Assembly (NCBI RefSeq): GCF_902150045.1
Contig: NZ_CABFVU010000002.1
Span: 1,290,001-1,354,000, forward strand
Reading direction: 5' to 3'
Length of the DNA stretch: 64,000 nucleotides
DNA from: Chitinophaga polysaccharea
GTDB taxonomy: Bacteria; Bacteroidota; Bacteroidia; Chitinophagales; Chitinophagaceae
Shown here: positions 1 through 64,000 of the stretch, piece after piece
How the letters are laid out: every line of letters starts with the position of its first letter
Numbering within the stretch: position 1 is the stretch's first letter
Program-made: the position numbers and the translations under genes
The notes under the pieces: generated by a model
What the model was told of the DNA's origin: nothing
Seen by the model: the letters and a program-made list of their open reading frames with translations, nothing else
Database searches by the model: none

Positions 1-3000
1 TTTAACACCCACAGCTGTTAGAATACCGGAAGTTTCTGCTTTTACCCAATAGTTGAAAATGAATTTTTCCCGGTCCCGTTCAAAGAACATCCGCGTGGGC
101 CGCTGATGACTGTTCCTCAGTAAAAGGTTCGCCAGCGAGGTAAATACACGGGCTTTAAAATCCTGGCGCGTGGAGTCTTTCTTATTCAGTACCTGCACAT
201 TCAACTGGCGATAGTAAAAGTTCATGACGCCCAGTGTGGCATATTTATTCCCCGACCATTGTGAAAAGATGGTATCTGCATAGCCGCGTCTTACTTTTAC
301 GGCAGCCATGGGGATGGCTACTGCATTAAAATCCTGCAGGTTCATTGGCGCCAGGCGACTCTCCGCAGTAAACCCGGAAAGAGAATCACCATAGGATTCA
401 TGATAGGAAAAGTACCGGATGGGATTTCCCAGCAACTTACCACTGGCCTGCACCAGCAAGCTGTCGCTGCTGCCGTAGGTGTTACCGAAATGAGTGATCA
501 GTGCGTTAATATCAGTAATAGGTACAACCGACCATTTGTTGGTAGACTTAGACGATTCATTCACCGTTACCGCCGATTGCCGCATCACGATGGAATCTAC
601 CTGCAGGGCAAATGGAATGGTACGGATCAATTTTGCAGGCATCCTTTTTTCTATGCCATGCTCAAACGGAGTTCGTTTATCCCTGGCCGTAGTAAGCAGT
701 GTATTATCTACCGTAATCTTCCTGATGGCAATAGTGGTGTCGCCATCCTGGTGACGCATATTGATGCCGCTGATCTGAAGGGATGCTCCCTTTACAGTGA
801 TGTAATCGCGCTGCCAGCGCGCAATGCGGAAGGTTTCTTCTGCGGTAAGATTGGGCGCTGCTTCAAAATTACTCAGACGGAATGTTTGGGTGGCAGGGTC
901 CAGCGTAAAGTTCTCTGCATGGGCATGAAGCTGTTTGTTGCGGTATTGCATACCGCCCTGGCTGATGGTGATATTGCTGATAAACGATGCCCATTTCAGC
1001 TGATGCCCCTGGCTCCAGGAGAAGGCGGCATCGTTAAACATACCGGATAGCCGCTGCAGCGTTAGTTCCATCGTATCTGCGCGGTGCATGGATAACTGCG
1101 CATCCTGCCATTGTAGGGCTACGCCGGAGCGTACCGCCAGGTGGCCGGACTTATCTTTATGCAATGTACCCTTATGCAGTTGCAGCTGTAGCTGCGGCAT
1201 TGTAAACTGTGTAGTGGTATGGTTAAAAGCCAGCGACGATAACTCCAGGTTCATATCATCATACTGCAAATGGAGCTGTTTACCGGTATGCAGTACAATC
1301 CCGGTACCGCTTAGCTTCGCCTGTGTTTCCAGGCTGCTGCTGTCTTTCCCTTTGATGCTGGTATGTGAAATGGTAGCTGCAGCTATGGACAGCTGTGGAA
1401 TAACGGTTTTGCTGAAATCCGTGCTGTGAATATTGGTTTGAATATCGGCAGAAGGGAGATTTATTTTAGTATACCCGTTACTGTTATGTAGTGTTGCACC
1501 TGCAGCTGTAATATACGTATGCCCGTTGCCGTTAAACTGCACATGGCCTGCGGCTATATCTATTGCTTTGCTGTGATGGCTGATGTGATGAAGCAGCCCT
1601 GTGGCCGATGCCCAGGTAAAGAAGCGCTGTCGCGTGCGTATATCTTTCAAAGCTATTTTATCTGCCTGGAAACTGCTCTGCTCACCCGGCCCTTCACTGC
1701 TGAACTGCACCTTGCCGATGTTCAGGCGGGCGATACGGATTACCGGGAGGTCTTTTGCAGGCGCTTCTTTTTTAGCGCCATCGTGATGTGCCTGTATATT
1801 CACGGCGCCTATTCTTAATACATCTACCTGTATATCTTTTGATTGCTGGTAAACGTCCCAGTCGAACACTTCCCAGTAAAGGTCCTTTGCGGTGATAAGC
1901 GTGCCGTTTAACAGCGATACGGTTGCTTTGGCAGCTTTATTGTGCCGCTGGGTGCCGTCGAAGGTATAATTGTTCATGGTGATTTCAGCTTTGGGCAATA
2001 CTACACTTATCTGCCTGACATGCAGGTTGGGCATAGCATGCTTAATATCTACCAGTGAGTCGCTGAGCAGGAAATTATGCAGCAGGATATCGGTGTTAAT
2101 ATCTTTTACCTGTAGTATCACCTTCGATCTGCCGTTGGCGGTGAAGTTGATATTACCATCAACGATCCGGAAAGTATTCACCTGGATCAGTTCACTGAGG
2201 CCGTGCAGCGTTTGATAGAACGCGGGCATTTTAATAGCGGTACTGTCTGCCGGCTTTTTACCTTTTACCGGTTGTTTTGCTTTGGTAAGAAAGGTAATGC
2301 CGGGCTGGTACAGCACGGCGCCGGAGGCTTTCAAGCGCTTTCTCAGCAGGTTTTCCAGGCTCACGTTGTTCAGCCGCAGGGAAGGCGCACGGAAGGTTAA
2401 GCCTTTGCCGGAGTGGTTGAGCGGGGTAGGACCGTATACTACGTTATTAAAGATCACATCATTCTGCTGTAGTACAAATTCATCTACGCTTAGCTGGAAG
2501 AGGCTGTCGAGCGAATAGAATTTTATTTTATTGAGATTAAGTGCAATACTGTCGGTGGTGATACCGGGCGTGGTATCATGTGCAATGGTGAGGTTATAGA
2601 TATTCAGGTTGCTGCGTTTGGTAGCGCCGGTAGATACATTGCCGCGCAGCAGCAGTTCACCGTCTTTTACTTCGATATAACGGAAGTTCATTTTCCTGAA
2701 CAGGGTATTGGGTAAGCTGTCCAGCACTATCTTTTTATCTTTGGCGCTCACTTTCCTGCCGGGAAGCCTGAGCACCGGCCGTATACATATGAGGGTATCT
2801 ATCAGTAGTTCTTCCCGCATATAAATAGCGGGCAGGTGCCGTGCGCTGAAATAGAACTTATCAGCCTGCAGTTGCATTTCTCCTTTGGAGGGTGTGGCTG
2901 CACTGTAAATAGTAGCGGAATCAAGCTCAAAAACCTGTTTTTTTCCGGAGAAGTGCAGGCGCCTGAAGCTAATGGTATTCCTGCCATCGGGCAGGACCCA

Positions 3001-3636
3001 GTGCTGCCGGTCGAATGAGAAATCCACGTCGTCGGACCCGAGTATATGATTATCTGCATTGGTTACTTTGGTAAAATTAACGATAGAGAAATTGAAGTGA
3101 TCAACGCGCAACGGCGGAGGACCGTTTACCTTACTGTATACAAGCGCGCCGTTTTGCAGGTGCACAATGCGTGCGTTCACATACTGAAGCGTTTGTTCCA
3201 GGTGCTGCACTATGGAGGAAAGCTGGAACCCTTCCTGGCGCGGGCCCCTGGCTATATGTTCGTGTATTGTAAGCGAGGGACCGGTAATGGAAAGACTGTC
3301 GACCAGCAGTTTCTTATGCAGTATCAGTGCGCGCCACGACTGGATAGAAAGGTACACCTTTGGAATAGATACATCGAAATGGGAGGCCACATTCACGGTA
3401 TCTTTCCCGGTGAGCCGGGCGCCGCTGATCACGATGTTTCTTTTAAACAGGGAAAAGTCGATATCATCTGCATTGAACGTATAGCCGTTACCGGATTCTT
3501 TGTTAACAATATATTGAATGATGTTTACAAACTTATGCTCCACGAGGTAATACAACGCCACGCCTGTTACTATCCTGAGGATGATAAGAACAGCCAGTAC
3601 TTTCAGCCATATTTTTGCTTTGGGCGATACCTTCAT
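1..3636 (-). CDS. AsmA-like large membrane-anchored protein (partial, C-terminus outside window)
   Basis: The minus strand is open from an ATG at 3636 to the left edge, giving 1212 visible residues with no stop, so the C-terminus is missing. The start is preceded by AGGA and encodes MKVSPKAKIWLKVLAVLIIL, a short basic N-terminus followed by one membrane helix (about residues 8-30). The rest is a long beta-rich sequence with recurring phrases such as IVISGARL and a weak hydrophobic-polar repeat. This layout (N-terminal anchor plus very long repetitive beta domain) is typical of AsmA/TamB-like proteins, which bridge the periplasm and are linked to lipid transport or outer-membrane homeostasis. 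The family call rests on architecture only. It is divergent from the sugar kinase at 3748. Confidence 0.75.
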   Translation of the reverse strand, partial: MKVSPKAKIWLKVLAVLIILRIVTGVALYYLVEHKFVNIIQYIVNKESGNGYTFNADDIDFSLFKRNIVISGARLTGKDTVNVASHFDVSIPKVYLSIQSWRALILHKKLLVDSLSITGPSLTIHEHIARGPRQEGFQLSSIVQHLEQTLQYVNARIVHLQNGALVYSKVNGPPPLRVDHFNFSIVNFTKVTNADNHILGSDDVDFSFDRQHWVLPDGRNTISFRRLHFSGKKQVFELDSATIYSAATPSKGEMQLQADKFYFSARHLPAIYMREELLIDTLICIRPVLRLPGRKVSAKDKKIVLDSLPNTLFRKMNFRYIEVKDGELLLRGNVSTGATKRSNLNIYNLTIAHDTTPGITTDSIALNLNKIKFYSLDSLFQLSVDEFVLQQNDVIFNNVVYGPTPLNHSGKGLTFRAPSLRLNNVSLENLLRKRLKASGAVLYQPGITFLTKAKQPVKGKKPADSTAIKMPAFYQTLHGLSELIQVNTFRIVDGNINFTANGRSKVILQVKDINTDILLHNFLLSDSLVDIKHAMPNLHVRQISVVLPKAEITMNNYTFDGTQRHNKAAKATVSLLNGTLITAKDLYWEVFDWDVYQQSKDIQVDVLRIGAVNIQAHHDGAKKEAPAKDLPVIRIARLNIGKVQFSSEGPGEQSSFQADKIALKDIRTRQRFFTWASATGLLHHISHHSKAIDIAAGHVQFNGNGHTYITAAGATLHNSNGYTKINLPSADIQTNIHSTDFSKTVIPQLSIAAATISHTSIKGKDSSSLETQAKLSGTGIVLHTGKQLHLQYDDMNLELSSLAFNHTTTQFTMPQLQLQLHKGTLHKDKSGHLAVRSGVALQWQDAQLSMHRADTMELTLQRLSGMFNDAAFSWSQGHQLKWASFISNITISQGGMQYRNKQLHAHAENFTLDPATQTFRLSNFEAAPNLTAEETFRIARWQRDYITVKGASLQISGINMRHQDGDTTIAIRKITVDNTLLTTARDKRTPFEHGIEKRMPAKLIRTIPFALQVDSIVMRQSAVTVNESSKSTNKWSVVPITDINALITHFGNTYGSSDSLLVQASGKLLGNPIRYFSYHESYGDSLSGFTAESRLAPMNLQDFNAVAIPMAAVKVRRGYADTIFSQWSGNKYATLGVMNFYYRQLNVQVLNKKDSTRQDFKARVFTSLANLLLRNSHQRPTRMFFERDREKFIFNYWVKAETSGILTAVGVK

Positions 3637-3747
3637 ATTCCTGTAATTGAAAACAGCTTTCCGGGGGTAGAGGGTTTCCTGTTATAAATATAAGGGCTTT
3701 ATCGTACTTTGTAAGGGGAGTTATTTTTAATTAAAGCAAAAAGACTT

Positions 3748-4632
3748 ATGTCAGACGGGATCATTTGTTTTGGGGAGATGCTCTGGGATATTTTGCCGGA
3801 GAAGGAATTGCCCGGAGGGGCGGTGATGAATGTGGCCTATCACCTGCAAAAGCTGGGTGAACAGGTATCGCTGGTATCGCGCGTGGGGCGTGATGCGCGT
3901 GGGCAGGGATTAATGGATATGCTGCAACGGTTCGGGCTGGATACCAGCCTGGTGCAAACAGATGAAGAGCATGAAACGGGAAAGGTATATGCAGATATGA
4001 CCAACCCTCATGAGGTGCATTATGATATTGTATACCCGGCGGCGTGGGATTTTATTGAATGGGAGCCGTTGCTGGCTGAGAGGCTAAAGGACAAGGCTAC
4101 ACGTTATTTTGTATTTGGCAGTCTTTGTTCCCGTGATAAGGTGTCGCTGCACACGCTGCAGCAGGCGTTGAAAGAAAACGTTATCAAGGTGCTGGATATT
4201 AATTTAAGGGAGCCGCATTATACCCATACGCATGTGGAATGGCTGTTGGGGGAATGCGATATCCTTAAGTTGAACAATAATGAACTGGAGCTGACCAGCG
4301 GGTGGTATCATCCTTATGTAGATAAAGAGCAGGCAGTACGTTTACTGTCGGAGCGTTTTGGGATTAACACCATTGTGGTGACAATGGGGGGCGATGGCGC
4401 TATGTTGTTTATGGAAGATGTTTTTTATGTGGAACCGGGTATTACGGTGAAGGTGGCAGATACCATAGGTAGCGGGGATGCTTTCCTGGCGGGGTTCCTG
4501 CATAGTATTATCCGGGGAAAGGCGGCGAGGGAGTGCCTGGTGTTTGCCAATGCGCTGGGAGCGCTGGTAGCGTCTTACGCGGGTGGTGCGCCGGATTATA
4601 AGGTAATTGATATTTTAAAAAAGAGGGATTAG
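3748..4632 (+). CDS. PfkB-family carbohydrate kinase (fructokinase-like)
   Basis: A 294-residue protein of the ribokinase/PfkB fold. The N-terminal glycine-rich substrate segment GGAVMNVAYHLQKLG lies near residue 23. The C-terminal PfkB signature DTIGSGDAFLAG lies around residues 237-248, with D244 as the expected catalytic base. These proteins phosphorylate a sugar with ATP in the cytosol. The short length and the FGEMLWD opening resemble bacterial fructokinases, but the substrate cannot be fixed from sequence. The gene is monocistronic: it faces away from the AsmA-like gene and converges with the DUF1579 gene. The stop codon sits inside a hairpin (4624-4654). Confidence 0.9.
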   Translation: MSDGIICFGEMLWDILPEKELPGGAVMNVAYHLQKLGEQVSLVSRVGRDARGQGLMDMLQRFGLDTSLVQTDEEHETGKVYADMTNPHEVHYDIVYPAAWDFIEWEPLLAERLKDKATRYFVFGSLCSRDKVSLHTLQQALKENVIKVLDINLREPHYTHTHVEWLLGECDILKLNNNELELTSGWYHPYVDKEQAVRLLSERFGINTIVVTMGGDGAMLFMEDVFYVEPGITVKVADTIGSGDAFLAGFLHSIIRGKAARECLVFANALGALVASYAGGAPDYKVIDILKKRD

Positions 4633-4654
4633 CTCCGGGTGGAAGCTAATCCCT
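4624..4654. terminator. Hairpin shared by the convergent kinase and DUF1579 genes
   Basis: Perfect 11-bp inverted repeat, AGGGATTAGCT (4624-4634) and AGCTAATCCCT (4644-4654), with a 9-nt loop. The TAG stop of the kinase is inside the left arm. On the minus strand the hairpin is followed by a CTTTTTT tract, so it looks like an intrinsic terminator for the DUF1579 gene that doubles as the 3' end of the kinase gene. Confidence 0.7.
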
Positions 4655-4659
4655 GGATA

Positions 4660-5232
4660 TTATTTGCGGGTGTATTTGATTTCCATTTCTTTGAATTCTT
4701 TTCCATTTACTTTTCTATACATTTCCATGGTGTGATGATCTTTATCCTGCCAGGTGAGCACCTGGCGCATATCGTAGTCCTTCCCGGTGGTCGGGTCCAG
4801 TCCTTTACCTGTAAATTCCAGTCCTTCGCCGGATGAAGTGGGCTTACCTTCCATTACCATGATACCGGTGCCCATATTGTCTACCCAGGTGGAGATGTAT
4901 TTTTTCTTGGCATTATCGTAGGCCATGGTGCTGATACCTTCAAAGTCCATCCCCATCATGTTGGCGGTATAACGGCCTTCACAATAGCGGCCGCCCAGGA
5001 TCATTTTGTAGGTAGCGGCGCCGGTTGATTTAGAGGGAGGGGCATCCGGCCTTTCCCACATGGTCATATCGGCTGTCCATTCCCCATCGGCTTCGGCCAT
5101 TTTCTGGTGTGCGGGGCCCGGTGTCATGTATTCTGCCCATGCTTTCATCATAGCGGCGGAGTCTTGCTGGGCAAAGGTAGCGGAGTTAATTAACAGGCAT
5201 AACGCAGCTGTTAACAGGTAGATTGTTTTCAT
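4660..5232 (-). CDS. Secreted DUF1579 domain-containing protein
   Basis: A 190-residue protein. I choose the ATG at 5232 because it opens a clear signal peptide (MKTIYLLTAALCLLINSATFAQQ); an upstream in-frame extension to 5313 would bury it. The mature part has features of DUF1579: a DGEWTADMTMWE segment, GGRYCEGRYTANMMGMDFEG and a repeated beta-strand pattern typical of a calycin-like barrel. Members are secreted proteins of unknown biochemical role. It is monocistronic, convergent with the kinase gene and divergent from the GAF-domain gene. Confidence 0.85.
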   Translation of the reverse strand: MKTIYLLTAALCLLINSATFAQQDSAAMMKAWAEYMTPGPAHQKMAEADGEWTADMTMWERPDAPPSKSTGAATYKMILGGRYCEGRYTANMMGMDFEGISTMAYDNAKKKYISTWVDNMGTGIMVMEGKPTSSGEGLEFTGKGLDPTTGKDYDMRQVLTWQDKDHHTMEMYRKVNGKEFKEMEIKYTRK

Positions 5233-5353
5233 GATTTGCAGCTGTTTAAGAAGTGTTTGTATCGCGGTGAAATTACAGGTTAACAAGGTAAGCCATTTAT
5301 TGCTTTCCGCCATCGCATGTGTGTTGCCCCGTTTAAATAGCCGCAGTTTTTCC

Positions 5354-5361
5354 TACCTTTG
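5354..5361 (+). promoter_or_regulatory. Bacteroidetes -7 promoter element (TACCTTTG)
   Basis: Exact match to TAnnTTTG, 24 nt upstream of the ATG at 5386. It overlaps the TTG at 5359, which therefore cannot be the start codon because transcription would begin downstream of it. Confidence 0.7.
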
Positions 5362-5385
5362 ATACAGAAAAGAATATTCCCCTTT

Positions 5386-7722
5386 ATGCAAGCAACCATA
5401 TTGGATGTGTCAGGACATAAGGCGCAGCCACTGGCTATAGATGCAGCCATTTCCTTTGAAACGTTTATCTCTTACCTTAAACAGCGGATCAGTGAAGAAC
5501 CGACAGTGAAGGCCCGTTTATACAAAGAAGCGCTGGCAGAATTTGAGGCGTCGGATGTTGGTCACGGGGATATTCCGCTGGAAGAAATTACGCAATATAC
5601 CTCCCTGCTGGAGTACGTATATGCCTGCCTTTCCCCGGCTACACGCCCGGAGCAGCAGCTGGTATGGGGGCTCAGCTACCCCTTCCTGCCGGTTACTTTT
5701 TATGGTACAGACCTGATCTATGAATTGCTGGGAAATAAATCGGCCTCGCATACGTATGAGATAACCCATACACAGGCAGATTATCACCGGGAAAGATTAG
5801 CGCTGGTCTATTCGCTCATCCTGCAACGGCTCTATAATTTCAAGGCGCCGGTAAAAACGGAACAATATCATGAAGGGGTGAATACTGCCACCGGTTTGTT
5901 GCAGTATTACGAGGTGAGCATCAATACCGACTTTATTAAGGTAACGGCAAAAGGGGAATTGCCGGAAATCGACTTTGTACAGTTATACACATACTTCAGC
6001 GAAGGTGGTGGTGAGGAAATACTGGTGGATATGCTGCCGCTGGACCTGTTCTGTTTCCGCGGTTTTTGCGTGATCAACGTAACGGAGGTAACGGCGCAAA
6101 AAGCAGTGGAGAATATTACAGGTATGCGGTTATCACGTACCTCGCTGATCACTGAAGAGAATTATAAACAGGTGATCCTCTCGCTTAAATCGCTGGTGCG
6201 CGACAGCCGGATTGAGTTCGACCTGTTCCCTTTCCTCCGGGTGAACAATAACCCGGTATATAGTTTCGAAAAAGGAGGCACCGGCATTTTGTTTGAAGTT
6301 TGGGGAGAAAGCCGCTTGTCGCCGGAAGATTTCAGCCGGAATGCGAAAGCATTTATGTCTAAACCGCTGTTCTTTTTTTCTGAAGATATCTGGAAAGAAA
6401 CCCGTAAGGAATATGCATTCCTGGAATATTTCCGGCAGCAGGGAGTAAAGTCGCTGGCCATCATGCCTCTTTTTTACATGGGTGAACCGGTAGGCGCCTT
6501 CGCGGTGCATACCTGGAAGGATCACACATTCGACGAGAAAACATTGTCGCTCCTGGAACCCGCTTTAGACGCTGTGGCCCAGCTATTGCAGATCTATATA
6601 GATGAATTTAACGGGGAGATAGAAAAAGTGATCAAGGAGAAATTCACATCCATACAACCTGCGGTGCAATGGAAATTCAACGAAGCGGCCTGGCATTACC
6701 TGTACAGGCTGAAAAAGAACCAGCCGGCCACTATCAGCAATATCCTGTTTAAAGAAGTATACCCCCTGTATGGGGCTATTGATATCCGGAACTCTACTTT
6801 GGAAAGAAATAAGGCGATCATTGCCGACCTGGACAGCCATCTGAGCATCCTTGCCAATACGCTGGACATGCTCCGTAAGCACCAGCAGAACGACCTGCTA
6901 CGGGAAATGATCTATCATTGCCAGCGCTGGCAGCAGGCCCTGGTGCAGCAGCAGCTGAGCCCTTCGGATGAAAATGCGCTGAACAGGTTCCTGGAAGAAG
7001 AAGCGGTAAATTACCTGCAGCATATTGCCGCACAGTACCCCGCTACCCGGGAAACTATTGAAACCTGCCTGCAAAGCATGGCCGGTAATGTGAACAAGGA
7101 CTCGCTGGAAGTATCCATGCAGCTCATCACCCAAACGGCCAACGAATACCTGGAATCCGAGAAAAATAAATTGCAGGAATCCTATCCCTGCTATTTTGAA
7201 AAGTTCAGGACAGATGGAGTGGAATACGATATTTACATAGGCCAGTCAATTGCGCCGGACCGCCCCTTTAATCATTTCCACCTGAAAAATCTCCGGCTAT
7301 GGCAGCTGTCGTCAATGGTGGCCATTACAAAGCTCACCCACTCGCTGATAGCGAAGATGGAAAAGGAACTGTTCACCACGCAGCTGATCTTTGTGCATAA
7401 CCATCCTATTGATATCAGCTTCCGGGCAGATGAACGGAAATTTGATGTGGAAGGGGCTTATAATATCCGCTACCAGATGATAAAGAAGCGGATCGATAAA
7501 GTACATATCCGCAATACAGAAGAACGGTTAACCCAGCCCGATAAAATTGCCCTGATCTATTCCGACCGGGCTGATATCGAGGATTACCTGCCTTTTATCC
7601 GCTATTTACAGGAAACCGGTGTGCTGCTGCCGGAGCTGGAAGAACTGGAACTGGAAGACCTGCAGGGGCTCAGCGGCCTGAAAGCGCTGCGCCTGGGCGT
7701 TGTAGTGGAAGAGGCAGAATAA
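5386..7722 (+). CDS. GAF domain-containing protein
   Basis: A 778-residue soluble protein with no signal peptide or membrane helix. The start is set at the ATG at 5386, since the -7 promoter element at 5354-5361 excludes the upstream TTG. Residues of about 330-410 read as a GAF-like sensor domain (AIMPLFYMGEPVGAFAVHTW). A conserved-looking phrase YGAIDIRNSTLERNKAI follows near residue 462, then a long helical region. The acidic C-terminus (ELEELELEDLQGL) is unusual. GAF domains bind small ligands or act in signalling, but no output domain such as a kinase, cyclase or HTH is recognisable. It is monocistronic. Confidence 0.75.
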   Translation: MQATILDVSGHKAQPLAIDAAISFETFISYLKQRISEEPTVKARLYKEALAEFEASDVGHGDIPLEEITQYTSLLEYVYACLSPATRPEQQLVWGLSYPFLPVTFYGTDLIYELLGNKSASHTYEITHTQADYHRERLALVYSLILQRLYNFKAPVKTEQYHEGVNTATGLLQYYEVSINTDFIKVTAKGELPEIDFVQLYTYFSEGGGEEILVDMLPLDLFCFRGFCVINVTEVTAQKAVENITGMRLSRTSLITEENYKQVILSLKSLVRDSRIEFDLFPFLRVNNNPVYSFEKGGTGILFEVWGESRLSPEDFSRNAKAFMSKPLFFFSEDIWKETRKEYAFLEYFRQQGVKSLAIMPLFYMGEPVGAFAVHTWKDHTFDEKTLSLLEPALDAVAQLLQIYIDEFNGEIEKVIKEKFTSIQPAVQWKFNEAAWHYLYRLKKNQPATISNILFKEVYPLYGAIDIRNSTLERNKAIIADLDSHLSILANTLDMLRKHQQNDLLREMIYHCQRWQQALVQQQLSPSDENALNRFLEEEAVNYLQHIAAQYPATRETIETCLQSMAGNVNKDSLEVSMQLITQTANEYLESEKNKLQESYPCYFEKFRTDGVEYDIYIGQSIAPDRPFNHFHLKNLRLWQLSSMVAITKLTHSLIAKMEKELFTTQLIFVHNHPIDISFRADERKFDVEGAYNIRYQMIKKRIDKVHIRNTEERLTQPDKIALIYSDRADIEDYLPFIRYLQETGVLLPELEELELEDLQGLSGLKALRLGVVVEEAE

Positions 7723-7745
7723 AATATTATCTTTCTCAAAAATAA

Positions 7746-7777
7746 TTTGCATTCCCGTTAATAGTATACTAAGTTTG
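7746..7777 (+). promoter_or_regulatory. Bacteroidetes-type promoter (TTTG, 20 bp, TAAGTTTG)
   Basis: TTTG at 7746-7749 and TAAGTTTG at 7770-7777, separated by 20 bp. This fits the -33/-7 arrangement of the Bacteroidetes housekeeping sigma factor and lies just upstream of the FAD oxidoreductase gene. Confidence 0.75.
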
Positions 7778-7829
7778 TAGACTAATAAATCAGCGCGGGG
7801 AGATGTTTCTCCACCGCAGAAAGCAGCCC

Positions 7830-9248
7830 ATGGAGAAAAAAGATTACGATGTAATAGTGGTAGGATCCGGACCCAATGGCTTGTCGGCCGCCATCAGGCT
7901 GCAGCAGGAGGGCTTAACTGTACTGTTGCTGGAAGCGAAAGACACCATCGGCGGCGGTATGCGCACGGCAGAATTAACGTTGCCGGGGTTTTACCACGAC
8001 GTATGCTCTGCAGTACATCCCATGGCCATAGGCTCCCCTTTCTTTTCCAGGCTCCCGCTGGCTGATTTCGGGCTGGAATTCGTTTATTCGCCACTGGAGG
8101 CAGCCCACCCGTTCGACGATGGTACAGCCGCCTTCCTGGCCCGCTCCCTGGATGAAACAGCAGATGCATTGGGGACAGATGGAAAAGCTTACCGCAACCT
8201 GGTAAAACCGGTGGCAGACAACTGGGAAGCCATCGCGGAAGATAGCCTCGGGCCTTTTTCTTTTCCGCGGCACCCGCTTCTCATGGCCCGTTTTGGCCTG
8301 AATGCGCTACGTTCCGCAGCCGCTATTGCCAACAGGTTCTCTACACAAAAAGCCAGGGGATTATGGGCGGGCATGACAGCCCACTCCATACAACCCTTAA
8401 CCAACGTGGCTTCTGCGGCCATCGGCATTGTACTGTCGGCTGTAGGCCACCGGCATGGATGGCCGGTGCCTAAAGGAGGCTCCCAGGCTATCGGCCGGGC
8501 ACTGGCCGGGTATTTTGTATCGCTGGGCGGGGAAATTCAGACAGGCGTTCACGTTAGTTCGTTGTCGCAATTGCCTTCACACCGGGCGGTAGTATTTGAC
8601 CTTACACCAAAGCAGCTGCTTACTATTGCGGGCGACCGGTTTTCACCCGGATACCGGAAACAGTTGGCCCGTTACCGTTATGGCCCCGGCGTATTTAAAA
8701 TGGATTGGGCGCTGAGCGGCCCTATCCCTTTCACAGCGCCGGAATGCAGACAGGCCGCTACGGTCCACCTGGGCGGCACTTTCGGGGAAATTGCCTTGTC
8801 GGAGCAACAGGCATACAGTGGCACTATTTCACAGGCACCTTACGTATTGTTATCACAACAAAGCCTGTTCGATGAAAGAGCTCCCGCCGGAAAGCATACG
8901 GCATGGGCCTATTGCCACGTGCCCAATGGCACCGATGCAGATATGACAGCCATCATTGAGCGGCAGATAGAACGTTTTGCGCCCGGTTTCCGCGACCTTA
9001 TACTGGCAAAGCATACCATGAATGCGCAGCAAATGGAACTGTACAATCCGAACTATGTAGGCGGCGATATCAATGGCGGTATCATCGACATCCGGCAATT
9101 GTATACACGGCCAGCCTGCCGTATATCGCCTTACCGTACATCAGCCAAAGGGATCTATATCTGTTCCTCCGCCACACCGCCGGGAGGCGGGGTTCATGGC
9201 ATGTGCGGTTACCACGCCGCCAATGCAGTACTGAAAGATATTTTTTAA
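7830..9248 (+). CDS. FAD-dependent oxidoreductase, phytoene desaturase/dehydrogenase-like
   Basis: A 472-residue flavoprotein. MEKKDYDVIVVGSGPNGL opens directly into the Rossmann dinucleotide motif GSGPNGLSAA, followed by EAKDTIGGGMRT, the diglycine-rich FAD motif of the phytoene desaturase/amine oxidase superfamily. The C-terminus has the second FAD-binding segment (GIYICSSATPPGGGVHGMCG). I prefer the ATG at 7830 because it puts the Rossmann motif at the usual place; an in-frame ATG at 7803 would add nine residues. No other carotenoid gene is near, so this may be one of the many uncharacterised CrtI-like oxidases. The next gene starts 25 bp downstream and is probably co-transcribed. Confidence 0.85.
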   Translation: MEKKDYDVIVVGSGPNGLSAAIRLQQEGLTVLLLEAKDTIGGGMRTAELTLPGFYHDVCSAVHPMAIGSPFFSRLPLADFGLEFVYSPLEAAHPFDDGTAAFLARSLDETADALGTDGKAYRNLVKPVADNWEAIAEDSLGPFSFPRHPLLMARFGLNALRSAAAIANRFSTQKARGLWAGMTAHSIQPLTNVASAAIGIVLSAVGHRHGWPVPKGGSQAIGRALAGYFVSLGGEIQTGVHVSSLSQLPSHRAVVFDLTPKQLLTIAGDRFSPGYRKQLARYRYGPGVFKMDWALSGPIPFTAPECRQAATVHLGGTFGEIALSEQQAYSGTISQAPYVLLSQQSLFDERAPAGKHTAWAYCHVPNGTDADMTAIIERQIERFAPGFRDLILAKHTMNAQQMELYNPNYVGGDINGGIIDIRQLYTRPACRISPYRTSAKGIYICSSATPPGGGVHGMCGYHAANAVLKDIF

Positions 9249-9273
9249 ACCGTCACTATCTTAATGAATAAAT

Positions 9274-10527
9274 ATGCCTGGAGTTAAGTCTTATTTACAG
9301 GAAGATTGGGCCATAGTTGTGCTGGGTTTCCTGATCATCCTGCTTTCACTGGCAGGAGTACACGTTGCTTTACCGGATTACAAATGGAGCACCGCCGGCG
9401 ACCTTACCACGAAGGTGCTCACCGGCGCCAACTTTTTAAAGATCGGCGCACAGTTCATTTACGTGTTGCTGGTAGCCCTGCTGGGATCCTTTCTCACCGG
9501 CAGGCCGCTGAAAAATACCCTCGTGGTATTTCCCGCGGTGTTTGTATTAACCACGCTGGCGCTCATCGTGGCAGGAAATGCCGCTATGAATGAACTGGGG
9601 CTGGAAGCCGTTATTTTCAGTCTCATCATTGGTTTGCTGATCGGTAACCTTTTTAAACTGCCCACCTGGTTCCGGGAATCACTTACCTCGGAATTTTTTG
9701 TGAAGATAGGTCTGGTATTGCTGGGCACTACCGTTATATTTTCGGATGTGCTGAAAGCCGGTTCCCTGGGGCTGATACAGGCATTGGTAGTAGTGCTTTC
9801 CGTGTGGTATTTTTCGTATTGGTTATGTAAGCGGCTGAAGATAGATAACGAACTGACCATGATGTTATCCAGCGCTGTATCTATCTGCGGCGTGTCGGCA
9901 GCTATTGCTACCTCCGGCGCTATCAAGGGAGATTCAAAGAAGTTGTCGCTGGTAATTTCACTGGTACTGATCACCGCTATCCCTATGATGATCTTTATGC
10001 CGATGATCGCGCATCATTTCCAGTTCCCCGAAGCTGTAACCGGCGCCTGGCTGGGTGGTAGTATAGACACTACCGGTGCAGTAGTGGCATCGGGATCGCT
10101 GGTGGGTGAAACCGCGCTGAAGATCAGCACCATAGTGAAATTTTCACAGAACGTGTTATTGGGTATCGCCGCTTTTGCCATTTCTGTATACTGGACTTAT
10201 ACCAAACATCCGAATGCAACGGATAAAGAGCAGAAACCTACGCTGAAAGTGATCTGGGAAAGATTCCCCAAGTTCGTGATCGGCTTTATTATCGCGTCGC
10301 TGGTATTTTCCTTTTTATTATCGCCGGCAGCCATTGCACCTGTAAAAGGATCGCTGAAAAGTTTGCAGGGGGTGTGGTTTGCGCTGGCATTCACCAGCAT
10401 AGGACTGGAAACGAACTTTAAAGACCTGGTAGGCACTGAAAGCAGGAAGCCCGTATATGCGTTCCTGGTAGCACAAACATTCAATGTAATTGTTACGCTG
10501 ATACTGGCTTACCTGCTGTTTTCCTGA
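9274..10527 (+). CDS. YeiH/UPF0324 family putative sulfate exporter
   Basis: A 417-residue polytopic inner-membrane protein with about ten hydrophobic helices. The segment MLSSAVSICGVSAAIATSGA and the glycine/serine-rich stretch GAWLGGSIDTTGAVVASGSL match the conserved re-entrant regions of the YeiH (UPF0324, PF03601) family, annotated as putative sulfate exporters. The transported solute is not established by sequence. Length fits, though bacterial YeiH proteins are often about 350 residues; the extra length is an N-terminal helix pair and a soluble loop near residue 310. It follows the FAD oxidoreductase by 25 bp and is likely in the same transcript. Confidence 0.85.
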   Translation: MPGVKSYLQEDWAIVVLGFLIILLSLAGVHVALPDYKWSTAGDLTTKVLTGANFLKIGAQFIYVLLVALLGSFLTGRPLKNTLVVFPAVFVLTTLALIVAGNAAMNELGLEAVIFSLIIGLLIGNLFKLPTWFRESLTSEFFVKIGLVLLGTTVIFSDVLKAGSLGLIQALVVVLSVWYFSYWLCKRLKIDNELTMMLSSAVSICGVSAAIATSGAIKGDSKKLSLVISLVLITAIPMMIFMPMIAHHFQFPEAVTGAWLGGSIDTTGAVVASGSLVGETALKISTIVKFSQNVLLGIAAFAISVYWTYTKHPNATDKEQKPTLKVIWERFPKFVIGFIIASLVFSFLLSPAAIAPVKGSLKSLQGVWFALAFTSIGLETNFKDLVGTESRKPVYAFLVAQTFNVIVTLILAYLLFS

Positions 10528-10563
10528 CCCGGCTGATTACTTTTTTTAGTATTTTGCCGGTAT

Positions 10564-12228
10564 ATGAAATACCTGAATCCCTTTGCTTTCCTGGAGAAGA
10601 TGAATGGCAGGCCTGTAGCAGCGGAGGATGCCGCTGCAGTATCCCTTCTCCGGAAAAAAATGATGGCAGAGCTGGAATTATCAGAAGAAAAGGTATTACG
10701 TGCAGGAACACAATGGCTCAGTAAAAACGACCTGCTGCATTTCTTTGATGAACTGCAAGCGCCCGCCAGGTTACATTTTTATCAACAGATCAATAACGAT
10801 ACGGTCCTGTCAGGTTTCCTGGAAACGGGTAAACTGTCAGGACTTTTTAATGATAACCCTCTTTACAACACCCCGCCATTCCTCGCTTTTATAGCGCCGT
10901 TTTATGAACCGTTATTTACCGCTGCAGTAGTGAACAGCCTTAAACAACAACTGGCGCCGCTGTTACAGCAGTTGTATGCCAACCCGCTGCTGATGGATGG
11001 CGAACATCAAAACCGGAGCTATGATAAAATATTCCGCACCCTGCAGCAATCCTATAAAATACTGGAAGATGCGGAAGCCCGCAGGAGGGCCAACCCAAAC
11101 TCCCGGTGGAGGGAAGCCTTGCCCTATGCAGGTTTACAGCAGGTACGGGTATTGAACGCCCTGCCGGATATTTTCCAGGAATTCAGGAACGATTATGGCA
11201 TCCTGATGATCAACTTTGCACTGGCGCTGGATGGTACCCGTGAAAATAAAAAAGCACTGGAAATACTTCGCGCAGTAAAAGTATTGAAATGCGGGGCTTA
11301 TGTACGGGAACAAACAGAAAGGTATTTTCAGCGCCTGGAAGAAAAAGCCATCAGCCGTAAATCCCTGCTGGCCAGGTTTTTCGGCGCCGGGTACCGGCAA
11401 AAGAAAGATCGCAGGAAACTGGTCAGGGATGCGCTTCTCAAAGGAGGAATTGCCATCGCCATTATTGCGGCTATCATTATCGGTGCTCATTTTGAACAAG
11501 CCTATACGCCCCGTATTAACGTGAGGGAAAGTGAGAACAGCATCTTTATGGGAGCCCGTACCTCGCTTGCCATGCAGTACCTGTTGTCGCAGTTACTGAT
11601 GGATACAGAGAAACGGGCGGAGAAGCTGTTAAACGGCCCTAAGCTGCCGGCGCCTGCCACGGGCACAGACCTTTACGGCGCCGATTTTATGAAGGCGGTA
11701 CGCATGCAGGGCGATTATGGGGCCGGCTTTGTACGCCCGCCTTTCGGCAGGGAAAGGAACTGGACGCCGGAAGACAGCTCCTGGACCGATCCCACGCACC
11801 GGCAAAGCCTGCGTGTTTTTAACCGGCAGGATGGCGCACTGATCACCATGGTGCAAACGCCTGATTCATTTTACTCCTGTTACATCGCTCCGTTCGACAG
11901 CGCCTTTATGCCCCTCCCTTTGTCCATCAGCCGGGTGTATTTTTACGCCGGTACAGGATGGGACCCTGAATGGAAAGCGGAATATGCCATGGATTATGTA
12001 CCATCTTATCGTGCTAAAGGATTTTTCCTGATGCCGGTTTATGATGCCCTCCATTTCCTGAAAACATCCTGCCTGCAACTGAACCTCGACAGCAGCTACT
12101 GGCAGCGCTCCAACCGCTATATACCCGTGGAAGTGTTCCTGTCGCAAAAAGATATGCTGCAGCAACAACTGCAGCTCCGGCAACTCACAAATAATTTCAA
12201 CGGGGTAGACCTGATTCCCATGGAGTAG
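10564..12228 (+). CDS. Uncharacterised single-pass membrane protein, tandem paralogue A
   Basis: I do not recognise a named family. The protein has 554 residues: a helical N-terminal part of about 285 residues without a signal peptide (MKYLNPFAFLEKMNG; then SLLRKKMMAELELSEEK), one membrane helix at about 294-312 (GGIAIAIIAAIIIGAHF), and an extracytoplasmic part of about 240 residues. It shares start, length and motifs with the next gene, including SLLRKKMxAELELS, NPLLMDGEH/NPWLLDGEH and the C-terminal FYSCYIAPFDSAF. The cytosolic side is basic next to the helix (RKLVRDALLK), consistent with N-in topology. It converges on an Hsp70/GrpE-like operon, so a role linked to that chaperone is possible but unproven. 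Confidence 0.85.
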   Translation: MKYLNPFAFLEKMNGRPVAAEDAAAVSLLRKKMMAELELSEEKVLRAGTQWLSKNDLLHFFDELQAPARLHFYQQINNDTVLSGFLETGKLSGLFNDNPLYNTPPFLAFIAPFYEPLFTAAVVNSLKQQLAPLLQQLYANPLLMDGEHQNRSYDKIFRTLQQSYKILEDAEARRRANPNSRWREALPYAGLQQVRVLNALPDIFQEFRNDYGILMINFALALDGTRENKKALEILRAVKVLKCGAYVREQTERYFQRLEEKAISRKSLLARFFGAGYRQKKDRRKLVRDALLKGGIAIAIIAAIIIGAHFEQAYTPRINVRESENSIFMGARTSLAMQYLLSQLLMDTEKRAEKLLNGPKLPAPATGTDLYGADFMKAVRMQGDYGAGFVRPPFGRERNWTPEDSSWTDPTHRQSLRVFNRQDGALITMVQTPDSFYSCYIAPFDSAFMPLPLSISRVYFYAGTGWDPEWKAEYAMDYVPSYRAKGFFLMPVYDALHFLKTSCLQLNLDSSYWQRSNRYIPVEVFLSQKDMLQQQLQLRQLTNNFNGVDLIPME

Positions 12229-12233
12229 CCGCC

Positions 12234-12283
12234 GCGGATTTTGTCTGACTCATGATTATGATGATTTTATTTTTTTGATTTTA
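12234..12283 (+). repeat. Solo arm of the gene-end palindrome family
   Basis: Five bases after the stop of paralogue A the sequence GCGGATTTTGTCTGACTCA begins, followed by ATGATTATGATGATTTTATT. The first 19 bases are the same as an arm of the long palindrome at 61518-61711. No second arm follows, so this copy looks like a degraded or half element. Confidence 0.6.
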
Positions 12284-12333
12284 TAGTATTAAAAGGGAGA
12301 TACAGGTGTTTATTTTATTTATTTTGCTTTCTT

Positions 12334-13962
12334 ATGAAATATGTGAATCCCATTATTTTCCTTGAGGCAGTACAGGGTGGGCCCGTAGATACGGGAAACA
12401 CTGCTGCGTTATCCCTTCTCCGGAAAAAAATGCTGGCAGAACTGGAACTGTCGGACGACAAACAATTCAAAACAGGTGAATGGGCATTCGATAAACACCA
12501 GCTGCTACAGTTTTTTGATCGGCTGGCCGCCGGCAAGGAACTGTTCTTTCACGCGCAGGTGGCGGCAGACCCGGTGCTGCTGCACTTCCTGGACAAGGGA
12601 GAAATCACCGGCAGGTTTTCGGATAACCCCTTGTATGAAGACCAGGCCTTCATGAATTTTATTTCTCCTTACTATGAGCCGTTATTTACCAACGCGGTGA
12701 TAGATAGCCTGAAACACAGGAAGCTGCAAGCCACTACCGATCTTTTTGCCAATCCCTGGCTGCTGGATGGGGAGCATACCACCATCAGCTACAGGCGGAT
12801 ATTCCGTTATATGCATATAGTGGAGGAACAGGTGAAAATTGTTATTGGAAAACTGAGAAATGGAGCTGTGATTTCCTGGAAGGAACTACAGGACTTTGCC
12901 AATATCACCATGGTGCAGCAATTGAATGCATTGCCTCGCGGATTCCATGAGTGGAGAAGCGACTATGGCATTTCCCTGATCAACCTGGGACTGGCCGTAT
13001 ACCGGAAAGATTTCAGAAACGGGATGGCTACGCTGGAATTGGTGAGTAAGCTGGATGCCACCACATATGTGCAGGAGGAGAAAGAACGATGGAAAGCGAA
13101 GATGAACGAGTATAAGAAGAAAATGAAACTGGCGCAGAGGATAGGGTATTGGCTAGGCCCGCTGAAACCAAAGATGCTTAGTGAAGAGGGAACCGGTTCA
13201 CTGGTGCTCATAGTATCGGCTGTTCTCTTGTCCCGCCTTTTCTTTTCATTAATAGAAACGAAATCACCACGCCCGGAAATAGTTACCAGCTTCGATTATT
13301 TTACGAATATCCGCACTTATGAGCCGGTAAAATATCTTTTATATCACCTGCAAACTGATTCAATATATCCTTTGAATAAGAAGGACACCAGCAAACCGCT
13401 GGTAACCGGAGATGATGTGTACGGCCCTGATCTTATGGCGGCATTAGAAAAACCTTTGCGTAAAACCAACGATACGGCCATACTGAAGATGGCGAAGGAA
13501 GGTCTGAATGCCAGCCACGCATCACCTAAAGGAAATCCGGCCCACCGGCAAAGCCTGCATCTCTACAATCGTTTAATAGTGCCTGCTATAGCTATGATCC
13601 AGACACCGGATACTTTTTATTCCTGTTACATTTCGCCGGGCGATAGCGCTTTTGTGCCGTTGCAGCTTGCGGTGAACCGGTTGTATGTGTATGTTGGCGA
13701 ACATTGGGATGGTACAAAAGAAGCGCAATATGCAATGGATGATGTGCGTGGATACAGGGTGAAAGGTTTTTTCCTTATGTCTTATAAAAACTCCAAACAA
13801 TTCCTGAAAGAGAACAGCCTCATATTCAAGCTGGACCCCATGTACTGGGCAACCTCCGACCGGAATATTCCTGTCGAGATCGGGTTATCTGATGATACTT
13901 ACCTGCACTTCAACCTGCTGGAAAATAATGCAGCAGGAGTGGAGCTGGAAATAGGCGATTAG
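12334..13962 (+). CDS. Uncharacterised single-pass membrane protein, tandem paralogue B
   Basis: A 542-residue paralogue of the preceding gene, also of unknown function. Order of parts: N-terminal helical cytosolic region (MKYVNPIIFLEAVQGG; SLLRKKMLAELELSDDK), basic juxtamembrane stretch, one membrane helix at about 289-305 (LVLIVSAVLLSRLFFSL), then an extracytoplasmic region with FYSCYISPGDSAF and YRVKGFFLM. The shared C-terminal motifs suggest selection on the outer domain. Its stop codon overlaps the end of the convergent Hsp70 gene by 4 bp, an unusually tight junction. The two copies lie 105 bp apart and could be transcribed separately. Confidence 0.85.
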   Translation: MKYVNPIIFLEAVQGGPVDTGNTAALSLLRKKMLAELELSDDKQFKTGEWAFDKHQLLQFFDRLAAGKELFFHAQVAADPVLLHFLDKGEITGRFSDNPLYEDQAFMNFISPYYEPLFTNAVIDSLKHRKLQATTDLFANPWLLDGEHTTISYRRIFRYMHIVEEQVKIVIGKLRNGAVISWKELQDFANITMVQQLNALPRGFHEWRSDYGISLINLGLAVYRKDFRNGMATLELVSKLDATTYVQEEKERWKAKMNEYKKKMKLAQRIGYWLGPLKPKMLSEEGTGSLVLIVSAVLLSRLFFSLIETKSPRPEIVTSFDYFTNIRTYEPVKYLLYHLQTDSIYPLNKKDTSKPLVTGDDVYGPDLMAALEKPLRKTNDTAILKMAKEGLNASHASPKGNPAHRQSLHLYNRLIVPAIAMIQTPDTFYSCYISPGDSAFVPLQLAVNRLYVYVGEHWDGTKEAQYAMDDVRGYRVKGFFLMSYKNSKQFLKENSLIFKLDPMYWATSDRNIPVEIGLSDDTYLHFNLLENNAAGVELEIGD

Positions 13963-16457
13963 CCGATACCTGTTCCTTTTAGCTGGTCTCTTTCCTTTTT
14001 CGTATCCGGCATCAGGTTGTACAGTTGGTTGACCGCCACTTTCAGTTCATCATAATTTTTCCGTTCCAGTGCGCGCTCGCCGATTTCCTTAAAGCGCGCA
14101 GCTGTTTGAGGATCTGTATATTCTTCTGTATTTACATTAGCGTAATAGTAATAGGCGTTGATCCAGGTTTCGGGTTTGTTGCGTCTTATTTCCCAGCTCA
14201 GGTCATTCAGCTCATCAATTTTTGCTTTAATGGCGTAGTAACTTTGTGAAGATAAATAGGCGCTTTCATCTGCGATGATCTTTTCAAAACGGGGCATGCG
14301 GCTGCTGTCTTCTTCTTCCCGGATATTATACAGGCAATATTCTTTCCGCTGAAAATACAGCTCGGTAATTTCCACGATCAGCTGGTCTTTCCCGGTACTG
14401 TCAAGCTGTTGTGCCAGTTTACGTTTCTTTTCTTCCAGCTGGTATTTTTCATCGGTGATATCATCATCGCTGAGCAGTTCCAGGCGGCTGCTGATATGAT
14501 CAAGATCCGTCATGATCTCCTGCACAGTGGCAGCCAGTTCGTATTGCTGGTTTTTGCGGAATGATTTTATTTTTTCAGATGCGTTCAAACGGAGCTGCCG
14601 GATATCATCCAGCAGTTTGCCGGTATTGATTTTCCTTACCATGGGGTTAAACACTTCGGAAAATTCCTGTTCATTCATGAGCAGCACCGCTTTCACGGAA
14701 AGGTCCCTGCTTTCGCTGATCTGCAGGGTGATTTCCACATCGGAGCCTTTTACAAGATCGGTAATGAGGTCGGTGCTTTTTATTTCTATCATGCCCAGCG
14801 GAACGCAGCTGCCGGGAATTGCATACCTGCTGCCTTCCAGTACGTTGATCAGGAGGCTGTCGCGGCCACTGCGCAGGATGGTTTTCATCACTTCCTTGAT
14901 GATGGTTTTCCGTAATGGCAGGATGGCATTCTTTTCAAAGATGAGCTCCAGTTTGGTGGCATTGTTTTCCAGGTCGTCTATTTCTATGCAGATATCGTTG
15001 GGCAGTGGCTGGCCATGAATATTAAATTTACCCTGTGAAATGGCGATCACCGGGGCTTGTACATCCAGCTCGTTGTGGGCGGCATCGAATACGAGTATGT
15101 TGAAAGTGTTACTGGCATTTTCCGCCAGCAGCAGCATTTCGGAAATGCGTTCCTGCAGGGGCTTGATGCCGCTGTCGTAGCCGCCGTCGGCGCGTACAAT
15201 GCGGTAGCTGAGCCCTGTAACGGGGCCGGTTACAATAGCGGTGAAATATTCTTCCCTGTCGGCGGTATTTTTCTGGTAGGCTGTTTTAAACCGGATGTTT
15301 GGCACGCCGGGGACCAATGGTTTATTCCCTGTTTGCTGCGGCTCACTAATGGTTTTGGTGCCTGCATACCAGGCGGCGCCTATGGCTACAGCAGTGGTAG
15401 GATCTACGCTGCAGTTCACCGCTATGTCCAGCTGTGAGGCCACCAGGTTTTTCACCAGCGGTATATAGGTGCTTCCGCCAATCATCACTATTTCTTTGAT
15501 ATCGGCGGCAGTAAGGTGATTGCGGTCGATGATCTTTTTTACAAGATCAACGGAGTATTGTATGCGGTTGTAGATCACCGTGTCAAATTGTTCACGGGTA
15601 ATGGTGAGATAGATATCCTGCGTATCGCCGCTGGCATCCGTCAGCTCAAATTCTATTTCAGCAGAAGGACCGTTAGTGAGTTGCACTTTGGCCTCTTCTG
15701 CTTTTTTCAGCAGGATATGATACAGGGTATTGTATTTTCCACGTGCGCTGCGCATTTCCGTGAGCAGGTCGGGGATAGCGTGCTGCTGCAGCAAAGCGGG
15801 TATCACCAGCTGTTCAATGATAGCAATATCAAAGTCGACCCCGCCAAGATAATTATCTCCTTCATGATCGGTAACACGCATTTCGCCATCTACAATTTTT
15901 ACCAGCGCCACATCGAAGGTACCTCCGCCAAGATCGTATACCAGCCACTGCCCCTGCAGGGAAGTGGCATTGGCCTGTTTGTTGGCAAAAGCCAGGCTGG
16001 CGGCAATGGGTTCCTGCAGCAGTAATACTTCGCGGAATCCTGCATCGTTGCCGGCTTTTTTGGTGGCATTGGACTGTATAGTATCAAAAGAGGCAGGGAT
16101 GGTAATAACCACTGCTTCCGGTTTTTCGCCGGTATAAATAAAGTTCTTCAGCTCGCGGAGCACCAGGGCCGACAGCTCTACCGGTGTTTTAAAATCGCTG
16201 GTATTGGGCACAAAGAAAGATTCCGAGGTGCCCATTTTTCTTTTGAAGGAAGAGAACACATTTTCAGGGTCTTTCTCTATCAGCTCACGGGCTTTGTCGC
16301 CCACAATGATCCGGTCTTTCCGGAAAGCTACTACCGAAGGCAGCGTTTCTTTCTGGCCGAACGGGTTTTTGAAAATTTCCACGGCGCCGTTCTGGAACCG
16401 TGCGATCAGGGAATTGGTAGTGCCGAGGTCAATACCGAAATTAATCTGGTTGCTCAT
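13959..16457 (-). CDS. Hsp70 family protein, enlarged DnaK-like chaperone
   Basis: An 832-residue Hsp70, about 190 longer than typical DnaK. The nucleotide-binding domain spans about residues 1-380, with the phosphate-1 motif GIDLGTTNS at 8-16, phosphate-2 YDLGGGTFD at 174-182 and the adenosine motif VMIGGSTYIPLV near 330. After residue 390 the sequence departs from DnaK: a divergent substrate-binding region, then a long charged, probably helical tail. It lacks the EEVD-like or glycine-rich tail of standard DnaK. The gene follows the GrpE-like gene by 4 bp on the same strand and is clearly co-transcribed. No J-domain protein is nearby. It probably acts as a specialised Hsp70 rather than the housekeeping DnaK. 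Confidence 0.92.
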   Translation of the reverse strand: MSNQINFGIDLGTTNSLIARFQNGAVEIFKNPFGQKETLPSVVAFRKDRIIVGDKARELIEKDPENVFSSFKRKMGTSESFFVPNTSDFKTPVELSALVLRELKNFIYTGEKPEAVVITIPASFDTIQSNATKKAGNDAGFREVLLLQEPIAASLAFANKQANATSLQGQWLVYDLGGGTFDVALVKIVDGEMRVTDHEGDNYLGGVDFDIAIIEQLVIPALLQQHAIPDLLTEMRSARGKYNTLYHILLKKAEEAKVQLTNGPSAEIEFELTDASGDTQDIYLTITREQFDTVIYNRIQYSVDLVKKIIDRNHLTAADIKEIVMIGGSTYIPLVKNLVASQLDIAVNCSVDPTTAVAIGAAWYAGTKTISEPQQTGNKPLVPGVPNIRFKTAYQKNTADREEYFTAIVTGPVTGLSYRIVRADGGYDSGIKPLQERISEMLLLAENASNTFNILVFDAAHNELDVQAPVIAISQGKFNIHGQPLPNDICIEIDDLENNATKLELIFEKNAILPLRKTIIKEVMKTILRSGRDSLLINVLEGSRYAIPGSCVPLGMIEIKSTDLITDLVKGSDVEITLQISESRDLSVKAVLLMNEQEFSEVFNPMVRKINTGKLLDDIRQLRLNASEKIKSFRKNQQYELAATVQEIMTDLDHISSRLELLSDDDITDEKYQLEEKKRKLAQQLDSTGKDQLIVEITELYFQRKEYCLYNIREEEDSSRMPRFEKIIADESAYLSSQSYYAIKAKIDELNDLSWEIRRNKPETWINAYYYYANVNTEEYTDPQTAARFKEIGERALERKNYDELKVAVNQLYNLMPDTKKERDQLKGTGIG

Positions 16458-16461
16458 AGGT

Positions 16462-16785
16462 TTATTTTGCGGCAGCGATGACTACACCTTTTTGTAAAAT
16501 GGATTTTTGTCCTCCCGCTGTATAGTACACCACTGGTTTGATCACGTTTACGATTTCCATATCGGCCGACATTTCACCGGTGATACTCGCCTCATAATCC
16601 ACCCGCGTTTCCCGGTAAGGCTCTCCCAGCGGGTTCACGATGGTATAGCCGGCTTCCTCAAAATGTTGTTTGATACGGTCTATATTACGTTGGAGGGACA
16701 ACAACTCCGGTTTGGCAGTTGTTTTTTTATCCAGTTCAAAAACCTGGTTGATGATCCGGATGTGAAGGGTCGATAACGGGTCCAT
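16462..16785 (-). CDS. GrpE-like mini-protein (putative nucleotide exchange factor for adjacent Hsp70)
   Basis: A 107-residue protein that reads like the end of GrpE. A short helix (about residues 20-45, LSLQRNIDRIKQHFEEAGY) leads into a beta-wing-like segment, VNPLGEPYRETRVDYEASI, and ends with IVNVIKPVVYYTAGGQKSIL plus QKGVVIAAAK. GrpE wings have the pattern DP.GEPFDP..HEA, a V-rich strand, then KGY...R...VVVA, which this matches in order. The long N-terminal coiled coil of standard GrpE is missing. It starts the operon and sits 4 bp before the Hsp70 gene. The assignment is by pattern and context, not alignment. Confidence 0.7.
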   Translation of the reverse strand: MDPLSTLHIRIINQVFELDKKTTAKPELLSLQRNIDRIKQHFEEAGYTIVNPLGEPYRETRVDYEASITGEMSADMEIVNVIKPVVYYTAGGQKSILQKGVVIAAAK

Positions 16786-16805
16786 TATTCAATTGCTGGT
16801 CTAAG

Positions 16806-16813
16806 CAAATATA
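16806..16813 (-). promoter_or_regulatory. -7 promoter element of the GrpE-like/Hsp70 operon
   Basis: The minus strand reads TATATTTG, an exact TAnnTTTG match, 20 nt upstream of the GrpE-like ATG at 16785. No convincing -33 element or CIRCE-type heat-shock operator was seen. Confidence 0.55.
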
Positions 16814-16921
16814 ATGATATTTTCATCTGTTCAGGGTACCGGGCATCATCCGCATATGGCACCGGCTTTGATAAGATGGAAGTCCTTCTGTATCACTATA
16901 TTCAAAAAACGTGTTCATCTT

Positions 16922-19045
16922 ATGGAAACAACAACATACCCAGGAAGCCCGTTCCCTTTAGGCGCTACCTGGAACGGCGAAGGAGTGAATTTTGCATTGT
17001 ACGCTGAAAACGCCACCAGGGTGGAGCTGTGCCTGTTCAACGATCCTGAAGGGGAAGCTTACAACACTGTCCGGCTCCAGGAACGCAGCGCTAACGTGTG
17101 GCATGCATTTCTCCCCGGCGCAAAGCCAGGGCTCCTGTACGGTTATCGTGTGCACGGCCCCTACGAACCATCGGAGGGGCACCGCTTTAACCCCAACAAG
17201 CTGCTGATAGATCCTTACGCAAAAGCAATAAACGGTACTATCAACTGGCATAATTCCCTGTTTGGTTATGAGCCGGGGCATGTAAACGAAGACCTGAGCT
17301 ATAGCGAAACAGACAGCGCTCCTTTTATTCCCGGAAGTGTGGTGATAGATCAACAGTTTGATTGGGGAGATGATAAACCGCCCAGGATCCCTTACCAGCA
17401 AACTATTATTTATGAAACACATGTGAAAGGTTTTACCAAACTGCATCCCGGTATTCCTGAAGAACTACGCGGCACCTACAGGGGGCTGGCGCATCCGGCG
17501 GCTATTGATTATATAAAGCAGCTGGGTATTACCGCGGTAGAGCTGATGCCGGTGCATCATTTTGTGGCCGACCGCCACCTGGTAGATCAGGGACTTACTA
17601 ATTACTGGGGATATAACACCATAGGCTTTTTTGCACCGGATGCGAGATACGCTGCTTCCGGCACCCGTGGGGAACAGGTAAGGGAATTCAAGGAAATGGT
17701 AAAAGCCCTGCATGCTGCCGGTATAGAAGTGATCCTGGATGTGGTATACAACCACACTGCGGAAGGGAATCACCTCGGGCCCACGCTCTCATTTAAAGGA
17801 GTGGATAATGCAGTGTATTACCGGCTTACAGACGATAAAAGATATTACATGGATTATACCGGCACCGGTAATACCCTGAATGCCCGGTTGCCAAATGTGC
17901 TCCGGCTGATCATGGACAGCCTCCGTTACTGGATCACGGAAATGCATGTGGACGGCTTCCGTTTTGACCTGGCTGCTACCCTCGCGCGTGAGCTGCACGA
18001 GGTAGACCGGCTAAGCGCATTCTTCGATATCATTCACCAGGATCCTGTGATTTCACAGGTAAAACTGATTGCAGAGCCCTGGGATATCGGTGAAGGCGGA
18101 TACCAGGTGGGAAAGTTCCCGCCGGGATGGGCGGAATGGAATGGTAAATACCGCGACAGCATCCGCGATTACTGGCGCGGCGCCGATAGCACCCTCGCGG
18201 AATTTGCATCACGCATTACAGGCAGCGCCGATCTTTACAAGGAAGATTACCGCCGCCCTACTGCCAGCGTTAATTTTATTACCGCGCATGATGGTTTTAC
18301 ATTGCACGACCTGGTATCCTACAATGAAAAACATAATGAAGCAAACGGTGAAAACAATAACGATGGCGAAAGCCACAACCGTTCCTGGAACTGCGGTAAT
18401 GAAGGGCCTTCGCAAGACCCGCTGGTAAATACCTTAAGAGCCCGGCAGAAAAGGAATTTTATGGCCACGCTGTTGTTATCACAGGGTATTCCTATGCTGC
18501 TGGCGGGCGATGAAGCCGGAAGAACACAGCAGGGCAACAATAATGCTTACTGCCAGGATAACGAGGTGAGCTGGCTCAACTGGCAGGAGATGGACCAGGA
18601 GCTGATTGCATTTACCCGGAAAATGATAGCCCTCCGTCAGCAACACCCGGTATTCCGCCGTAAGCGCTGGTTCCGGGGCGAGCCGGTGGAAAGTGTAGGG
18701 GTGGAGGATATCGCCTGGTTCCTGCCCGAAGGAACGCCCATGTCAGATGAGCATTGGGATACCTACTTCGCCCGTTCGCTTGGTGTGTATCTTAACGGAC
18801 TGAGTTTGCGTACCCGTGATGAAAAAGGAAATAAGGTCCTGGATGATAGTTTTTACATCATCTTTAACGCACATCATGATGAACTGGCCTTTCAACTGCC
18901 ACCGGCGGAATATGGAGATCACTGGAAAGTAGTGGTCAACACTGCTACCAATGAGGAAGGAGCGGCGTATAAAAGTGGCGATCAGTTGATGGCAGCGGGA
19001 AGATCCCTTATTTTATTAATGAAGGAAGAAGATAAATCAACCTGA
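16922..19045 (+). CDS. glgX: Glycogen debranching enzyme GlgX/TreX
   Basis: A 707-residue GH13 isoamylase-type enzyme that hydrolyses alpha-1,6 branches of glycogen or limit dextrin. An N-terminal CBM48 domain (YPGSPFPLGATWNGEGVNF) leads into the GH13 barrel. The catalytic motifs are DVVYNHTAEG, DGFRFDLAA (nucleophile Asp), LIAEPWDIG (acid Glu) and FITAHDGFTLHD. The start at 16922 is chosen because it opens METTTYPGSPFPLGAT; the in-frame extension to 16814 overlaps the promoter of the divergent operon. It converges with treY (9-bp overlap), and with treY/treZ it completes a TreX-TreY-TreZ route from glycogen to trehalose. Confidence 0.93.
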   Translation: METTTYPGSPFPLGATWNGEGVNFALYAENATRVELCLFNDPEGEAYNTVRLQERSANVWHAFLPGAKPGLLYGYRVHGPYEPSEGHRFNPNKLLIDPYAKAINGTINWHNSLFGYEPGHVNEDLSYSETDSAPFIPGSVVIDQQFDWGDDKPPRIPYQQTIIYETHVKGFTKLHPGIPEELRGTYRGLAHPAAIDYIKQLGITAVELMPVHHFVADRHLVDQGLTNYWGYNTIGFFAPDARYAASGTRGEQVREFKEMVKALHAAGIEVILDVVYNHTAEGNHLGPTLSFKGVDNAVYYRLTDDKRYYMDYTGTGNTLNARLPNVLRLIMDSLRYWITEMHVDGFRFDLAATLARELHEVDRLSAFFDIIHQDPVISQVKLIAEPWDIGEGGYQVGKFPPGWAEWNGKYRDSIRDYWRGADSTLAEFASRITGSADLYKEDYRRPTASVNFITAHDGFTLHDLVSYNEKHNEANGENNNDGESHNRSWNCGNEGPSQDPLVNTLRARQKRNFMATLLLSQGIPMLLAGDEAGRTQQGNNNAYCQDNEVSWLNWQEMDQELIAFTRKMIALRQQHPVFRRKRWFRGEPVESVGVEDIAWFLPEGTPMSDEHWDTYFARSLGVYLNGLSLRTRDEKGNKVLDDSFYIIFNAHHDELAFQLPPAEYGDHWKVVVNTATNEEGAAYKSGDQLMAAGRSLILLMKEEDKST

Positions 19046-21688
19046 TATTTTTTCCAGCAAAGCAACCGGGAAGCGATCCAGCAGCGCCAATGGAAGCTTC
19101 CCGTTTTCTGTTGTCACCGTTTCTCCCGTAAATATATCCCGCCATTGCTGCGGTAAATTATTATCAAGCGGTAACCAGCGCTGTTCAAAATTCCCCGGGC
19201 TCAGCAAAGGCGCTATTACCAGGCAGGCATCGTATTCATATTGCCTTGCATAAGCGATTACCGGGTCCTGCTCCCCGCTGAGCGGCAGATAAGCGCCTTG
19301 CTGAAAGAGTGCGGCATGTGCTTTTCTGAATTGCAAGGCCCTGGTACAGGTAAATAATTTCTCCCACGCAAAACGGCGGTTGTCGTACAGCAGTTTCATT
19401 AACGCCGCGGGATCATCTTTTTCAAGCTGCAGCATGAGTGATAACATATTCATGCGGTCGGGGTAATTTACCGGTTGGCGGTTATCAGGATCTACAAAAC
19501 TAAAGTCCCATAATTCGCAACCCTGGTATATATCCGGTATGCCCGGGGAAGTGATCTTAACCAGCAACTGGCTTAGTGAATACACCTGTGCGTGCTGGTT
19601 GATCTTTTCCATAAACGGGTGGAGGCTTTCCATAAAGCCATGCCCGGGAGAAAACAGCCGGTGGATAAAGTTGATGCAGCTGTTTTCATACCCTTCATCA
19701 GGTTGCGACCAATCACTGTGCTCTTTTGATTCACGCAGTGCTTTAATCAGGTAGGCCGACAAGCGGGGGATAAAATTATTTTCAGGATCATTGCGTTCAG
19801 GGTATCCCGCAATGATGGACTGGTAAATAAAGTACTCGTCATTTTTAGTGGGTGCATGTTCTTCCCGGAAAGCACTGTTCATGGCATACCATTGCTGTAC
19901 CTGTTGTATCCACAGGTCTGGCAGCAGGGTAAGCACGTTTAGCCGTATACGGGCGTCTTCTCCGCGTTTGGTGTCGTGGGTGGCAGTGGCATTCAGTGAG
20001 CCGGGGAACTGCTGTTGCCGTTTAATGCTGCGTTCATGAAAAGTGGCCGGCGTACATTTATGGCCGGCCGGCGAGTCACCCACCTCGTTGTGCGACAGTA
20101 ATGCATTGTACACATAAAACACCGTGTCTTCCACGCCTTTGGCGGTGAGGGGGCCGGTGAACTGCATCAGTCTTTTTAAAAACTTCAGAATAACCGCAGG
20201 CTTTCCGGCCTCTTCTTTCCACCATGAGCGGAACAGGGCAAATTCATCTATTAATGCCGGCGCGCGTTTGACGGCAGCGGTGATGGCTTCTTCCAGGATG
20301 ATGATATCATTATCTGGCAGCGGCCATGAATCCGGGTAGATCCGGTATACAGGCATACATACCATCCATAATCCCAATGCCACTTTCAGCTTCTGGCGGT
20401 CGGTGTTTTTATGCACCAGCCGGTAATGATACAACAGGTATACCAGGTTATCCCATTCGGCGCTGAGTTGCGTTTGGAGTATCATTGTTTTTTTATTCTG
20501 CACCAGCTGTGGATACCTGGCGAGCTCCGGGAACTGCGCCCGGTAAAAGCGGCTGATCTTTTCATCGCCCCATTTATTGGTGAGCAGGTGGTTTACATCC
20601 GACAGGAATTCATAACCGGTGGTACCATCAAGCCCCCATCCGGCAGGAAGTGATTCTTCTTCGCCCAGGATCTTTTCTGCTATAATATAACATGCATCGC
20701 CAAAAAGCTCACGTAACCTGCGTACATAGGTGGCTGGTTCCATCAGCCCATCTATATGATCTATACGTAATCCCTGGATCAGGTTTTCCCGGTATAGCTC
20801 ATGTACGAAGGAATGCCAGGTATCAAACACCTGTTTATCTTCCATACGTAGCGTAATAAGCCCGTTGATAGTGAAGAAGCGGCGGTAATTGATGCGCTGT
20901 GCCGTTTCCTGCCAGTGTGTGAACAGGTAATACTGTTGTTCCAGTAATAAGTTAAGCAGTGCCTCGTGGTTGTTTACTTTTTCCAGGAAGGCAGTAAGTG
21001 CCGGCATTTGGAGCAAGCCGTTAAACAAGGTTTGTTTTTGCCTCCGCCATTCTTCAGGGGGAAGTGCCAGCCGGCCATTCTGCTGTAATGATAACAGGCA
21101 CCCGCGTATCTCCGGGGCTGCATCTTCAAAAGTATCCAGCAGCACATCATAAGCGGTAACAGACAGTGGAAAAGCCAGGCTGCCGGTATTGAACTGAAAG
21201 CCGTTTTCCCCGGCAGTAAATGTGATTTGTTTTTCGGAGATGGCCTGCGGCAAAGGCCTGTCCAGGAAGGGGACCATGAGGCGCCCGTGCAGTTGCGGAT
21301 CGTGGTATTCCCAGTCGATATCAAAGAAATGATACCAGGGAGAAACCGGCCCCCTTTCCAGTACATCCATCAGCCATTCATTGCCGGGATGCAGCGCCAT
21401 ATGATTGGGAACAATGTCCTGTACCCAGGTCATGCCGCGTTGCCGGAGGGAAGCGCTGATCCTGCGCAGGTCGTCCAGTGTGCCAATAGCCGGATTGATC
21501 CGGTAAGGGGCAATACCATCGTAGCCGTGCTGGCTGCCCGGTACAGCATCGAATATAGGAGATGCATAAATAGTGGTGATGCCCAGCTGTTGCAGGTAAT
21601 CAAGTATCTCTTCCAGGTGGGCAAATGTGAATGCATCATTAAACTGAATGCGATAGGTGGAGAGCGGGTAATTGGTATCAGTTTTCAT
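19037..21688 (-). CDS. treY: Malto-oligosyltrehalose synthase TreY
   Basis: An 883-residue GH13_26 enzyme that isomerises the reducing-end alpha-1,4 bond of maltodextrins to the alpha,alpha-1,1 bond of trehalose. Visible family motifs are STYRIQFNDAFTF at the N-terminus, QHGYDGIAPYRINPAIG, QDIVPNHMALH, GLRIDHIDGLMEP (nucleophile region) and IIAEKILGEEE (acid). Near the C-terminus are GIPDIYQGCELWDFSFVDPDNR and YPDRMNML. I prefer the ATG at 21688, giving the usual short N-terminus; two further in-frame starts lie up to 21709. The start overlaps the end of treZ by 11 bp, which suggests translational coupling. Confidence 0.95.
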   Translation of the reverse strand: MKTDTNYPLSTYRIQFNDAFTFAHLEEILDYLQQLGITTIYASPIFDAVPGSQHGYDGIAPYRINPAIGTLDDLRRISASLRQRGMTWVQDIVPNHMALHPGNEWLMDVLERGPVSPWYHFFDIDWEYHDPQLHGRLMVPFLDRPLPQAISEKQITFTAGENGFQFNTGSLAFPLSVTAYDVLLDTFEDAAPEIRGCLLSLQQNGRLALPPEEWRRQKQTLFNGLLQMPALTAFLEKVNNHEALLNLLLEQQYYLFTHWQETAQRINYRRFFTINGLITLRMEDKQVFDTWHSFVHELYRENLIQGLRIDHIDGLMEPATYVRRLRELFGDACYIIAEKILGEEESLPAGWGLDGTTGYEFLSDVNHLLTNKWGDEKISRFYRAQFPELARYPQLVQNKKTMILQTQLSAEWDNLVYLLYHYRLVHKNTDRQKLKVALGLWMVCMPVYRIYPDSWPLPDNDIIILEEAITAAVKRAPALIDEFALFRSWWKEEAGKPAVILKFLKRLMQFTGPLTAKGVEDTVFYVYNALLSHNEVGDSPAGHKCTPATFHERSIKRQQQFPGSLNATATHDTKRGEDARIRLNVLTLLPDLWIQQVQQWYAMNSAFREEHAPTKNDEYFIYQSIIAGYPERNDPENNFIPRLSAYLIKALRESKEHSDWSQPDEGYENSCINFIHRLFSPGHGFMESLHPFMEKINQHAQVYSLSQLLVKITSPGIPDIYQGCELWDFSFVDPDNRQPVNYPDRMNMLSLMLQLEKDDPAALMKLLYDNRRFAWEKLFTCTRALQFRKAHAALFQQGAYLPLSGEQDPVIAYARQYEYDACLVIAPLLSPGNFEQRWLPLDNNLPQQWRDIFTGETVTTENGKLPLALLDRFPVALLEKISG

Positions 21689-23492
21689 AAGCGGTAATTT
21701 CATAAACAACAGCAGATAAGGGTTGTATCACCAGCAGGTTATTACCTTCAGCTTCGGGGAGCGTACCCGGTCCGTTAAATTCCGTGCCTGCGGAATCAAA
21801 TATTTTCCGCAGGTTGCCATGCGTGATAAAAGGTATTGTTTGTGTATGCTTATCGAAGTTAAATACGATCAGCAGTGTTTCGCCATCCATACGGCGTTCC
21901 AGCACCAGGACGTTTTCATTTTCTGCATGATGTACGCGGGCGCTTTCGCGGTTGCCGCCGGAAATGGCCGGGTATTGGCTGCGCAGTAACAACAGTGCTT
22001 TGTAACAGGCCATCAGTGCTGTATTACTGTTACCGGTAGTGTTCCAGCTTAATTTACTTTGCTGAAAAGTGGCAGGCGCCTGCGGGTCCGGCGCTTCACC
22101 GGCATGTGCAAATTCTTTCCTGCGTCCTTCCTGTACCGCTTTTATGAGGCCGGGATCTGTATGGGATGTGAAGAACAGGAAGGGATTTTTTTCCCCGTAT
22201 TCTTCTCCCATAAATAACAAAGGAATAAAGGGAGATAGTATAACGGCAGCAGCAGCCAGTTTCAGCGCTTCAAAACACAGTAACAACGAAAGGCGTTCTC
22301 CCCGCATGCGGTTGCCCACCTGGTCATGATTTTGCGCAAACACCACAAACTGGTGAAAAGGATTGCCGGAAGGAGGTCTGCCGAAATTTCTTTTCCGGTG
22401 CACGGAATACTGGCCGGTATAAACATAGGCATTTTCAAATGATGCGGCCAGGTGCGATACCTCTCCAAAGTCTTCATAATAGCCCTGCCTTTCACCGGTT
22501 AACCTGCTATGCAGCGCATGATGGAATTCATCGGCCCATTGTGCATCCAGTCCATATCCTCCAATGGTTACAGGGTTTATAAAGCGCGGGTTGTTGAGGT
22601 CTATTTCACCGATCAGCACCTTTCTTTTGCCAGTGCGTTCCTGCAGCGCTTTCACGGCGGCGGACAACTTTTCCGTGAAATGCACTGCACTGGTATCAAC
22701 AAAGGCGTGTACTGCATCGAGGCGTAAACCATCCATATGGAACTCTTCCAGCCACATCAGCGCATTCTGAATATAAAAGCTGCGCACACCATCGCTGTAA
22801 GGGCCATCGAAGTTGATAGCAGCACCCCAGGGCGTTTTGTAATGATCGTTGAACCAGGGAGCAAAGTCGGAGAAGTAATTCCCTTCCGGTCCCTGGTGGT
22901 TGTACACTACGTCAAGGATTACCGCTATCCCCATGGCGTGGGCGGCGTTTACAAGTGTTTTCAGGTCATCCGGCGTACCGTAGCTGTTGTGTACCGCAAA
23001 CGGGTATACGCCGTCGTATCCCCAGTTACGTTCGCCAGGAAACTGTGCTACAGGCATTAGCTCAATAGCAGTAATACCCAGCTCTTTCAGGTAGTGCAGT
23101 TGTTGTATAATGCCGCGGAAGGTACCCTCTGAAGAAAAAGTACCGGTATGGATTTCATAGATGATCATTTTTTCCGGTTCAATGCCGGTCCAGTGGTCAT
23201 CGGTAAATTTGAACGATGCTTCAGGAACAGCGGAGGGGCCATGTACGCCTTCGGGCTGCCAGCGCGAAGCGGGATCGGGCCGCTGCAGGGTATTATCCAG
23301 CAGGTAAGTATACCGGGCACCGGGGTATATATCCGTTACCGTTAGTTCCCAGTAGCCGTTGCCTGCCGGCGTCATTGGCAGTTGCCTGTCTGCCAGCTGC
23401 AGCGCCACTTCCTTACGGAGAGGAGCCCATAGCCGGAAGGTGGCAGCGCCTTCGTTGTTGATGAATGTTCCTGTAAGATCGTATTTATCCAT
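21678..23492 (-). CDS. treZ: Malto-oligosyltrehalose trehalohydrolase TreZ
   Basis: A 604-residue GH13_10 enzyme that releases trehalose from maltooligosyl trehalose. An N-terminal CBM48-like domain (FRLWAPLRKEVALQL) precedes the barrel. Catalytic segments are DVVYNHQGPEGNY, GLRLDAVHAFVDTS (nucleophile), LIGEIDLNNPRF (acid) and FAQNHDQVGNR. The motif LFMGEEYGEKNPFLFFTSH is characteristic of TreZ. It lies 4 bp downstream of malQ and overlaps treY, so malQ-treZ-treY form one transcription unit. Confidence 0.95.
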   Translation of the reverse strand: MDKYDLTGTFINNEGAATFRLWAPLRKEVALQLADRQLPMTPAGNGYWELTVTDIYPGARYTYLLDNTLQRPDPASRWQPEGVHGPSAVPEASFKFTDDHWTGIEPEKMIIYEIHTGTFSSEGTFRGIIQQLHYLKELGITAIELMPVAQFPGERNWGYDGVYPFAVHNSYGTPDDLKTLVNAAHAMGIAVILDVVYNHQGPEGNYFSDFAPWFNDHYKTPWGAAINFDGPYSDGVRSFYIQNALMWLEEFHMDGLRLDAVHAFVDTSAVHFTEKLSAAVKALQERTGKRKVLIGEIDLNNPRFINPVTIGGYGLDAQWADEFHHALHSRLTGERQGYYEDFGEVSHLAASFENAYVYTGQYSVHRKRNFGRPPSGNPFHQFVVFAQNHDQVGNRMRGERLSLLLCFEALKLAAAAVILSPFIPLLFMGEEYGEKNPFLFFTSHTDPGLIKAVQEGRRKEFAHAGEAPDPQAPATFQQSKLSWNTTGNSNTALMACYKALLLLRSQYPAISGGNRESARVHHAENENVLVLERRMDGETLLIVFNFDKHTQTIPFITHGNLRKIFDSAGTEFNGPGTLPEAEGNNLLVIQPLSAVVYEITAYEN

Positions 23493-23496
23493 AAGA

Positions 23497-25005
23497 TCAA
23501 CGGTTATATAGCTGTGTCCATTTTTTTAACCTGGTAATTGTTTTTTTGCTGAATTGCCCCGGGAGCATTCTCCAGGCCCAATGCTGCCCGTCTGCTGCAG
23601 GTTTGTTCATCCTGGCAGCGGATCCCAGTCCCAGTACATCCTGCATAGGCAGTATGGCATTGGAGGCTACGGAAGCATATATCATGCGCCCCAGCAGGAG
23701 GTGTATCTTTTTTTTACCTGGTACGATGCCGCTGTATTGTTTAAGGTGATTTTGTTCTACAGCGGAGGCATCTTCCTGCAACCATCCGGTCGAGGTATTG
23801 TTGTCATGCGTGCCGGTGTAAGCATAGCAGTGTTGCGGATACTGGTGAGGTATATGAGTACTTGCGGGCATGTCATCTCCAAACGCAAACTGTAATACTT
23901 TCATCCCGGGTAAGCTGAACCGGTCTCTCAGATCGGTTACCGTTTTATCAATATCGCCCAGGTCTTCCGCCACGAAAGGGTTGCCGGGGAAGGCGCTGAT
24001 CATGGCCTTCAGCAGGTCGCCGCCAGGGCCCGGCTGCCATGTGCCAGTTTTAGCATCAGGTGATGAAGCAGGTACTTCCCAAAAGGCGGCAAAGGCCCTG
24101 AAGTGATCCAGCCGCAGCAGGTGGAACCAATGCATGTTTCGTTTAATTCTTTGCAGCCACCATTCGTACTTCGTTTTTTTAAGCTCCTGCCAGCTGTAGA
24201 TGGGCATATTCCACCGTTGCCCGTTCTCGTTGAAATAATCCGGCGGTACCCCGGCTACACTGGTCATATTACCTTTATTGTCCAGCAGGAAAAGCTCACG
24301 GTGGCTCCATACATCCGCCGCAGTGTGACTGATATAGAAAGGAAGGTCTCCGAATAAACTGATATTGCGCTGATCGCAGTACATTTTCAGCTGCTGCCAT
24401 TGCCGGTCAAAAATAAACTGCCACCATTGTTCCTTTAAACTGATAGCAGCATATTCACTGTTGAGCACCGCCTCTTTTTTACGGTCGGCTGCATCCCACT
24501 CCTGCCAGGGCTTGCCGCCGTATTTGGCAGACAAGGCCTTATAGGTGGTATAGCTTTTCAGCCATGCTGCTTCCCTGTTGCAAAACTCTTTGAATTCTGT
24601 CGCCAGTTCAGGATATCCGCCGTTGTTAAAATTCAGCCATGCCGATTCCAGCATGGCCAGTTTATATCTTGCTGCTGCTTTGAAATCAACAGTATCTGTC
24701 TGCGGCAGATGATATTTTATCAATGTCGATCTATCCAGTAAGCCTTCTTCCACCAGCAGTTCGGGGCTGATCAGGAGGATGTTTCCCGCCATGGCCGATA
24801 AGGCGCTGTAAGGCGAAGCATTGGAGATATCAATAGGGTTTACCGGTAACACCTGCCATATCCGCTGACCGCTGTCGTACAGCTGATCGGCGAACTTCCG
24901 CGCGGCAGGCCCGAGGTCTCCCATTCCAAAAGGGCCGGGCAGGGAGGTAATGTGCAGTAATATTCCTGCCCTCCTTGCCGTTTTGCCGGAAGGTGTTAAT
25001 GCCAT
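23497..25005 (-). CDS. malQ: 4-alpha-glucanotransferase MalQ (amylomaltase)
   Basis: A 502-residue GH77 enzyme that disproportionates maltodextrins, supplying longer chains to TreY. Visible motifs: RRAGILLHITSLPGPFGMGD at the N-terminus, LPFYISHTAADVW, LLRLDHFRAFAAFWEVPA (nucleophile region), PFVAEDLGDID (acid region) and YTGTHDNNTSTGW. Length is that of the short bacterial amylomaltases without the MalQ N-terminal domain. It is the first metabolic gene of the unit, 25 bp after the receiver-like gene and 4 bp before treZ. Confidence 0.95.
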   Translation of the reverse strand: MALTPSGKTARRAGILLHITSLPGPFGMGDLGPAARKFADQLYDSGQRIWQVLPVNPIDISNASPYSALSAMAGNILLISPELLVEEGLLDRSTLIKYHLPQTDTVDFKAAARYKLAMLESAWLNFNNGGYPELATEFKEFCNREAAWLKSYTTYKALSAKYGGKPWQEWDAADRKKEAVLNSEYAAISLKEQWWQFIFDRQWQQLKMYCDQRNISLFGDLPFYISHTAADVWSHRELFLLDNKGNMTSVAGVPPDYFNENGQRWNMPIYSWQELKKTKYEWWLQRIKRNMHWFHLLRLDHFRAFAAFWEVPASSPDAKTGTWQPGPGGDLLKAMISAFPGNPFVAEDLGDIDKTVTDLRDRFSLPGMKVLQFAFGDDMPASTHIPHQYPQHCYAYTGTHDNNTSTGWLQEDASAVEQNHLKQYSGIVPGKKKIHLLLGRMIYASVASNAILPMQDVLGLGSAARMNKPAADGQHWAWRMLPGQFSKKTITRLKKWTQLYNR

Positions 25006-25030
25006 ATGTTGCTGTTTAAGCGGTAACAGA

Positions 25031-25540
25031 TCACGCAGATAAGCGACGTGGCGCTTCGATGGCGGTTACGCTGTTTTCCATCATTTCCCTTATCCGTGAA
25101 GCCACGTTGTTCAGTATGGGTACTTCCTCTGTCGTTTTTGCCAGATGATAATCTTTTTCAAAAATCACTTTAAGCGCATCCCTTAAATAATAAATATCAG
25201 GCTGTTTTACCAGGCAGTCAGTAAAACCGGTTGCGTTAAGCTCAAACGTGGACAGTTGTTCCTTCGGTGCCGCAAAGTGCAGCACAGGTACAGTGGCTAT
25301 TCCCTTTAGCTGGCGGAGTTGCCTGATAAATAAGGCAGCATGTGCTACGGGGATCGCAGAACTGATGAATATATAGTCGGGAACAAAGCCGGTATTTCTT
25401 TTAAGCCAGGCAAGTGCATCAGTAGTGTTGTCCTGGCAAACACAGGCGTGGTTCACTTTCAGCAGGTCAAGGGACAAGTAAAATTGAATACGCTGATCTG
25501 CTTTTTCTTCAATAAGAAGGCTGGTAATTTTGTTTCTCAT
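25031..25540 (-). CDS. Degenerate response-regulator receiver-like protein
   Basis: A 169-residue single-domain protein with the alternating hydrophobic-strand/helix pattern of a CheY-like receiver: strand ITSLLIEEKADQ, strand PDYIFISSAIP, strand VPVLHFAAP, strand FTDCLVKQPD. Compared with the receiver consensus, the phospho-acceptor aspartate position in the third strand reads S (FISSAIP) and the switch Ser/Thr position reads A (HFAAP), while the lysine in LVKQPD is kept. It is therefore likely a pseudo-receiver that cannot be phosphorylated normally. No DNA-binding domain is attached. I chose the ATG at 25540 over an in-frame TTG at 25549. It leads the malQ-treZ-treY unit. Confidence 0.7.
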   Translation of the reverse strand: MRNKITSLLIEEKADQRIQFYLSLDLLKVNHACVCQDNTTDALAWLKRNTGFVPDYIFISSAIPVAHAALFIRQLRQLKGIATVPVLHFAAPKEQLSTFELNATGFTDCLVKQPDIYYLRDALKVIFEKDYHLAKTTEEVPILNNVASRIREMMENSVTAIEAPRRLSA

Positions 25541-25721
25541 ACGACACAATATTGGGATCTGGTTATTTTTACTTCCGGGAAAAACAAATCAGGTGCCGGA
25601 TGATGATGTAATGGCATAATGGCTGTGGTAGCGGGTTGAAGTGGGGAGGCATTTTTTGAGAGTGGGGATATTATCACTCATCTGTGTAATAATGCCGCAG
25701 TACCAACCAGGCTGAAGGGCT

Positions 25722-25777
25722 TGCCAGGACAAGCTGGCAGGCTCATGTGAAGGCCCTGCTTGTGTAGGCTTCACATG
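25722..25777. repeat. Two consecutive inverted repeats upstream of ligD
   Basis: TGCCAG (25722-25727) pairs with CTGGCA (25734-25739), and CATGTGAAG (25744-25752) pairs perfectly with CTTCACATG (25769-25777). Both lie in the 281-bp gap between the receiver-like gene and ligD. They could be operators or RNA hairpins; nothing in the sequence decides between these. Confidence 0.5.
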
Positions 25778-25821
25778 CATAGGAATTAGTTTTCTGGCAT
25801 AAGAATTACTGTTGAAAGGAT

Positions 25822-27891
25822 ATGCGATCCACTAACAAAAAAAATCCCAAAGCATTCCCTGGGGGCTTATCCAGGAAACAGCAGGGCATTCTGCAAAAGA
25901 ATGGTTTCACCGGGGCGCCGGAAACACGTTTCCCCAAAACAGTAAAGCCGATGCTGGCAACACTGGTCGATAGTCCGCCTGCGCAGCAGGGATGGTTATA
26001 TGAAGTGAAGTGGGATGGCTACCGTGCCGTTGCCTTATGCAATCATGACCAGGTAAACCTTATCTCCCGGAATAATAAATCTTTCAACGATAAATTTTAC
26101 CCCGTTTATGAAGCATTGGTTCAGCTGGATAAGAACGCAGTGATAGATGGGGAGATTTGTGTGCTGAATGAAAATGGCATTGCTCATTTCGGCGCACTTC
26201 AAAACTGGAGAAGCGAAGCAGACGGAGAGCTGGCATATTATATCTTTGACCTGCTCTGGTATGAAGGCAGGGATCTTACCGGTTTACCGCTTACCGGGAG
26301 AAGGGCATTACTGGAGGCGCTTATCCCGCCAACAGGTATTATCCGTTACAGCGAATCGTTTGACGCGTCCCCTGCCAAACTCCTGGCAGCTACAAAGAAA
26401 ATGGGAATGGAAGGAATTATGGCTAAGAGAGCAAACAGCCCTTATATACAGGACCGGAGCAGGGATTGGCTGAAAATAAAAACAAACAAAAGGCATGAAG
26501 TGGTGATTGGCGGCTTTACCAATAATGAAGGCTCTCCCAAGCCATTCAGTTCCCTGCTGGTAGGTGTGTATGAGAATGGGGCGCTCCGGTATACCGGTAA
26601 AATAGGTACCGGCTTTAATGCGAGGCAACAGAAAGAAATGATGGAATCCTTCCGGAAACTGATCATAAAGAAATGTCCTTTTACAGAAACACCGGATGTA
26701 AACCAACCTTCGCGGTTCCGCCCAAACCCGCCGCTGGCCACTGCTACATGGCTGAAGCCTGAATTGGTTTGCGAGGTAAGCTATGCAGAGATCACCAGTG
26801 ATGGAGTGATGCGGCATCCCAGTTTTGAAGGCATGCGCACCGACAAGCCGGCTAAAACCGTTACTGCCGAACAACCTGTTGAAACTGCGGATATACTGCC
26901 CGGAAAAAAGCAGGAGAAAATGGTGCGGTTAACAAAACCGGTTGGTAAGCACAGCAGGAAATCATTGCTGAATCCTTCAGAGGCCACCCAGGTAAAACAG
27001 GTAAATCATCACCAGTTAAAGTTCAGTAACCTCGGGAAAAAATTCTGGCCCGCAGAAGGATATACCAAACGGGATATGCTGAACTATTATTACCAGGTGG
27101 CGCCGTATATTCTTCCTTACCTGCTGAACCGACCCCAATCACTGAACCGTTTTCCGAATGGCATAAACGGGAAAAGTTTTTACCAGAAAGATGTTACCAC
27201 TGTAGCGCCTGAATGGGTAAAACAATTCCCCTACCGCACCAGTGAAGGGGAAGATAAAAATTACCTGGTAGTGGAAGATGAAGCCAGCCTGCTATGGATG
27301 GCTAACCTGGGCGCCATTGAAATGAACCCATGGAACAGCACCATACAACAGCCTGATAACCCCGACTGGTGCCTGATTGATCTTGACCCTGATGAAGGAA
27401 ATACTTTTCAGCAGGTTATCCAAACTGCCCAGGTAGTTCGGCAGGTGCTGGAAAACCTGGGTGTGAAAAGCTATCCCAAAACATCCGGGTCCACCGGTAT
27501 ACACATTTATATTCCTTTAGGCGCAAAGTATACTTACGACCAGTGCCAGCTTTTCGGAAAACTGATCGCTGCAACGGCGCATGAACAGCTGCCCGCATTT
27601 ACCAGCATTGAGCGGATGACCCGTAACAGGAAAGGAAGGATCTATATAGATTACCTGCAAAACCGTCCTAAAGCAACGCTTGCCGCTCCTTATTCCCTTC
27701 GCCCCAAACCCGGCGCCACAGTATCTATGCCCCTGCACTGGGATGAAGTGCGCAAAGGTTTAAAGATGACCGATTTTACCATTAAGAATGCATTGGAGCG
27801 GATCAGGTCAGAAGGAGATCTTTTTAAGCCCGTATTGGGAAGGGGAGTGAACCTGGAGCGTCTGCTGAAAAAGTTTTCAGTAAGAGTATAA
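25822..27891 (+). CDS. ligD: DNA ligase D, ligase-polymerase form
   Basis: A 689-residue enzyme of bacterial non-homologous end joining. The ATP-dependent ligase domain comes first (about residues 35-345), with the nucleotidyl lysine K63 in EVKWDGYR, followed by SRNNKSFNDKF and the OB-fold part (VIGGFTNNEGSPKPF). After a linker the primase-polymerase domain spans about 390-689, with LIDLDPDEG as the metal-binding aspartates and KTSGSTGIHIYIPLG. The phosphoesterase domain that many LigD proteins carry is absent. No Ku gene is in the window. The two inverted repeats upstream may be regulatory. Confidence 0.93.
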   Translation: MRSTNKKNPKAFPGGLSRKQQGILQKNGFTGAPETRFPKTVKPMLATLVDSPPAQQGWLYEVKWDGYRAVALCNHDQVNLISRNNKSFNDKFYPVYEALVQLDKNAVIDGEICVLNENGIAHFGALQNWRSEADGELAYYIFDLLWYEGRDLTGLPLTGRRALLEALIPPTGIIRYSESFDASPAKLLAATKKMGMEGIMAKRANSPYIQDRSRDWLKIKTNKRHEVVIGGFTNNEGSPKPFSSLLVGVYENGALRYTGKIGTGFNARQQKEMMESFRKLIIKKCPFTETPDVNQPSRFRPNPPLATATWLKPELVCEVSYAEITSDGVMRHPSFEGMRTDKPAKTVTAEQPVETADILPGKKQEKMVRLTKPVGKHSRKSLLNPSEATQVKQVNHHQLKFSNLGKKFWPAEGYTKRDMLNYYYQVAPYILPYLLNRPQSLNRFPNGINGKSFYQKDVTTVAPEWVKQFPYRTSEGEDKNYLVVEDEASLLWMANLGAIEMNPWNSTIQQPDNPDWCLIDLDPDEGNTFQQVIQTAQVVRQVLENLGVKSYPKTSGSTGIHIYIPLGAKYTYDQCQLFGKLIAATAHEQLPAFTSIERMTRNRKGRIYIDYLQNRPKATLAAPYSLRPKPGATVSMPLHWDEVRKGLKMTDFTIKNALERIRSEGDLFKPVLGRGVNLERLLKKFSVRV

Positions 27892-27931
27892 ACCAAGGGA
27901 ATATTTATCTTTAAGATATACTTCCCCAGGT

Positions 27932-28111
27932 ATGACTCCCGATGAATACATTAACGCACTATCCCCTGACCGTAAGGAAATACTCACCCGCCTGCAGCAA
28001 ACGGTGCGCGAACATTTACCGCCCGGGTTCCGTGAAGAAATGACCTATGGTATGCCGGGCTTCGTAGTACCGCATTCACTGTACCCGCCCGGGGTATCAT
28101 ACAGATCCTGA
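27932..28111 (+). pseudogene. DUF1801 protein remnant (N-terminal half only)
   Basis: A 59-codon reading frame beginning MTPDEYINALSPDRKEIL and running to MTYGMPGFVVPHSLYPPG before ending abruptly in VSYRS and TGA. This matches the first half of DUF1801/YdhG-like proteins, which are normally about 110-140 residues and continue after the PHSLYP segment. The region downstream to 28205 is AT-rich and does not encode the missing half in any frame I could read. I take it as a 3' truncated gene, although expression as a short protein is possible. Confidence 0.6.
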
Positions 28112-28205
28112 ATTGTGAAGAGATAGGCTGATCCGGTTAAATAGTAACTACATTTTTTTATTGACCATTTCTCAGAATTTATAGTTAAATTGATAAGAAA
28201 AAAAG

Positions 28206-28550
28206 ATGGTCATCAACTCCTCAAAAATACTCCCATCTATTAACGACATCGCAAACACGCTGCAGCAAAGATTCTCCGGCAGATATGCGTACAACCTGTT
28301 TGATTTTGGTAATAAGCAAAGTCTCTTTGTAGAGGAATCATGGTTTGTAGCCATACAGGTAACAAGAGAAGAAAACAGGATGATTATAGAAAGAACTCCG
28401 AAACCATCGGTTATACTGGTCATCTGTTTTTTACTGGATCTTATCGTTACGGGCAGCGGCAACGTATTGGACAGGCTTTTCCCTTTTTATTCAGAACGTA
28501 AAAAGCTTGAACAGGAACTGGGCACATTTTTAGAGCAGGAATATCAATAG
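28206..28550 (+). CDS. Small membrane protein of unknown function
   Basis: A 114-residue protein, not recognised. It has a soluble N-terminal part with an alpha/beta pattern (YNLFDFGNKQSLFVEES, FVAIQVTREENRMIIERTP), one hydrophobic stretch at about residues 69-83 (VILVICFLLDLIVTG), and a charged helical C-terminus (SERKKLEQELGTFLEQ). The gene is more AT-rich than its neighbours and follows the DUF1801 remnant, so this patch may be a site of turnover or recent acquisition. A minus-strand frame overlaps it but has less protein-like composition. Confidence 0.6.
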   Translation: MVINSSKILPSINDIANTLQQRFSGRYAYNLFDFGNKQSLFVEESWFVAIQVTREENRMIIERTPKPSVILVICFLLDLIVTGSGNVLDRLFPFYSERKKLEQELGTFLEQEYQ

Positions 28551-28766
28551 TCTGAATTTCTTTCTCCTTTCTTCCCCATAAAAATTCAATCATTTTTTAT
28601 TTCAATGGGCTATCACTTTGCTTTGCTGTGCAATTATCAGGAAGGTATAATGATAGCCTGTATTATTTTACGTTTTTTCCCGCCCGCCTTCTTTTTGTTT
28701 TGTTTTTCCGGAATTAGATATTATCTTAATGCTGTTCCGTTTTTCCACATAAACTTACCAGACGTT

Positions 28767-29624
28767 ATGAAAACATGGTTGCTACTGCTTTTTTCCTTTG
28801 TCTTTTGCCCATTTTTGCAATCGAATGCACAATCACTTCCTGCTATAGGGATCTGTACTTCTTTTTCGAACGACAGTCTCGCTGCTGCCACAGGATTTAC
28901 CTGCCTGGAAGAAACGGTGCGCAAGATATTGTCGCCCGCACTGAGCGAAGCCCAGTTCAGGGAACAGCTGCATGCCATCCGTGGCAGCAAATGTAAGATC
29001 CAGACCTGTAATGTATTTATCCCCGGAACAATGAAGATAGTAGGCAGCGAGGTAAATGAAGCAAGGGTGCTGGGCTATGTGGACTCTGTAATGCAGCGCG
29101 CAAAAATTGCAGGGATAAAGCTCATCGTGCTGGGTAGTGGTGAAGCGAGAAAGATACCGGAAGGGGCGGACCGCGAAAAATGCAAACAGCAGTTCATTGG
29201 TTTATGCCGCAAGATGGCAGCGGTAGCCGGTAGATACAATATCGTCATCGCCATGGAAAATCTTAATTCCACTGAAACCAATTTCGTGAACACACTGGCT
29301 GAAGGGAATGAGATCGTTACAAAGATCGGCCATCCCAACTTCAGGCTTACAGCAGATATTTATCATATGCTGAAAGAACAGGAATCCCCTGCCAGCATTG
29401 AAAATGCAAAAGCGGTACTGGTGCATTGCCATATTGCCGAAAGAGATAAGCGCACCGCCCCCGGCGTTGCGGGAGACGATTTCCGTCCTTATTTCGCGGC
29501 ACTGCATAAGATCGGGTATACCGGCCGCATTATGATGGAATGCCGCTGGGAAGATCCCGCTACGCAATATAAACCGGCCTTCGATTACCTGGAAGGACAA
29601 CTGAAAGAAGCTTACGCCAAATAA
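28767..29624 (+). CDS. Secreted sugar phosphate isomerase/epimerase-like TIM barrel
   Basis: A 285-residue protein of the xylose-isomerase-like TIM-barrel superfamily (PF01261). The ATG at 28767 opens a signal peptide (MKTWLLLLFSFVFCPFLQSNAQ); longer in-frame starts are rejected for that reason. Conserved metal-site segments include VIAMENLNSTETNF, FRLTADIYHMLKEQ, VLVHCHIAERDKR and GYTGRIMMECRW. Secreted members in Bacteroidetes usually act on sugars or polyols in the periplasm. It is 26 bp upstream of the Gfo/Idh/MocA gene, so the pair probably forms one oxidation/isomerisation route. Confidence 0.87.
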   Translation: MKTWLLLLFSFVFCPFLQSNAQSLPAIGICTSFSNDSLAAATGFTCLEETVRKILSPALSEAQFREQLHAIRGSKCKIQTCNVFIPGTMKIVGSEVNEARVLGYVDSVMQRAKIAGIKLIVLGSGEARKIPEGADREKCKQQFIGLCRKMAAVAGRYNIVIAMENLNSTETNFVNTLAEGNEIVTKIGHPNFRLTADIYHMLKEQESPASIENAKAVLVHCHIAERDKRTAPGVAGDDFRPYFAALHKIGYTGRIMMECRWEDPATQYKPAFDYLEGQLKEAYAK

Positions 29625-29650
29625 ACAACACACTATAAAAACGCTTTTAT

Positions 29651-31015
29651 ATGTCTGAATCAAAAAAAACAAGACGGGAATTCCTGCAACAGTCGTTACT
29701 GGCAGGAGCCGGTATCACCATCAGCGCGATGGGAATACCCGCCAGCAGCTATGCTCGTATTATGGGATCCAACGACCGTGTAAACGTTGGACTGGTAGGA
29801 TTTTCCGATCGTGCGCGCCAGGCCCTGCTGCCATCTTTCTTTAACAACAACAAGGAACTGAACTTCGACCTGATTGCGGTGTCTGACATATGGAACCGCC
29901 GCAGGGACGAAGGAAAAGCTTTCCTGCAGCAGAAAACCGGGCATAACGTTCAGGCCTGTATGAATAATGATGAGCTGTATAATATCAAAGGACTGGATGC
30001 AGTGTTCATTGCCTCTGCCGATTTTCAGCATGCTTACCATACTATTGAAGCCGTAAAGAACAAGTGCGATGTATACAGTGAAAAGCCTTTCGCTGAAACA
30101 ATGGAAGACGCCCGCAGCGCCCTCAAGGCGGTAAAGGATTCCGGCCGCATTATGCAGGTGGGTACACAACGCCGCAGCGGTCCCAGTTATCATGCGGCGG
30201 CCAACTTCATCCAGCAGGGAAAATTTGGTCCGATTACCATGGTGGAAATGACCTGGAACGTAAATCAGCCCGGCCGCTGGCGCCGTCCTGACCTGGTGAA
30301 ATCCATTAAGGAATCTGATACCGACTGGAAACGCTTCCTGGCAGGTCGCCCGCAAGACAGCTGGGACCCGCGCAAATATCTTGAATACCGCCTCTTCTGG
30401 CCTTATTCTTCCGGTATCTTCGGGCAGTGGATGACTCACCAGATAGACACGGTACATTGGTTCAGCGGTCTGAAACACCCGCGCAGCGCCGTGGCCAACG
30501 GGGGTATTTATATGTGGAAAGATGGCCGTAAGAACCCTGATACCCTCACCGCGGTATTCGACTATGGTCCGGAAAATGATCCGTCCAGCGGTTTCCAGGT
30601 AATGTACAGCAGCCGTTTCCATAACTCTGCCGGCGGTACCAAGGAGATCTATTACTCGAATGGCGGTACCATCGATATGTCTACCAATAAAATAAGCCCT
30701 ACCGGCGGCCTTACAGAAAGGGAAGCCCAGGAAATGGGAATGCATGCCAACCTGCTGCCAAGCCAAACGCTCAGCAATGAAGAGGCTGCAGCAACCAGCG
30801 CAAACACCGGCGGCGATCCGCTCACCAATGCGCATGTACGCAACTGGATGACGTGTGTGCGTGAACGTAAGCAGCCCAATGCACCCATTGAAGCAGCTTA
30901 CTCACATTCCATTGCGCTGATTATGGGTAACGCAGCTTACCGCACCGGCATGAAGGCTACCTTTGACGAAGCTACCCAGGAAGTAATGGTGGGAGGCAAA
31001 GTGTTTAAGATGTAG
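29651..31015 (+). CDS. Gfo/Idh/MocA family oxidoreductase with Tat-type signal
   Basis: A 454-residue NAD(P)-dependent oxidoreductase. The N-terminus carries a twin-arginine-like signal (KKTRREFLQQSLLAGAG), which fits export with bound cofactor. The Rossmann part (VNVGLVGFSDRARQALLPSF) and the family signature DVYSEKPFAETMEDAR, with the lysine of the EKP motif, are clear. The C-terminal part ends ALIMGNAAYRTG, as in other secreted members. The substrate is probably a sugar or polyol. It is co-transcribed with the preceding TIM-barrel gene. A 7-bp hairpin begins directly after the stop. Confidence 0.92.
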   Translation: MSESKKTRREFLQQSLLAGAGITISAMGIPASSYARIMGSNDRVNVGLVGFSDRARQALLPSFFNNNKELNFDLIAVSDIWNRRRDEGKAFLQQKTGHNVQACMNNDELYNIKGLDAVFIASADFQHAYHTIEAVKNKCDVYSEKPFAETMEDARSALKAVKDSGRIMQVGTQRRSGPSYHAAANFIQQGKFGPITMVEMTWNVNQPGRWRRPDLVKSIKESDTDWKRFLAGRPQDSWDPRKYLEYRLFWPYSSGIFGQWMTHQIDTVHWFSGLKHPRSAVANGGIYMWKDGRKNPDTLTAVFDYGPENDPSSGFQVMYSSRFHNSAGGTKEIYYSNGGTIDMSTNKISPTGGLTEREAQEMGMHANLLPSQTLSNEEAAATSANTGGDPLTNAHVRNWMTCVRERKQPNAPIEAAYSHSIALIMGNAAYRTGMKATFDEATQEVMVGGKVFKM

Positions 31016-31032
31016 TGTCGCCGAAGGCGACA
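31016..31032. terminator. Stop-adjacent hairpin between oxidoreductase and aldo/keto reductase
   Basis: TGTCGCC-GAA-GGCGACA, a 7-bp stem with a 3-nt loop, starting on the base after the stop codon. The AKR gene ends 5 bp away on the other strand. No U-tract follows. The same core, CGCC(GAA/TTC)GGCG, recurs at 33568 and 36895. Confidence 0.55.
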
Positions 31033-31036
31033 AACA

Positions 31037-32023
31037 CTAACTCCGGTCCACCAGTTTATCCATGGCCTCATTGTACCTGTCGCCGGTGTTGGGGTATTTC
31101 TGCAACAGCTCTTCCAGGTTTTGCAGATCCGTTGCCGTTAAATTGATATCCACTGCGCCGGCATTGTCCAGCAGGTACTTCCTTCTTTTGGTGCCTGGAA
31201 TAGGGATCACGTTTTCCCCCTGTGCCAGTACCCACGCCAGGGCCAGTTGTGCAGACGTACAGTTTTTACCCGCTGCCAGTGCTGCAAAGCCGGCGGCCAG
31301 CAGGCGGTTGTTCTCTGCATGCTCACCCTGGTAACGTGGCAGCGACTTGCGGAAGTCGTTGTCCGCCAGGTTGGTGATGTCAAGATCGTTGGTAACCAGG
31401 CCGCGTGCAAGCGGACTGAATGGCACGAAACTGATGCCCAGTTCTTTACATGCCGGCAGGATCTCTTTTTCCACATCTCTCGTAAGTAAAGAGTATTCGC
31501 TTTGCAATGCGCTGATAGGATGCACCGCATGCGCTTTACGCAGGCTGTTTACAGATGCTTCAGAGAGGCCCAGGTAGCGGACCTTACCTTCCTTCACCAG
31601 CTCTGCCATTGCGCCTACCATTTCTTCTACCGGCACATTCGGATCAATACGGTGCGCGTAATATAGATCGATCACATCCGTTTGTAATCTCTTTAAACTC
31701 GCTTCCACAGCCTTCCTCATATAGGCCGGCGAACCATCAAAATGTGTAATGCCGGAAGCAGGGGAAGAAGTGAATCCAAATTTGGTAGCAAGAAAGATCT
31801 TACTGCGGTTAGGTTTTAATACTTTAGCGATCAGCTCCTCGTTTTTACCCGCAGCATACACATCTGCTGTATCCCAGAAATTGATCCCTATTTCCAGCGC
31901 TTTTTCAAGCGTGGCAATAGATTCCACATCATCCGGAGTGCCATACGCATGGCTCATCCCCATGCAGCCCAGTCCAATGGCTGACAATTTCACGTCTGTT
32001 GTTCCTAATGTTCTGTACTTCAT
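31037..32023 (-). CDS. Aldo/keto reductase
   Basis: A 328-residue NADPH-dependent reductase of the AKR superfamily. The catalytic tetrad is visible: D51 and Y56 in WDTADVY, K81 in FLATKFGF and H124 in YYAHRID. The opening [21 protein letters not shown] and the C-terminal [12 protein letters not shown] (cofactor phosphate-binding loop) match the AKR13-like/YhdN-type group that reduces small aldehydes. It is divergently transcribed from an AraC-type regulator, which probably controls it. Confidence 0.95.
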
Positions 32024-32060
32024 ATGATTTATTTTCGGGTTGGTGGTAATAATAACGGGG

Positions 32061-32068
32061 CAAAGATA
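32061..32068 (-). promoter_or_regulatory. -7 promoter element of the aldo/keto reductase gene
   Basis: The minus strand reads TATCTTTG, an exact TAnnTTTG match, 37 nt upstream of the AKR start at 32023. Confidence 0.6.
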
Positions 32069-32157
32069 GGCGGCGTAATACTTGCATACTTGTAATTATT
32101 ACAGTATTAATTGTGCAAATCAAAGATGCCCTGTGCAGGAAAGGTACCGAATATTCG

Positions 32158-32165
32158 TATTTTTG
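32158..32165 (+). promoter_or_regulatory. -7 promoter element very close to the AraC-family start
   Basis: TATTTTTG, an exact TAnnTTTG match, only 10 nt before the ATG at 32176. Initiation at the usual distance would leave a leader of a few bases, so the message may be nearly leaderless. Confidence 0.55.
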
Positions 32166-32175
32166 AGGTCCCATT

Positions 32176-33081
32176 ATGAACCACGATAAACAATACCAGT
32201 TAATTACTCCGTCCGGTATTACCGATATCACCGACTGGTTTTGCGATGATATCCGCTTAACACATACGGTTTCCCGGTACACCACGCAAGACCGCGTACA
32301 CGCCAGTAACGATACGGATGTGGTACGCCTGCATTTTGGTATGAAAGGCGATTACGCTTTTTCATATAAGCAGCTGGGCCGCTCTTTTGACCTGGTCGGC
32401 GGGCATCACAATATCATGTACTCGAACGGCTTTGAGATTGAAATAATGCCTAAAGCCAAAGAGATTGAAACCTTCGGTATCCAGTTCTCCAAAACACAAT
32501 TCCTGGAATTTACCCAAAATGGCAATGAGCACCTGCAACGGTTCTGTGAGGCAGTACTGAGCGGGAAAAGTGTGTTGCTGTCTGAAAAATGGGGACCTAT
32601 TGATGCCGGTATCCAGCAGGTGATAGGACAGATCTTAAACTGCCGTTTTACCGGCCAGCTGAAGAAATTATTCCTGCTCTCGAAAAGTATCGAATTACTG
32701 GTGCTTTCAGCAGAAGCATATAACTATGCTGAGAAGAAAGACATCTTCATAAAAAATAAAACAGACAAGGAAAAGATCATTGCGGTAAGAGACCTGATCA
32801 ATACCCGGCTCAGTAACCCTCCTGGTCTTAGTGAAATAGCACAGCTGGTAGGACTGAATGAATATAAGCTCAAACGCGGGTTTAAAGAAACCTTTAACTC
32901 TACGGTGTTTGATTATCTTACCGGGCAACGTTTGCAGCTGGCTAACCAGTACCTGCAGGAAACACAGAAAACATCTGCTGAAATCGCCTATGAGCTGGGT
33001 TATTCCACGCCACAGCATTTTAATAATGCGTTTAAGAAGAAGTTTGGCGTTACTCCCAATTCCGTTAGAATTAATCCGTAA
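32176..33081 (+). CDS. AraC-family transcriptional regulator
   Basis: A 301-residue regulator. The N-terminal part is a sensor domain of no recognised ligand class. The C-terminal region (about residues 205-300) is the AraC double helix-turn-helix: LSEIAQLVGLNEYKLKRGF for the first and TSAEIAYELGYSTPQHFNNAF for the second, closing with KKKFGVTPNSVR. It is divergent from the aldo/keto reductase gene, with both promoters in the 152-bp gap, so control of that gene is the simplest inference. The gene just downstream encodes an SRPBCC protein. Confidence 0.92.
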   Translation: MNHDKQYQLITPSGITDITDWFCDDIRLTHTVSRYTTQDRVHASNDTDVVRLHFGMKGDYAFSYKQLGRSFDLVGGHHNIMYSNGFEIEIMPKAKEIETFGIQFSKTQFLEFTQNGNEHLQRFCEAVLSGKSVLLSEKWGPIDAGIQQVIGQILNCRFTGQLKKLFLLSKSIELLVLSAEAYNYAEKKDIFIKNKTDKEKIIAVRDLINTRLSNPPGLSEIAQLVGLNEYKLKRGFKETFNSTVFDYLTGQRLQLANQYLQETQKTSAEIAYELGYSTPQHFNNAFKKKFGVTPNSVRINP

Positions 33082-33138
33082 AGTGCAATTCGCCGAAACA
33101 GTGGTTCCTTAATATTGTAACATCAAAAACAATGTATT

Positions 33139-33564
33139 ATGGACAAGCAGTTAAAACTTTCGGAATCCATCAGCATCAATGCCCCTGTTTCAAAAGTATG
33201 GGCCGCCATCACTGATAAGTCACTGATCAAAGAATATTTTTTTGGAACAGATGTTATCAGCGACTGGAAAGCAGGCAGTCCTGTTACCTGGTCCGGTGAA
33301 TGGGAAGGACAACGCTACGAAGAAAAAGGAGAGGTGCTGGCAGTGGAAAAAGATAAGCAGTTATCTTTTTCCTACCTGAGCTCCGGCAAAGAAGATAAGC
33401 CGGAGAATTATTCCATCATCGTTTATACCCTCAGCAGCAATGGTAACGGTACTACCGGCTTCACTGTGAGCCAGGAGAATTTTGCTGATCAGCAGGCCTG
33501 TGATCATTCCCGCAGTAACTGGCGCCAGGTGCTGGCCGGCCTGAAACAGGTGGCGGAAAAATAG
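33139..33564 (+). CDS. SRPBCC (AHSA1-like) domain protein
   Basis: A 141-residue START-like/AHSA1-type domain protein. The opening LSESISINAPVSKVWAAITD and the segment KEYFFGTDVISDWKAGSPVTW are characteristic, and the C-terminal helix is SRSNWRQVLAGLKQVAEK. These small proteins bind hydrophobic ligands; some are stress related or partners of ArsR regulators, but no such regulator is adjacent. It ends 3 nt before a small hairpin (33568). Confidence 0.9.
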   Translation: MDKQLKLSESISINAPVSKVWAAITDKSLIKEYFFGTDVISDWKAGSPVTWSGEWEGQRYEEKGEVLAVEKDKQLSFSYLSSGKEDKPENYSIIVYTLSSNGNGTTGFTVSQENFADQQACDHSRSNWRQVLAGLKQVAEK

Positions 33565-33567
33565 GAG

Positions 33568-33582
33568 ATCGCCTTCGGCGAT
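33568..33582. terminator. Stop-proximal hairpin after the SRPBCC gene
   Basis: ATCGCC-TTC-GGCGAT, a 6-bp stem with 3-nt loop, 3 nt after the stop. It is followed by GCGGATTT, the same continuation found at the LptD gene end (minus strand, from 36909 downward), so the two are copies of one sequence type. Confidence 0.5.
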
Positions 33583-33624
33583 GCGGATTTGGCAATAAGC
33601 GGGGAATTGATCAACTTCGTAACT

Positions 33625-34191
33625 ATGAAAACATCCGCAAACGTAAGCCGTATATGGCTGTTATGCCTCCTGGCAATTTGCAGTATCACTGCACAGGCAC
33701 AGCAATATACGCCTGTCGACCAGGGTTCAAAAGTACAGTTCACCATCATCAATCACCTGATATTTACATCTACTGTCAATGGTTATTTCAAAGGGCTGAG
33801 GGGAAGCATCCGTTTCGATCCGGCCAACCTGAAATCAACAGCGATAGACGCCACTGTAGACGTAAATACGATCAGTACAGGTATTGGTAAACGCGATCGC
33901 GACCTGTTGGAGGAGAAATATTTCAATGCGGCAAAATTTCCCGTGATGCGCATTGTTGCCACCAGCGTTACAGCTACAGATAAGCCATCTACCTACCAGC
34001 TCACTGCGGCACTCACCATTAAGGGAATTACACGTACCATTGCCTTCCCGTTCACAGCAGTGGTATCTTCCGGGGCATTGCAGCTTGCCGGTAAGTTCAC
34101 CATTAACAGGAGGGATTTCCAGGTAGGGCCGGATAATGCCATTGACGATAAGCTCACGGTAACCCTGAATGTACAGGCTAAAAAACAGTAA
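33625..34191 (+). CDS. Secreted YceI family protein
   Basis: A 188-residue protein of the YceI lipocalin-like family. The ATG at 33625 opens a signal peptide ending TAQAQQ; in-frame starts upstream of it are rejected. Family features are FTIINHLIFTSTVNGYFKGLRGSI, DRDLLEEKYFNAAKFPVM and the late motif GKFTINRRDFQVG. YceI proteins bind isoprenoid-like lipids in the periplasm. It is 60 bp after the SRPBCC gene. Its stop lies inside the left arm of a hairpin (34188-34232). Confidence 0.92.
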   Translation: MKTSANVSRIWLLCLLAICSITAQAQQYTPVDQGSKVQFTIINHLIFTSTVNGYFKGLRGSIRFDPANLKSTAIDATVDVNTISTGIGKRDRDLLEEKYFNAAKFPVMRIVATSVTATDKPSTYQLTAALTIKGITRTIAFPFTAVVSSGALQLAGKFTINRRDFQVGPDNAIDDKLTVTLNVQAKKQ

Positions 34192-34232
34192 CGGTGATAC
34201 GCCGTGTGCCCGTGCACGGGTATCATCGTTAC
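34188..34232. terminator. Hairpin between convergent YceI and GNAT genes
   Basis: GTAACGGTGATAC (34188-34200) pairs with GTATCATCGTTAC (34220-34232), 12 of 13 positions, with an inner CCCGTGCACGGG palindrome. The stop of the YceI gene lies in the left arm. A second copy of the right-arm sequence, ATCATCGTTACCGCC, occurs at 34274-34288. Confidence 0.55.
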
Positions 34233-34289
34233 CGCCCATTTAAGCGACAGGCATCAACGCGTATGCCGGCGCGATCATCGTTACCGCCT

Positions 34290-34721
34290 TTACAAAGGCT
34301 GAGAGAAATGGTGCGCAGAGATATAATACCCCTGCCGGTGGTACAGCCGGTGTGCAGGATGCAGCCCGTGCCCTGAGTCCAGTTGTACAAAACGTAACCC
34401 TTCCTTTTGTGCCAGCGCCTTTATATGATCCAGCAACATGGCGGCATAGCCGCGTTTCTGATAAGCAGGTAAACAGGCCAGGTCATCGATATAGATTGTT
34501 TTCCCTGAGTGCAGCTTGTTCATATGACGGAAGCCCGCGAATGCAGCCACTATGGACGGATCTTCTTCTGCCGTGATATACACGATCTCATATTTTTCAG
34601 ACTGCATATCCTTGAGTTGCGATAACAGCTGCTCCCGTTCCAGGAAAGGGCGAAGAAACAGGATCACTTCACTGCAGGCCAGCAGTTCTGCATCGCTGCC
34701 GGCGGTTTTTACAGTTACCAT
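34290..34721 (-). CDS. GNAT family N-acetyltransferase
   Basis: A 143-residue acetyltransferase. The acetyl-CoA pyrophosphate loop reads LPAYQKRGYAAMLLDHI (Q/R-x-x-G-x-G/A form), preceded by the strand TIYIDDLACLP and followed by LRFVQLDSGHGLHPAHRLYHRQGY. The acceptor is unknown. I use the ATG at 34721, which keeps the gene clear of the upstream AhpD-like gene (20-bp gap); an in-frame start at 34787 would overlap it. The two genes are probably one transcript. Confidence 0.88.
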   Translation of the reverse strand: MVTVKTAGSDAELLACSEVILFLRPFLEREQLLSQLKDMQSEKYEIVYITAEEDPSIVAAFAGFRHMNKLHSGKTIYIDDLACLPAYQKRGYAAMLLDHIKALAQKEGLRFVQLDSGHGLHPAHRLYHRQGYYISAHHFSQPL

Positions 34722-34741
34722 ATAGCGGAGTTTTAATTGGA

Positions 34742-35182
34742 TTATTGACCCGGGATACGGCGGGTGGATACGCCAATCCGGTTCCATGCGTTAATAATAT
34801 TAACAGCCATGATCAGCTGTGCGGTACCGTTTAGCCCAAACGCTGCTACAGCTTTTTCATATGTTTCGTCGGTGAGGCCCTGCTGGCTGATCAGCGTAAT
34901 TTCTTCGGTCATAGCCAGGATGATCCTTTCTTCCTCAGTGAACTGCGGAGACTCGCGCCATACGCTGAGCAGGAGCAGTCGCTGTGTGGTTTCTCCCTGT
35001 TTAAGGGCGTCTTTACTATGCTTATCAACACAAAAGGCGCAGCCGTTGATCTGGGAGGCGCGTACCCTTATCATTTCCTGGTGGAGTGGTGCAATGCCGG
35101 TGGTACTAAGATATTTTTCCATAGCCAGCATAGCAGCATAGGCGCCTGGTTCCGTTTCGTTCATTAAAAATCTCGTCTTCAT
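34742..35182 (-). CDS. AhpD-like carboxymuconolactone decarboxylase family protein
   Basis: A 146-residue member of the AhpD/CMD fold. The motif INGCAFCVDKH gives C48, C51 and H55, the redox-active CxxCxxxH core used for peroxidase or disulfide chemistry rather than lactone decarboxylation. The preceding helix MIRVRASQ and the later EERIILAMTEEIT are typical. It is divergent from the MocR-type regulator and followed by the GNAT gene, so a MocR-controlled two-gene unit is likely. Confidence 0.92.
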   Translation of the reverse strand: MKTRFLMNETEPGAYAAMLAMEKYLSTTGIAPLHQEMIRVRASQINGCAFCVDKHSKDALKQGETTQRLLLLSVWRESPQFTEEERIILAMTEEITLISQQGLTDETYEKAVAAFGLNGTAQLIMAVNIINAWNRIGVSTRRIPGQ

Positions 35183-35209
35183 AGCCGTTGTTTATTAAAA
35201 ATGACCTCA

Positions 35210-35217
35210 CAAAATTA
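35210..35217 (-). promoter_or_regulatory. -7 promoter element of the AhpD-like gene
   Basis: The minus strand reads TAATTTTG, an exact TAnnTTTG match, 27 nt upstream of the start at 35182. Confidence 0.55.
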
Positions 35218-35236
35218 TCAGCAACTGGAGTATCTT

Positions 35237-35268
35237 AGTAGTCCACTTTGTAATTATTAAGTAGTCCA
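35237..35268. promoter_or_regulatory. Direct repeats AGTAGTCCA, probable MocR operator
   Basis: AGTAGTCCA occurs at 35237-35245 and again at 35260-35268, a period of 23 bp (about two helical turns), directly upstream of the MocR gene and about 20-50 bp upstream of the AhpD-like promoter. MocR/PdxR-type regulators commonly bind direct repeats. That this pair is the operator is inference. Confidence 0.55.
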
Positions 35269-35269
35269 G

Positions 35270-36733
35270 ATGCTGCCCTTTAAAACACTGATACAAACAG
35301 ATAAAACGCTGAAGCTCCCGGTGTACCAGCAAATCGCCAACCGCCTTATAGGCCTGATCCAGGAAGGCCTGCTGAAGCCGGGCTCATTCCTCCCTGGCAG
35401 CCGGGTACTGGCCACACAGCTGGAGCTGCACCGCAAAACGGTGATTGCGGCTTATGATGAACTGGTAAGCCAGGACTGGCTGGTGTCGGTTCCCCGCAAG
35501 GGGGTAATGGTAGCGGATAATTTACCGGTGATCCGTCCCAGGACTTACCAGGGTGGTATATCTCCTTACGGGGAAACGGTGGGCTTCCCATTTTATCATG
35601 CACTCAACATGCAGGTGCCTGTAACTAAACCTGCCGGCACTGCGATCATCATTAATGACGGTTTTCCTGATGCCAGGCTGGCTCCCCTTGCAGATTGGGT
35701 AAAGGAATGCCGGTCGGTGATAGAAAGCCCGCGTTATCATAAGCTGTTGATGTATGGCGGCAGCGCGGGCCTGGATGCCTTGCGTAAGCAAATGCTGGAG
35801 TATCTTTCAGGTACACGCGGACTGAATATCAGTCTCCCGCACATTATGATCACCCGTGGCGCACAAATGGCTATTTACCTGGCGGCGGCATTGCTGATTA
35901 AAAAGGATGATCTGGTAATTGTTGGGAATCCGAATTATATTTTTGCAGACCTTTGCTTTGAACAGCTTGGCGCAAAGCTGTTGCGCGTACCGGTAGATGA
36001 GGAAGGAATTGATGTGGAGATGATTGAACAGCTATGCATCAAACGGAAAATAAAGATGCTGTACCTGGTTACACATCATCACCATCCAACTACGGTTACC
36101 TTGAGCGCTGCACGCAGGATGAAGCTGCTGGCAGTGATCCGGAAATATAAACTGCCGGTAATAGAAGATGATTACGATTATGATTTTCACTACAGTTCGG
36201 CCCCTATTTTGCCGTTAGCCAGTGCAGATCATGGAGGCAATGTTATTTATATCGGGTCATTTACAAAATCGTTGGGATTATCTATCCGTATTGGTTTTAT
36301 GATAGCCCCGGCCAGCTTTATCCAGGCAGCCGCCAACCTGCGCCGGTTGATGGACCTGCGCGGCGATAACCTCTCTGAACAGGCTTTGGCCAACCTGCTC
36401 CTGGATGGGACTATAGAAAGACATCTCAAGAAATCAAATAAAATTTATAAAGAAAGACGCGACCTGCTTTGTCATTTACTAAGCACCAGGCTTGGCAACG
36501 CCGTGCAATTTACGGCGCCTTCCGGCGGAATGGCTATCTGGTTGCGCTTCTCAAAAAAATACCCGCTGAAAAAAATTGCAGCCAAAGCCGCTGCGTTGGG
36601 ATTACAAATGAGTAGCGGCGATCAATACAGCTATGGTACTGCCCCGCAGAACGCGCTGCGCTTTGGCTTTGCTTCTCTCAACAACAAAGAAATCACTGCT
36701 GCGGTATCAATCCTGGAGAAGGTGCTGAAATAG
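35270..36733 (+). CDS. MocR-type (GntR/aminotransferase) transcriptional regulator
   Basis: A 487-residue PLP-dependent regulator. The GntR winged helix is at about residues 12-80 (LPVYQQIANRLIGLIQEGLL; PGSRVLATQLELHRKTVIAAYDEL). The aminotransferase class I domain follows from about 110, with VIEDDYDYDFHY and the PLP-binding lysine K333 in GSFTKSLGLSIR. Such proteins sense pyridoxal phosphate or amine ligands. It is divergent from the AhpD-like/GNAT pair, which it probably activates. The stop codon overlaps the first base of a long palindrome. Confidence 0.94.
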   Translation: MLPFKTLIQTDKTLKLPVYQQIANRLIGLIQEGLLKPGSFLPGSRVLATQLELHRKTVIAAYDELVSQDWLVSVPRKGVMVADNLPVIRPRTYQGGISPYGETVGFPFYHALNMQVPVTKPAGTAIIINDGFPDARLAPLADWVKECRSVIESPRYHKLLMYGGSAGLDALRKQMLEYLSGTRGLNISLPHIMITRGAQMAIYLAAALLIKKDDLVIVGNPNYIFADLCFEQLGAKLLRVPVDEEGIDVEMIEQLCIKRKIKMLYLVTHHHHPTTVTLSAARRMKLLAVIRKYKLPVIEDDYDYDFHYSSAPILPLASADHGGNVIYIGSFTKSLGLSIRIGFMIAPASFIQAAANLRRLMDLRGDNLSEQALANLLLDGTIERHLKKSNKIYKERRDLLCHLLSTRLGNAVQFTAPSGGMAIWLRFSKKYPLKKIAAKAAALGLQMSSGDQYSYGTAPQNALRFGFASLNNKEITAAVSILEKVLK

Positions 36734-36892
36734 GATTTTGTCTTGGAACACTGATTACGCTGATTTAAGTGATTGCTTTGATGTTTTTTTGAATTTGATA
36801 ACCGGGGAAGATAAGTGGGAAAAATAAAATCTAAAAAATAAAATCAGGCTAATCATTAAAATCAGCGTAATCAGTGTTCCAAGACAAAATCC
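36733..36892. repeat. 160-bp palindromic element with perfect 34-bp arms
   Basis: Left arm 36733-36766 and right arm 36859-36892 are perfect reverse complements, starting GGATTTTGTCTTGGAAC and containing ACTGATTACGCTGATT. The inner 92 bp are AT-rich and partly self-complementary. The left arm starts on the last base of the MocR stop; the right arm ends 17 bp from the LptD stop, with a small hairpin between. The core is shared with 61518-61711 and part of it with 12234-12283. Confidence 0.9.
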
Positions 36893-36894
36893 GC

Positions 36895-36909
36895 ATCGCC
36901 GAAGGCGAC
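36895..36909. repeat. Small hairpin next to the LptD stop
   Basis: TCGCC-GAA-GGCGA (stem 36896-36900 and 36904-36908), ending directly at the LptD stop codon (36909-36911). It is the same short palindrome as at 31016 and 33568. Confidence 0.5.
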
Positions 36910-39521
36910 TACTGATCAAAGAACTGCCTGGTGCGGTTAAGCCGCAGATCCCGCAGCAGCCCCGCTTTGGCGCTGATGGTGAAACTGAACTGCCGGTAGG
37001 TGCCAAACGGGATGAGGTTGATGGACAGGTTGAAATCGTGCAGGTCCCGCGAGATGTACATGTTGGTGTAAGCGATCTGCATATTGGTGAAATCGAAACC
37101 GCTGTTCAAACCTATCTTCCATTTGGGTGTAAGACTGAAATCGCCATTAAAACTTACATATTGGGTAATGCGCTTTACTACACCGCCGGAATCGGGGATG
37201 ATGGTATTGGTATACGATAGGCTATAGGAAAGATCTAAGCGCCACGGGATGTCAAAGTCCACATATTCGCCGGGGTTGTTGCGTACCTGTGCCAGTTGCC
37301 GTTGTTGTGCAGCAAAGGCGGCGTCGCCGGTTTGCATGTTTTGTAAGGAATCTATTTTCTGTTCTTTGGCAACGCTCTTTTTGTCTTTCGACTGGAAGGA
37401 GGTGCTCATGGAAATGCTGGCGTTGGTGAGGCGGCCCAGGCTGATCTTGCCCTGCTGCCACACGTATTTATCAAGGCGGCGGCCGCGGGCATCCACCTGG
37501 TATGGATCAATGTTCCCGCTGGCGGAGATATTCAGTTTGTCGAACAGGTTGGTACGGGCGTATAGGCTGAAAGTTGATAACTTAAAGGAATCTGCCACCA
37601 GGTTGTAACTGCCATTGATCCCGAAACCATCCAGCAGTTTTATTTTCTTTTCGTGATGTCCCGTGGTATCTTTCCTGGAAAATACTTTCATCTCCAGGTT
37701 ATTATCCAATCCAAAATTAATACCCCCAAAAGCGCCTGGAGATGGCACCCCGATGATGGCACCATCAAAATCAGATACCATTTGTTTGTCGCCCGCAGCG
37801 TTATACTGCAGCTCATGGTAATATTTGCCGGACAGGTCCGGACGGTAACTGGCGCTCAGCGTGGGTCGCATCACATGCCGGATCGCCTTTATCCTGGAGG
37901 TCTTTTTGAATGTGTACATACCGTATATAGCGGTCGATAACGACATGCTGGCACTGATATCACGTGCGCTGTAGAAACCGGGAACATAAGTAGTGTCAAT
38001 GGCGCCTGATGTGTCAAGCCCCTGGTTCCACTTATTGGGATCCCATTTACGCACAAATTTCTTGGTGTACCAATACTCTGTATAGTTAATACCAGGTGAT
38101 AAGGTAAAGGTTTTAAACACCGGGATAGAAAATGAAATAGGAATATTATGCTGCATGCCTGTTTGCATGGCATCGAACATAGCCTGTTTGCCAAACAGGG
38201 AATCCTTGAAGCTGGCCTGGTTGCGCAGGATGGTGTTATAGGAGATCCCTATTTTTTCATACCACTTCGGCGTGCCTACCATTTCCTTTGGCTGGAAAGG
38301 GTAAATGGTGTTCACCGTGAAAGTAGCATCGGGGAAGGAGATAGACACATCGCGGGTACTGAGGTTCTGGGAGTGGTTCAAACCCATGGTAAGATTATAG
38401 GGTTTGCCCTGCCAGGTTTTGGAAAAGGTAATGGATGATCCGATGTTATTATTTACACGGGTATTGTAGTCATACACATTGTATTTGTTATAGGAAGATG
38501 TTCCGAAATTCACTGCCGCACCAAAGTTCACACCGGGGCGGGCTTTACTGTCCATGCTATGGTTCCAGGTAACGCGGAAGTCCTTGGAGGTGCTGAACTC
38601 CGATTTAACCGCAGGGTCGCCAAAGCGGGTATTGGCAAAGCTCAGGTTAAGCCCTCCGTTGTATTTATAGCGTTTCCGGTAGGTAGGACTGGCAGTAAGG
38701 CTCCAGCTTCCGTAGGAATACACATCCCCCCGCATGGTGAGATCAAAATGATCGCCTAAACCGATATAGTAACCGCCGTTTTCCAGGCCAATACCTTTCT
38801 GCTGGTTCACCACATATTGTGGTGGAAGTATCCCCGAGCGTTGTCCCTGGGTGATAGGAAAAATAGCAAAGGGAATGAACAGCGGTGTGGGAATGCCTTC
38901 AATTTCCAGGTTAGCCGGTCCGGAGATCACCAGTTTATCGGGGATCACTTTTATCCTGCGGGCGCGGAACTGGAAGTGCGGCGTATCGAGGTCGCAGGTA
39001 GTAAAAGTATTTTTAAACCCGAAGATGGTGTTATCGGCCAGTCGTTTGGATTGCTGGCTGGTGATATATCCTTCTCCGTAAACCGACCGGGTATTATAGA
39101 TTTTTGCTTTTCGGGAGGTGATATTAAACAGCATGGTGTCTGATTCAAAGCTTTGGCCATTGTCGGTCATTACCGGGCGGCCAATGGTTTTGCCGGCAGT
39201 ATCGGTTACTTTGGTGGCTTGCACCATGCCATTTTCCTGGTCGAAGCTGATACGCTCTGCGGTGATATTTGTTTCTTTGTATTTGGTATCGCCGCTACCG
39301 TACAGGAGTATACGTTTTTTGGGGATCTGCATAACAATGGAATCTTTGGCCTTGTAATGGATGGGAGCATCGATGCTGTCGGGCGAAGCAACGGGCAATG
39401 TATCGGCGGGGAGGCTATCCAATGTCTCCATTGCAGTAACTGATGCCGTATGCGGTATGCCTGCGGCAATAAAAATGAGGGCAATCAGTAATACTGAAAG
39501 TAGCTGGCAAAGTATTTTCAT
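36909..39521 (-). CDS. lptD: LPS assembly protein LptD, Bacteroidetes type
   Basis: An 870-residue outer-membrane beta-barrel that inserts lipopolysaccharide into the outer leaflet. A signal peptide (MKILCQLLSVLLIALIFIAAG) precedes a periplasmic OstA/LptA-like jellyroll (about residues 60-210, ITAERISFDQENGMVQATKV, GEGYITSQQSKRL). The characteristic IEGIPTPLFIPFAIFPITQGQRSG phrase follows, and then a long barrel of aromatic-rich beta-strands. It lacks the paired cysteines expected in proteobacterial LptD, as is common in Bacteroidetes. It is monocistronic. The next gene on the opposite strand is the HxlR remnant. Confidence 0.92.
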   Translation of the reverse strand: MKILCQLLSVLLIALIFIAAGIPHTASVTAMETLDSLPADTLPVASPDSIDAPIHYKAKDSIVMQIPKKRILLYGSGDTKYKETNITAERISFDQENGMVQATKVTDTAGKTIGRPVMTDNGQSFESDTMLFNITSRKAKIYNTRSVYGEGYITSQQSKRLADNTIFGFKNTFTTCDLDTPHFQFRARRIKVIPDKLVISGPANLEIEGIPTPLFIPFAIFPITQGQRSGILPPQYVVNQQKGIGLENGGYYIGLGDHFDLTMRGDVYSYGSWSLTASPTYRKRYKYNGGLNLSFANTRFGDPAVKSEFSTSKDFRVTWNHSMDSKARPGVNFGAAVNFGTSSYNKYNVYDYNTRVNNNIGSSITFSKTWQGKPYNLTMGLNHSQNLSTRDVSISFPDATFTVNTIYPFQPKEMVGTPKWYEKIGISYNTILRNQASFKDSLFGKQAMFDAMQTGMQHNIPISFSIPVFKTFTLSPGINYTEYWYTKKFVRKWDPNKWNQGLDTSGAIDTTYVPGFYSARDISASMSLSTAIYGMYTFKKTSRIKAIRHVMRPTLSASYRPDLSGKYYHELQYNAAGDKQMVSDFDGAIIGVPSPGAFGGINFGLDNNLEMKVFSRKDTTGHHEKKIKLLDGFGINGSYNLVADSFKLSTFSLYARTNLFDKLNISASGNIDPYQVDARGRRLDKYVWQQGKISLGRLTNASISMSTSFQSKDKKSVAKEQKIDSLQNMQTGDAAFAAQQRQLAQVRNNPGEYVDFDIPWRLDLSYSLSYTNTIIPDSGGVVKRITQYVSFNGDFSLTPKWKIGLNSGFDFTNMQIAYTNMYISRDLHDFNLSINLIPFGTYRQFSFTISAKAGLLRDLRLNRTRQFFDQ

Positions 39522-39569
39522 GTAAGCAATTGGATGGCATCCGTTGAGCGAAAATAGTACCGGAATGGT

Positions 39570-39596
39570 TATGTTTGCTTCGTGTAACCAGTTACA
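39570..39596 (+). promoter_or_regulatory. HxlR promoter (TATGTTTG) and palindromic operator
   Basis: TATGTTTG at 39570-39577 matches TAnnTTTG. Just downstream is TGTAAC-CA-GTTACA (39583-39596), a perfect 6-bp inverted repeat around the expected transcription start. Its position suggests autoregulation by the regulator whose gene is now broken. Confidence 0.6.
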
Positions 39597-39610
39597 AAAA
39601 GGATACTGAC

Positions 39611-39825
39611 ATGGAACATTTAAGTGAAAAAGAATGTAAATCCGCCGGGATGGCTGTGAAAGATACTTTGGAAACCATCAGCGGAAAATGGAAGCTCCCC
39701 CTACTTTTAACATTTTATAAAGGAGGGAGGCGTCGTTTCCGGGAGTTGAGCCGGTGATCAGTGCCATGAAGGAGTGGGGGGAACAGCACCGTGTGGAAAT
39801 ACTTGGGAAGAAAAGTATAGAATAA
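39611..39825 (+). pseudogene. HxlR-family regulator, internally deleted
   Basis: The first 49 codons read MEHLSEKECKSAGMAVKDTL and continue to ISGKWKLPLLLTFYKGGRRRFRELSR, a good HxlR N-terminus, then hit TGA. In the next frame the DNA immediately encodes VISAMKEWGEQHRVEILGKK and SIE before TAA, which is the standard HxlR C-terminal end. The middle, about 40-50 residues holding the recognition helix end and wing, is missing at the junction near 39753. The deletion also changes frame. The result cannot make a working wHTH. Confidence 0.85.
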
Positions 39826-39939
39826 AAGAGGCTGTGTCAAAAGTAATCTGAAGGTCCTGAGAATTGCGTAAACGAAAATTCTCTCCATCAGGTACCCGAA
39901 TAAAATCGAGTAAAAATTACTTTTGATACAGCCTCTTTT
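39824..39939. mobile_element. MITE-like inverted-repeat element or large bidirectional terminator
   Basis: Arms 39824-39847 and 39916-39939 are 24 bp with one mismatch (AAAAGAGGCTGTGTCAAAAG and its complement). The 68-bp interior has its own nested inverted repeat (GAGAATT...AATTCTC). AGGCTGTxTCAAAAGT resembles terminal repeats of several Bacteroidetes insertion sequences, from memory. No transposase is present. It overlaps the HxlR remnant's stop and ends 3 bp from the stop of the convergent gene at 39943. The outer TTTT/AAAA would serve as terminator tracts. Confidence 0.6.
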
Positions 39940-39942
39940 GTA

Positions 39943-40344
39943 TTAGTAAAATATTGAACGCAGCATATTTGTTTTCTCCCCTGTTGCCGGTTTAGAGGCG
40001 AGGAATGCGTTCATTTGTTCTGCACTGAGTACGCCCGCGAGCTTCGCTTTAAAGTTGTTGAACAAAGTGGGTTGCTGCTGTTCATATATTCCCGGCGTTT
40101 TCCGGTTTTCAGCATTCAATGCTCTTTTTGCATTCAGAAACTCCAGTATCAGTTTATTTACCTGGGCTTTTTGTGTTTCAGATACTTCAATACCCGGGAG
40201 AAAAATACGGCTGTAATCTGTTGCTGCCAATTTCTTTGTTGTGCCTGCCTTTACTATTTCAGCCCTGGAAGGACTGCTTTGTTGTGCGTATCCGGAATAG
40301 CTCCATATGACCAGGATACTTGCTATGAAGATTATTTTTTTCAT
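39943..40344 (-). CDS. Small secreted protein, last gene of SusCD operon
   Basis: A 133-residue protein with a signal peptide (MKKIIFIASILVIWSYSGYAQQ). The mature part is helical (VSETQKAQVNKLILEFLNAKRAL) and has FKAKLAGVLSAEQMNAFLAS, which recalls small periplasmic Spy-like or LTXXQ proteins, but I cannot assign a family. It is 21 bp downstream of the DUF4302 gene on the same strand and probably belongs to that operon. Confidence 0.75.
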   Translation of the reverse strand: MKKIIFIASILVIWSYSGYAQQSSPSRAEIVKAGTTKKLAATDYSRIFLPGIEVSETQKAQVNKLILEFLNAKRALNAENRKTPGIYEQQQPTLFNNFKAKLAGVLSAEQMNAFLASKPATGEKTNMLRSIFY

Positions 40345-40365
40345 ATTGGTATGTTTAGCATTAAA

Positions 40366-41751
40366 TTATTGATGCGCCCATGTGATCCAGCCTAAAGCAT
40401 CTCCCGCGGTAACCATGTCGTATACGCCGTCAGTTGATTTTCTCACAATATAAAAACCGGGCGATGGGTTGATGTAAGGTGGACCGGTTTTGCCTGTGTT
40501 AAATATCCTGTTGGTGGCGATGAGATCAGGAGGGTTGGGCGTCGGGTCGCCGCCGTACAACATCTGGAGTACAAGTCGGTCGTCATCCAGGGAAGCAGCA
40601 GCTACCCCGCCGGCTAACAAATAAGGATAGTCATTGATACCGGTAAAGAAAGGGGACAAAGCATCGTAGTCGCCCCCATTTATTGCCCCCGGAAAGTACA
40701 CAAGAGCGAAATAGGTACCTCCTGGAAAAGTAAGCTTCCGTAAATTATAGGCATCATCTATTCCTCTTACATGGAAGCCTGGAGCTGTAAGCCAGGGGTT
40801 ATCCAAACCTTCTATGTAGAAGTTAAGGGCAACATCCGGTTCCGGCGACAATGGCGCAATAGCTGGCACAATGGTGCTGGCCGTAGTGCCGTTAATATTG
40901 GTGCTGATAGTACCGGCGCCGGCATTCCACACCAGGTTATCGAGGCTTTTAACGGCCAGGGAACCGATGGTTACGGGTTTATCAAAAATGATACTGGTAG
41001 CCGTGTACTGGCAGCCAACATTGGTGATTACCTGGCTGCCGGCTGTTTTAATATCGAAAGATCTGCCGCCTACACCGGGAGTGATTTCAAACACAGTACC
41101 GCCGGCATTTACCCGTTTGAAGTACTGCAGTATCTTGTTAAAAGTACTGTAAGAGCCAAACCCGTTAGTGTTAAACATCGTTTGTTCTGCCTGGGTAGCC
41201 TTCACCATAATGGCTTCCGCATGGTTCAGGTTTCCTTTCAGGCGGATGGTATCTCCCAATTCTGCCGCCGGCACATTATCCGCAAAGGCGAACTCAAAAT
41301 CGGTTCCCCAGCCAAAGCCTGATCCGAACGGGCCGTTGGACACACCAGGATCCGGGTCGCAGGGAAGATGAACATAACTGTAGGTATCAAAGATCAGGGT
41401 AGGGCGCTGCGTGGCTTTGATGCGGTAACTGGTGTTATTAAAAACAGTGGCGGCGCCAATGTTGAAATCCGACAGCATAGACACCTGGCTGTTTTTATCG
41501 AATTTCATATAATAGGAAAACACCGATTTTGGTCCGTTACGGGTAACACCTCCATTGGTAGAGGTGCCATTGGTATATTCCGTAACGATCCAGCCAAAGG
41601 GAGCGTCCGTAAGTTTTTGCTGATAGGTTGCCAGGGCCTGTGCTATTCTCACATCCGTTGGTATCCCGTCAATATTAAGGTCTGATTTCCTGTCGCATCC
41701 GGAGAGGATTATTGCTATGCTGAGGAAATAGTATATCCATATCTTTTTCAT
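40366..41751 (-). CDS. DUF4302 family lipoprotein
   Basis: A 461-residue surface or periplasmic lipoprotein. The ATG at 41751 gives a lipoprotein signal with lipidated C19 (IILSGCDRKSD); an in-frame start at 41811 is rejected. The segments IAQALATYQQKLTDAPFGWIVTEY and SYYMKFDKNSQVSMLSDF match DUF4302, which occurs beside SusC/SusD and zinc metallohydrolase lipoproteins in Bacteroidetes. Its role is unknown; context suggests substrate binding. It is fourth in the operon, 26 bp after the metallohydrolase gene. Confidence 0.87.
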   Translation of the reverse strand: MKKIWIYYFLSIAIILSGCDRKSDLNIDGIPTDVRIAQALATYQQKLTDAPFGWIVTEYTNGTSTNGGVTRNGPKSVFSYYMKFDKNSQVSMLSDFNIGAATVFNNTSYRIKATQRPTLIFDTYSYVHLPCDPDPGVSNGPFGSGFGWGTDFEFAFADNVPAAELGDTIRLKGNLNHAEAIMVKATQAEQTMFNTNGFGSYSTFNKILQYFKRVNAGGTVFEITPGVGGRSFDIKTAGSQVITNVGCQYTATSIIFDKPVTIGSLAVKSLDNLVWNAGAGTISTNINGTTASTIVPAIAPLSPEPDVALNFYIEGLDNPWLTAPGFHVRGIDDAYNLRKLTFPGGTYFALVYFPGAINGGDYDALSPFFTGINDYPYLLAGGVAAASLDDDRLVLQMLYGGDPTPNPPDLIATNRIFNTGKTGPPYINPSPGFYIVRKSTDGVYDMVTAGDALGWITWAHQ

Positions 41752-41777
41752 AAATAATAATTCAGGGTGATCAACAA

Positions 41778-42665
41778 TTATTGATAATAGGCGGCCAGCG
41801 CTCTGCGGCATTTACGTTGCAGCGCGTAGAAATCAATAGACCACGACCTTGCGAAATAATCCACTACCGCTGCTTCTTTAGCTTTGATAGCTTCATATCC
41901 CGGTGTACCCGGTCCATCGGTCTGGTCGGCCAGGATCTTTTCGTAATCATCATATCCATCGTTGCCGTTATCAGCTCCTATCAGCAGGGAGGCCACCATT
42001 TCCACGAAATCTTCATTCGGATCCGATTCCGCGTAAGCGGTAATGAACCCATCCATGCGCGCTTCCTGGTCGGAGATATTGTACCAATTACCAGTATACC
42101 TTGGTGTGATCTGTTTGAACGAAGGAGGTACCATTATATTCTGGTTCAGGATGTGGCCAAACTCATGGTGCATGGTATGTCCCATCCGCTTCAGGATATT
42201 GGAGTCCTTTGCCTGGGTGGTGAAATTATTCAGTTCAAAGAGTACCATGGAAGTACCTCCTTCCGCCTGCCCCAGGATGATGGTACCATTACTTTCAAAT
42301 TGTGCAGACCCTGCTACCTTAAAAGTTTTCGGCAGGTATCTTCTTAAAAAAACTGTACTGCCGGTTTGCTCGTTATAAGGCCGGAAAGTAACGGCCAGCA
42401 ATGCTTTCAACGCCGGGATGATCTTTTCCGCCTTGGGCGGAACAATTTCATAAGGAAAATCCAGTTGCCCAGGCAGCCATTTGTAATATACGGCGATGTT
42501 GTAAGGCACCGTAAGACTATCGTGTATAAAAATATCCTCCGGTGTGGTGGCGGTTGAATCGCCGCCCAGGCCAACCGGTGGCGTGGTAAGGTTTACCTTT
42601 TCTTTTTTGCAGGCGCTTCCCATGAACAGTAACAGGAAGATGCCGGAGATGATATGTAGCTTCAT
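41778..42665 (-). CDS. Substrate import-associated zinc metallohydrolase lipoprotein
   Basis: A 295-residue lipoprotein with lipobox cysteine C19 (LLFMGSACKKE). The zinc-peptidase motif HEFGH is at residues 167-171 (MHHEFGHILNQ), with a downstream acidic region EDFVEMVASLL that could supply the third ligand. This fits the HExxH lipoprotein family that travels with TonB-dependent SusC/SusD pairs (TIGR04549/Peptidase_Mx1 type). It is expected to cut peptides at the cell surface before uptake. It is 20 bp after susD. Confidence 0.9.
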   Translation of the reverse strand: MKLHIISGIFLLLFMGSACKKEKVNLTTPPVGLGGDSTATTPEDIFIHDSLTVPYNIAVYYKWLPGQLDFPYEIVPPKAEKIIPALKALLAVTFRPYNEQTGSTVFLRRYLPKTFKVAGSAQFESNGTIILGQAEGGTSMVLFELNNFTTQAKDSNILKRMGHTMHHEFGHILNQNIMVPPSFKQITPRYTGNWYNISDQEARMDGFITAYAESDPNEDFVEMVASLLIGADNGNDGYDDYEKILADQTDGPGTPGYEAIKAKEAAVVDYFARSWSIDFYALQRKCRRALAAYYQ

Positions 42666-42685
42666 GAATGTCATTTTTAAAGGGT

Positions 42686-44113
42686 TTATCTCGGGTTCAG
42701 TGCCATTCCGTCGTTCACTGCTTCTGCAGGCAGCTGTAATAGTCTTCTTTTATCGCCCGGGGCCAGGGTAGTGCTGAAGCCGGGAGATCCGGTGTGTACT
42801 ACCGGGATATCCAAACGGAGAATATCAAACCAGCGGAGACCTTCCTGCATGTAAGTAACCCTTTTCATATAAAGCGCCGTTTCAATCATGGATTCATCCT
42901 GCGGCAGGCCGTAAAAGTTCATCATTTTTGAAATGGTAACGTTGTGCCTGGAAGGGTTGTAATTGGAAATGTTTTTACTTACCCAGGTATTCATGTCGGT
43001 AATGGCTGCGCTGTAATTCTTTAAGCGGATATTGGCTTCCACCCTGTTCAGGAGCACTTCATCCATGCTCAGAAGCGACATTACAGTGACATCGCCTTTG
43101 AATTTAGGGAAGTTAAAATACTGAGGCCCTGAGCCATAGATAGACATGGCCAGGTTGCCGCCCGTTACGTTATTCGAAAGGAAGTATTCCTGGTTGATCT
43201 GCGTGCCTATACCATAACGGTAGCTATAATAGTTATCTGGGTATTTGGTGCCCGGCGCCTCCTGCAGCAGGATATTGGCGGGATTGGAAGCGTGGTTATA
43301 GTAGAGCACCATATTGTCGTAAGACATACCATAGAACGCATCCTGGTCGCGGATCAGGTTAGCCGGACTGGCGCTGCCGAAAACAGCGGTGCTATGTTCC
43401 ACTACTTTTGCATAATCCCGTTTGAATAAGTAGAACCTTGCAGCAAAAGCATGTGCAGCCTGCCGGGTGAAATGGTATTTGGGGGCGCTGGCATACAGTT
43501 CGTCTTTCAGCAGGGGCAGGCCCGTAGTAAGGTCACTTTCAATTTTCTGGTATACGGCAGCTACGGTTCCCCTGTCGTATTTGTTAAATACAGAAGTACT
43601 GATAGTGGTCATATAAGGTACGCCCGGATCGCTGGCAGCGGTAGTGGGGTTATATGCTTTTGCAAACAGGGTAACCAGCATAAAATGTGCATATGCCCTG
43701 CATACGAGGGCTTCGCCTTTTTGCGCGGAGTAGTTGGCTGAGTCGGGGCCACTGCAATAAGACAATGCCTGGTTAGCCACTGCAATAGCGGCGTAACAGG
43801 AATCCCAGTAAGCAATGGGACCATCAGCGGAAATATCATCGGCATCCTGGTACTTGAAAGTTTGGGTGTTGATCAGGAATGTTTGCGGATCAATACCTAC
43901 ACCAGTGTTGCCTTTATCTTCCACGTTATCGCTCATCGCTTCGCAGAACAGCATATAACTGGCATGCGGGTACGCAGTGGTGAGCAGCTGGGTTACCTGT
44001 GCAGGCGTGGTGATCACCGTCCTGTTATCCGGCAGTGTTTCCAGGTATTTCTTACAGCCCGGTGCCGCCAGGATGGCGGTAAACAAGCCTATATAAGTGA
44101 GTAGTTTTTTCAT
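42686..44113 (-). CDS. RagB/SusD family nutrient-binding outer-membrane lipoprotein
   Basis: A 475-residue SusD homologue. The signal ends at lipidated C20 (LAAPGCKKYLETLPDN), followed by the typical KYLETxP opening. The helical TPR-like framework shows AIAVANQALSYC, EALVCRAYAHFMLVTLFAKAYN and a C-terminal ALYMKRVTYMQEGLRWFDILR. It is the surface lid of the SusC transporter encoded 17 bp upstream. The start at 44113 is chosen over one two codons upstream because it directly opens the signal. Confidence 0.95.
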   Translation of the reverse strand: MKKLLTYIGLFTAILAAPGCKKYLETLPDNRTVITTPAQVTQLLTTAYPHASYMLFCEAMSDNVEDKGNTGVGIDPQTFLINTQTFKYQDADDISADGPIAYWDSCYAAIAVANQALSYCSGPDSANYSAQKGEALVCRAYAHFMLVTLFAKAYNPTTAASDPGVPYMTTISTSVFNKYDRGTVAAVYQKIESDLTTGLPLLKDELYASAPKYHFTRQAAHAFAARFYLFKRDYAKVVEHSTAVFGSASPANLIRDQDAFYGMSYDNMVLYYNHASNPANILLQEAPGTKYPDNYYSYRYGIGTQINQEYFLSNNVTGGNLAMSIYGSGPQYFNFPKFKGDVTVMSLLSMDEVLLNRVEANIRLKNYSAAITDMNTWVSKNISNYNPSRHNVTISKMMNFYGLPQDESMIETALYMKRVTYMQEGLRWFDILRLDIPVVHTGSPGFSTTLAPGDKRRLLQLPAEAVNDGMALNPR

Positions 44114-44130
44114 AATCAATACTTTTTGGA

Positions 44131-47100
44131 TTAAAGGCTTACCCTCAGGGAAACGGTTATCTGTTTATTGACAGGCAATGCTACCCCGCCGGTGTTATAA
44201 AACTCCGGGTCCTGCCCGTGCAGGCGCTCGTCTGCGTAGATGAGCCACAAGTTATTTCCCGTAGCCGTAAGCGATCCGCCTTTTAACCCGATACGACCCA
44301 GCAATGGCGCGGGGATCTGGTAGCTGAGGGTCACTGATTTCAATCTTACAAAACCACCATCTGCTACGCGGTCACTGGAAAAGTTATAGTTGTTGTAAGG
44401 ATAGGCGGTATTCGACAAAAGGTCCGTTTGTGTGTAGATGTCGGCCACGGAAGGAATATTTGTTTTCTTATCATCTCCCGGTAAACTCCATCTTCCCTTA
44501 AATTCATTTGGCAGGGAATTGAAATCGGTATAATTGGTGGTATATACCGGTGTAAGCCTGATCTTGTTTCCTGCCTGGTAAGTGATCAGTGCGCTGAGGG
44601 AGAAGTCCTTATAACGGAAAGTATTGCTCCATCCGCCTGTGACGGTAGGATCCGCAGGGCCTTCATATTTCAGGTACTTTACATTATGACTTTGCAGGTA
44701 TACGCCCGGCGATACGGTGCCGGTATCATTAATGAAACGCGCCACGCCTGTATTAGGGTCCAGTCCTGCGTTCTGCAGGGAGAACAGTCCGCGTACAGGA
44801 TAGCCTTCCAGTGCACCGCCGCCTTCACCCACGAGGTTGAAGATCACCGGGTTGTTTTTGGCATTGGTGATAAGGGTGTTGTTATAACTGAAGATGAAGG
44901 TACTGGTGAGACCCACATTTTTCTGCGCGATGATTTTGCCGGTAAGCGCTACATCAATACCATGCGATTTCATATCGGCATAGTTGGCAAACTGGTTAAC
45001 CTGTCCGCCCACGCCGGAAGTTTTGATCAGGCCGATAAGGTCAAAACTTTTCCTGCGGTAGTAATCGAAGGTGAACCCGAGTCTTTCATCCAGGAAACCA
45101 ACATCGGCGCCAAGATCCAGTTCATATTTTTTCTCCCAGGTAAGATCAGAATTTTCCAGTGCCTGTATCAGGATGGCTGTTTGCTGATCGGTGAGATAGG
45201 GCCTGGCGGTTACAAACGACCGGAGTATGGCGGTGGTATTGGTAGCAGCGCCGGTGCTGGCGTTCAGCCCGTAGCTGGCTTTCAGCATCAGGTGACTGAT
45301 GGCGCGGGAATTTTTCAGGAAATCTTCCTGGTCAACGTTCCAGTTACCTGCCACCGTCCATGTGGGCAGCCAGCGGGCATTGGGAGAGCTGCCCAGCCTG
45401 TTGGAACCATCTTCGCGCACCGTAGCCTGGAGCGTATATTTATTTTTATACGTATAGGCGGCATTGGCATAAAATGCGATGAAGCGATCGTATTCATTGC
45501 TTACACCATAATAGGTTTTATTGCCTTCCGTCATTTTTTTGATGAAGAGATAATCCACGAAAGGTGTTCCGCCGCTGTTGTACTGGTAGCCTACACCCAC
45601 GTTGTTGGAAGTTTGGCGGTCGGCATATTTTACTTCCTGTCCGGCCAGTATGTTCAGCTGGTGCATATCGTCGTTGAACGACTGGTTATAGGTGAACTGG
45701 TTACGGAACGTATAGTTTTTCAGTTCCACATCATTTCTCCGGTAAAACCCTCCGTAGGGTAATACTACTACTGCCGGGTCGTTAGGGAAGTCTGGGTTTT
45801 TATAAAGGAACTTATTCCGCTGGTTAATGATGCTATTGCCGTTGGCACGGTAGGCATTGGCTTCATTGGAGTTTTCGTTTGATTTATGTTCCGCGCTGGT
45901 CCTGGCATAACGGATAGCGCCGGTGAAATCGTAACTGAAGTGATTATTGAATTTATAGTTCAGGTTACCCTGCAACCTGAAATCGATCACGTTAAGGTCT
46001 GTGAAATTATTCCTGGTTTCATCGATGATGTTAAACGGTGCGAAATTCCGTGTAAAGTACTCCAGCTGGCCGTTTTCATCGTATGCCCTTAACGCCCTGC
46101 TGGTGCTCAGTGCATAGGAGAAGGGGTTGATGTCGAAGTCCCTGGAATAGGTGCCCTGTACCACGTCTGATACGCGGTCTTCCGTGCCTGGCGCGCGTTG
46201 CTGGCGTACGTTACCATTGATCTGCAACCCGTAACTCAGTTTATTGTTAGGGGTATAGTTGGCCCGCATGTTCACGGTATACCGTTTCACATTATCAGCA
46301 ATGGTCCATCCTGCATCGTTGAAGAAGCTGGTGGAGAGATAAAGCTGTGATTTTTCGCTGCCGGTAGACAGGCTGAGGGAATGTTCCTGCTGAAGGGAAT
46401 TACGGAACAGGATATCGAACCAGTCGGTGTTGGCGTTGGCATATTGCATCAGCCATTTTTGCCGGCCTTCAGGGGTATTGAGCACTGCAAACTTATCACT
46501 GCCGTCGGGATATTGGAGAAGGCGGCCCAGTTTACCGTAAATACCCGAGGTCGGTTCGTTGATCTGTTCTGCATATTCCAGCAGTGTTTTACGTTCCAGT
46601 TCAGCGTACACCGACATCTGGTCGGCCGAGTTCATGATATCATAATTTTCGTAGGAGGGTTTCAGTTGTACGCCGAAGTTGCCGGTGTAGGAAATAAGCG
46701 CCCTGCCTGCTTTACCTTTTTTGGTAGTGATAACAATAACGCCGTTCATGGCGCGGGCGCCGTAAAGGGCAGTGGCTGCGGCATCTTTCAGGATGTCGAA
46801 GGTTTCAATATCGTTGGAGTTCAGCCCTGCTACTGCGGAGCCCAGCAGTGTATTGATATTGCCGCTGGAAAGCTGTTCGTTGGATACATTCACGATATCT
46901 TCCAGCACCACGCCGTCTACCACCCACAGTGGTTTGTTTTCACCGGAGATAGAAGTAGCGCCGCGGATACGCACTTTAGGTGCAGAGCCGAATGTACCGG
47001 AAACGTTTTGTACGCTTACACCGGAAGCACGGCCTTCCAGCATACGGCTCACATCCTGCACACCGTCTATTTTTACGTTATCTGCTTTAAGGGTAACGGC

Positions 47101-47493
47101 TGCGCCGGCAAATTTTTTACGGTCAATGTTCTGGAAGCCGGTTACTACCACACTGCCGAGTTCTGTTACATCTTCCTCAAGGGCAATCACCAGGTTGGCG
47201 GTAGCCCTTACTTCCCTGGATTTATAGCCCACGGCAGATATTACCAGTGTGGCGCCATCCGGTACATCGAGGTCAAATGCACCTGCCGCATTGGTGATCG
47301 CGCCCCTGGTGGAGCCTTTTATTTTTACCGAGGCGCCGGGCAAGGGTTCGCCTTTGGCATTACGGACGATGCCATGTACAGGGCCCGCTGGTTTTGAGGT
47401 TTGCCGCAATGCATCAGGCGGAAGTTTTTCCAGGGAATCCCTGGCGCTTGCCTGCAATGAAAGCGCGAGCAGAAAAAGGGAGAGTAGCTTCAT
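44131..47493 (-). CDS. SusC/RagA family TonB-linked outer-membrane protein
   Basis: A 1120-residue TonB-dependent transporter. After a signal peptide (MKLLSLFLLALSLQASA) comes the carboxypeptidase-like CNA_B domain (GIVRNAKGEPLPGASVKI and so on), then the plug with ELGSVVVTGFQNIDRKKF, PLWVVDGVVL, DAAATALYGARAMNGVIVIT, and a 22-strand-type barrel ending NKQITVSLRVSL. The chosen ATG at 47493 opens the signal; an in-frame start at 47583 adds 30 non-signal residues. It heads a five-gene operon. The substrate is not indicated, but the neighbouring peptidase suggests a peptide or glycopeptide. Confidence 0.95.
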   Translation of the reverse strand: MKLLSLFLLALSLQASARDSLEKLPPDALRQTSKPAGPVHGIVRNAKGEPLPGASVKIKGSTRGAITNAAGAFDLDVPDGATLVISAVGYKSREVRATANLVIALEEDVTELGSVVVTGFQNIDRKKFAGAAVTLKADNVKIDGVQDVSRMLEGRASGVSVQNVSGTFGSAPKVRIRGATSISGENKPLWVVDGVVLEDIVNVSNEQLSSGNINTLLGSAVAGLNSNDIETFDILKDAAATALYGARAMNGVIVITTKKGKAGRALISYTGNFGVQLKPSYENYDIMNSADQMSVYAELERKTLLEYAEQINEPTSGIYGKLGRLLQYPDGSDKFAVLNTPEGRQKWLMQYANANTDWFDILFRNSLQQEHSLSLSTGSEKSQLYLSTSFFNDAGWTIADNVKRYTVNMRANYTPNNKLSYGLQINGNVRQQRAPGTEDRVSDVVQGTYSRDFDINPFSYALSTSRALRAYDENGQLEYFTRNFAPFNIIDETRNNFTDLNVIDFRLQGNLNYKFNNHFSYDFTGAIRYARTSAEHKSNENSNEANAYRANGNSIINQRNKFLYKNPDFPNDPAVVVLPYGGFYRRNDVELKNYTFRNQFTYNQSFNDDMHQLNILAGQEVKYADRQTSNNVGVGYQYNSGGTPFVDYLFIKKMTEGNKTYYGVSNEYDRFIAFYANAAYTYKNKYTLQATVREDGSNRLGSSPNARWLPTWTVAGNWNVDQEDFLKNSRAISHLMLKASYGLNASTGAATNTTAILRSFVTARPYLTDQQTAILIQALENSDLTWEKKYELDLGADVGFLDERLGFTFDYYRRKSFDLIGLIKTSGVGGQVNQFANYADMKSHGIDVALTGKIIAQKNVGLTSTFIFSYNNTLITNAKNNPVIFNLVGEGGGALEGYPVRGLFSLQNAGLDPNTGVARFINDTGTVSPGVYLQSHNVKYLKYEGPADPTVTGGWSNTFRYKDFSLSALITYQAGNKIRLTPVYTTNYTDFNSLPNEFKGRWSLPGDDKKTNIPSVADIYTQTDLLSNTAYPYNNYNFSSDRVADGGFVRLKSVTLSYQIPAPLLGRIGLKGGSLTATGNNLWLIYADERLHGQDPEFYNTGGVALPVNKQITVSLRVSL

Positions 47494-47865
47494 AGTTAAC
47501 AGCGATTTATTTGAATATAATCCGGGCAATGTAGGGGAGTAGGGAAATGCCCCCAGCTTTCTACATCTTTTGGTTGAATGCATAAAGAGGTAATAAGGAT
47601 TAGTCTTATTCTGGTTGATATCACTATCGCTTCCCGGCAGTATTTAAAATGGCTCCGAACAAAAAAAACAAACTTACCGGGATCTTATCTACATCGGTAC
47701 ATTTATCATAGTGTATGAAGCTAATTTAACTAAAATTATAATACCATCTGAAGCAAAAAAGAGGAACGGTCAATTTGTTATGACAGCGGTCACGCATTTT
47801 GCCGTAAACGTTTTTTGCTGTATTTTGCTTCCTTTCTATGGAACTAATCCCATCATTCCAACATC
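47494..47865. other. Divergent regulatory gap between susC and the ECF sigma gene
   Basis: The 372 bp contain no credible gene. It is AT-rich in the middle and holds the -7 element of susC (minus strand, 47669-47676). Only a degenerate TATTTTG is seen upstream of the sigma gene. Confidence 0.6.
47669..47676 (-). promoter_or_regulatory. Candidate -7 element of the susC operon
   Basis: The minus strand reads TAAGTTTG, an exact TAnnTTTG match, 176 nt upstream of the chosen susC start. This implies a long 5' leader. Confidence 0.5.
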
Positions 47866-48447
47866 ATGCATGATAATGAATTATGGTACTCCTATAAGGA
47901 AGGAGATGTAAAAGCCCTGGAAGGATTATATGAACAGTATTATTCCCCGCTCACGAATTACGGATTTAAATTTACGCCCGATAATGTATGCATAGAAGAA
48001 AGCATGCAGGATCTTTTCCTGAAGCTATGGCAGAACAGGGAGCGTATTACACGTCCGCCGGCAGTGAAGCAATACCTGTATCTTTCCTTCCGGCGCATCC
48101 TGCTCCGCAGGCTGGAGTATAATCCATCCCGGCATGAAGAGGAACTGAGCGGGGAACATATTCCTTTTCGGTTTGATCTTACCTGTGAGCACCCGGTAGT
48201 GAAGAAAGAGCGCATGGAGGAACTTATGGTGAAAGCCAATGCATTGCACAGCGCTTTAACTAACCGGCAGCGGGAAGCAGTATTTCTGAAATATTATGAG
48301 GAGCTTTCCTACGAAGAGATTGCAGAGATCATGCACATGAGCACTGGGGTGGCCAACATACTGATCTACCGGGCCCATGAGCGTTTGCGCGAACAGTTCC
48401 GCGATTTTACCCTGCTTCAGCTCCTGTATCTTTTGAAGCGGTCCTGA
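47866..48447 (+). CDS. ECF-type RNA polymerase sigma factor
   Basis: A 193-residue sigma-70 family protein with regions 2 and 4 only. Region 2 includes LEGLYEQYYSPLTNYGFKF and MQDLFLKLWQNRERI. Region 4 (about residues 128-180) has LTNRQREAVFLKYYEELSYEEIAEIMHMS and IYRAHERLREQF. In Bacteroidetes such factors often control neighbouring SusCD operons together with a FecR-type anti-sigma, but no anti-sigma gene is beside this one. It is divergent from susC. A strong terminator follows. Confidence 0.93.
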   Translation: MHDNELWYSYKEGDVKALEGLYEQYYSPLTNYGFKFTPDNVCIEESMQDLFLKLWQNRERITRPPAVKQYLYLSFRRILLRRLEYNPSRHEEELSGEHIPFRFDLTCEHPVVKKERMEELMVKANALHSALTNRQREAVFLKYYEELSYEEIAEIMHMSTGVANILIYRAHERLREQFRDFTLLQLLYLLKRS

Positions 48448-48481
48448 AAAGATCTCCTGTAAATAATTAAAAAAGAAAAAA
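48112..48481. terminator. Bidirectional intrinsic terminator
   Basis: The hairpin lies at 48481-48512: AGCAGCGAAGA (48481-48491), loop ACA, TCTTCGCTGCT (48495-48505), an 11-bp perfect stem followed by a T-tract and preceded by an A-rich stretch. It serves both the sigma gene and the convergent 612-residue gene. The end coordinate of this record should be read as 48512. Confidence 0.3.
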
Positions 48482-48512
48482 GCAGCGAAGAACATCTTCG
48501 CTGCTTTTTTTT
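48481..48512. terminator. Bidirectional intrinsic terminator between sigma factor and 612-residue gene
   Basis: Perfect 11-bp stem AGCAGCGAAGA / TCTTCGCTGCT with a 3-nt loop, T8 on the right and an A-rich run on the left, in the 66-bp gap between the two stop codons. This is the cleanest terminator in the window and replaces the preceding record with a mistyped end. Confidence 0.92.
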
Positions 48513-48513
48513 G

Positions 48514-50352
48514 CTATGCTGTTTTACAGAAAGCTATGTGATCATGTATCAGCGGTATTTTCTGGTAGCCGTTGGTAAGACCCAGTTGCAGGTCAAGCCA
48601 GAGGATATACGCGCATGGCTCCATGCCGGTGGTAGAAAACACCAGGCTGTTGTTATGGTATTCTGCTGCGGCCGGTGGTGGTTCGCCATTGAAAGCAGAC
48701 GGCAGTACCGGGTTTCCTTCAAAGCGGATAGTAAATGCTTCGATGTGCGGATGTGCAATGGTATACTGTGCGGTAACGGTGGTGGTAATACCGCCGCAGC
48801 CGTGGCCACTGCCGGTAGTTTCACCGATTTCGAGCATCGCTGCAGCAGCAATATTTTCGTCGCCGGTATAGCCCCAGCCCGGGTGCCTTCTTTGTTTATA
48901 ATTTACATTGGATACTACTATCTTCTCCAGTGTATTGACGGCGGTGAGCGTAGTAGTGCCAACTTTCCTTGCTTCGAAAATAATCTTGAAAGTATGAACA
49001 TTGGCTCTTTGCGCAGGAGGTACCGCATTGCCGGCTACGAGCACGGAAGGAGCGGTAAGATCAAAATTATCCCTTGCGAAGGCGGTGCCGGCGGCATTGA
49101 GCGCCAGTTGCGAAGTATTGAGGATGGCCAGTACACCGTTGGTAGGCGTAAAGATACCGGTGGTCAGGTTGTTGCCACGGGGCACAGGGATCCATACTTC
49201 GCCGGCGCTGTTGAGGGCAGGGGTAACAATTACGGAATCGTGCGTCCAGGTGGTGGGACCGGTTTGCTTCAGCAGTTCGCCGATCTTGAATGGCAGCAGT
49301 GCGCTGAGCACCTGTGCAGCGCTGAGCTCATAGCTGGTATCGGCATTGATGATGCGGAAGCGGTATTCCATTTCATTGGAGTTGGTACCGCTGGGCAGGG
49401 TGCCGTTGAGATCCAGCGTGCCATAGAAAGAGAGACGGGGCACATCGGTAGTGTATCCCTGCGCATCGAACTGGGCCGCGGTGGGACCAATGTCGTAGGC
49501 GCCTACTCTTTCGAAGAGGGCGGGTACTTCATTGTTGGGAGTGATGTTGTCCGGTACGCAGAGCTCAATACAAAAGCAGGGGCCGCGATTGGTGCGGTCT
49601 GCACGGTGACCGGTACTACGGTCTTCCTTCAGCAATACAGCACCGGACACCGGTTCTGTGATGCTGAAGTAAAGATCCGGTCCGGCGGGCCATTCCACGT
49701 TAAGCCAGGGCGAAAGGAGCGTCTGGCTGAAATCGGCCATGGTATAATCAATCCGGAAATGACCGCTGGCATCAGTGAGCTGGCTGCCGAGCGGATCATC
49801 CTGGAGCCAGTCTACATCAAAGGCGGCTACGCGCAGGCCTTGCAGGGGCTTCTGGGTTTTACAGTTGACCACGCGGCCGCAAATTACCCACGCATCATAT
49901 TTAGCCCTGATAAGGCACCACCACCGGCTGGGGATCAAATATTCCCAGGAGGCGAGGAAATCATTTTCCTGCGCACGCCAACGGGGTTGCAGCGTGGTGA
50001 TGTGGAACTGTAAAGTGGGCAGCGGGCCCGGATAGGGTTTGGGGCGCGGCACATTGCCGCATTCGAAGTCGATGTCGAATGCTTCGCCTTCATATTTGCT
50101 GTCCCGCCCCAGTGTAAAGGAGAAGTTGCCTTCTGCATCGGTGAGGGTTTCCGCCAGCAGGTTGCCGGCTTTCTTTTTGGCTTCTTCCGCAGATACTTCA
50201 TGGAAGGTTTCCTTTTCCGCGGCGGTGGCCTGCAGGATCACTTCCCGTGAAACTGCAGCCCGGTAAAGCCTGATCTTAACGTTGGCAATGGCTTCTATGC
50301 AGTATTTGTCGCACAGAAGTCCTTTTAAATTGCCTTTGAACTGGTAGCTCAT
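48514..50352 (-). CDS. Large protein of unknown function with two transthyretin/CNA_B-like domains
   Basis: A 612-residue protein without signal peptide or membrane helix; I do not recognise the family. Two beta-sandwich segments resemble carboxypeptidase-regulatory (CNA_B-like) folds: residues about 8-110 (GLLCDKYCIEAIANVKIRLY ... LTDAEGNFSFTLG) and about 155-235 (GRVVNCKTQKPLQGLRVAAF ... LTDASGHFRIDY). The later half is Gly/Thr/Pro-rich with no cytosolic-enzyme motif and has several conserved-looking cysteines (CFCIELCVPDN). It is monocistronic. The lack of an export signal on an apparently extracellular-type architecture is odd, as is its large isolated gene. Confidence 0.8.
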   Translation of the reverse strand: MSYQFKGNLKGLLCDKYCIEAIANVKIRLYRAAVSREVILQATAAEKETFHEVSAEEAKKKAGNLLAETLTDAEGNFSFTLGRDSKYEGEAFDIDFECGNVPRPKPYPGPLPTLQFHITTLQPRWRAQENDFLASWEYLIPSRWWCLIRAKYDAWVICGRVVNCKTQKPLQGLRVAAFDVDWLQDDPLGSQLTDASGHFRIDYTMADFSQTLLSPWLNVEWPAGPDLYFSITEPVSGAVLLKEDRSTGHRADRTNRGPCFCIELCVPDNITPNNEVPALFERVGAYDIGPTAAQFDAQGYTTDVPRLSFYGTLDLNGTLPSGTNSNEMEYRFRIINADTSYELSAAQVLSALLPFKIGELLKQTGPTTWTHDSVIVTPALNSAGEVWIPVPRGNNLTTGIFTPTNGVLAILNTSQLALNAAGTAFARDNFDLTAPSVLVAGNAVPPAQRANVHTFKIIFEARKVGTTTLTAVNTLEKIVVSNVNYKQRRHPGWGYTGDENIAAAAMLEIGETTGSGHGCGGITTTVTAQYTIAHPHIEAFTIRFEGNPVLPSAFNGEPPPAAAEYHNNSLVFSTTGMEPCAYILWLDLQLGLTNGYQKIPLIHDHIAFCKTA

Positions 50353-50796
50353 GACATTTTATTTTGGGGTTATCGGAAACAGGAGCAGGTGCTTTTTGGG
50401 GTGTTAGTTATCATAAATTTTGGAGCTGTTGGTACAGTTGTAATGGCGCCTGCTGCTTTAGCAAAGCTCCACCTAAATTCATTCGCCATCAAGAGGATAA
50501 CTGCGCAAATTCAGGAATGCGTAGATATCACGCGGTGGCGGGAAAGTGCTGATAAACGGAAGGGTATCCGGGAGGGATGGGATAAAGGCGTTTGTCTTCC
50601 CGGTTAGGTTGAGCAACATGAAAGAAGATAGCTTTCCCATGTCCATTTCCGGACATCCCCTGTATTAAATCCGGACAAATTATAAATTCCCCTTATTCAA
50701 TTCCCCCTGATTTTAATGCTTCGCCCCGCTGGCATTTTGTTCGCTGCATTTCCCCGGCTTGTGTGACCGGTATTCCCAACTTCCAACTTTCTGCCC
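50353..50796. other. 444-bp non-coding gap with TCCGGACA sites
   Basis: Only short, low-quality reading frames are present. The right side carries ATGTCC-N6-GGACAT (50639-50656) and a further CCGGACA (50671-50677) upstream of the permease gene; otherwise nothing is recognised. Confidence 0.55.
50639..50677. promoter_or_regulatory. Inverted repeat plus third half-site upstream of the permease
   Basis: ATGTCC (50639-50644) and GGACAT (50651-50656) form a perfect 6-bp inverted repeat with a 6-bp spacer; CCGGACA recurs at 50671-50677, about two helical turns on. The first of these reads TTCCGGACATC and the second ATCCGGACAAA. They look like binding sites for a regulator. Confidence 0.5.
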
Positions 50797-53175
50797 ATGC
50801 TTAAAAACTATCTCAAAATTGCCTGGCGCAATCTCTGGAGAAATAAAGTTTTTTCTTTTATCAATGTAATGGGCCTCACCATTGGCCTTACTGCCTGCTT
50901 CTTCATTTTCCTTTATGTTCATTTTGAACTGAGCTATGATAAATTTCATAGCAAAGGAAACCGTATTTACCAGGTCGCCTGTGATGTAAAAACACCCAGT
51001 GAAACCATCAGGGGAGGTATTACACCCTGGCCGTTTGCTCCGAATATGCAACGCGATTTCCCGGAGATAGAAACCTTTACCCGCTTTAGTAACGCCAACC
51101 TGCTGGTGAAGAAAGGGAACCTGAGCTTCCAGGAAGAGCGCTCATTATTTGCCGATTCATCCATCTTCCGTGTATTTGATTTCAAACTGGTATACGGCAA
51201 TCCCGCTACTGCGCTGAAAGAGCTGAACAGTATAGTGATGAGTAAAACAGCAGCAAAGAAATATTTCGGGGACAAAGATCCGGTTGGAGAAACCGTGTTG
51301 CTTACCGGTGATCTGATGCCTGCAACAATTACCGGGGTGATGGAAGATATGCCGCAGAATTCACAGATCAAGGCAGATATGCTGGTGTCAATGTGCACAC
51401 TGACAAAGCTAAACCCAGGCTTAGATAAGTCATGGGGCAATTTTGGCGCAATTACTTTCCTGCTGCTGAAGCCCAATACGGATCCTGCTGCGCTAGCGGC
51501 CAAATTCCCGGATTTTGTAGAACGTCATAACGGCGACGAAAGAAGAAAGGCAAAGATGTTTTATACTATTACGCTACAGCCGCTGGAGCAGATATACCTG
51601 CATTCCGACAGGCCCGCTTTTGAAAATGGCAGCATGACCAATGTGTACATTTTTTCCGTTATAGCCATCTTTATCCTGTTTATTGCCTGCATTAACTTTA
51701 TCAATCTTACTACGGCAAGATCGGTGGAACGGGCAAAGGAGATCGGTATTCGTAAAGTTGTGGGCGCCACCCGTGTGGAACTGATCCGGCAATTTATAGG
51801 AGAATGTATATTACTCTGCCTGATGGCTTTTGTGTTTACAGTGATATTGTTTGTAGCCCTGTTGCCCGCATTTAACCTGCTGGCGGGTAAAACCATTAGT
51901 ACCGGCTTGTTTGCCAATGCCTGGTACATTGGGGTTTTACTGGTAGCCGCCATAGGCATAGGATTGCTGGCAGGCGCGTACCCGGCGCTGGTGTTGTCGG
52001 CTTTCAGGCCCGCAAGAGTGCTGAAAGGCCGTTTCTCTACCAGTACCAGGGGCATCTTCCTGCGCAAAGGATTGGTGATAACGCAGTTTGCTATTTCCAT
52101 TGCATTAATTACAGGCACTATCGTGGTGTATCTTCAAATGCACTATGTGCATAATAAAGATCTGGGCTTTAATAAAGAACAGGTGCTGGTGATAGACACC
52201 CACGGCGATCCGGCAAAGCATAGCTTCAGCGAAGCGATCACGGATATACCGAAAGTGACCTCGGTATCCGTTTCTTCAGGTATTCCCGGTGGCCAAATAA
52301 ATGGGGCTTATTCAGAGATTCAGAATAAACAGGGAGATATGCAGGTAGCTAACCTGGACCTGTATTCTGTGGATTATAATTTTTTACAACAGTATAAAAT
52401 GAAGATAGTGGCCGGCCGCGGATTTTCACGTGATTTCGGCAGCGATTCCTCGCATGCACTGGTGATCAACGAGGCCGCGGCAAAACTATTTGGTTATGCT
52501 ACCCCGGCGGAAGCCGTCGGCAGAAGTTACCGCCAATGGGGCCACACCGGTACCATTATCGGCGTGGTGAAAGATTTTCATTTCCGCTCTCTCCAGGAAA
52601 ATATTAAACCGCTCACTATGCGCATGGAACCGCAGGATTGCGATATGGTATCGGTGAACGTGGCGCCCGGCAACCTGTCTGGCACTATTGCCGCCATCGA
52701 ACGTAAGTGGAAAACGCTGATGCCTAACCGCCCGTTCAATTATTTTTTCCTGGATGAATTCTTCGACAGGCAATACCGTTCTGAAGAACGTTTTGGTAAA
52801 CTCTTTCTCAACTTCGCCGTGCTGGCAATTATCATTTCATGCCTCGGTTTACTCGGACTGGCCTCCTACAGTGCCTTGCAGCGTACCCGGGAAATAGGTA
52901 TCCGTAAGGTAATGGGCGCATCTGTAACAGATATCGTAAACCTCTTATCCAAAGATTTCCTTAAACTGGTGCTTATCTCCTTTGTAATAGCTACTCCCGT
53001 CGCCTGGTATTTTATGCACAAATGGCTACAGGAATTTGCTTACCGGATCAGTATTGGCTGGTGGGTATTTGCCTTATCCGGTTTCATTGCCCTTGTTATT
53101 GCTATCGGCACTATCAGCTACCAGGCATTGAAAGCCGCATTGGCAGATCCCGTGAAAAGTATGCGGGCAGAATAG
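50797..53175 (+). CDS. ABC transporter permease (MacB/FtsX type)
   Basis: A 792-residue inner-membrane protein with two FtsX modules, each with an extracytoplasmic MacB-like domain. N-terminal helix KIAWRNLWRNKVFSFINVMG is typical. The coupling-helix signature occurs twice: KEIGIRKVVGATRVELI near residue 313 and REIGIRKVMGASVTDIV near 697. No ATPase or MacA-type partner is adjacent, which is usual for the many scattered Bacteroidetes permeases of this type. The exported substrate is unknown. The TCCGGACA sites upstream may control it. Confidence 0.93.
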   Translation: MLKNYLKIAWRNLWRNKVFSFINVMGLTIGLTACFFIFLYVHFELSYDKFHSKGNRIYQVACDVKTPSETIRGGITPWPFAPNMQRDFPEIETFTRFSNANLLVKKGNLSFQEERSLFADSSIFRVFDFKLVYGNPATALKELNSIVMSKTAAKKYFGDKDPVGETVLLTGDLMPATITGVMEDMPQNSQIKADMLVSMCTLTKLNPGLDKSWGNFGAITFLLLKPNTDPAALAAKFPDFVERHNGDERRKAKMFYTITLQPLEQIYLHSDRPAFENGSMTNVYIFSVIAIFILFIACINFINLTTARSVERAKEIGIRKVVGATRVELIRQFIGECILLCLMAFVFTVILFVALLPAFNLLAGKTISTGLFANAWYIGVLLVAAIGIGLLAGAYPALVLSAFRPARVLKGRFSTSTRGIFLRKGLVITQFAISIALITGTIVVYLQMHYVHNKDLGFNKEQVLVIDTHGDPAKHSFSEAITDIPKVTSVSVSSGIPGGQINGAYSEIQNKQGDMQVANLDLYSVDYNFLQQYKMKIVAGRGFSRDFGSDSSHALVINEAAAKLFGYATPAEAVGRSYRQWGHTGTIIGVVKDFHFRSLQENIKPLTMRMEPQDCDMVSVNVAPGNLSGTIAAIERKWKTLMPNRPFNYFFLDEFFDRQYRSEERFGKLFLNFAVLAIIISCLGLLGLASYSALQRTREIGIRKVMGASVTDIVNLLSKDFLKLVLISFVIATPVAWYFMHKWLQEFAYRISIGWWVFALSGFIALVIAIGTISYQALKAALADPVKSMRAE

Positions 53176-53199
53176 CCTTAAAATGTTGTAAGCGGTTTT

Positions 53200-53216
53200 G
53201 GAATAAATATTATTCC
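53200..53216 (+). terminator. Weak hairpin after the permease gene
   Basis: GGAATAA-ATA-TTATTCC, a 7-bp AT-rich stem 25 nt after the stop, with no good T-tract. Confidence 0.3.
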
Positions 53217-53318
53217 TGTTACTTTTGATTTCCCCGGTAAATAGTGCTTACGGCGCAGAATTTTGTATTTTACCCGTTAGTACCATCAAAAAGGGAATCT
53301 ATTTAAGTAACACCGGTA

Positions 53319-55838
53319 ATGATAAAATTCCACCACCTTTGTCTATGTATCTTCCTGTTGCTATGCTGCGCCTGTAACGCTTCCGGCCAAACGGACGGAC
53401 TGGGCTTTTACAGTCATGAAGTAATACAGGAAAAAAGGACAGGCCTGGCATTGGGTACCACAAACGCTCTCTGCTTTACCGGCAGCTTTGAATTATCTTT
53501 CGAGATCTCTTTTATCCCCCAGCAAAAAAATTATTTCGGCTATGTGGTCAGGATCATCCGTGACGAAACACAGAACATAGATATCCTGTACGACTACGAC
53601 CCTAAATTTGGAGATAAACATTTTCGCGTGGTCCTGGGCGATAGCTATTCGCATATCTCCTTCAGCATCCCGGGGCTTGGCATAAACGACGAATGGCACA
53701 CCATCCGGTTAAAATTTGACCAGCAGCGGGGAATGCTCACGGTTGTGCGTGACCGGGAGATCGTTAGTGAAAAAGTAAATTTTCCGGAGAAAGCCTGCTA
53801 TAAGATTTTCTTTGGCGCAAACGATTACCAGTCGTTCCGTAACGCGGATGTGCCACCCATGAAGATCCGCAACGTGCAGGTAAAACAAAATGGCGCCCTC
53901 CGGTATACCTGGCCGCTGAATGAAGAAAATGGTACGGTTGCGGCAAGTGCTCATGGTAATCGCCCTGGCGTTGTAATAAACCCGCTCTGGATAAAAAAGA
54001 TGCACCGCAACTGGCAGCCGTTACAGCATTTTTTTGTGAACGGCCCCGCCACAGTAGCTTTTAACCAGCAGAAAGGTATGCTTTATATCGTTACCCGCGA
54101 TTCCTTATTCAGCTACTCCGTAGCCTCCAATAAAATAACGCCGGCCGCTTATACTACCGGGCCACAGCATATATTCAGCGCCTATCAATCGGTATATAAT
54201 CAACGCACCAACAGTATCCTTACCTTTTCCCGCGACCTGCTGGTACTGGGAAGCCTGCAGCCTGACTCGCTCTCCTGGAATAAATACCTTGATAATCCCG
54301 GCCGCTCTCCGGGCTATAGCCACTTTAATAAATACCTGCAGGGCGATAGTGTTCTTTATACTTTTAACGGCTATGGTTTCTTTGTATATCAGAACGATGT
54401 TTTCAGTGCACGATGGCCGTTTACCGGCAACTACCACCGCGATTCCACCGGTGGTACCATCACGCCACGGTACCTGGCGGCAGCGGGGGGCGACAGTAAC
54501 GGGGTATACATCATTGGCGGGTACGGCAACACTTCCGGCAGGCAGGTGCTGAACCCTAAAAATTTATACGACCTCCATTACTATGACGCCTTCCGGCATA
54601 CCTTTAAGAAATTGTATACGCTTAGAAAAGATACAGAGGAATTTGTGTTTGCCAATTCCCTGGTGATCCGTAAAGAAGACAATGCCTTTTATGGATTGAT
54701 ATTCCCGAAAAATAAATTCAACACAACGCTGCAGATGGTCAAAGGATCACTGACCCAACCGGAGCTTCAGCCGGTAGGAGACAGTATCCCCTATGAGTTC
54801 CTGGATGTAGACGCCTTTGCGGACCTGTTTTATAGCCCGGCCGACAAACGTTTTGTGGCGGTAACCCTCTACAGCCCGGATGATCATAGCCATACCAGGG
54901 TAGGTATTTTCTCATTGTACGATCCGCCATTCCCGGTTACACCGCCTGCTGCGCCGGCTGCCGGTGTAGAGAAAAAGTGGTGGCTGGCCATTGCCCTGCT
55001 TACCGTTACTTTATTACTGATAAGTATTGGCGCCAGGTTCCGCAAAAAGAAAACACCACCTGTTACAGGCGTTACCACAGTGCCGGAAAACAATTCTCAC
55101 ATAGAGGCTGCCCCTCCGCAAGCAAGCGCAGTATACCTCTTTGGCGATTTCCAGGTATTTGATGCCAGCGGCGCAGAGATCACGAAGTTATTCACCCCAC
55201 TGATCAGGGAATTATTCCTGGTGACCCTGCTGTATACCTTGAAATGGGAAAGAGGCATCAGCGCGGAAAAGCTGAAAGAACTGCTCTGGTTTGATAAGTC
55301 GCCGGAAAGCGCGCGCAATAACCTGGCGGTGAATATTGCCAAGCTCAAAAGTATCCTTGATAAAACCGGTGGCTGTGAGATCTCCAAAGACACCGGATAC
55401 TGGAAAATAAAAACCAGCGGGGTATTGTATATCGATTACCTGGCTTACCTGGCAGACACCCGGCAGACAGTGAAACCAGACCGTGCTGACATTACGGCAA
55501 TGACCGGCATTATCCGGCGTGGCAGTTTTTTACCAGCTGAAGAGCATGAATGGCTGGATCCCTTCAAATCCGATATTTCCAATGATATCATCGATCGCTT
55601 CCTCCGTTATGTGGCCATCACCGACCTTAAAGAAGATCCCGCCTTCCTGGTGCAGGTGGCCGACTACCTCTATGCATTTGATCCGGTGAATGAAGATGTG
55701 ATGCGCGTAAAATGCAAGGCGCTGGTAGCGCTGGGAAAACACTCCCTGGCTCGTACAGCCTTTACAAATTTTACCCGGGATTACCGGAAATTGTATGGGG
55801 AAGATTACCAGCCGGACTTCCAGCAAACCATTTCCTGA
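53319..55838 (+). CDS. Membrane-anchored SARP-like transcriptional regulator with periplasmic sensor
   Basis: An 839-residue protein. A signal peptide (MIKFHHLCLCIFLLLCCACNASG) leads into a long exported sensor region: residues about 30-220 resemble a LamG/ConA-like beta sandwich (GSFELSFEISFIPQQKNYFGY, FDQQRGMLTVVRDREIV), and about 220-540 a repeat-rich propeller-like region. One membrane helix follows at about 553-575 (WWLAIALLTVTLLLISIG) before a basic stretch. The cytosolic part holds a winged helix (about 603-700: TPLIRELFLVTLLYTLKWER, ISAEKLKELLWFD, SARNNLAVNIAKLK) and a BTAD-like TPR domain. This layout suggests a one-component sensor that transmits directly to DNA. Confidence 0.82.
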   Translation: MIKFHHLCLCIFLLLCCACNASGQTDGLGFYSHEVIQEKRTGLALGTTNALCFTGSFELSFEISFIPQQKNYFGYVVRIIRDETQNIDILYDYDPKFGDKHFRVVLGDSYSHISFSIPGLGINDEWHTIRLKFDQQRGMLTVVRDREIVSEKVNFPEKACYKIFFGANDYQSFRNADVPPMKIRNVQVKQNGALRYTWPLNEENGTVAASAHGNRPGVVINPLWIKKMHRNWQPLQHFFVNGPATVAFNQQKGMLYIVTRDSLFSYSVASNKITPAAYTTGPQHIFSAYQSVYNQRTNSILTFSRDLLVLGSLQPDSLSWNKYLDNPGRSPGYSHFNKYLQGDSVLYTFNGYGFFVYQNDVFSARWPFTGNYHRDSTGGTITPRYLAAAGGDSNGVYIIGGYGNTSGRQVLNPKNLYDLHYYDAFRHTFKKLYTLRKDTEEFVFANSLVIRKEDNAFYGLIFPKNKFNTTLQMVKGSLTQPELQPVGDSIPYEFLDVDAFADLFYSPADKRFVAVTLYSPDDHSHTRVGIFSLYDPPFPVTPPAAPAAGVEKKWWLAIALLTVTLLLISIGARFRKKKTPPVTGVTTVPENNSHIEAAPPQASAVYLFGDFQVFDASGAEITKLFTPLIRELFLVTLLYTLKWERGISAEKLKELLWFDKSPESARNNLAVNIAKLKSILDKTGGCEISKDTGYWKIKTSGVLYIDYLAYLADTRQTVKPDRADITAMTGIIRRGSFLPAEEHEWLDPFKSDISNDIIDRFLRYVAITDLKEDPAFLVQVADYLYAFDPVNEDVMRVKCKALVALGKHSLARTAFTNFTRDYRKLYGEDYQPDFQQTIS

Positions 55839-56030
55839 ACTTATCCTGATCTTTTCCTGAAAGGGAATTAGTGCGCTTATTAATGTGTTAACCGCTTTTT
55901 TTGTCTTTTTTTTCCGGAAACGGCCGGATTAATCTTTTATTAATCATTTATTATCGCTTCCCGCTTTACTTGCATTGGCATTACCAAAAATCAATCAACT
56001 GGTTGTATTTTATAAAAACTGTATGACGAT

Positions 56031-56444
56031 ATGAAACGTTTAGCTATTCCGTTTTTTTTAATGATGTATGTGATGGGTACCGTTAATGCCCAAACGAAAC
56101 CGGCTGCCAAAAAGTCGCCTGTAAAAACCGCTCCTTCCGCCAAAACCAAAGCAACAGTGGCGCCGGCCATTAAACCACAGGATATTGAAGAAGGCAAAAT
56201 GTTGCTCACCAAATCCGATTGCCTGGCCTGTCATAAAGTGGATACCAAAGTGGTAGGCCCTGCTTACGCCGATGTGGCAAAGAAATACCCGTATTCCGCA
56301 GCTAATGTGGAACTGTTGTCGTCCAAGATCATCAACGGCGGCTCCGGTAGCTGGGGTGCAGTGCCCATGGCAGCGCATCCTTCGCTGGCGGCCGCAGATG
56401 CAAAAAAAATGGTGACGTATATTCTCTCTTTAAATGCTAAATAA
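56031..56444 (+). CDS. Secreted c-type cytochrome
   Basis: A 137-residue periplasmic mono-heme cytochrome c. A signal peptide (MKRLAIPFFLMMYVMGTVNAQ) is followed by a Lys/Ala/Pro-rich linker (residues about 22-46) and the heme site CLACH (C64, C67, H68). M113 in WGAVPM is the likely sixth ligand, and the ending ADAKKMVTYILSL is typical of cytochrome c551/c552. It lies 12 bp upstream of the PVC-type heme protein gene and probably passes electrons to or from it. Confidence 0.94.
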   Translation: MKRLAIPFFLMMYVMGTVNAQTKPAAKKSPVKTAPSAKTKATVAPAIKPQDIEEGKMLLTKSDCLACHKVDTKVVGPAYADVAKKYPYSAANVELLSSKIINGGSGSWGAVPMAAHPSLAAADAKKMVTYILSLNAK

Positions 56445-56456
56445 AGTTCCGCGTTC

Positions 56457-58715
56457 ATGAAAAGAAACTCATTACTGCTACTGGCACTCGCCGGGTTCAG
56501 CCTGTTTATCTATCAATGTAAAGTATCCAGCAAAACAAGCGGCATAAAAAAAGATGCGGCCGGGAATATTATTGTCAACCCCCATCCTTCTCCCGCTTAT
56601 CAAACGGTAAAGGAAAGTATGAAGTCCATCCAGGTGCCGGATGGTTATCACCTGCAGCTGGTGGCCAGCGAACCGATGATCAAGGAGCCCGTGGCTATTG
56701 TATGGGATGGCAACGCCAGGATGTACGTGGCGGAAATGCGTACCTATATGCAGGATATCAATGGCACCGGCGAAAACCTGCCCATCTGCCGCATCTCGTT
56801 ACTGGAAGATACCAACGGCGATGGTACCATGGATAAAAGCTCCACGTTTATCGACAGCCTTGTGTTGCCCCGTATGATGCTGTGCATCGGACATAAACTG
56901 CTGGTAAATGAAACCTTTACCTATAACATCAGGAGTTATGAAGATACCAACGGCGACGGTGTAGCAGATGTGAAAGAACTGGTATATAAGAACGACAGGC
57001 CCGATACCCGTAACCTGGAACATCAGAAGAGCGGCCTGGTGTGGAATATAGACAACTGGATCTACGTAAGCTGCGACCCTGTGCGTTACCGGTATGTAGA
57101 TGGTAAACTGGTGCCGGATAGTTTAACCAATTCCCCCGGCGGGCAATGGGGATTAGGGAATGATGATTACGGGAGATTGTTTTTCTCCAGCGCAGGCGCC
57201 GAAATTCCGGCGCTGGGCTTCCAGATCAATCCTGCTTATGGTTTCCTGAATCCCAACGACCAGTACAACCGCGATTTCCTGGCGGTATGGCCTATCATTG
57301 CCACCCCCGATGTACAGGGAGGTATGAACCGGCTCCGCCCCGATACCACGCTTAATCATTTTACAGCCAGCTGCGGACAGTCGGTTTTCAGGGGAGATGC
57401 GTTGCCCGCAGATCTTAAAGGCGACCTGCTGATCTGTGAGCCGGTAGGCCGTTTGATCCGCCGCGCTAAAGTAACCGATGTGGATGGGAAGATCACGCTG
57501 AAGAATGCTTACGATGGTCAGAAAGAATTCATCACTTCCTATGATATGAACTTCCGCCCGGTGAACACTGCCACCGGCCCGGATGGATGCCTGTACATAG
57601 TAGATATGTACCGCGGCATTATCCAGGAAGCCACCTGGACAGCCGAAGGCAGCTTCCTGCGCCCCCGCATCCTGCAAAAGGGACTGGAGAAAAATATTGG
57701 CCATGGCCGCATCTACCGCCTGGTGCACGATGGTTATAAACCTGACGCCAAACCCAAACTGCTGGACGCTCCCGGCAGCACCCTCATCACTTACCTGGAT
57801 CATGCCAACGGTTGGTGGAGAGATAATGCACAAAAGGAAATAATTGCCAACGGCGACAGGTCGGTAGTGCCCGATCTCAAACTCATTGCCACCGGCAAAC
57901 ATGCCACTATCGGTAAAAATAACGGCGCACTGGCGCGGATCCATGCACTGTGGACACTGGAAGGGCTGCATGCTATTGATAAAGCAACCCTGTTCGCCGC
58001 CCTCGGCGATACGGATGCCCAGGTGAGAAAAGCCGCTGTATGGATCAGTGAAGCCTACCTGAAAGAAGACGATGAAGAAGTGATCGGCAAACTGGCTTCG
58101 CTGCAAAATGACCCCGCCGCAGCAGTGCAGGTACAGTTGGTACTGTCATTGTCCGTGAGCAGATCTGAAAAGGCAAAAGCCCTGCAAACCGCCATGGTGA
58201 GCCATTCCGCCTATACGAAAATGCTGAACAGCGTTGCCGGTAGCGTGGAAGTGAACAACAATACCAAACTGTTTGGCAGCCGCCTTGCCAATATGCCGGC
58301 AGCCCACCGAAATCTTATCCTGAATGGCGCCAACATCTACAAACAGCTTTGCTCCACCTGTCATGGGCCGGATGGCAAAGGTATCGTGGTAGGAGGCGGC
58401 AGCGCGGCTGCACCGCCATTTGTAGGGTCCAAACGGGTTAACGGCGACAAAGCGCTGATGATGAAAATACTGCTCAATGGATTGTCCGGCCCTATTGATG
58501 GTAAAACCTATACCGATGTGATGGCTCCTTTCGGCGCTACCAATACCGATGAATGGGTAGCATCCATATTAAGTTATGTACGTTATAATTTCGGAAAAGC
58601 AGAGAAAGGAAAATCACCGGTGGTAGATGTGGAAAGCGTAAAGAAGATGAGAGCCGCCACCGCCGGCCGTGATAAATTCTGGACAATGGAAGAGCTGGAG
58701 CAGTCTGCCCGGTAA
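56457..58715 (+). CDS. PVC-type heme-binding CxxCH dehydrogenase-like lipoprotein
   Basis: A 752-residue exported protein. The N-terminal hydrophobic segment ends in C21, though FIYQC is an atypical lipobox. A beta-propeller dehydrogenase-like region follows (about residues 40-430: VARMYVAEMRTYMQDI-type blades, DTNGDGTMDKSS, GPDGCLYIVDMYRGI), then HEAT-like helical repeats (about 430-610), then a C-terminal cytochrome c with CSTCH at 632-636 and VMAPFG as the methionine-ligand region. Such proteins oxidise sugars or aldoses in the periplasm in many Planctomycetes and Bacteroidetes; the substrate here is unknown. It is paired with the small cytochrome. Confidence 0.9.
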   Translation: MKRNSLLLLALAGFSLFIYQCKVSSKTSGIKKDAAGNIIVNPHPSPAYQTVKESMKSIQVPDGYHLQLVASEPMIKEPVAIVWDGNARMYVAEMRTYMQDINGTGENLPICRISLLEDTNGDGTMDKSSTFIDSLVLPRMMLCIGHKLLVNETFTYNIRSYEDTNGDGVADVKELVYKNDRPDTRNLEHQKSGLVWNIDNWIYVSCDPVRYRYVDGKLVPDSLTNSPGGQWGLGNDDYGRLFFSSAGAEIPALGFQINPAYGFLNPNDQYNRDFLAVWPIIATPDVQGGMNRLRPDTTLNHFTASCGQSVFRGDALPADLKGDLLICEPVGRLIRRAKVTDVDGKITLKNAYDGQKEFITSYDMNFRPVNTATGPDGCLYIVDMYRGIIQEATWTAEGSFLRPRILQKGLEKNIGHGRIYRLVHDGYKPDAKPKLLDAPGSTLITYLDHANGWWRDNAQKEIIANGDRSVVPDLKLIATGKHATIGKNNGALARIHALWTLEGLHAIDKATLFAALGDTDAQVRKAAVWISEAYLKEDDEEVIGKLASLQNDPAAAVQVQLVLSLSVSRSEKAKALQTAMVSHSAYTKMLNSVAGSVEVNNNTKLFGSRLANMPAAHRNLILNGANIYKQLCSTCHGPDGKGIVVGGGSAAAPPFVGSKRVNGDKALMMKILLNGLSGPIDGKTYTDVMAPFGATNTDEWVASILSYVRYNFGKAEKGKSPVVDVESVKKMRAATAGRDKFWTMEELEQSAR

Positions 58716-59043
58716 GCCCATTGACAATACCGCAGTGATCCCCTGCTATCTGGCAGGGGATCACGCTATTAATGCGGGATGTATACCGGATACCCGCCTT
58801 TTGCCTGCAGGTATTATAAAACAATCCCGATTTTCAGTTATGAACAGCCAATTATAAATTGTATTTTGATGCCGTCATACACCGGATCCCAGATCATCAT
58901 AACACTCAGGAAAATTTACCGCTTCGTCCCGGCATCTTAAAAGAAGGCGTCCCGGAAATAATGATAGCGGTAAAACCCATAACCAGTCCGGCGTTTTAAA
59001 AGAAACCCCGGAGAATTATATTCCACTTAACTGTAAAAAACTC
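58716..59043. other. 328-bp non-coding gap upstream of the GH95 gene
   Basis: It contains a strong hairpin (58735-58764) and no gene. No exact TAnnTTTG promoter was found for the fucosidase; a degenerate TATTTTG occurs near 58860. Confidence 0.55.
58735..58764 (+). terminator. Hairpin terminator after the PVC-type gene
   Basis: GTGATCCCCTGC-TATCTG-GCAGGGGATCAC, a perfect 12-bp stem with a 6-nt loop, 19 nt after the stop. No long T-tract follows, so termination strength is uncertain. Confidence 0.65.
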
Positions 59044-61515
59044 ATGCGAAGGAACACACACAGTATAACCGTTTGCGTTATAGCATTCTTCACATCTCTT
59101 CCTGCATTGGCGCAGCGCACGGAGCTGAAGCTAAAGTACAACCAGCCCTCAGGCAAGGTGTGGGAAGCCGCTCTGCCGGTAGGCAATGGCCGCCTGGCCG
59201 CCATGGTGTATGGCAACCCGGAAAGCGAACTGATACGGCTAAACGAAAATACGGTATGGAGCGGAAGCCCTAACCGCAACGATAATCCGCATGCGCTGGC
59301 GGCGTTACCGGAAATCAGGCAGCTGATATTTGACGGCAAAATGAAAGAAGCCAGCCAGATGGCAGCAAAGAATATCCAGGCGGAAAAGATCAACGGTATG
59401 TGCTATCAGCCGGTTGGAGACCTGCAGCTGGATTTCCCGGGGCACAACCAGTATACCGGCTATGCAAGGGAACTGGATCTGCAAACTGCCGTAGCTGCCA
59501 CCAGCTACACGGTAAACGGCGTAAAATACACCCGCCAGGTATTTGCATCCATACCAGACCAGGCGATCATTATACAGCTTACTGCCAGTAAACCCGGCAG
59601 CATTACTTTTAACGCCGGCATGAAAAGCCCGCAGAAATCGAATGTGGTTACCAGCGGTAATAACGAACTGGTATTATCCGGTACCAGCGGCGATAAAGAA
59701 GGCGTGCCCGGCAAGGTGAAGTTCCAGTCGCAGGTAAGATTTAAAACCAGCGGCGGTAAAACTGCCGCTGATGGAAGCACTATCAGCGTTACCAACGCAG
59801 ATGCAGTGACCATCTATGTTTCCATCGCCACCAACTTTGTAAACTATGCAGATATAAGCGGCGATGAAGTAAAGCGCACCACCGCGTATATGCAAAAGGT
59901 ATGGCCAAAGCATTTCGCTGGTTTACTGAAAGATCATATTGCCGCTTACCAGCATTTCTTTAACCGGGTACAACTGGATCTTGGTACTACTGATTCCATC
60001 AAAAATCCAACAGATATCCGTGTAAGGGATTTCAGGGAAGGTAATGACCCGCAGCTGGTAACATTGTATTTCCAGTTTGGCAGGTACCTGCTCATCGCCG
60101 CATCACAGCCGGGAGGCCAGCCAGCCAACCTGCAGGGCATCTGGAACCCGCTTATGAACCCGCCCTGGGGCAGCAAGTATACGATCAACATTAATACGGA
60201 AATGAATTACTGGCCTGCGGAAGAAACGAATCTTTCTGAGATGCACGAGCCGCTGATACAAATGGTGAAGGACCTGTCTGTTACCGGCCGGGAAACCGCA
60301 AAGGTAATGTATGGCGCCGGTGGATGGGTAGCCCATCACAATACGGACCTGTGGCGTATCACAGGGCCGGTAGACGGTATATACTCTGCCATGTGGCCCA
60401 TGGGAGGCGCATGGTTAAGCCGGCATACCTGGGAGAGGTACCTGTTTAACGGCGATAAGCAATACCTGCAAACGGTATATCCTGCATTGAAAGGCGCTGC
60501 ACAGTTTTACCTTGATTTCCTGGTAGAAGAGCCGGTACATAAATGGCTGGTAGTATCCCCGTCCATGTCGCCGGAGAATAACCCCAAAGCCTATCCTGGC
60601 ATATCTATCGCGGCAGGCGCCACTATGGATAATCAACTTGTATTTGATCTCTTTACCAATACTATTCATGCAGCAGAAATATTACATACTGATGAAGCAT
60701 TAATAGAAAAAATGAAAGCTGCGCGCAAACGCCTGCCACCTATGCAGATAGGCCAATACAACCAGTTACAGGAATGGCTGCAGGACCTGGATAACCCTAA
60801 CGACAAACACCGCCACGTATCTCATTTATTCGGGTTGTACCCGGCAAACCAGATCTCTCCTTACCGCACGCCTGCATTATTCAGCGCCGCCCGTACCTCG
60901 CTGCTGCAGCGCGGCGATATTTCCACGGGTTGGTCTATGGGCTGGAAAGTGAATCTCTGGGCGCGTTTGCTGGATGGCAACCACGCATGGAAACTGATCA
61001 AAGACCAGCTTACGCCTGCAGGTGTAAACAAAGGAGAGAACAGTGGTGGCGGTACCTATCCAAATTTATTTGATGCGCATCCTCCTTTCCAGATCGATGG
61101 GAACTACGGCTGTACAGCAGGTATTTGTGAAATGCTGCTGCAAAGCCAGGATGGCGCTGTTCACCTGTTGCCGGCGCTGCCGGGCGACTGGAAGAACGGC
61201 CGTGTAAGCGGCCTGCGTGCGCGTGGTGGTTTCGAGATCAGAGAAATGGTGTGGGAAAATGGCCAGTTGAGTAAGGTCACTATCCGCTCCACGCTCGGAG
61301 GCAAATGCCGTTTGCGCGTACCCAACGCACTGAAGGAAAATGGCCAGCTGAAAGCGGCTGCAGGCGAGCAAACCAATCCTTTCTTCCAGCTGGAGCCAAC
61401 AGCGCCTGCCCTGGTAAGTGAAAAAGCAAAAGTGGAGGAGCTGCCGCTGCCCAATACGATATTGTATGACCTGGAAACGCAGGCGGGTAAAACTTATACG
61501 TTTGTGAAGAAGTAA
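59044..61515 (+). CDS. GH95 family alpha-L-fucosidase (or related alpha-galactosidase)
   Basis: An 823-residue secreted glycoside hydrolase. Signal peptide residues 1-23 (ending PALAQ) precede the N-terminal beta-domain with the family opening WEAALPVGNGRLAAMVYGN. The catalytic (alpha/alpha)6 barrel shows ININTEMNYWPAEE (the two asparagines that assist the nucleophilic water), SPSMSPENNP with E511 as the expected acid, and FQIDGNYGCTAG with D685. GH95 members remove terminal alpha-1,2-linked fucose (or galactose) from host or plant glycans. The stop codon is followed within 2 bp by a long palindrome. Confidence 0.95.
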   Translation: MRRNTHSITVCVIAFFTSLPALAQRTELKLKYNQPSGKVWEAALPVGNGRLAAMVYGNPESELIRLNENTVWSGSPNRNDNPHALAALPEIRQLIFDGKMKEASQMAAKNIQAEKINGMCYQPVGDLQLDFPGHNQYTGYARELDLQTAVAATSYTVNGVKYTRQVFASIPDQAIIIQLTASKPGSITFNAGMKSPQKSNVVTSGNNELVLSGTSGDKEGVPGKVKFQSQVRFKTSGGKTAADGSTISVTNADAVTIYVSIATNFVNYADISGDEVKRTTAYMQKVWPKHFAGLLKDHIAAYQHFFNRVQLDLGTTDSIKNPTDIRVRDFREGNDPQLVTLYFQFGRYLLIAASQPGGQPANLQGIWNPLMNPPWGSKYTININTEMNYWPAEETNLSEMHEPLIQMVKDLSVTGRETAKVMYGAGGWVAHHNTDLWRITGPVDGIYSAMWPMGGAWLSRHTWERYLFNGDKQYLQTVYPALKGAAQFYLDFLVEEPVHKWLVVSPSMSPENNPKAYPGISIAAGATMDNQLVFDLFTNTIHAAEILHTDEALIEKMKAARKRLPPMQIGQYNQLQEWLQDLDNPNDKHRHVSHLFGLYPANQISPYRTPALFSAARTSLLQRGDISTGWSMGWKVNLWARLLDGNHAWKLIKDQLTPAGVNKGENSGGGTYPNLFDAHPPFQIDGNYGCTAGICEMLLQSQDGAVHLLPALPGDWKNGRVSGLRARGGFEIREMVWENGQLSKVTIRSTLGGKCRLRVPNALKENGQLKAAAGEQTNPFFQLEPTAPALVSEKAKVEELPLPNTILYDLETQAGKTYTFVKK

Positions 61516-61517
61516 GC

Positions 61518-61711
61518 GCGGTTTTTGTCTGACTCAGGATTAAACTGATTACACTGATTACGCTGATTTGATTTTGTCAATGATTAAAAAAGATTCGGGG
61601 AGATAGAAGCGAAAATATCCGCTTAAATCTCCCCAAATCATTTAAAATCCAAGGTAATCCAATCAGCGTAATCAGTGTAATCAGTTTAATCCTGAGTCAG
61701 ACAAAATCCGC
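61518..61711. repeat. 194-bp palindrome with 51-bp arms
   Basis: Left arm 61518-61568 and right arm 61661-61711 are reverse complements at 50 of 51 positions (mismatch at 61522). The arms read GCGGxTTTTGTCTGACTCAG, then ATTAAACTGATTACACTGATT, then ACGCTGATT. The interior has nested pairs (GGGGAGAT with ATCTCCCC, AAGCG with CGCTT), so the whole can fold as one long hairpin. It fills the gap exactly: 2 bp after the GH95 stop and directly abutting the DUF3037 stop on the other strand. Confidence 0.93.
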
Positions 61712-62098
61712 TTAGAGCACCAGCTGCTCATGCAACCGCATCAGCGTGTCTTCCGGGTTGGCGCTGCAAAAGCCCGGGTGTACCCTGGAGGTTTGCACCA
61801 CGCTGCTGCGCATGGCGGTGAGCCAGCGGAAACGGCTGGCCATATCCAGCGCCCCGATAGGGCCGCCGGCTTTACTGCCTTTGGAAATTTCCACGAAGGC
61901 ATCCAGGTAGGGGCGGATGGTATTAACATCTGCCTGTGGAGACAAGGCATGTAATTTTTCTTCGTTTAATGTATACACTGCCCGTAAAAATTTTTGTTGC
62001 CTGCAATAAAGAATGACACCAACATTCAGAAACTCTTCCCGCTCCACGCTTGGTACCACCCGTATTACCGCGTACTCATATAAGTGATTCTCTTGCAT
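61712..62098 (-). CDS. DUF3037 domain-containing protein
   Basis: A 128-residue DUF3037 protein. The opening EYAVIRVVPSVEREEFLNVGVILYCRQ matches the family. DUF3037 proteins of unknown function often lie directly after HipA-like kinases, as here: the start overlaps the end of the kinase gene by 23 bp. The tight overlap suggests coupled translation and a shared complex. Its stop is flush against the long palindrome. Confidence 0.92.
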   Translation of the reverse strand: MQENHLYEYAVIRVVPSVEREEFLNVGVILYCRQQKFLRAVYTLNEEKLHALSPQADVNTIRPYLDAFVEISKGSKAGGPIGALDMASRFRWLTAMRSSVVQTSRVHPGFCSANPEDTLMRLHEQLVL

Positions 62099-62879
62099 GT
62101 TGTGCTTCTTTTACAAATATCCCGGAGTGGCTGATCCGGGTAGTTAAAAATTCAAAATATACCTGGCGCCTTTCTTCCGGTGTAACATCGTTGCTGTCTT
62201 CACTTTGCAGCCATGTTTCCGGGATGATGTTTACCACGGCGCGAATGCGTTCGGGTGTGAGTATTAAGCGGAAGGCGGCATCCACCTGTTCCAGTTCACC
62301 GGCCTGTGGCAGCAGCACATGATCTTTTACCTGTACAAAAGGGCGTAGCGATTGTTCGCGCCAGTTTTGCCAGGAGTGGTGAAAGTAAAGCGATGCGCCA
62401 TGATCGATCAGCCACAGCTCATTGCGCCACATCAGCATATTGGTATTACGCGCGGTGCGGTCTACATTGGTAAGGAGACAATCGAGCCACACGATCTTAG
62501 ATGCTGTTAACGCATCAATGGTGTTTACCGTTGGATCGTATGTAGTAGCGCCGGATAAATAGTGAAGGGCAAGATTGAGCCCCACGCTTTTCTTCAGCAG
62601 GTCCTGTATTTCCTCATCGGGCTCTGTGCGGCCAAAGGCAGCATCCAGGTTGGCAAATACCAGCTCCGGTATTTTGAGTTTGAGTATCCTGGCCAGTTCG
62701 CCGCCAATTAATTCTGCGATGAGCGCTTTTACGCCCTGGCCTGCGCCCCTGAACTTCAGGGCATACAGGAACCCGTCGTCTGCCTCGGCAATAGCCGGCA
62801 GCGAGCCTCCCTCACGTAACGGCGTTACGTAGCGGGTTACATTCACCGTTCTGAGCTGAAGCTGTATATCTTCTGTCAT
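62076..62879 (-). CDS. HipA-like serine/threonine kinase
   Basis: A 267-residue compact HipA-family kinase without the usual HipB-type partner. The catalytic loop reads NVDRTARNTN (D140, N145) and the metal-binding site IDHG (D159), both in the expected order, with the Gly-rich region LREGGSLPAI and the lysine in YALKFRG earlier. I chose the ATG at 62879 to give MTEDIQLQLRTVNVTRYVTP, rejecting the in-frame start at 62933. It is well below the length of E. coli HipA, so some N-terminal lobe elements are absent. It overlaps DUF3037 by 23 bp and follows the HTH_42 gene by 61 bp. Confidence 0.87.
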   Translation of the reverse strand: MTEDIQLQLRTVNVTRYVTPLREGGSLPAIAEADDGFLYALKFRGAGQGVKALIAELIGGELARILKLKIPELVFANLDAAFGRTEPDEEIQDLLKKSVGLNLALHYLSGATTYDPTVNTIDALTASKIVWLDCLLTNVDRTARNTNMLMWRNELWLIDHGASLYFHHSWQNWREQSLRPFVQVKDHVLLPQAGELEQVDAAFRLILTPERIRAVVNIIPETWLQSEDSNDVTPEERRQVYFEFLTTRISHSGIFVKEAQHARESLI

Positions 62880-62940
62880 CTGATATCTGGTTCGTTTGCT
62901 TAATATGGATCTATACCTGGGCAAAGTAACCAAATATCTT

Positions 62941-64000
62941 TTATACGGAGACGATCTCCTGCAGGGGTTTGCCCATAAAAGCCGCGTAGGCGGCAGCGGC
63001 GGGGTTTATTTTTTTACCGGGGCTCATCAGCTCCGTGGTAACAGTGATGTACCGGCTGCTTTCTTTCCGGCTCCAGGTACCGCTTATCTGCCCGTTAACC
63101 ACAATTACAGGCTTAAAGATACCATAACCGGCAGCCGCGGGATGCCCGGCCGGGAGGATGTCGCTGCGGTCTTTATAGGCCACGGCATATTCATCATAGC
63201 AGGGGAGGAGGAAAGTGGAAGAGATGCTGCGTTTACTTACCGTGGCCGCTGCAGCAAACCAATAGGCGTTACCGTTAGTAACGGTGTGGGTAAGATGTTG
63301 GCTGTTGAGATGTAATCCTTTTTTGATGTCTGCCATATTCAGCCCGCTCCACCACTGGAAATCCTGCAGGGTGGCGGGGCCCCGGCTGCTGAAGTAGCAA
63401 AGCGTGAGCCGGGCAATGGCTTCGTCCCGGCCGGGCAGTGGCGCTGCAGGCGCACGTTCTGAAAGCAATGCGTAAGTGAATTGCTTTCCCTGCCGTGGCC
63501 CGCTGCAGATAAGCCCTTCCAGTTCAGCTTCCATCAGGAAAAAGCCAAGGCGGATATCGTCGGTATTGATCTTTGCTTTAGCCAGCAACGCCAGGATGGC
63601 TGTACGGGTAAGGAATTTATGATCGCTGAGCGCATTGGTAATAATAGTATTGCTGCGTTTCAGGTCTTTATCCGTGATGCCCAGTTTAGTATGCAGTCTT
63701 TTATTAAAGGCTTTTATTTTAGGGCCGGTGAGCTGCAGCATCCAGCGGATATCTTCCGGCGCTACAAAGTGCCAGGTGGGGCGCAGAACATGGGTACGCA
63801 GGATTTTCCCATCATTAAAATCCTTTTCAATGGAAGCATCGGTGCCGCCTTTGATACGGTTGCCAATGGCCCATTTGGCGCCGGCGTAATCCTGCGCCTG
63901 TATACAGCCCATCCAGCGTACCAGCGCTGCCGGCTGTGTAAAGCTGGAATGGAGGAGCTGCTGTTGTTGCAGCCGGTGTTGTGCGATCTGCTGACTGTTC
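62941..64000 (-). CDS. Winged-helix (HTH_42/YcaQ-like) DNA-binding protein, N-terminus outside window
   Basis: The frame is open to the right edge, with at least 352 residues visible; its N-terminus, including the true start, lies beyond 64000. The segment FTQPAALVRWMGCIQAQDYAGAKWAIGNR is the characteristic opening of the PF06224 family. Other family signs are ILRTHVLRPTWHFVAPEDIRWML, SRGPATLQDFQWWSGL and LLPCYDEYAVAYKDRS. Relatives such as YcaQ/AlkX unhook DNA crosslinks or have DNA-glycosylase activity. Here it heads the DUF3037-HipA side, although a 61-bp gap leaves co-transcription uncertain. Confidence 0.92.
   Translation of the reverse strand, partial: NSQQIAQHRLQQQQLLHSSFTQPAALVRWMGCIQAQDYAGAKWAIGNRIKGGTDASIEKDFNDGKILRTHVLRPTWHFVAPEDIRWMLQLTGPKIKAFNKRLHTKLGITDKDLKRSNTIITNALSDHKFLTRTAILALLAKAKINTDDIRLGFFLMEAELEGLICSGPRQGKQFTYALLSERAPAAPLPGRDEAIARLTLCYFSSRGPATLQDFQWWSGLNMADIKKGLHLNSQHLTHTVTNGNAYWFAAAATVSKRSISSTFLLPCYDEYAVAYKDRSDILPAGHPAAAGYGIFKPVIVVNGQISGTWSRKESSRYITVTTELMSPGKKINPAAAAYAAFMGKPLQEIVSV

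Follow-up and report, generated by a model that had tools for sequence, protein, structure and literature searches.

What is a large Hsp70 with a GrpE-like partner of its own doing tail-to-tail with a pair of membrane proteins and, as an earlier note on this DNA had put it, with no J-domain protein at hand? The question is raised by a window of 64,000 nucleotides from Chitinophaga polysaccharea ("the window" being that whole stretch), in which two tandem paralogous genes on the forward strand, A and B, run toward an Hsp70 gene on the reverse strand (Table 1). Open reading frames, identity and hydropathy bear out the layout described earlier—a GrpE-wing-like protein of 107 residues, an Hsp70 of 832 residues and two membrane paralogues, all four frames at the positions given then. 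The overlap between the Hsp70 and membrane gene B comprises 4 bp (13959–13962), the 107-residue gene stops 4 bp ahead of the start of the Hsp70, and A and B are 39% identical over 554 columns. Since the genome (7.6 Mb, close to Chitinophaga ginsengisegetis and C. arvensicola, with 95% identity over a 216-residue query) also encodes a canonical DnaK, one ordinary GrpE and three J-domain proteins, the four-gene set is an extra, specialised one. The best explanation, which we would place slightly on the probable side, is a dedicated Hsp70 machine on the cytosolic face of the cytoplasmic membrane, in which the membrane proteins, here called the F1 family, would do the job of the J-protein. A further gene of the window (5359–7722) encodes a protein of 787 residues in which the only family above cut-off is a GAF-like stretch (PF01590, 22.7 bits against a cut-off of 22.4).

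Table 1. Features of the four-gene set, in window coordinates.
Feature	Position	Strand	Basis
Membrane protein A (F1 family)	10564..12228	+	ORF, 554 aa; AF2 model
F1 N-terminal domain of A, residues 1–90, HPD-less J-like candidate	10564..10833	+	model, hhalign
Predicted membrane helix of A, residues 290–308	11431..11487	+	hydropathy
Membrane protein B (F1 family), paralogue of A	12334..13962	+	ORF, 542 aa; 39% identity
F1 N-terminal domain of B, residues 1–90	12334..12603	+	alignment
Predicted membrane helix of B, residues 289–307	13198..13254	+	hydropathy
Hsp70 without HPD-reading residues	13959..16457	-	ORF, 832 aa; PF00012 E 1.2e-68
C-terminal region of Hsp70, residues 605–832	13962..14645	-	no clear DnaK lid match, hhalign P 0.09
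Substrate-binding beta domain, residues 501–598	14664..14957	-	hhalign to DnaK SBDbeta
Linker and extra conserved domain of ~110 residues (372–482), between ATPase and substrate domains	15012..15344	-	alignments
Nucleotide-binding domain, residues 7–367	15357..16439	-	PF00012 (best stretch); catalytic residues kept, J-contact residues lost
GrpE-like protein, two helices and six-strand wing, without long N-terminal helix	16462..16785	-	ORF, 107 aa

The idea of a co-conserved Hsp70 system with membrane partners, which had stood on adjacency, now rests on co-occurrence counts as well. Within the Chitinophagaceae, a close relative of the long Hsp70 is found in 14 of 117 genomes (full-length in 12, truncated at a contig end in G107 and split into two matches in G031) and the small protein in the same 14. 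A single-sequence search placed F1 in 12 of these genomes and in no other of the 117; the loci of the other two carry an F1 gene beside the Hsp70 (L073 in G001 and L076 in G032). A more distant Hsp70 of the same kind is present in G040. Among 395 genomes of the class, F1 was detected in 21, the Hsp70 in 25 and the small protein in 21, and among the 21 with F1, 17 also contain the Hsp70, where 1.3 would be expected; one of these, G582, is weak on both sides. F1 clearly occurs without the Hsp70 in G118 and G849; the others are a weak match in G636 and G829, a 1,670-contig assembly that has the small protein. The wide occurrence of the membrane proteins without the Hsp70, named earlier as the observation that would undo the system, was thus not what the genomes hold. 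In the other direction, F1 went undetected in 8 of the 25 Hsp70 genomes, of which G201 has an adjoining F1 (L083) and G592 has, at L229, a remote F1 relative (E 6e-7), and the small protein in 5 of the 25, of which G592 and G611 have the domain as part of a longer neighbouring protein and G561, G678 and G724 have none by genome search or beside the Hsp70. F1 and Hsp70 lie ~1.7 Mb apart in G695, 2.2 Mb apart in G796, and on separate contigs in G519, G591 and G778; adjacency therefore cannot account for their association.

The neighbourhoods were compared in a scan of one genome per species, which gave 229 relatives of the Hsp70 middle region, the best 80 of which (some from close Chitinophaga) were fetched. 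Across these best 80 of 229 loci and the window, 77 of 81 carry the small gene, always on the Hsp70 strand, and 68 of 81 carry F1 (one copy in 51, two in 14, three in 2 and five in 1). Truncation is frequent where a member is missing: three of the four loci that lack the small gene have <200 bp of sequence before the Hsp70, and 8 of the 13 without F1 end within 450 bp on one side of it, while at L140, L143, L166, L174 and L175 no F1 was found despite 7 kb downstream. The nearest F1 gene lies downstream on the opposite strand, that is tail-to-tail, in 31 of the 68 loci, downstream on the same strand in 21, upstream on the same strand in 10 and upstream on the opposite strand in 6, and at L202, L204 and L213, for example, F1, small gene and Hsp70 form one run. 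With other orientations this common, tail-to-tail placement was dropped as evidence. The conserved cassette, as computed, is an Hsp70, a truncated GrpE-like protein and one to five F1 proteins; no further gene family exceeds 8 of the 81 loci, and the family is not confined to the Chitinophagaceae. The opposite strands in the window could be taken to mean that the membrane pair is unrelated to the Hsp70 and sits there by chance, but F1 and Hsp70 share a strand in 31 of the 68 loci, and the co-occurrence counts refute chance adjacency for the four-gene arrangement; we regard that reading as having a negligible probability.

Several loci depart from this plan in their own ways. Five F1 genes stand in tandem at L198:6774-13562, and genome G666 has six F1 places against one Hsp70. 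A related gene of ~170 codons starts at the Hsp70 end at L170:9302-9817, L173:8160-8726, L194:5104-5610 and L213:5297-5824; it looks TerB-like by eye and might be an additional, fourth component of this subtype. At L152:190-2700 the Hsp70 frame is interrupted and falls into two parts. At L080:10358-12454 and L230:5795-8251 the Hsp70 is followed in tandem by another Hsp70-like gene, with Tyr at the equivalent of D8 (E. coli DnaK numbering, as throughout) in both and with K70, T199 and D201 also missing from the L080 copy, as if it encoded a pseudo-ATPase partner.

The Hsp70 of the window scores 232.3 bits against PF00012 (cut-off 20.6) and falls far below the cut-offs of the HscA and DnaK models, and its full-length relatives within the family are 42–54% identical. 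The substrate-binding beta domain was recognised in a profile comparison (hhalign P 7.4e-5, probability 62%, 90 columns), and the short hydrophobic linker of LLLD type is absent right after the ATPase domain in the alignments, where ~110 residues stand instead; a profile of residues 390–605 gave no relevant match among PDB sequences. Residues were counted in all 76 complete Hsp70s from the fetched loci and the window, a first alignment having covered 68 of the 76. The catalytic positions D8, K70, P143, E171, T199 and D201 are kept in 76 of 76. The positions N170 and T173, which we take to be part of the J-domain contact, are Gln and Ile/Val, respectively, in 76 of 76. Arg is found at the R167 position in none (Val 39, Leu 17, Phe 8, Thr 4, Ile 4, Gln 2, Ala 1, Tyr 1; Leu145 in the window) and Gln at the Q378 position in none, which is Tyr/Phe in all 76; E217 is replaced by Lys/Arg and D326 by Arg in 70 of 76 each. 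R167, N170 and Q378 are kept in E. coli DnaK, HscA and HscC and in 16 DnaK/HscA-type sequences from the same bacterial family.

These positions have a defined role in known systems. As described in PMC8215388, the HPD motif makes bonds through D35 to R167 and Q378 and through H33 to the linker; E206, D211 and E217 are part of the J-domain contact, and changing H or D of the motif abolished stimulation of the Hsp70 in every system tested. PMC5519331 cites DnaK R167H as a suppressor of DnaJ D35N. As R167 and D326 serve the clamp between the nucleotide- and substrate-binding domains too (PMC8215388), their changes may reflect altered allostery rather than, or besides, an altered J partner. Judged by its alignments, the protein is an Hsp70 whose ATPase site is intact, whose J-domain contact surface has been rebuilt and in which an extra domain replaces the short linker. 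The earlier statement that no J-domain protein is present needs amending here, as the Hsp70 itself has lost the HPD-reading residues R167 and Q378.

For the small protein the earlier description as GrpE-wing-like was borne out by the predicted fold: the model of residues 1–107 is GrpE-like and aligns to residues 85–195 of E. coli GrpE only, leaving no counterpart of the long N-terminal paired helix. Sequence comparisons are far less telling. The window's protein has no family above cut-off in Pfam or NCBIfam and no PADLOC match, Pfam GrpE is absent among the matches listed for 75 members of the family (25 of 46 families), and the family profile gave no relevant match to PDB sequences. A GrpE profile matched with P 0.0026, which became 0.0049 after E. 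coli GrpE and more relatives were added, and the best of 200 shuffles reached 21.5 against the observed 21.9; with the profile score this weak and shuffles nearly as high, the assignment rests on the fold. A GrpE match at L229 (E 1e-6) was not used since it sits in a coiled coil. The small protein is accordingly predicted from its model to be a shortened GrpE-like candidate nucleotide exchange factor, and we know of no GrpE as small as 107 residues.

F1 proteins were compared by an alignment of 89 of the 90 usable proteins from the fetched loci and the window, and their N-terminal domains by one of 67 of the 90. Conservation across species lies mainly in the N-terminal 260–270 residues, the remainder being missing or variable. 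Each of A and B has one strong hydrophobic segment (Table 1), and one or two hydrophobic helices follow residue 200 in 75 of the 89 proteins, with none at threshold in 14. Among the 70 single-helix members, 19 end ≤30 residues past the helix and therefore look tail-anchored, and 40 extend >100 residues beyond it. Lys and Arg, counted in 53 proteins, are more numerous before the helix in 29, equal in 12 and opposite in 12, a modest bias in keeping with the predicted cytosolic N-terminus. The F1 architecture would accordingly be a shared N-terminal domain, predicted to be cytosolic, usually one membrane helix, and then nothing or a variable outer part. Pfam, NCBIfam and PADLOC found no family for the membrane proteins of the window, and the F1 profile gave no relevant match to PDB sequences. 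The AF2 model of A (mean pLDDT 89.6, pTM 0.57) ends in a beta-rich part (residues 415–552, window 11806–12219). Foldseek related the whole model to outer domains of peptide transporters and to thaumatins (with probabilities of at most 0.80), weak matches that come without a model range, and the helical part 127–273 resembles many helical repeats and is uninformative.

Could the conserved N-terminal domain stand in for a J-domain? In the model of A it consists of helices 6–14 and 23–39, a hairpin at 45–52 and helices 54–65 and 67–78; J-domains have the same order of helices, and the hairpin takes the place of the HPD loop. A profile of F1 N-termini matched 29 J-domains with P 9.7e-4 and a probability of 22% over 35 columns (hhalign), a score equalled by 0 of 200 column shuffles and 0 of 28 decoy windows. 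The match covers helices I–II, from the first helix to the HPD position, at which an ELS-like motif is common in F1, and it is weaker with a narrow J profile (P 0.0056) than with the broader profile of 29. HPD itself is absent at the aligned place; the letters occur in 3 of 109 F1 N-termini at residues 60–62, at the end of the third helix (L072, L073 and L207, the last a duplicate of L073). DnaJ is absent among the Pfam matches listed for the 67 F1 N-domains at E up to 10 (25 of 38 families), and no J-protein is found among the 50 matches listed by Foldseek and VIA for the whole model of A, which hardly cover residues 1–90. The domain is therefore best called a candidate, HPD-less J-like domain on profile and model. 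Of the statement that no J-domain protein is present, one part holds, as none of the four genes encodes an ordinary HPD-type J-domain, and the other gives way to the weak J-similarity of the F1 N-domain.

The same data bear on another reading, in which F1 proteins are dedicated clients or a scaffold: the Hsp70/GrpE-like pair would fold, insert or export them, or be anchored by them, with substrate alone, or the ordinary J-proteins of the cell, setting off hydrolysis. The three such J-proteins in the genome would be available for the task, variable outer parts would suit cargo, and both the absence of HPD at the aligned place and that of DnaJ among the Pfam matches listed agree with it. Yet the conserved part of F1 is the N-terminal cytosolic domain rather than the outer part, the 19 of 70 single-helix members ending at the membrane have almost no outer part to deliver, and the residues through which an ordinary HPD J-protein would act are gone from the Hsp70. 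We consider this reading unlikely, but serious.

Sister cassettes give the J-like reading its further ground. A tblastn search in plasmids found the same trio on a conjugative Pseudomonas hygromyciniae plasmid (L245:4522-9502), as a 706-residue protein in which the F1 domain is fused to TPR repeats (F1 E 1e-38), a 117-residue protein (2e-33) and an 833-residue Hsp70 (44% identical to the window's). Sinorhizobium, Aminobacter, Polaromonas, Shewanella, Vibrio and Aeromonas have more distant sets, in which a gene of 114–123 residues precedes the Hsp70. Only its Vibrio product clearly matches the small-protein family of the window (2e-5); the match is weak or absent in Shewanella (0.0075), Polaromonas (0.036), Aminobacter (0.065) and Sinorhizobium (1.6), and the larger proteins scanned from the distant sets gave no clear F1 profile match. 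R167 and Q378 are missing in 19 of 19 aligned variant Hsp70s, whose putative partners start differently, as family B ("NPYR", CFI-box) or family C ("NPFvvL"); a divergent Bacteroidota set carries a CFI-box protein. B and C both align with J-domains in the same register as F1, B (a profile of four sequences only) with P 0.004 and a probability of 8%, C with P 9.6e-4 and 22%, and for each all 200 shuffles scored lower. HPD is absent from both at the aligned place. All five plasmids found with a C-type query carry the Hsp70 as well. C shows little likeness to B (P 0.035 over 16 columns) or to F1 (P 0.007 over 13 columns). Each match alone is weak, and it is the alignment of three partner families at the same place that makes the best argument for a J origin.

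The plasmids also raise the matter of defence. A Haliscomenobacter plasmid (L246:4366-16292) carries a CFI-box protein, a GrpE-ended protein, an Hsp70, an AAA ATPase and a TerB-family gene in a cluster that directly adjoins BREX brxL and pglZ. As plasmid versions adjoin ZorA, BREX genes, a restriction endonuclease and Tn7-like or integrase genes, a defence role is conceivable, in which the Hsp70 would be sensor or motor against phages and plasmids and F1-type proteins would recognise the invader or wreck the membrane. Plasmid carriage, however, biases what is seen, and PADLOC gave no match for the five window proteins scanned, and of nine plasmid proteins scanned it matched only two, both neighbouring ATPases; we give defence a low probability.

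Under the membrane-bound machine that we prefer, the F1 N-domain would dock the ATP-bound Hsp70 at the membrane, hand over clients without an HPD motif and trigger the Hsp70 by a contact that has become independent of HPD and Arg167. Hydrolysis would then lock the Hsp70 on the client, the GrpE-like wing would eject ADP and reset the Hsp70, and different F1 paralogues, two in the window, would direct one Hsp70 to different membrane clients. Most likely the F1 domain is a decayed J-domain that co-evolved with the Hsp70 once the HPD-arginine contact had been lost; this is the least certain step of the scheme. What had looked like a missing J-protein is better put as a paired loss, in which both sides appear to have given up the HPD-arginine contact. 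The broader proposal is that of a separate Hsp70 lineage in Bacteroidota and on Pseudomonadota plasmids, with an HPD-blind Hsp70, HPD-less J-like membrane proteins and a minimal GrpE, insulated from the DnaK/DnaJ network; we hold it tentatively, at a little short of even chances.

If true, a widespread Hsp70 without the reading residues and with motif-less partners would show that Hsp70 activation can be rewired, provide an orthogonal chaperone pair for study, and give a function to groups of "hypothetical proteins" encoded next to genes annotated as "Hsp70 family protein"; so short a GrpE would help to define the minimal needs of a nucleotide exchange factor. No description of the cassette appeared among the matches listed from the open-licence PMC literature, which is weak evidence of absence.

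How does the cassette compare with known systems? The CoCoNuT protein CnuD likewise belongs to the Hsp70-like proteins of uncharacterised bacterial gene clusters, but is fused or tied to McrBC-like GTPases and has degenerate ATP motifs; the main text of the paper (PMC11090510) mentions neither GrpE nor DnaJ. Membership of the cassette in CoCoNuT was rejected. With DnaK-DnaJ-GrpE the set shares the ATPase site, the substrate beta domain and a GrpE-fold partner, and differs in having ~110 residues for the linker, in the loss of the HPD-reading residues, in the shortened GrpE and in a partner without HPD. Pam16 (Tim16) has a membrane-tied, J-like domain without HPD, and works together with Pam18, which is a true J-protein, and with an HPD-reading Hsp70, whereas the window's cassette has no HPD partner and a changed Hsp70.

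The closest parallel is HscC of E. coli, a specialised Hsp70 with two paralogous membrane-anchored partners, DjlB and DjlC, of which djlC lies tail-to-tail with hscC. This common organisation invites the view that the cassette is essentially the same kind of system in another phylum. HscC, however, has 556 residues where the present Hsp70 has ~830, no grpE lies within 10 kb around hscC whereas the cassette has its own GrpE-like protein, and the Hsp70 here scores far below the HscA/DnaK cut-offs. HscC keeps R167, N170, Q378, E217 and D326, and DjlB and DjlC (L215:1416-5664) read HPE rather than HPD, so the cassette does not belong to the HscC family, and we assign the view of a shared system a very low probability. 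HscC with DjlB/DjlC is nevertheless the nearest known arrangement.
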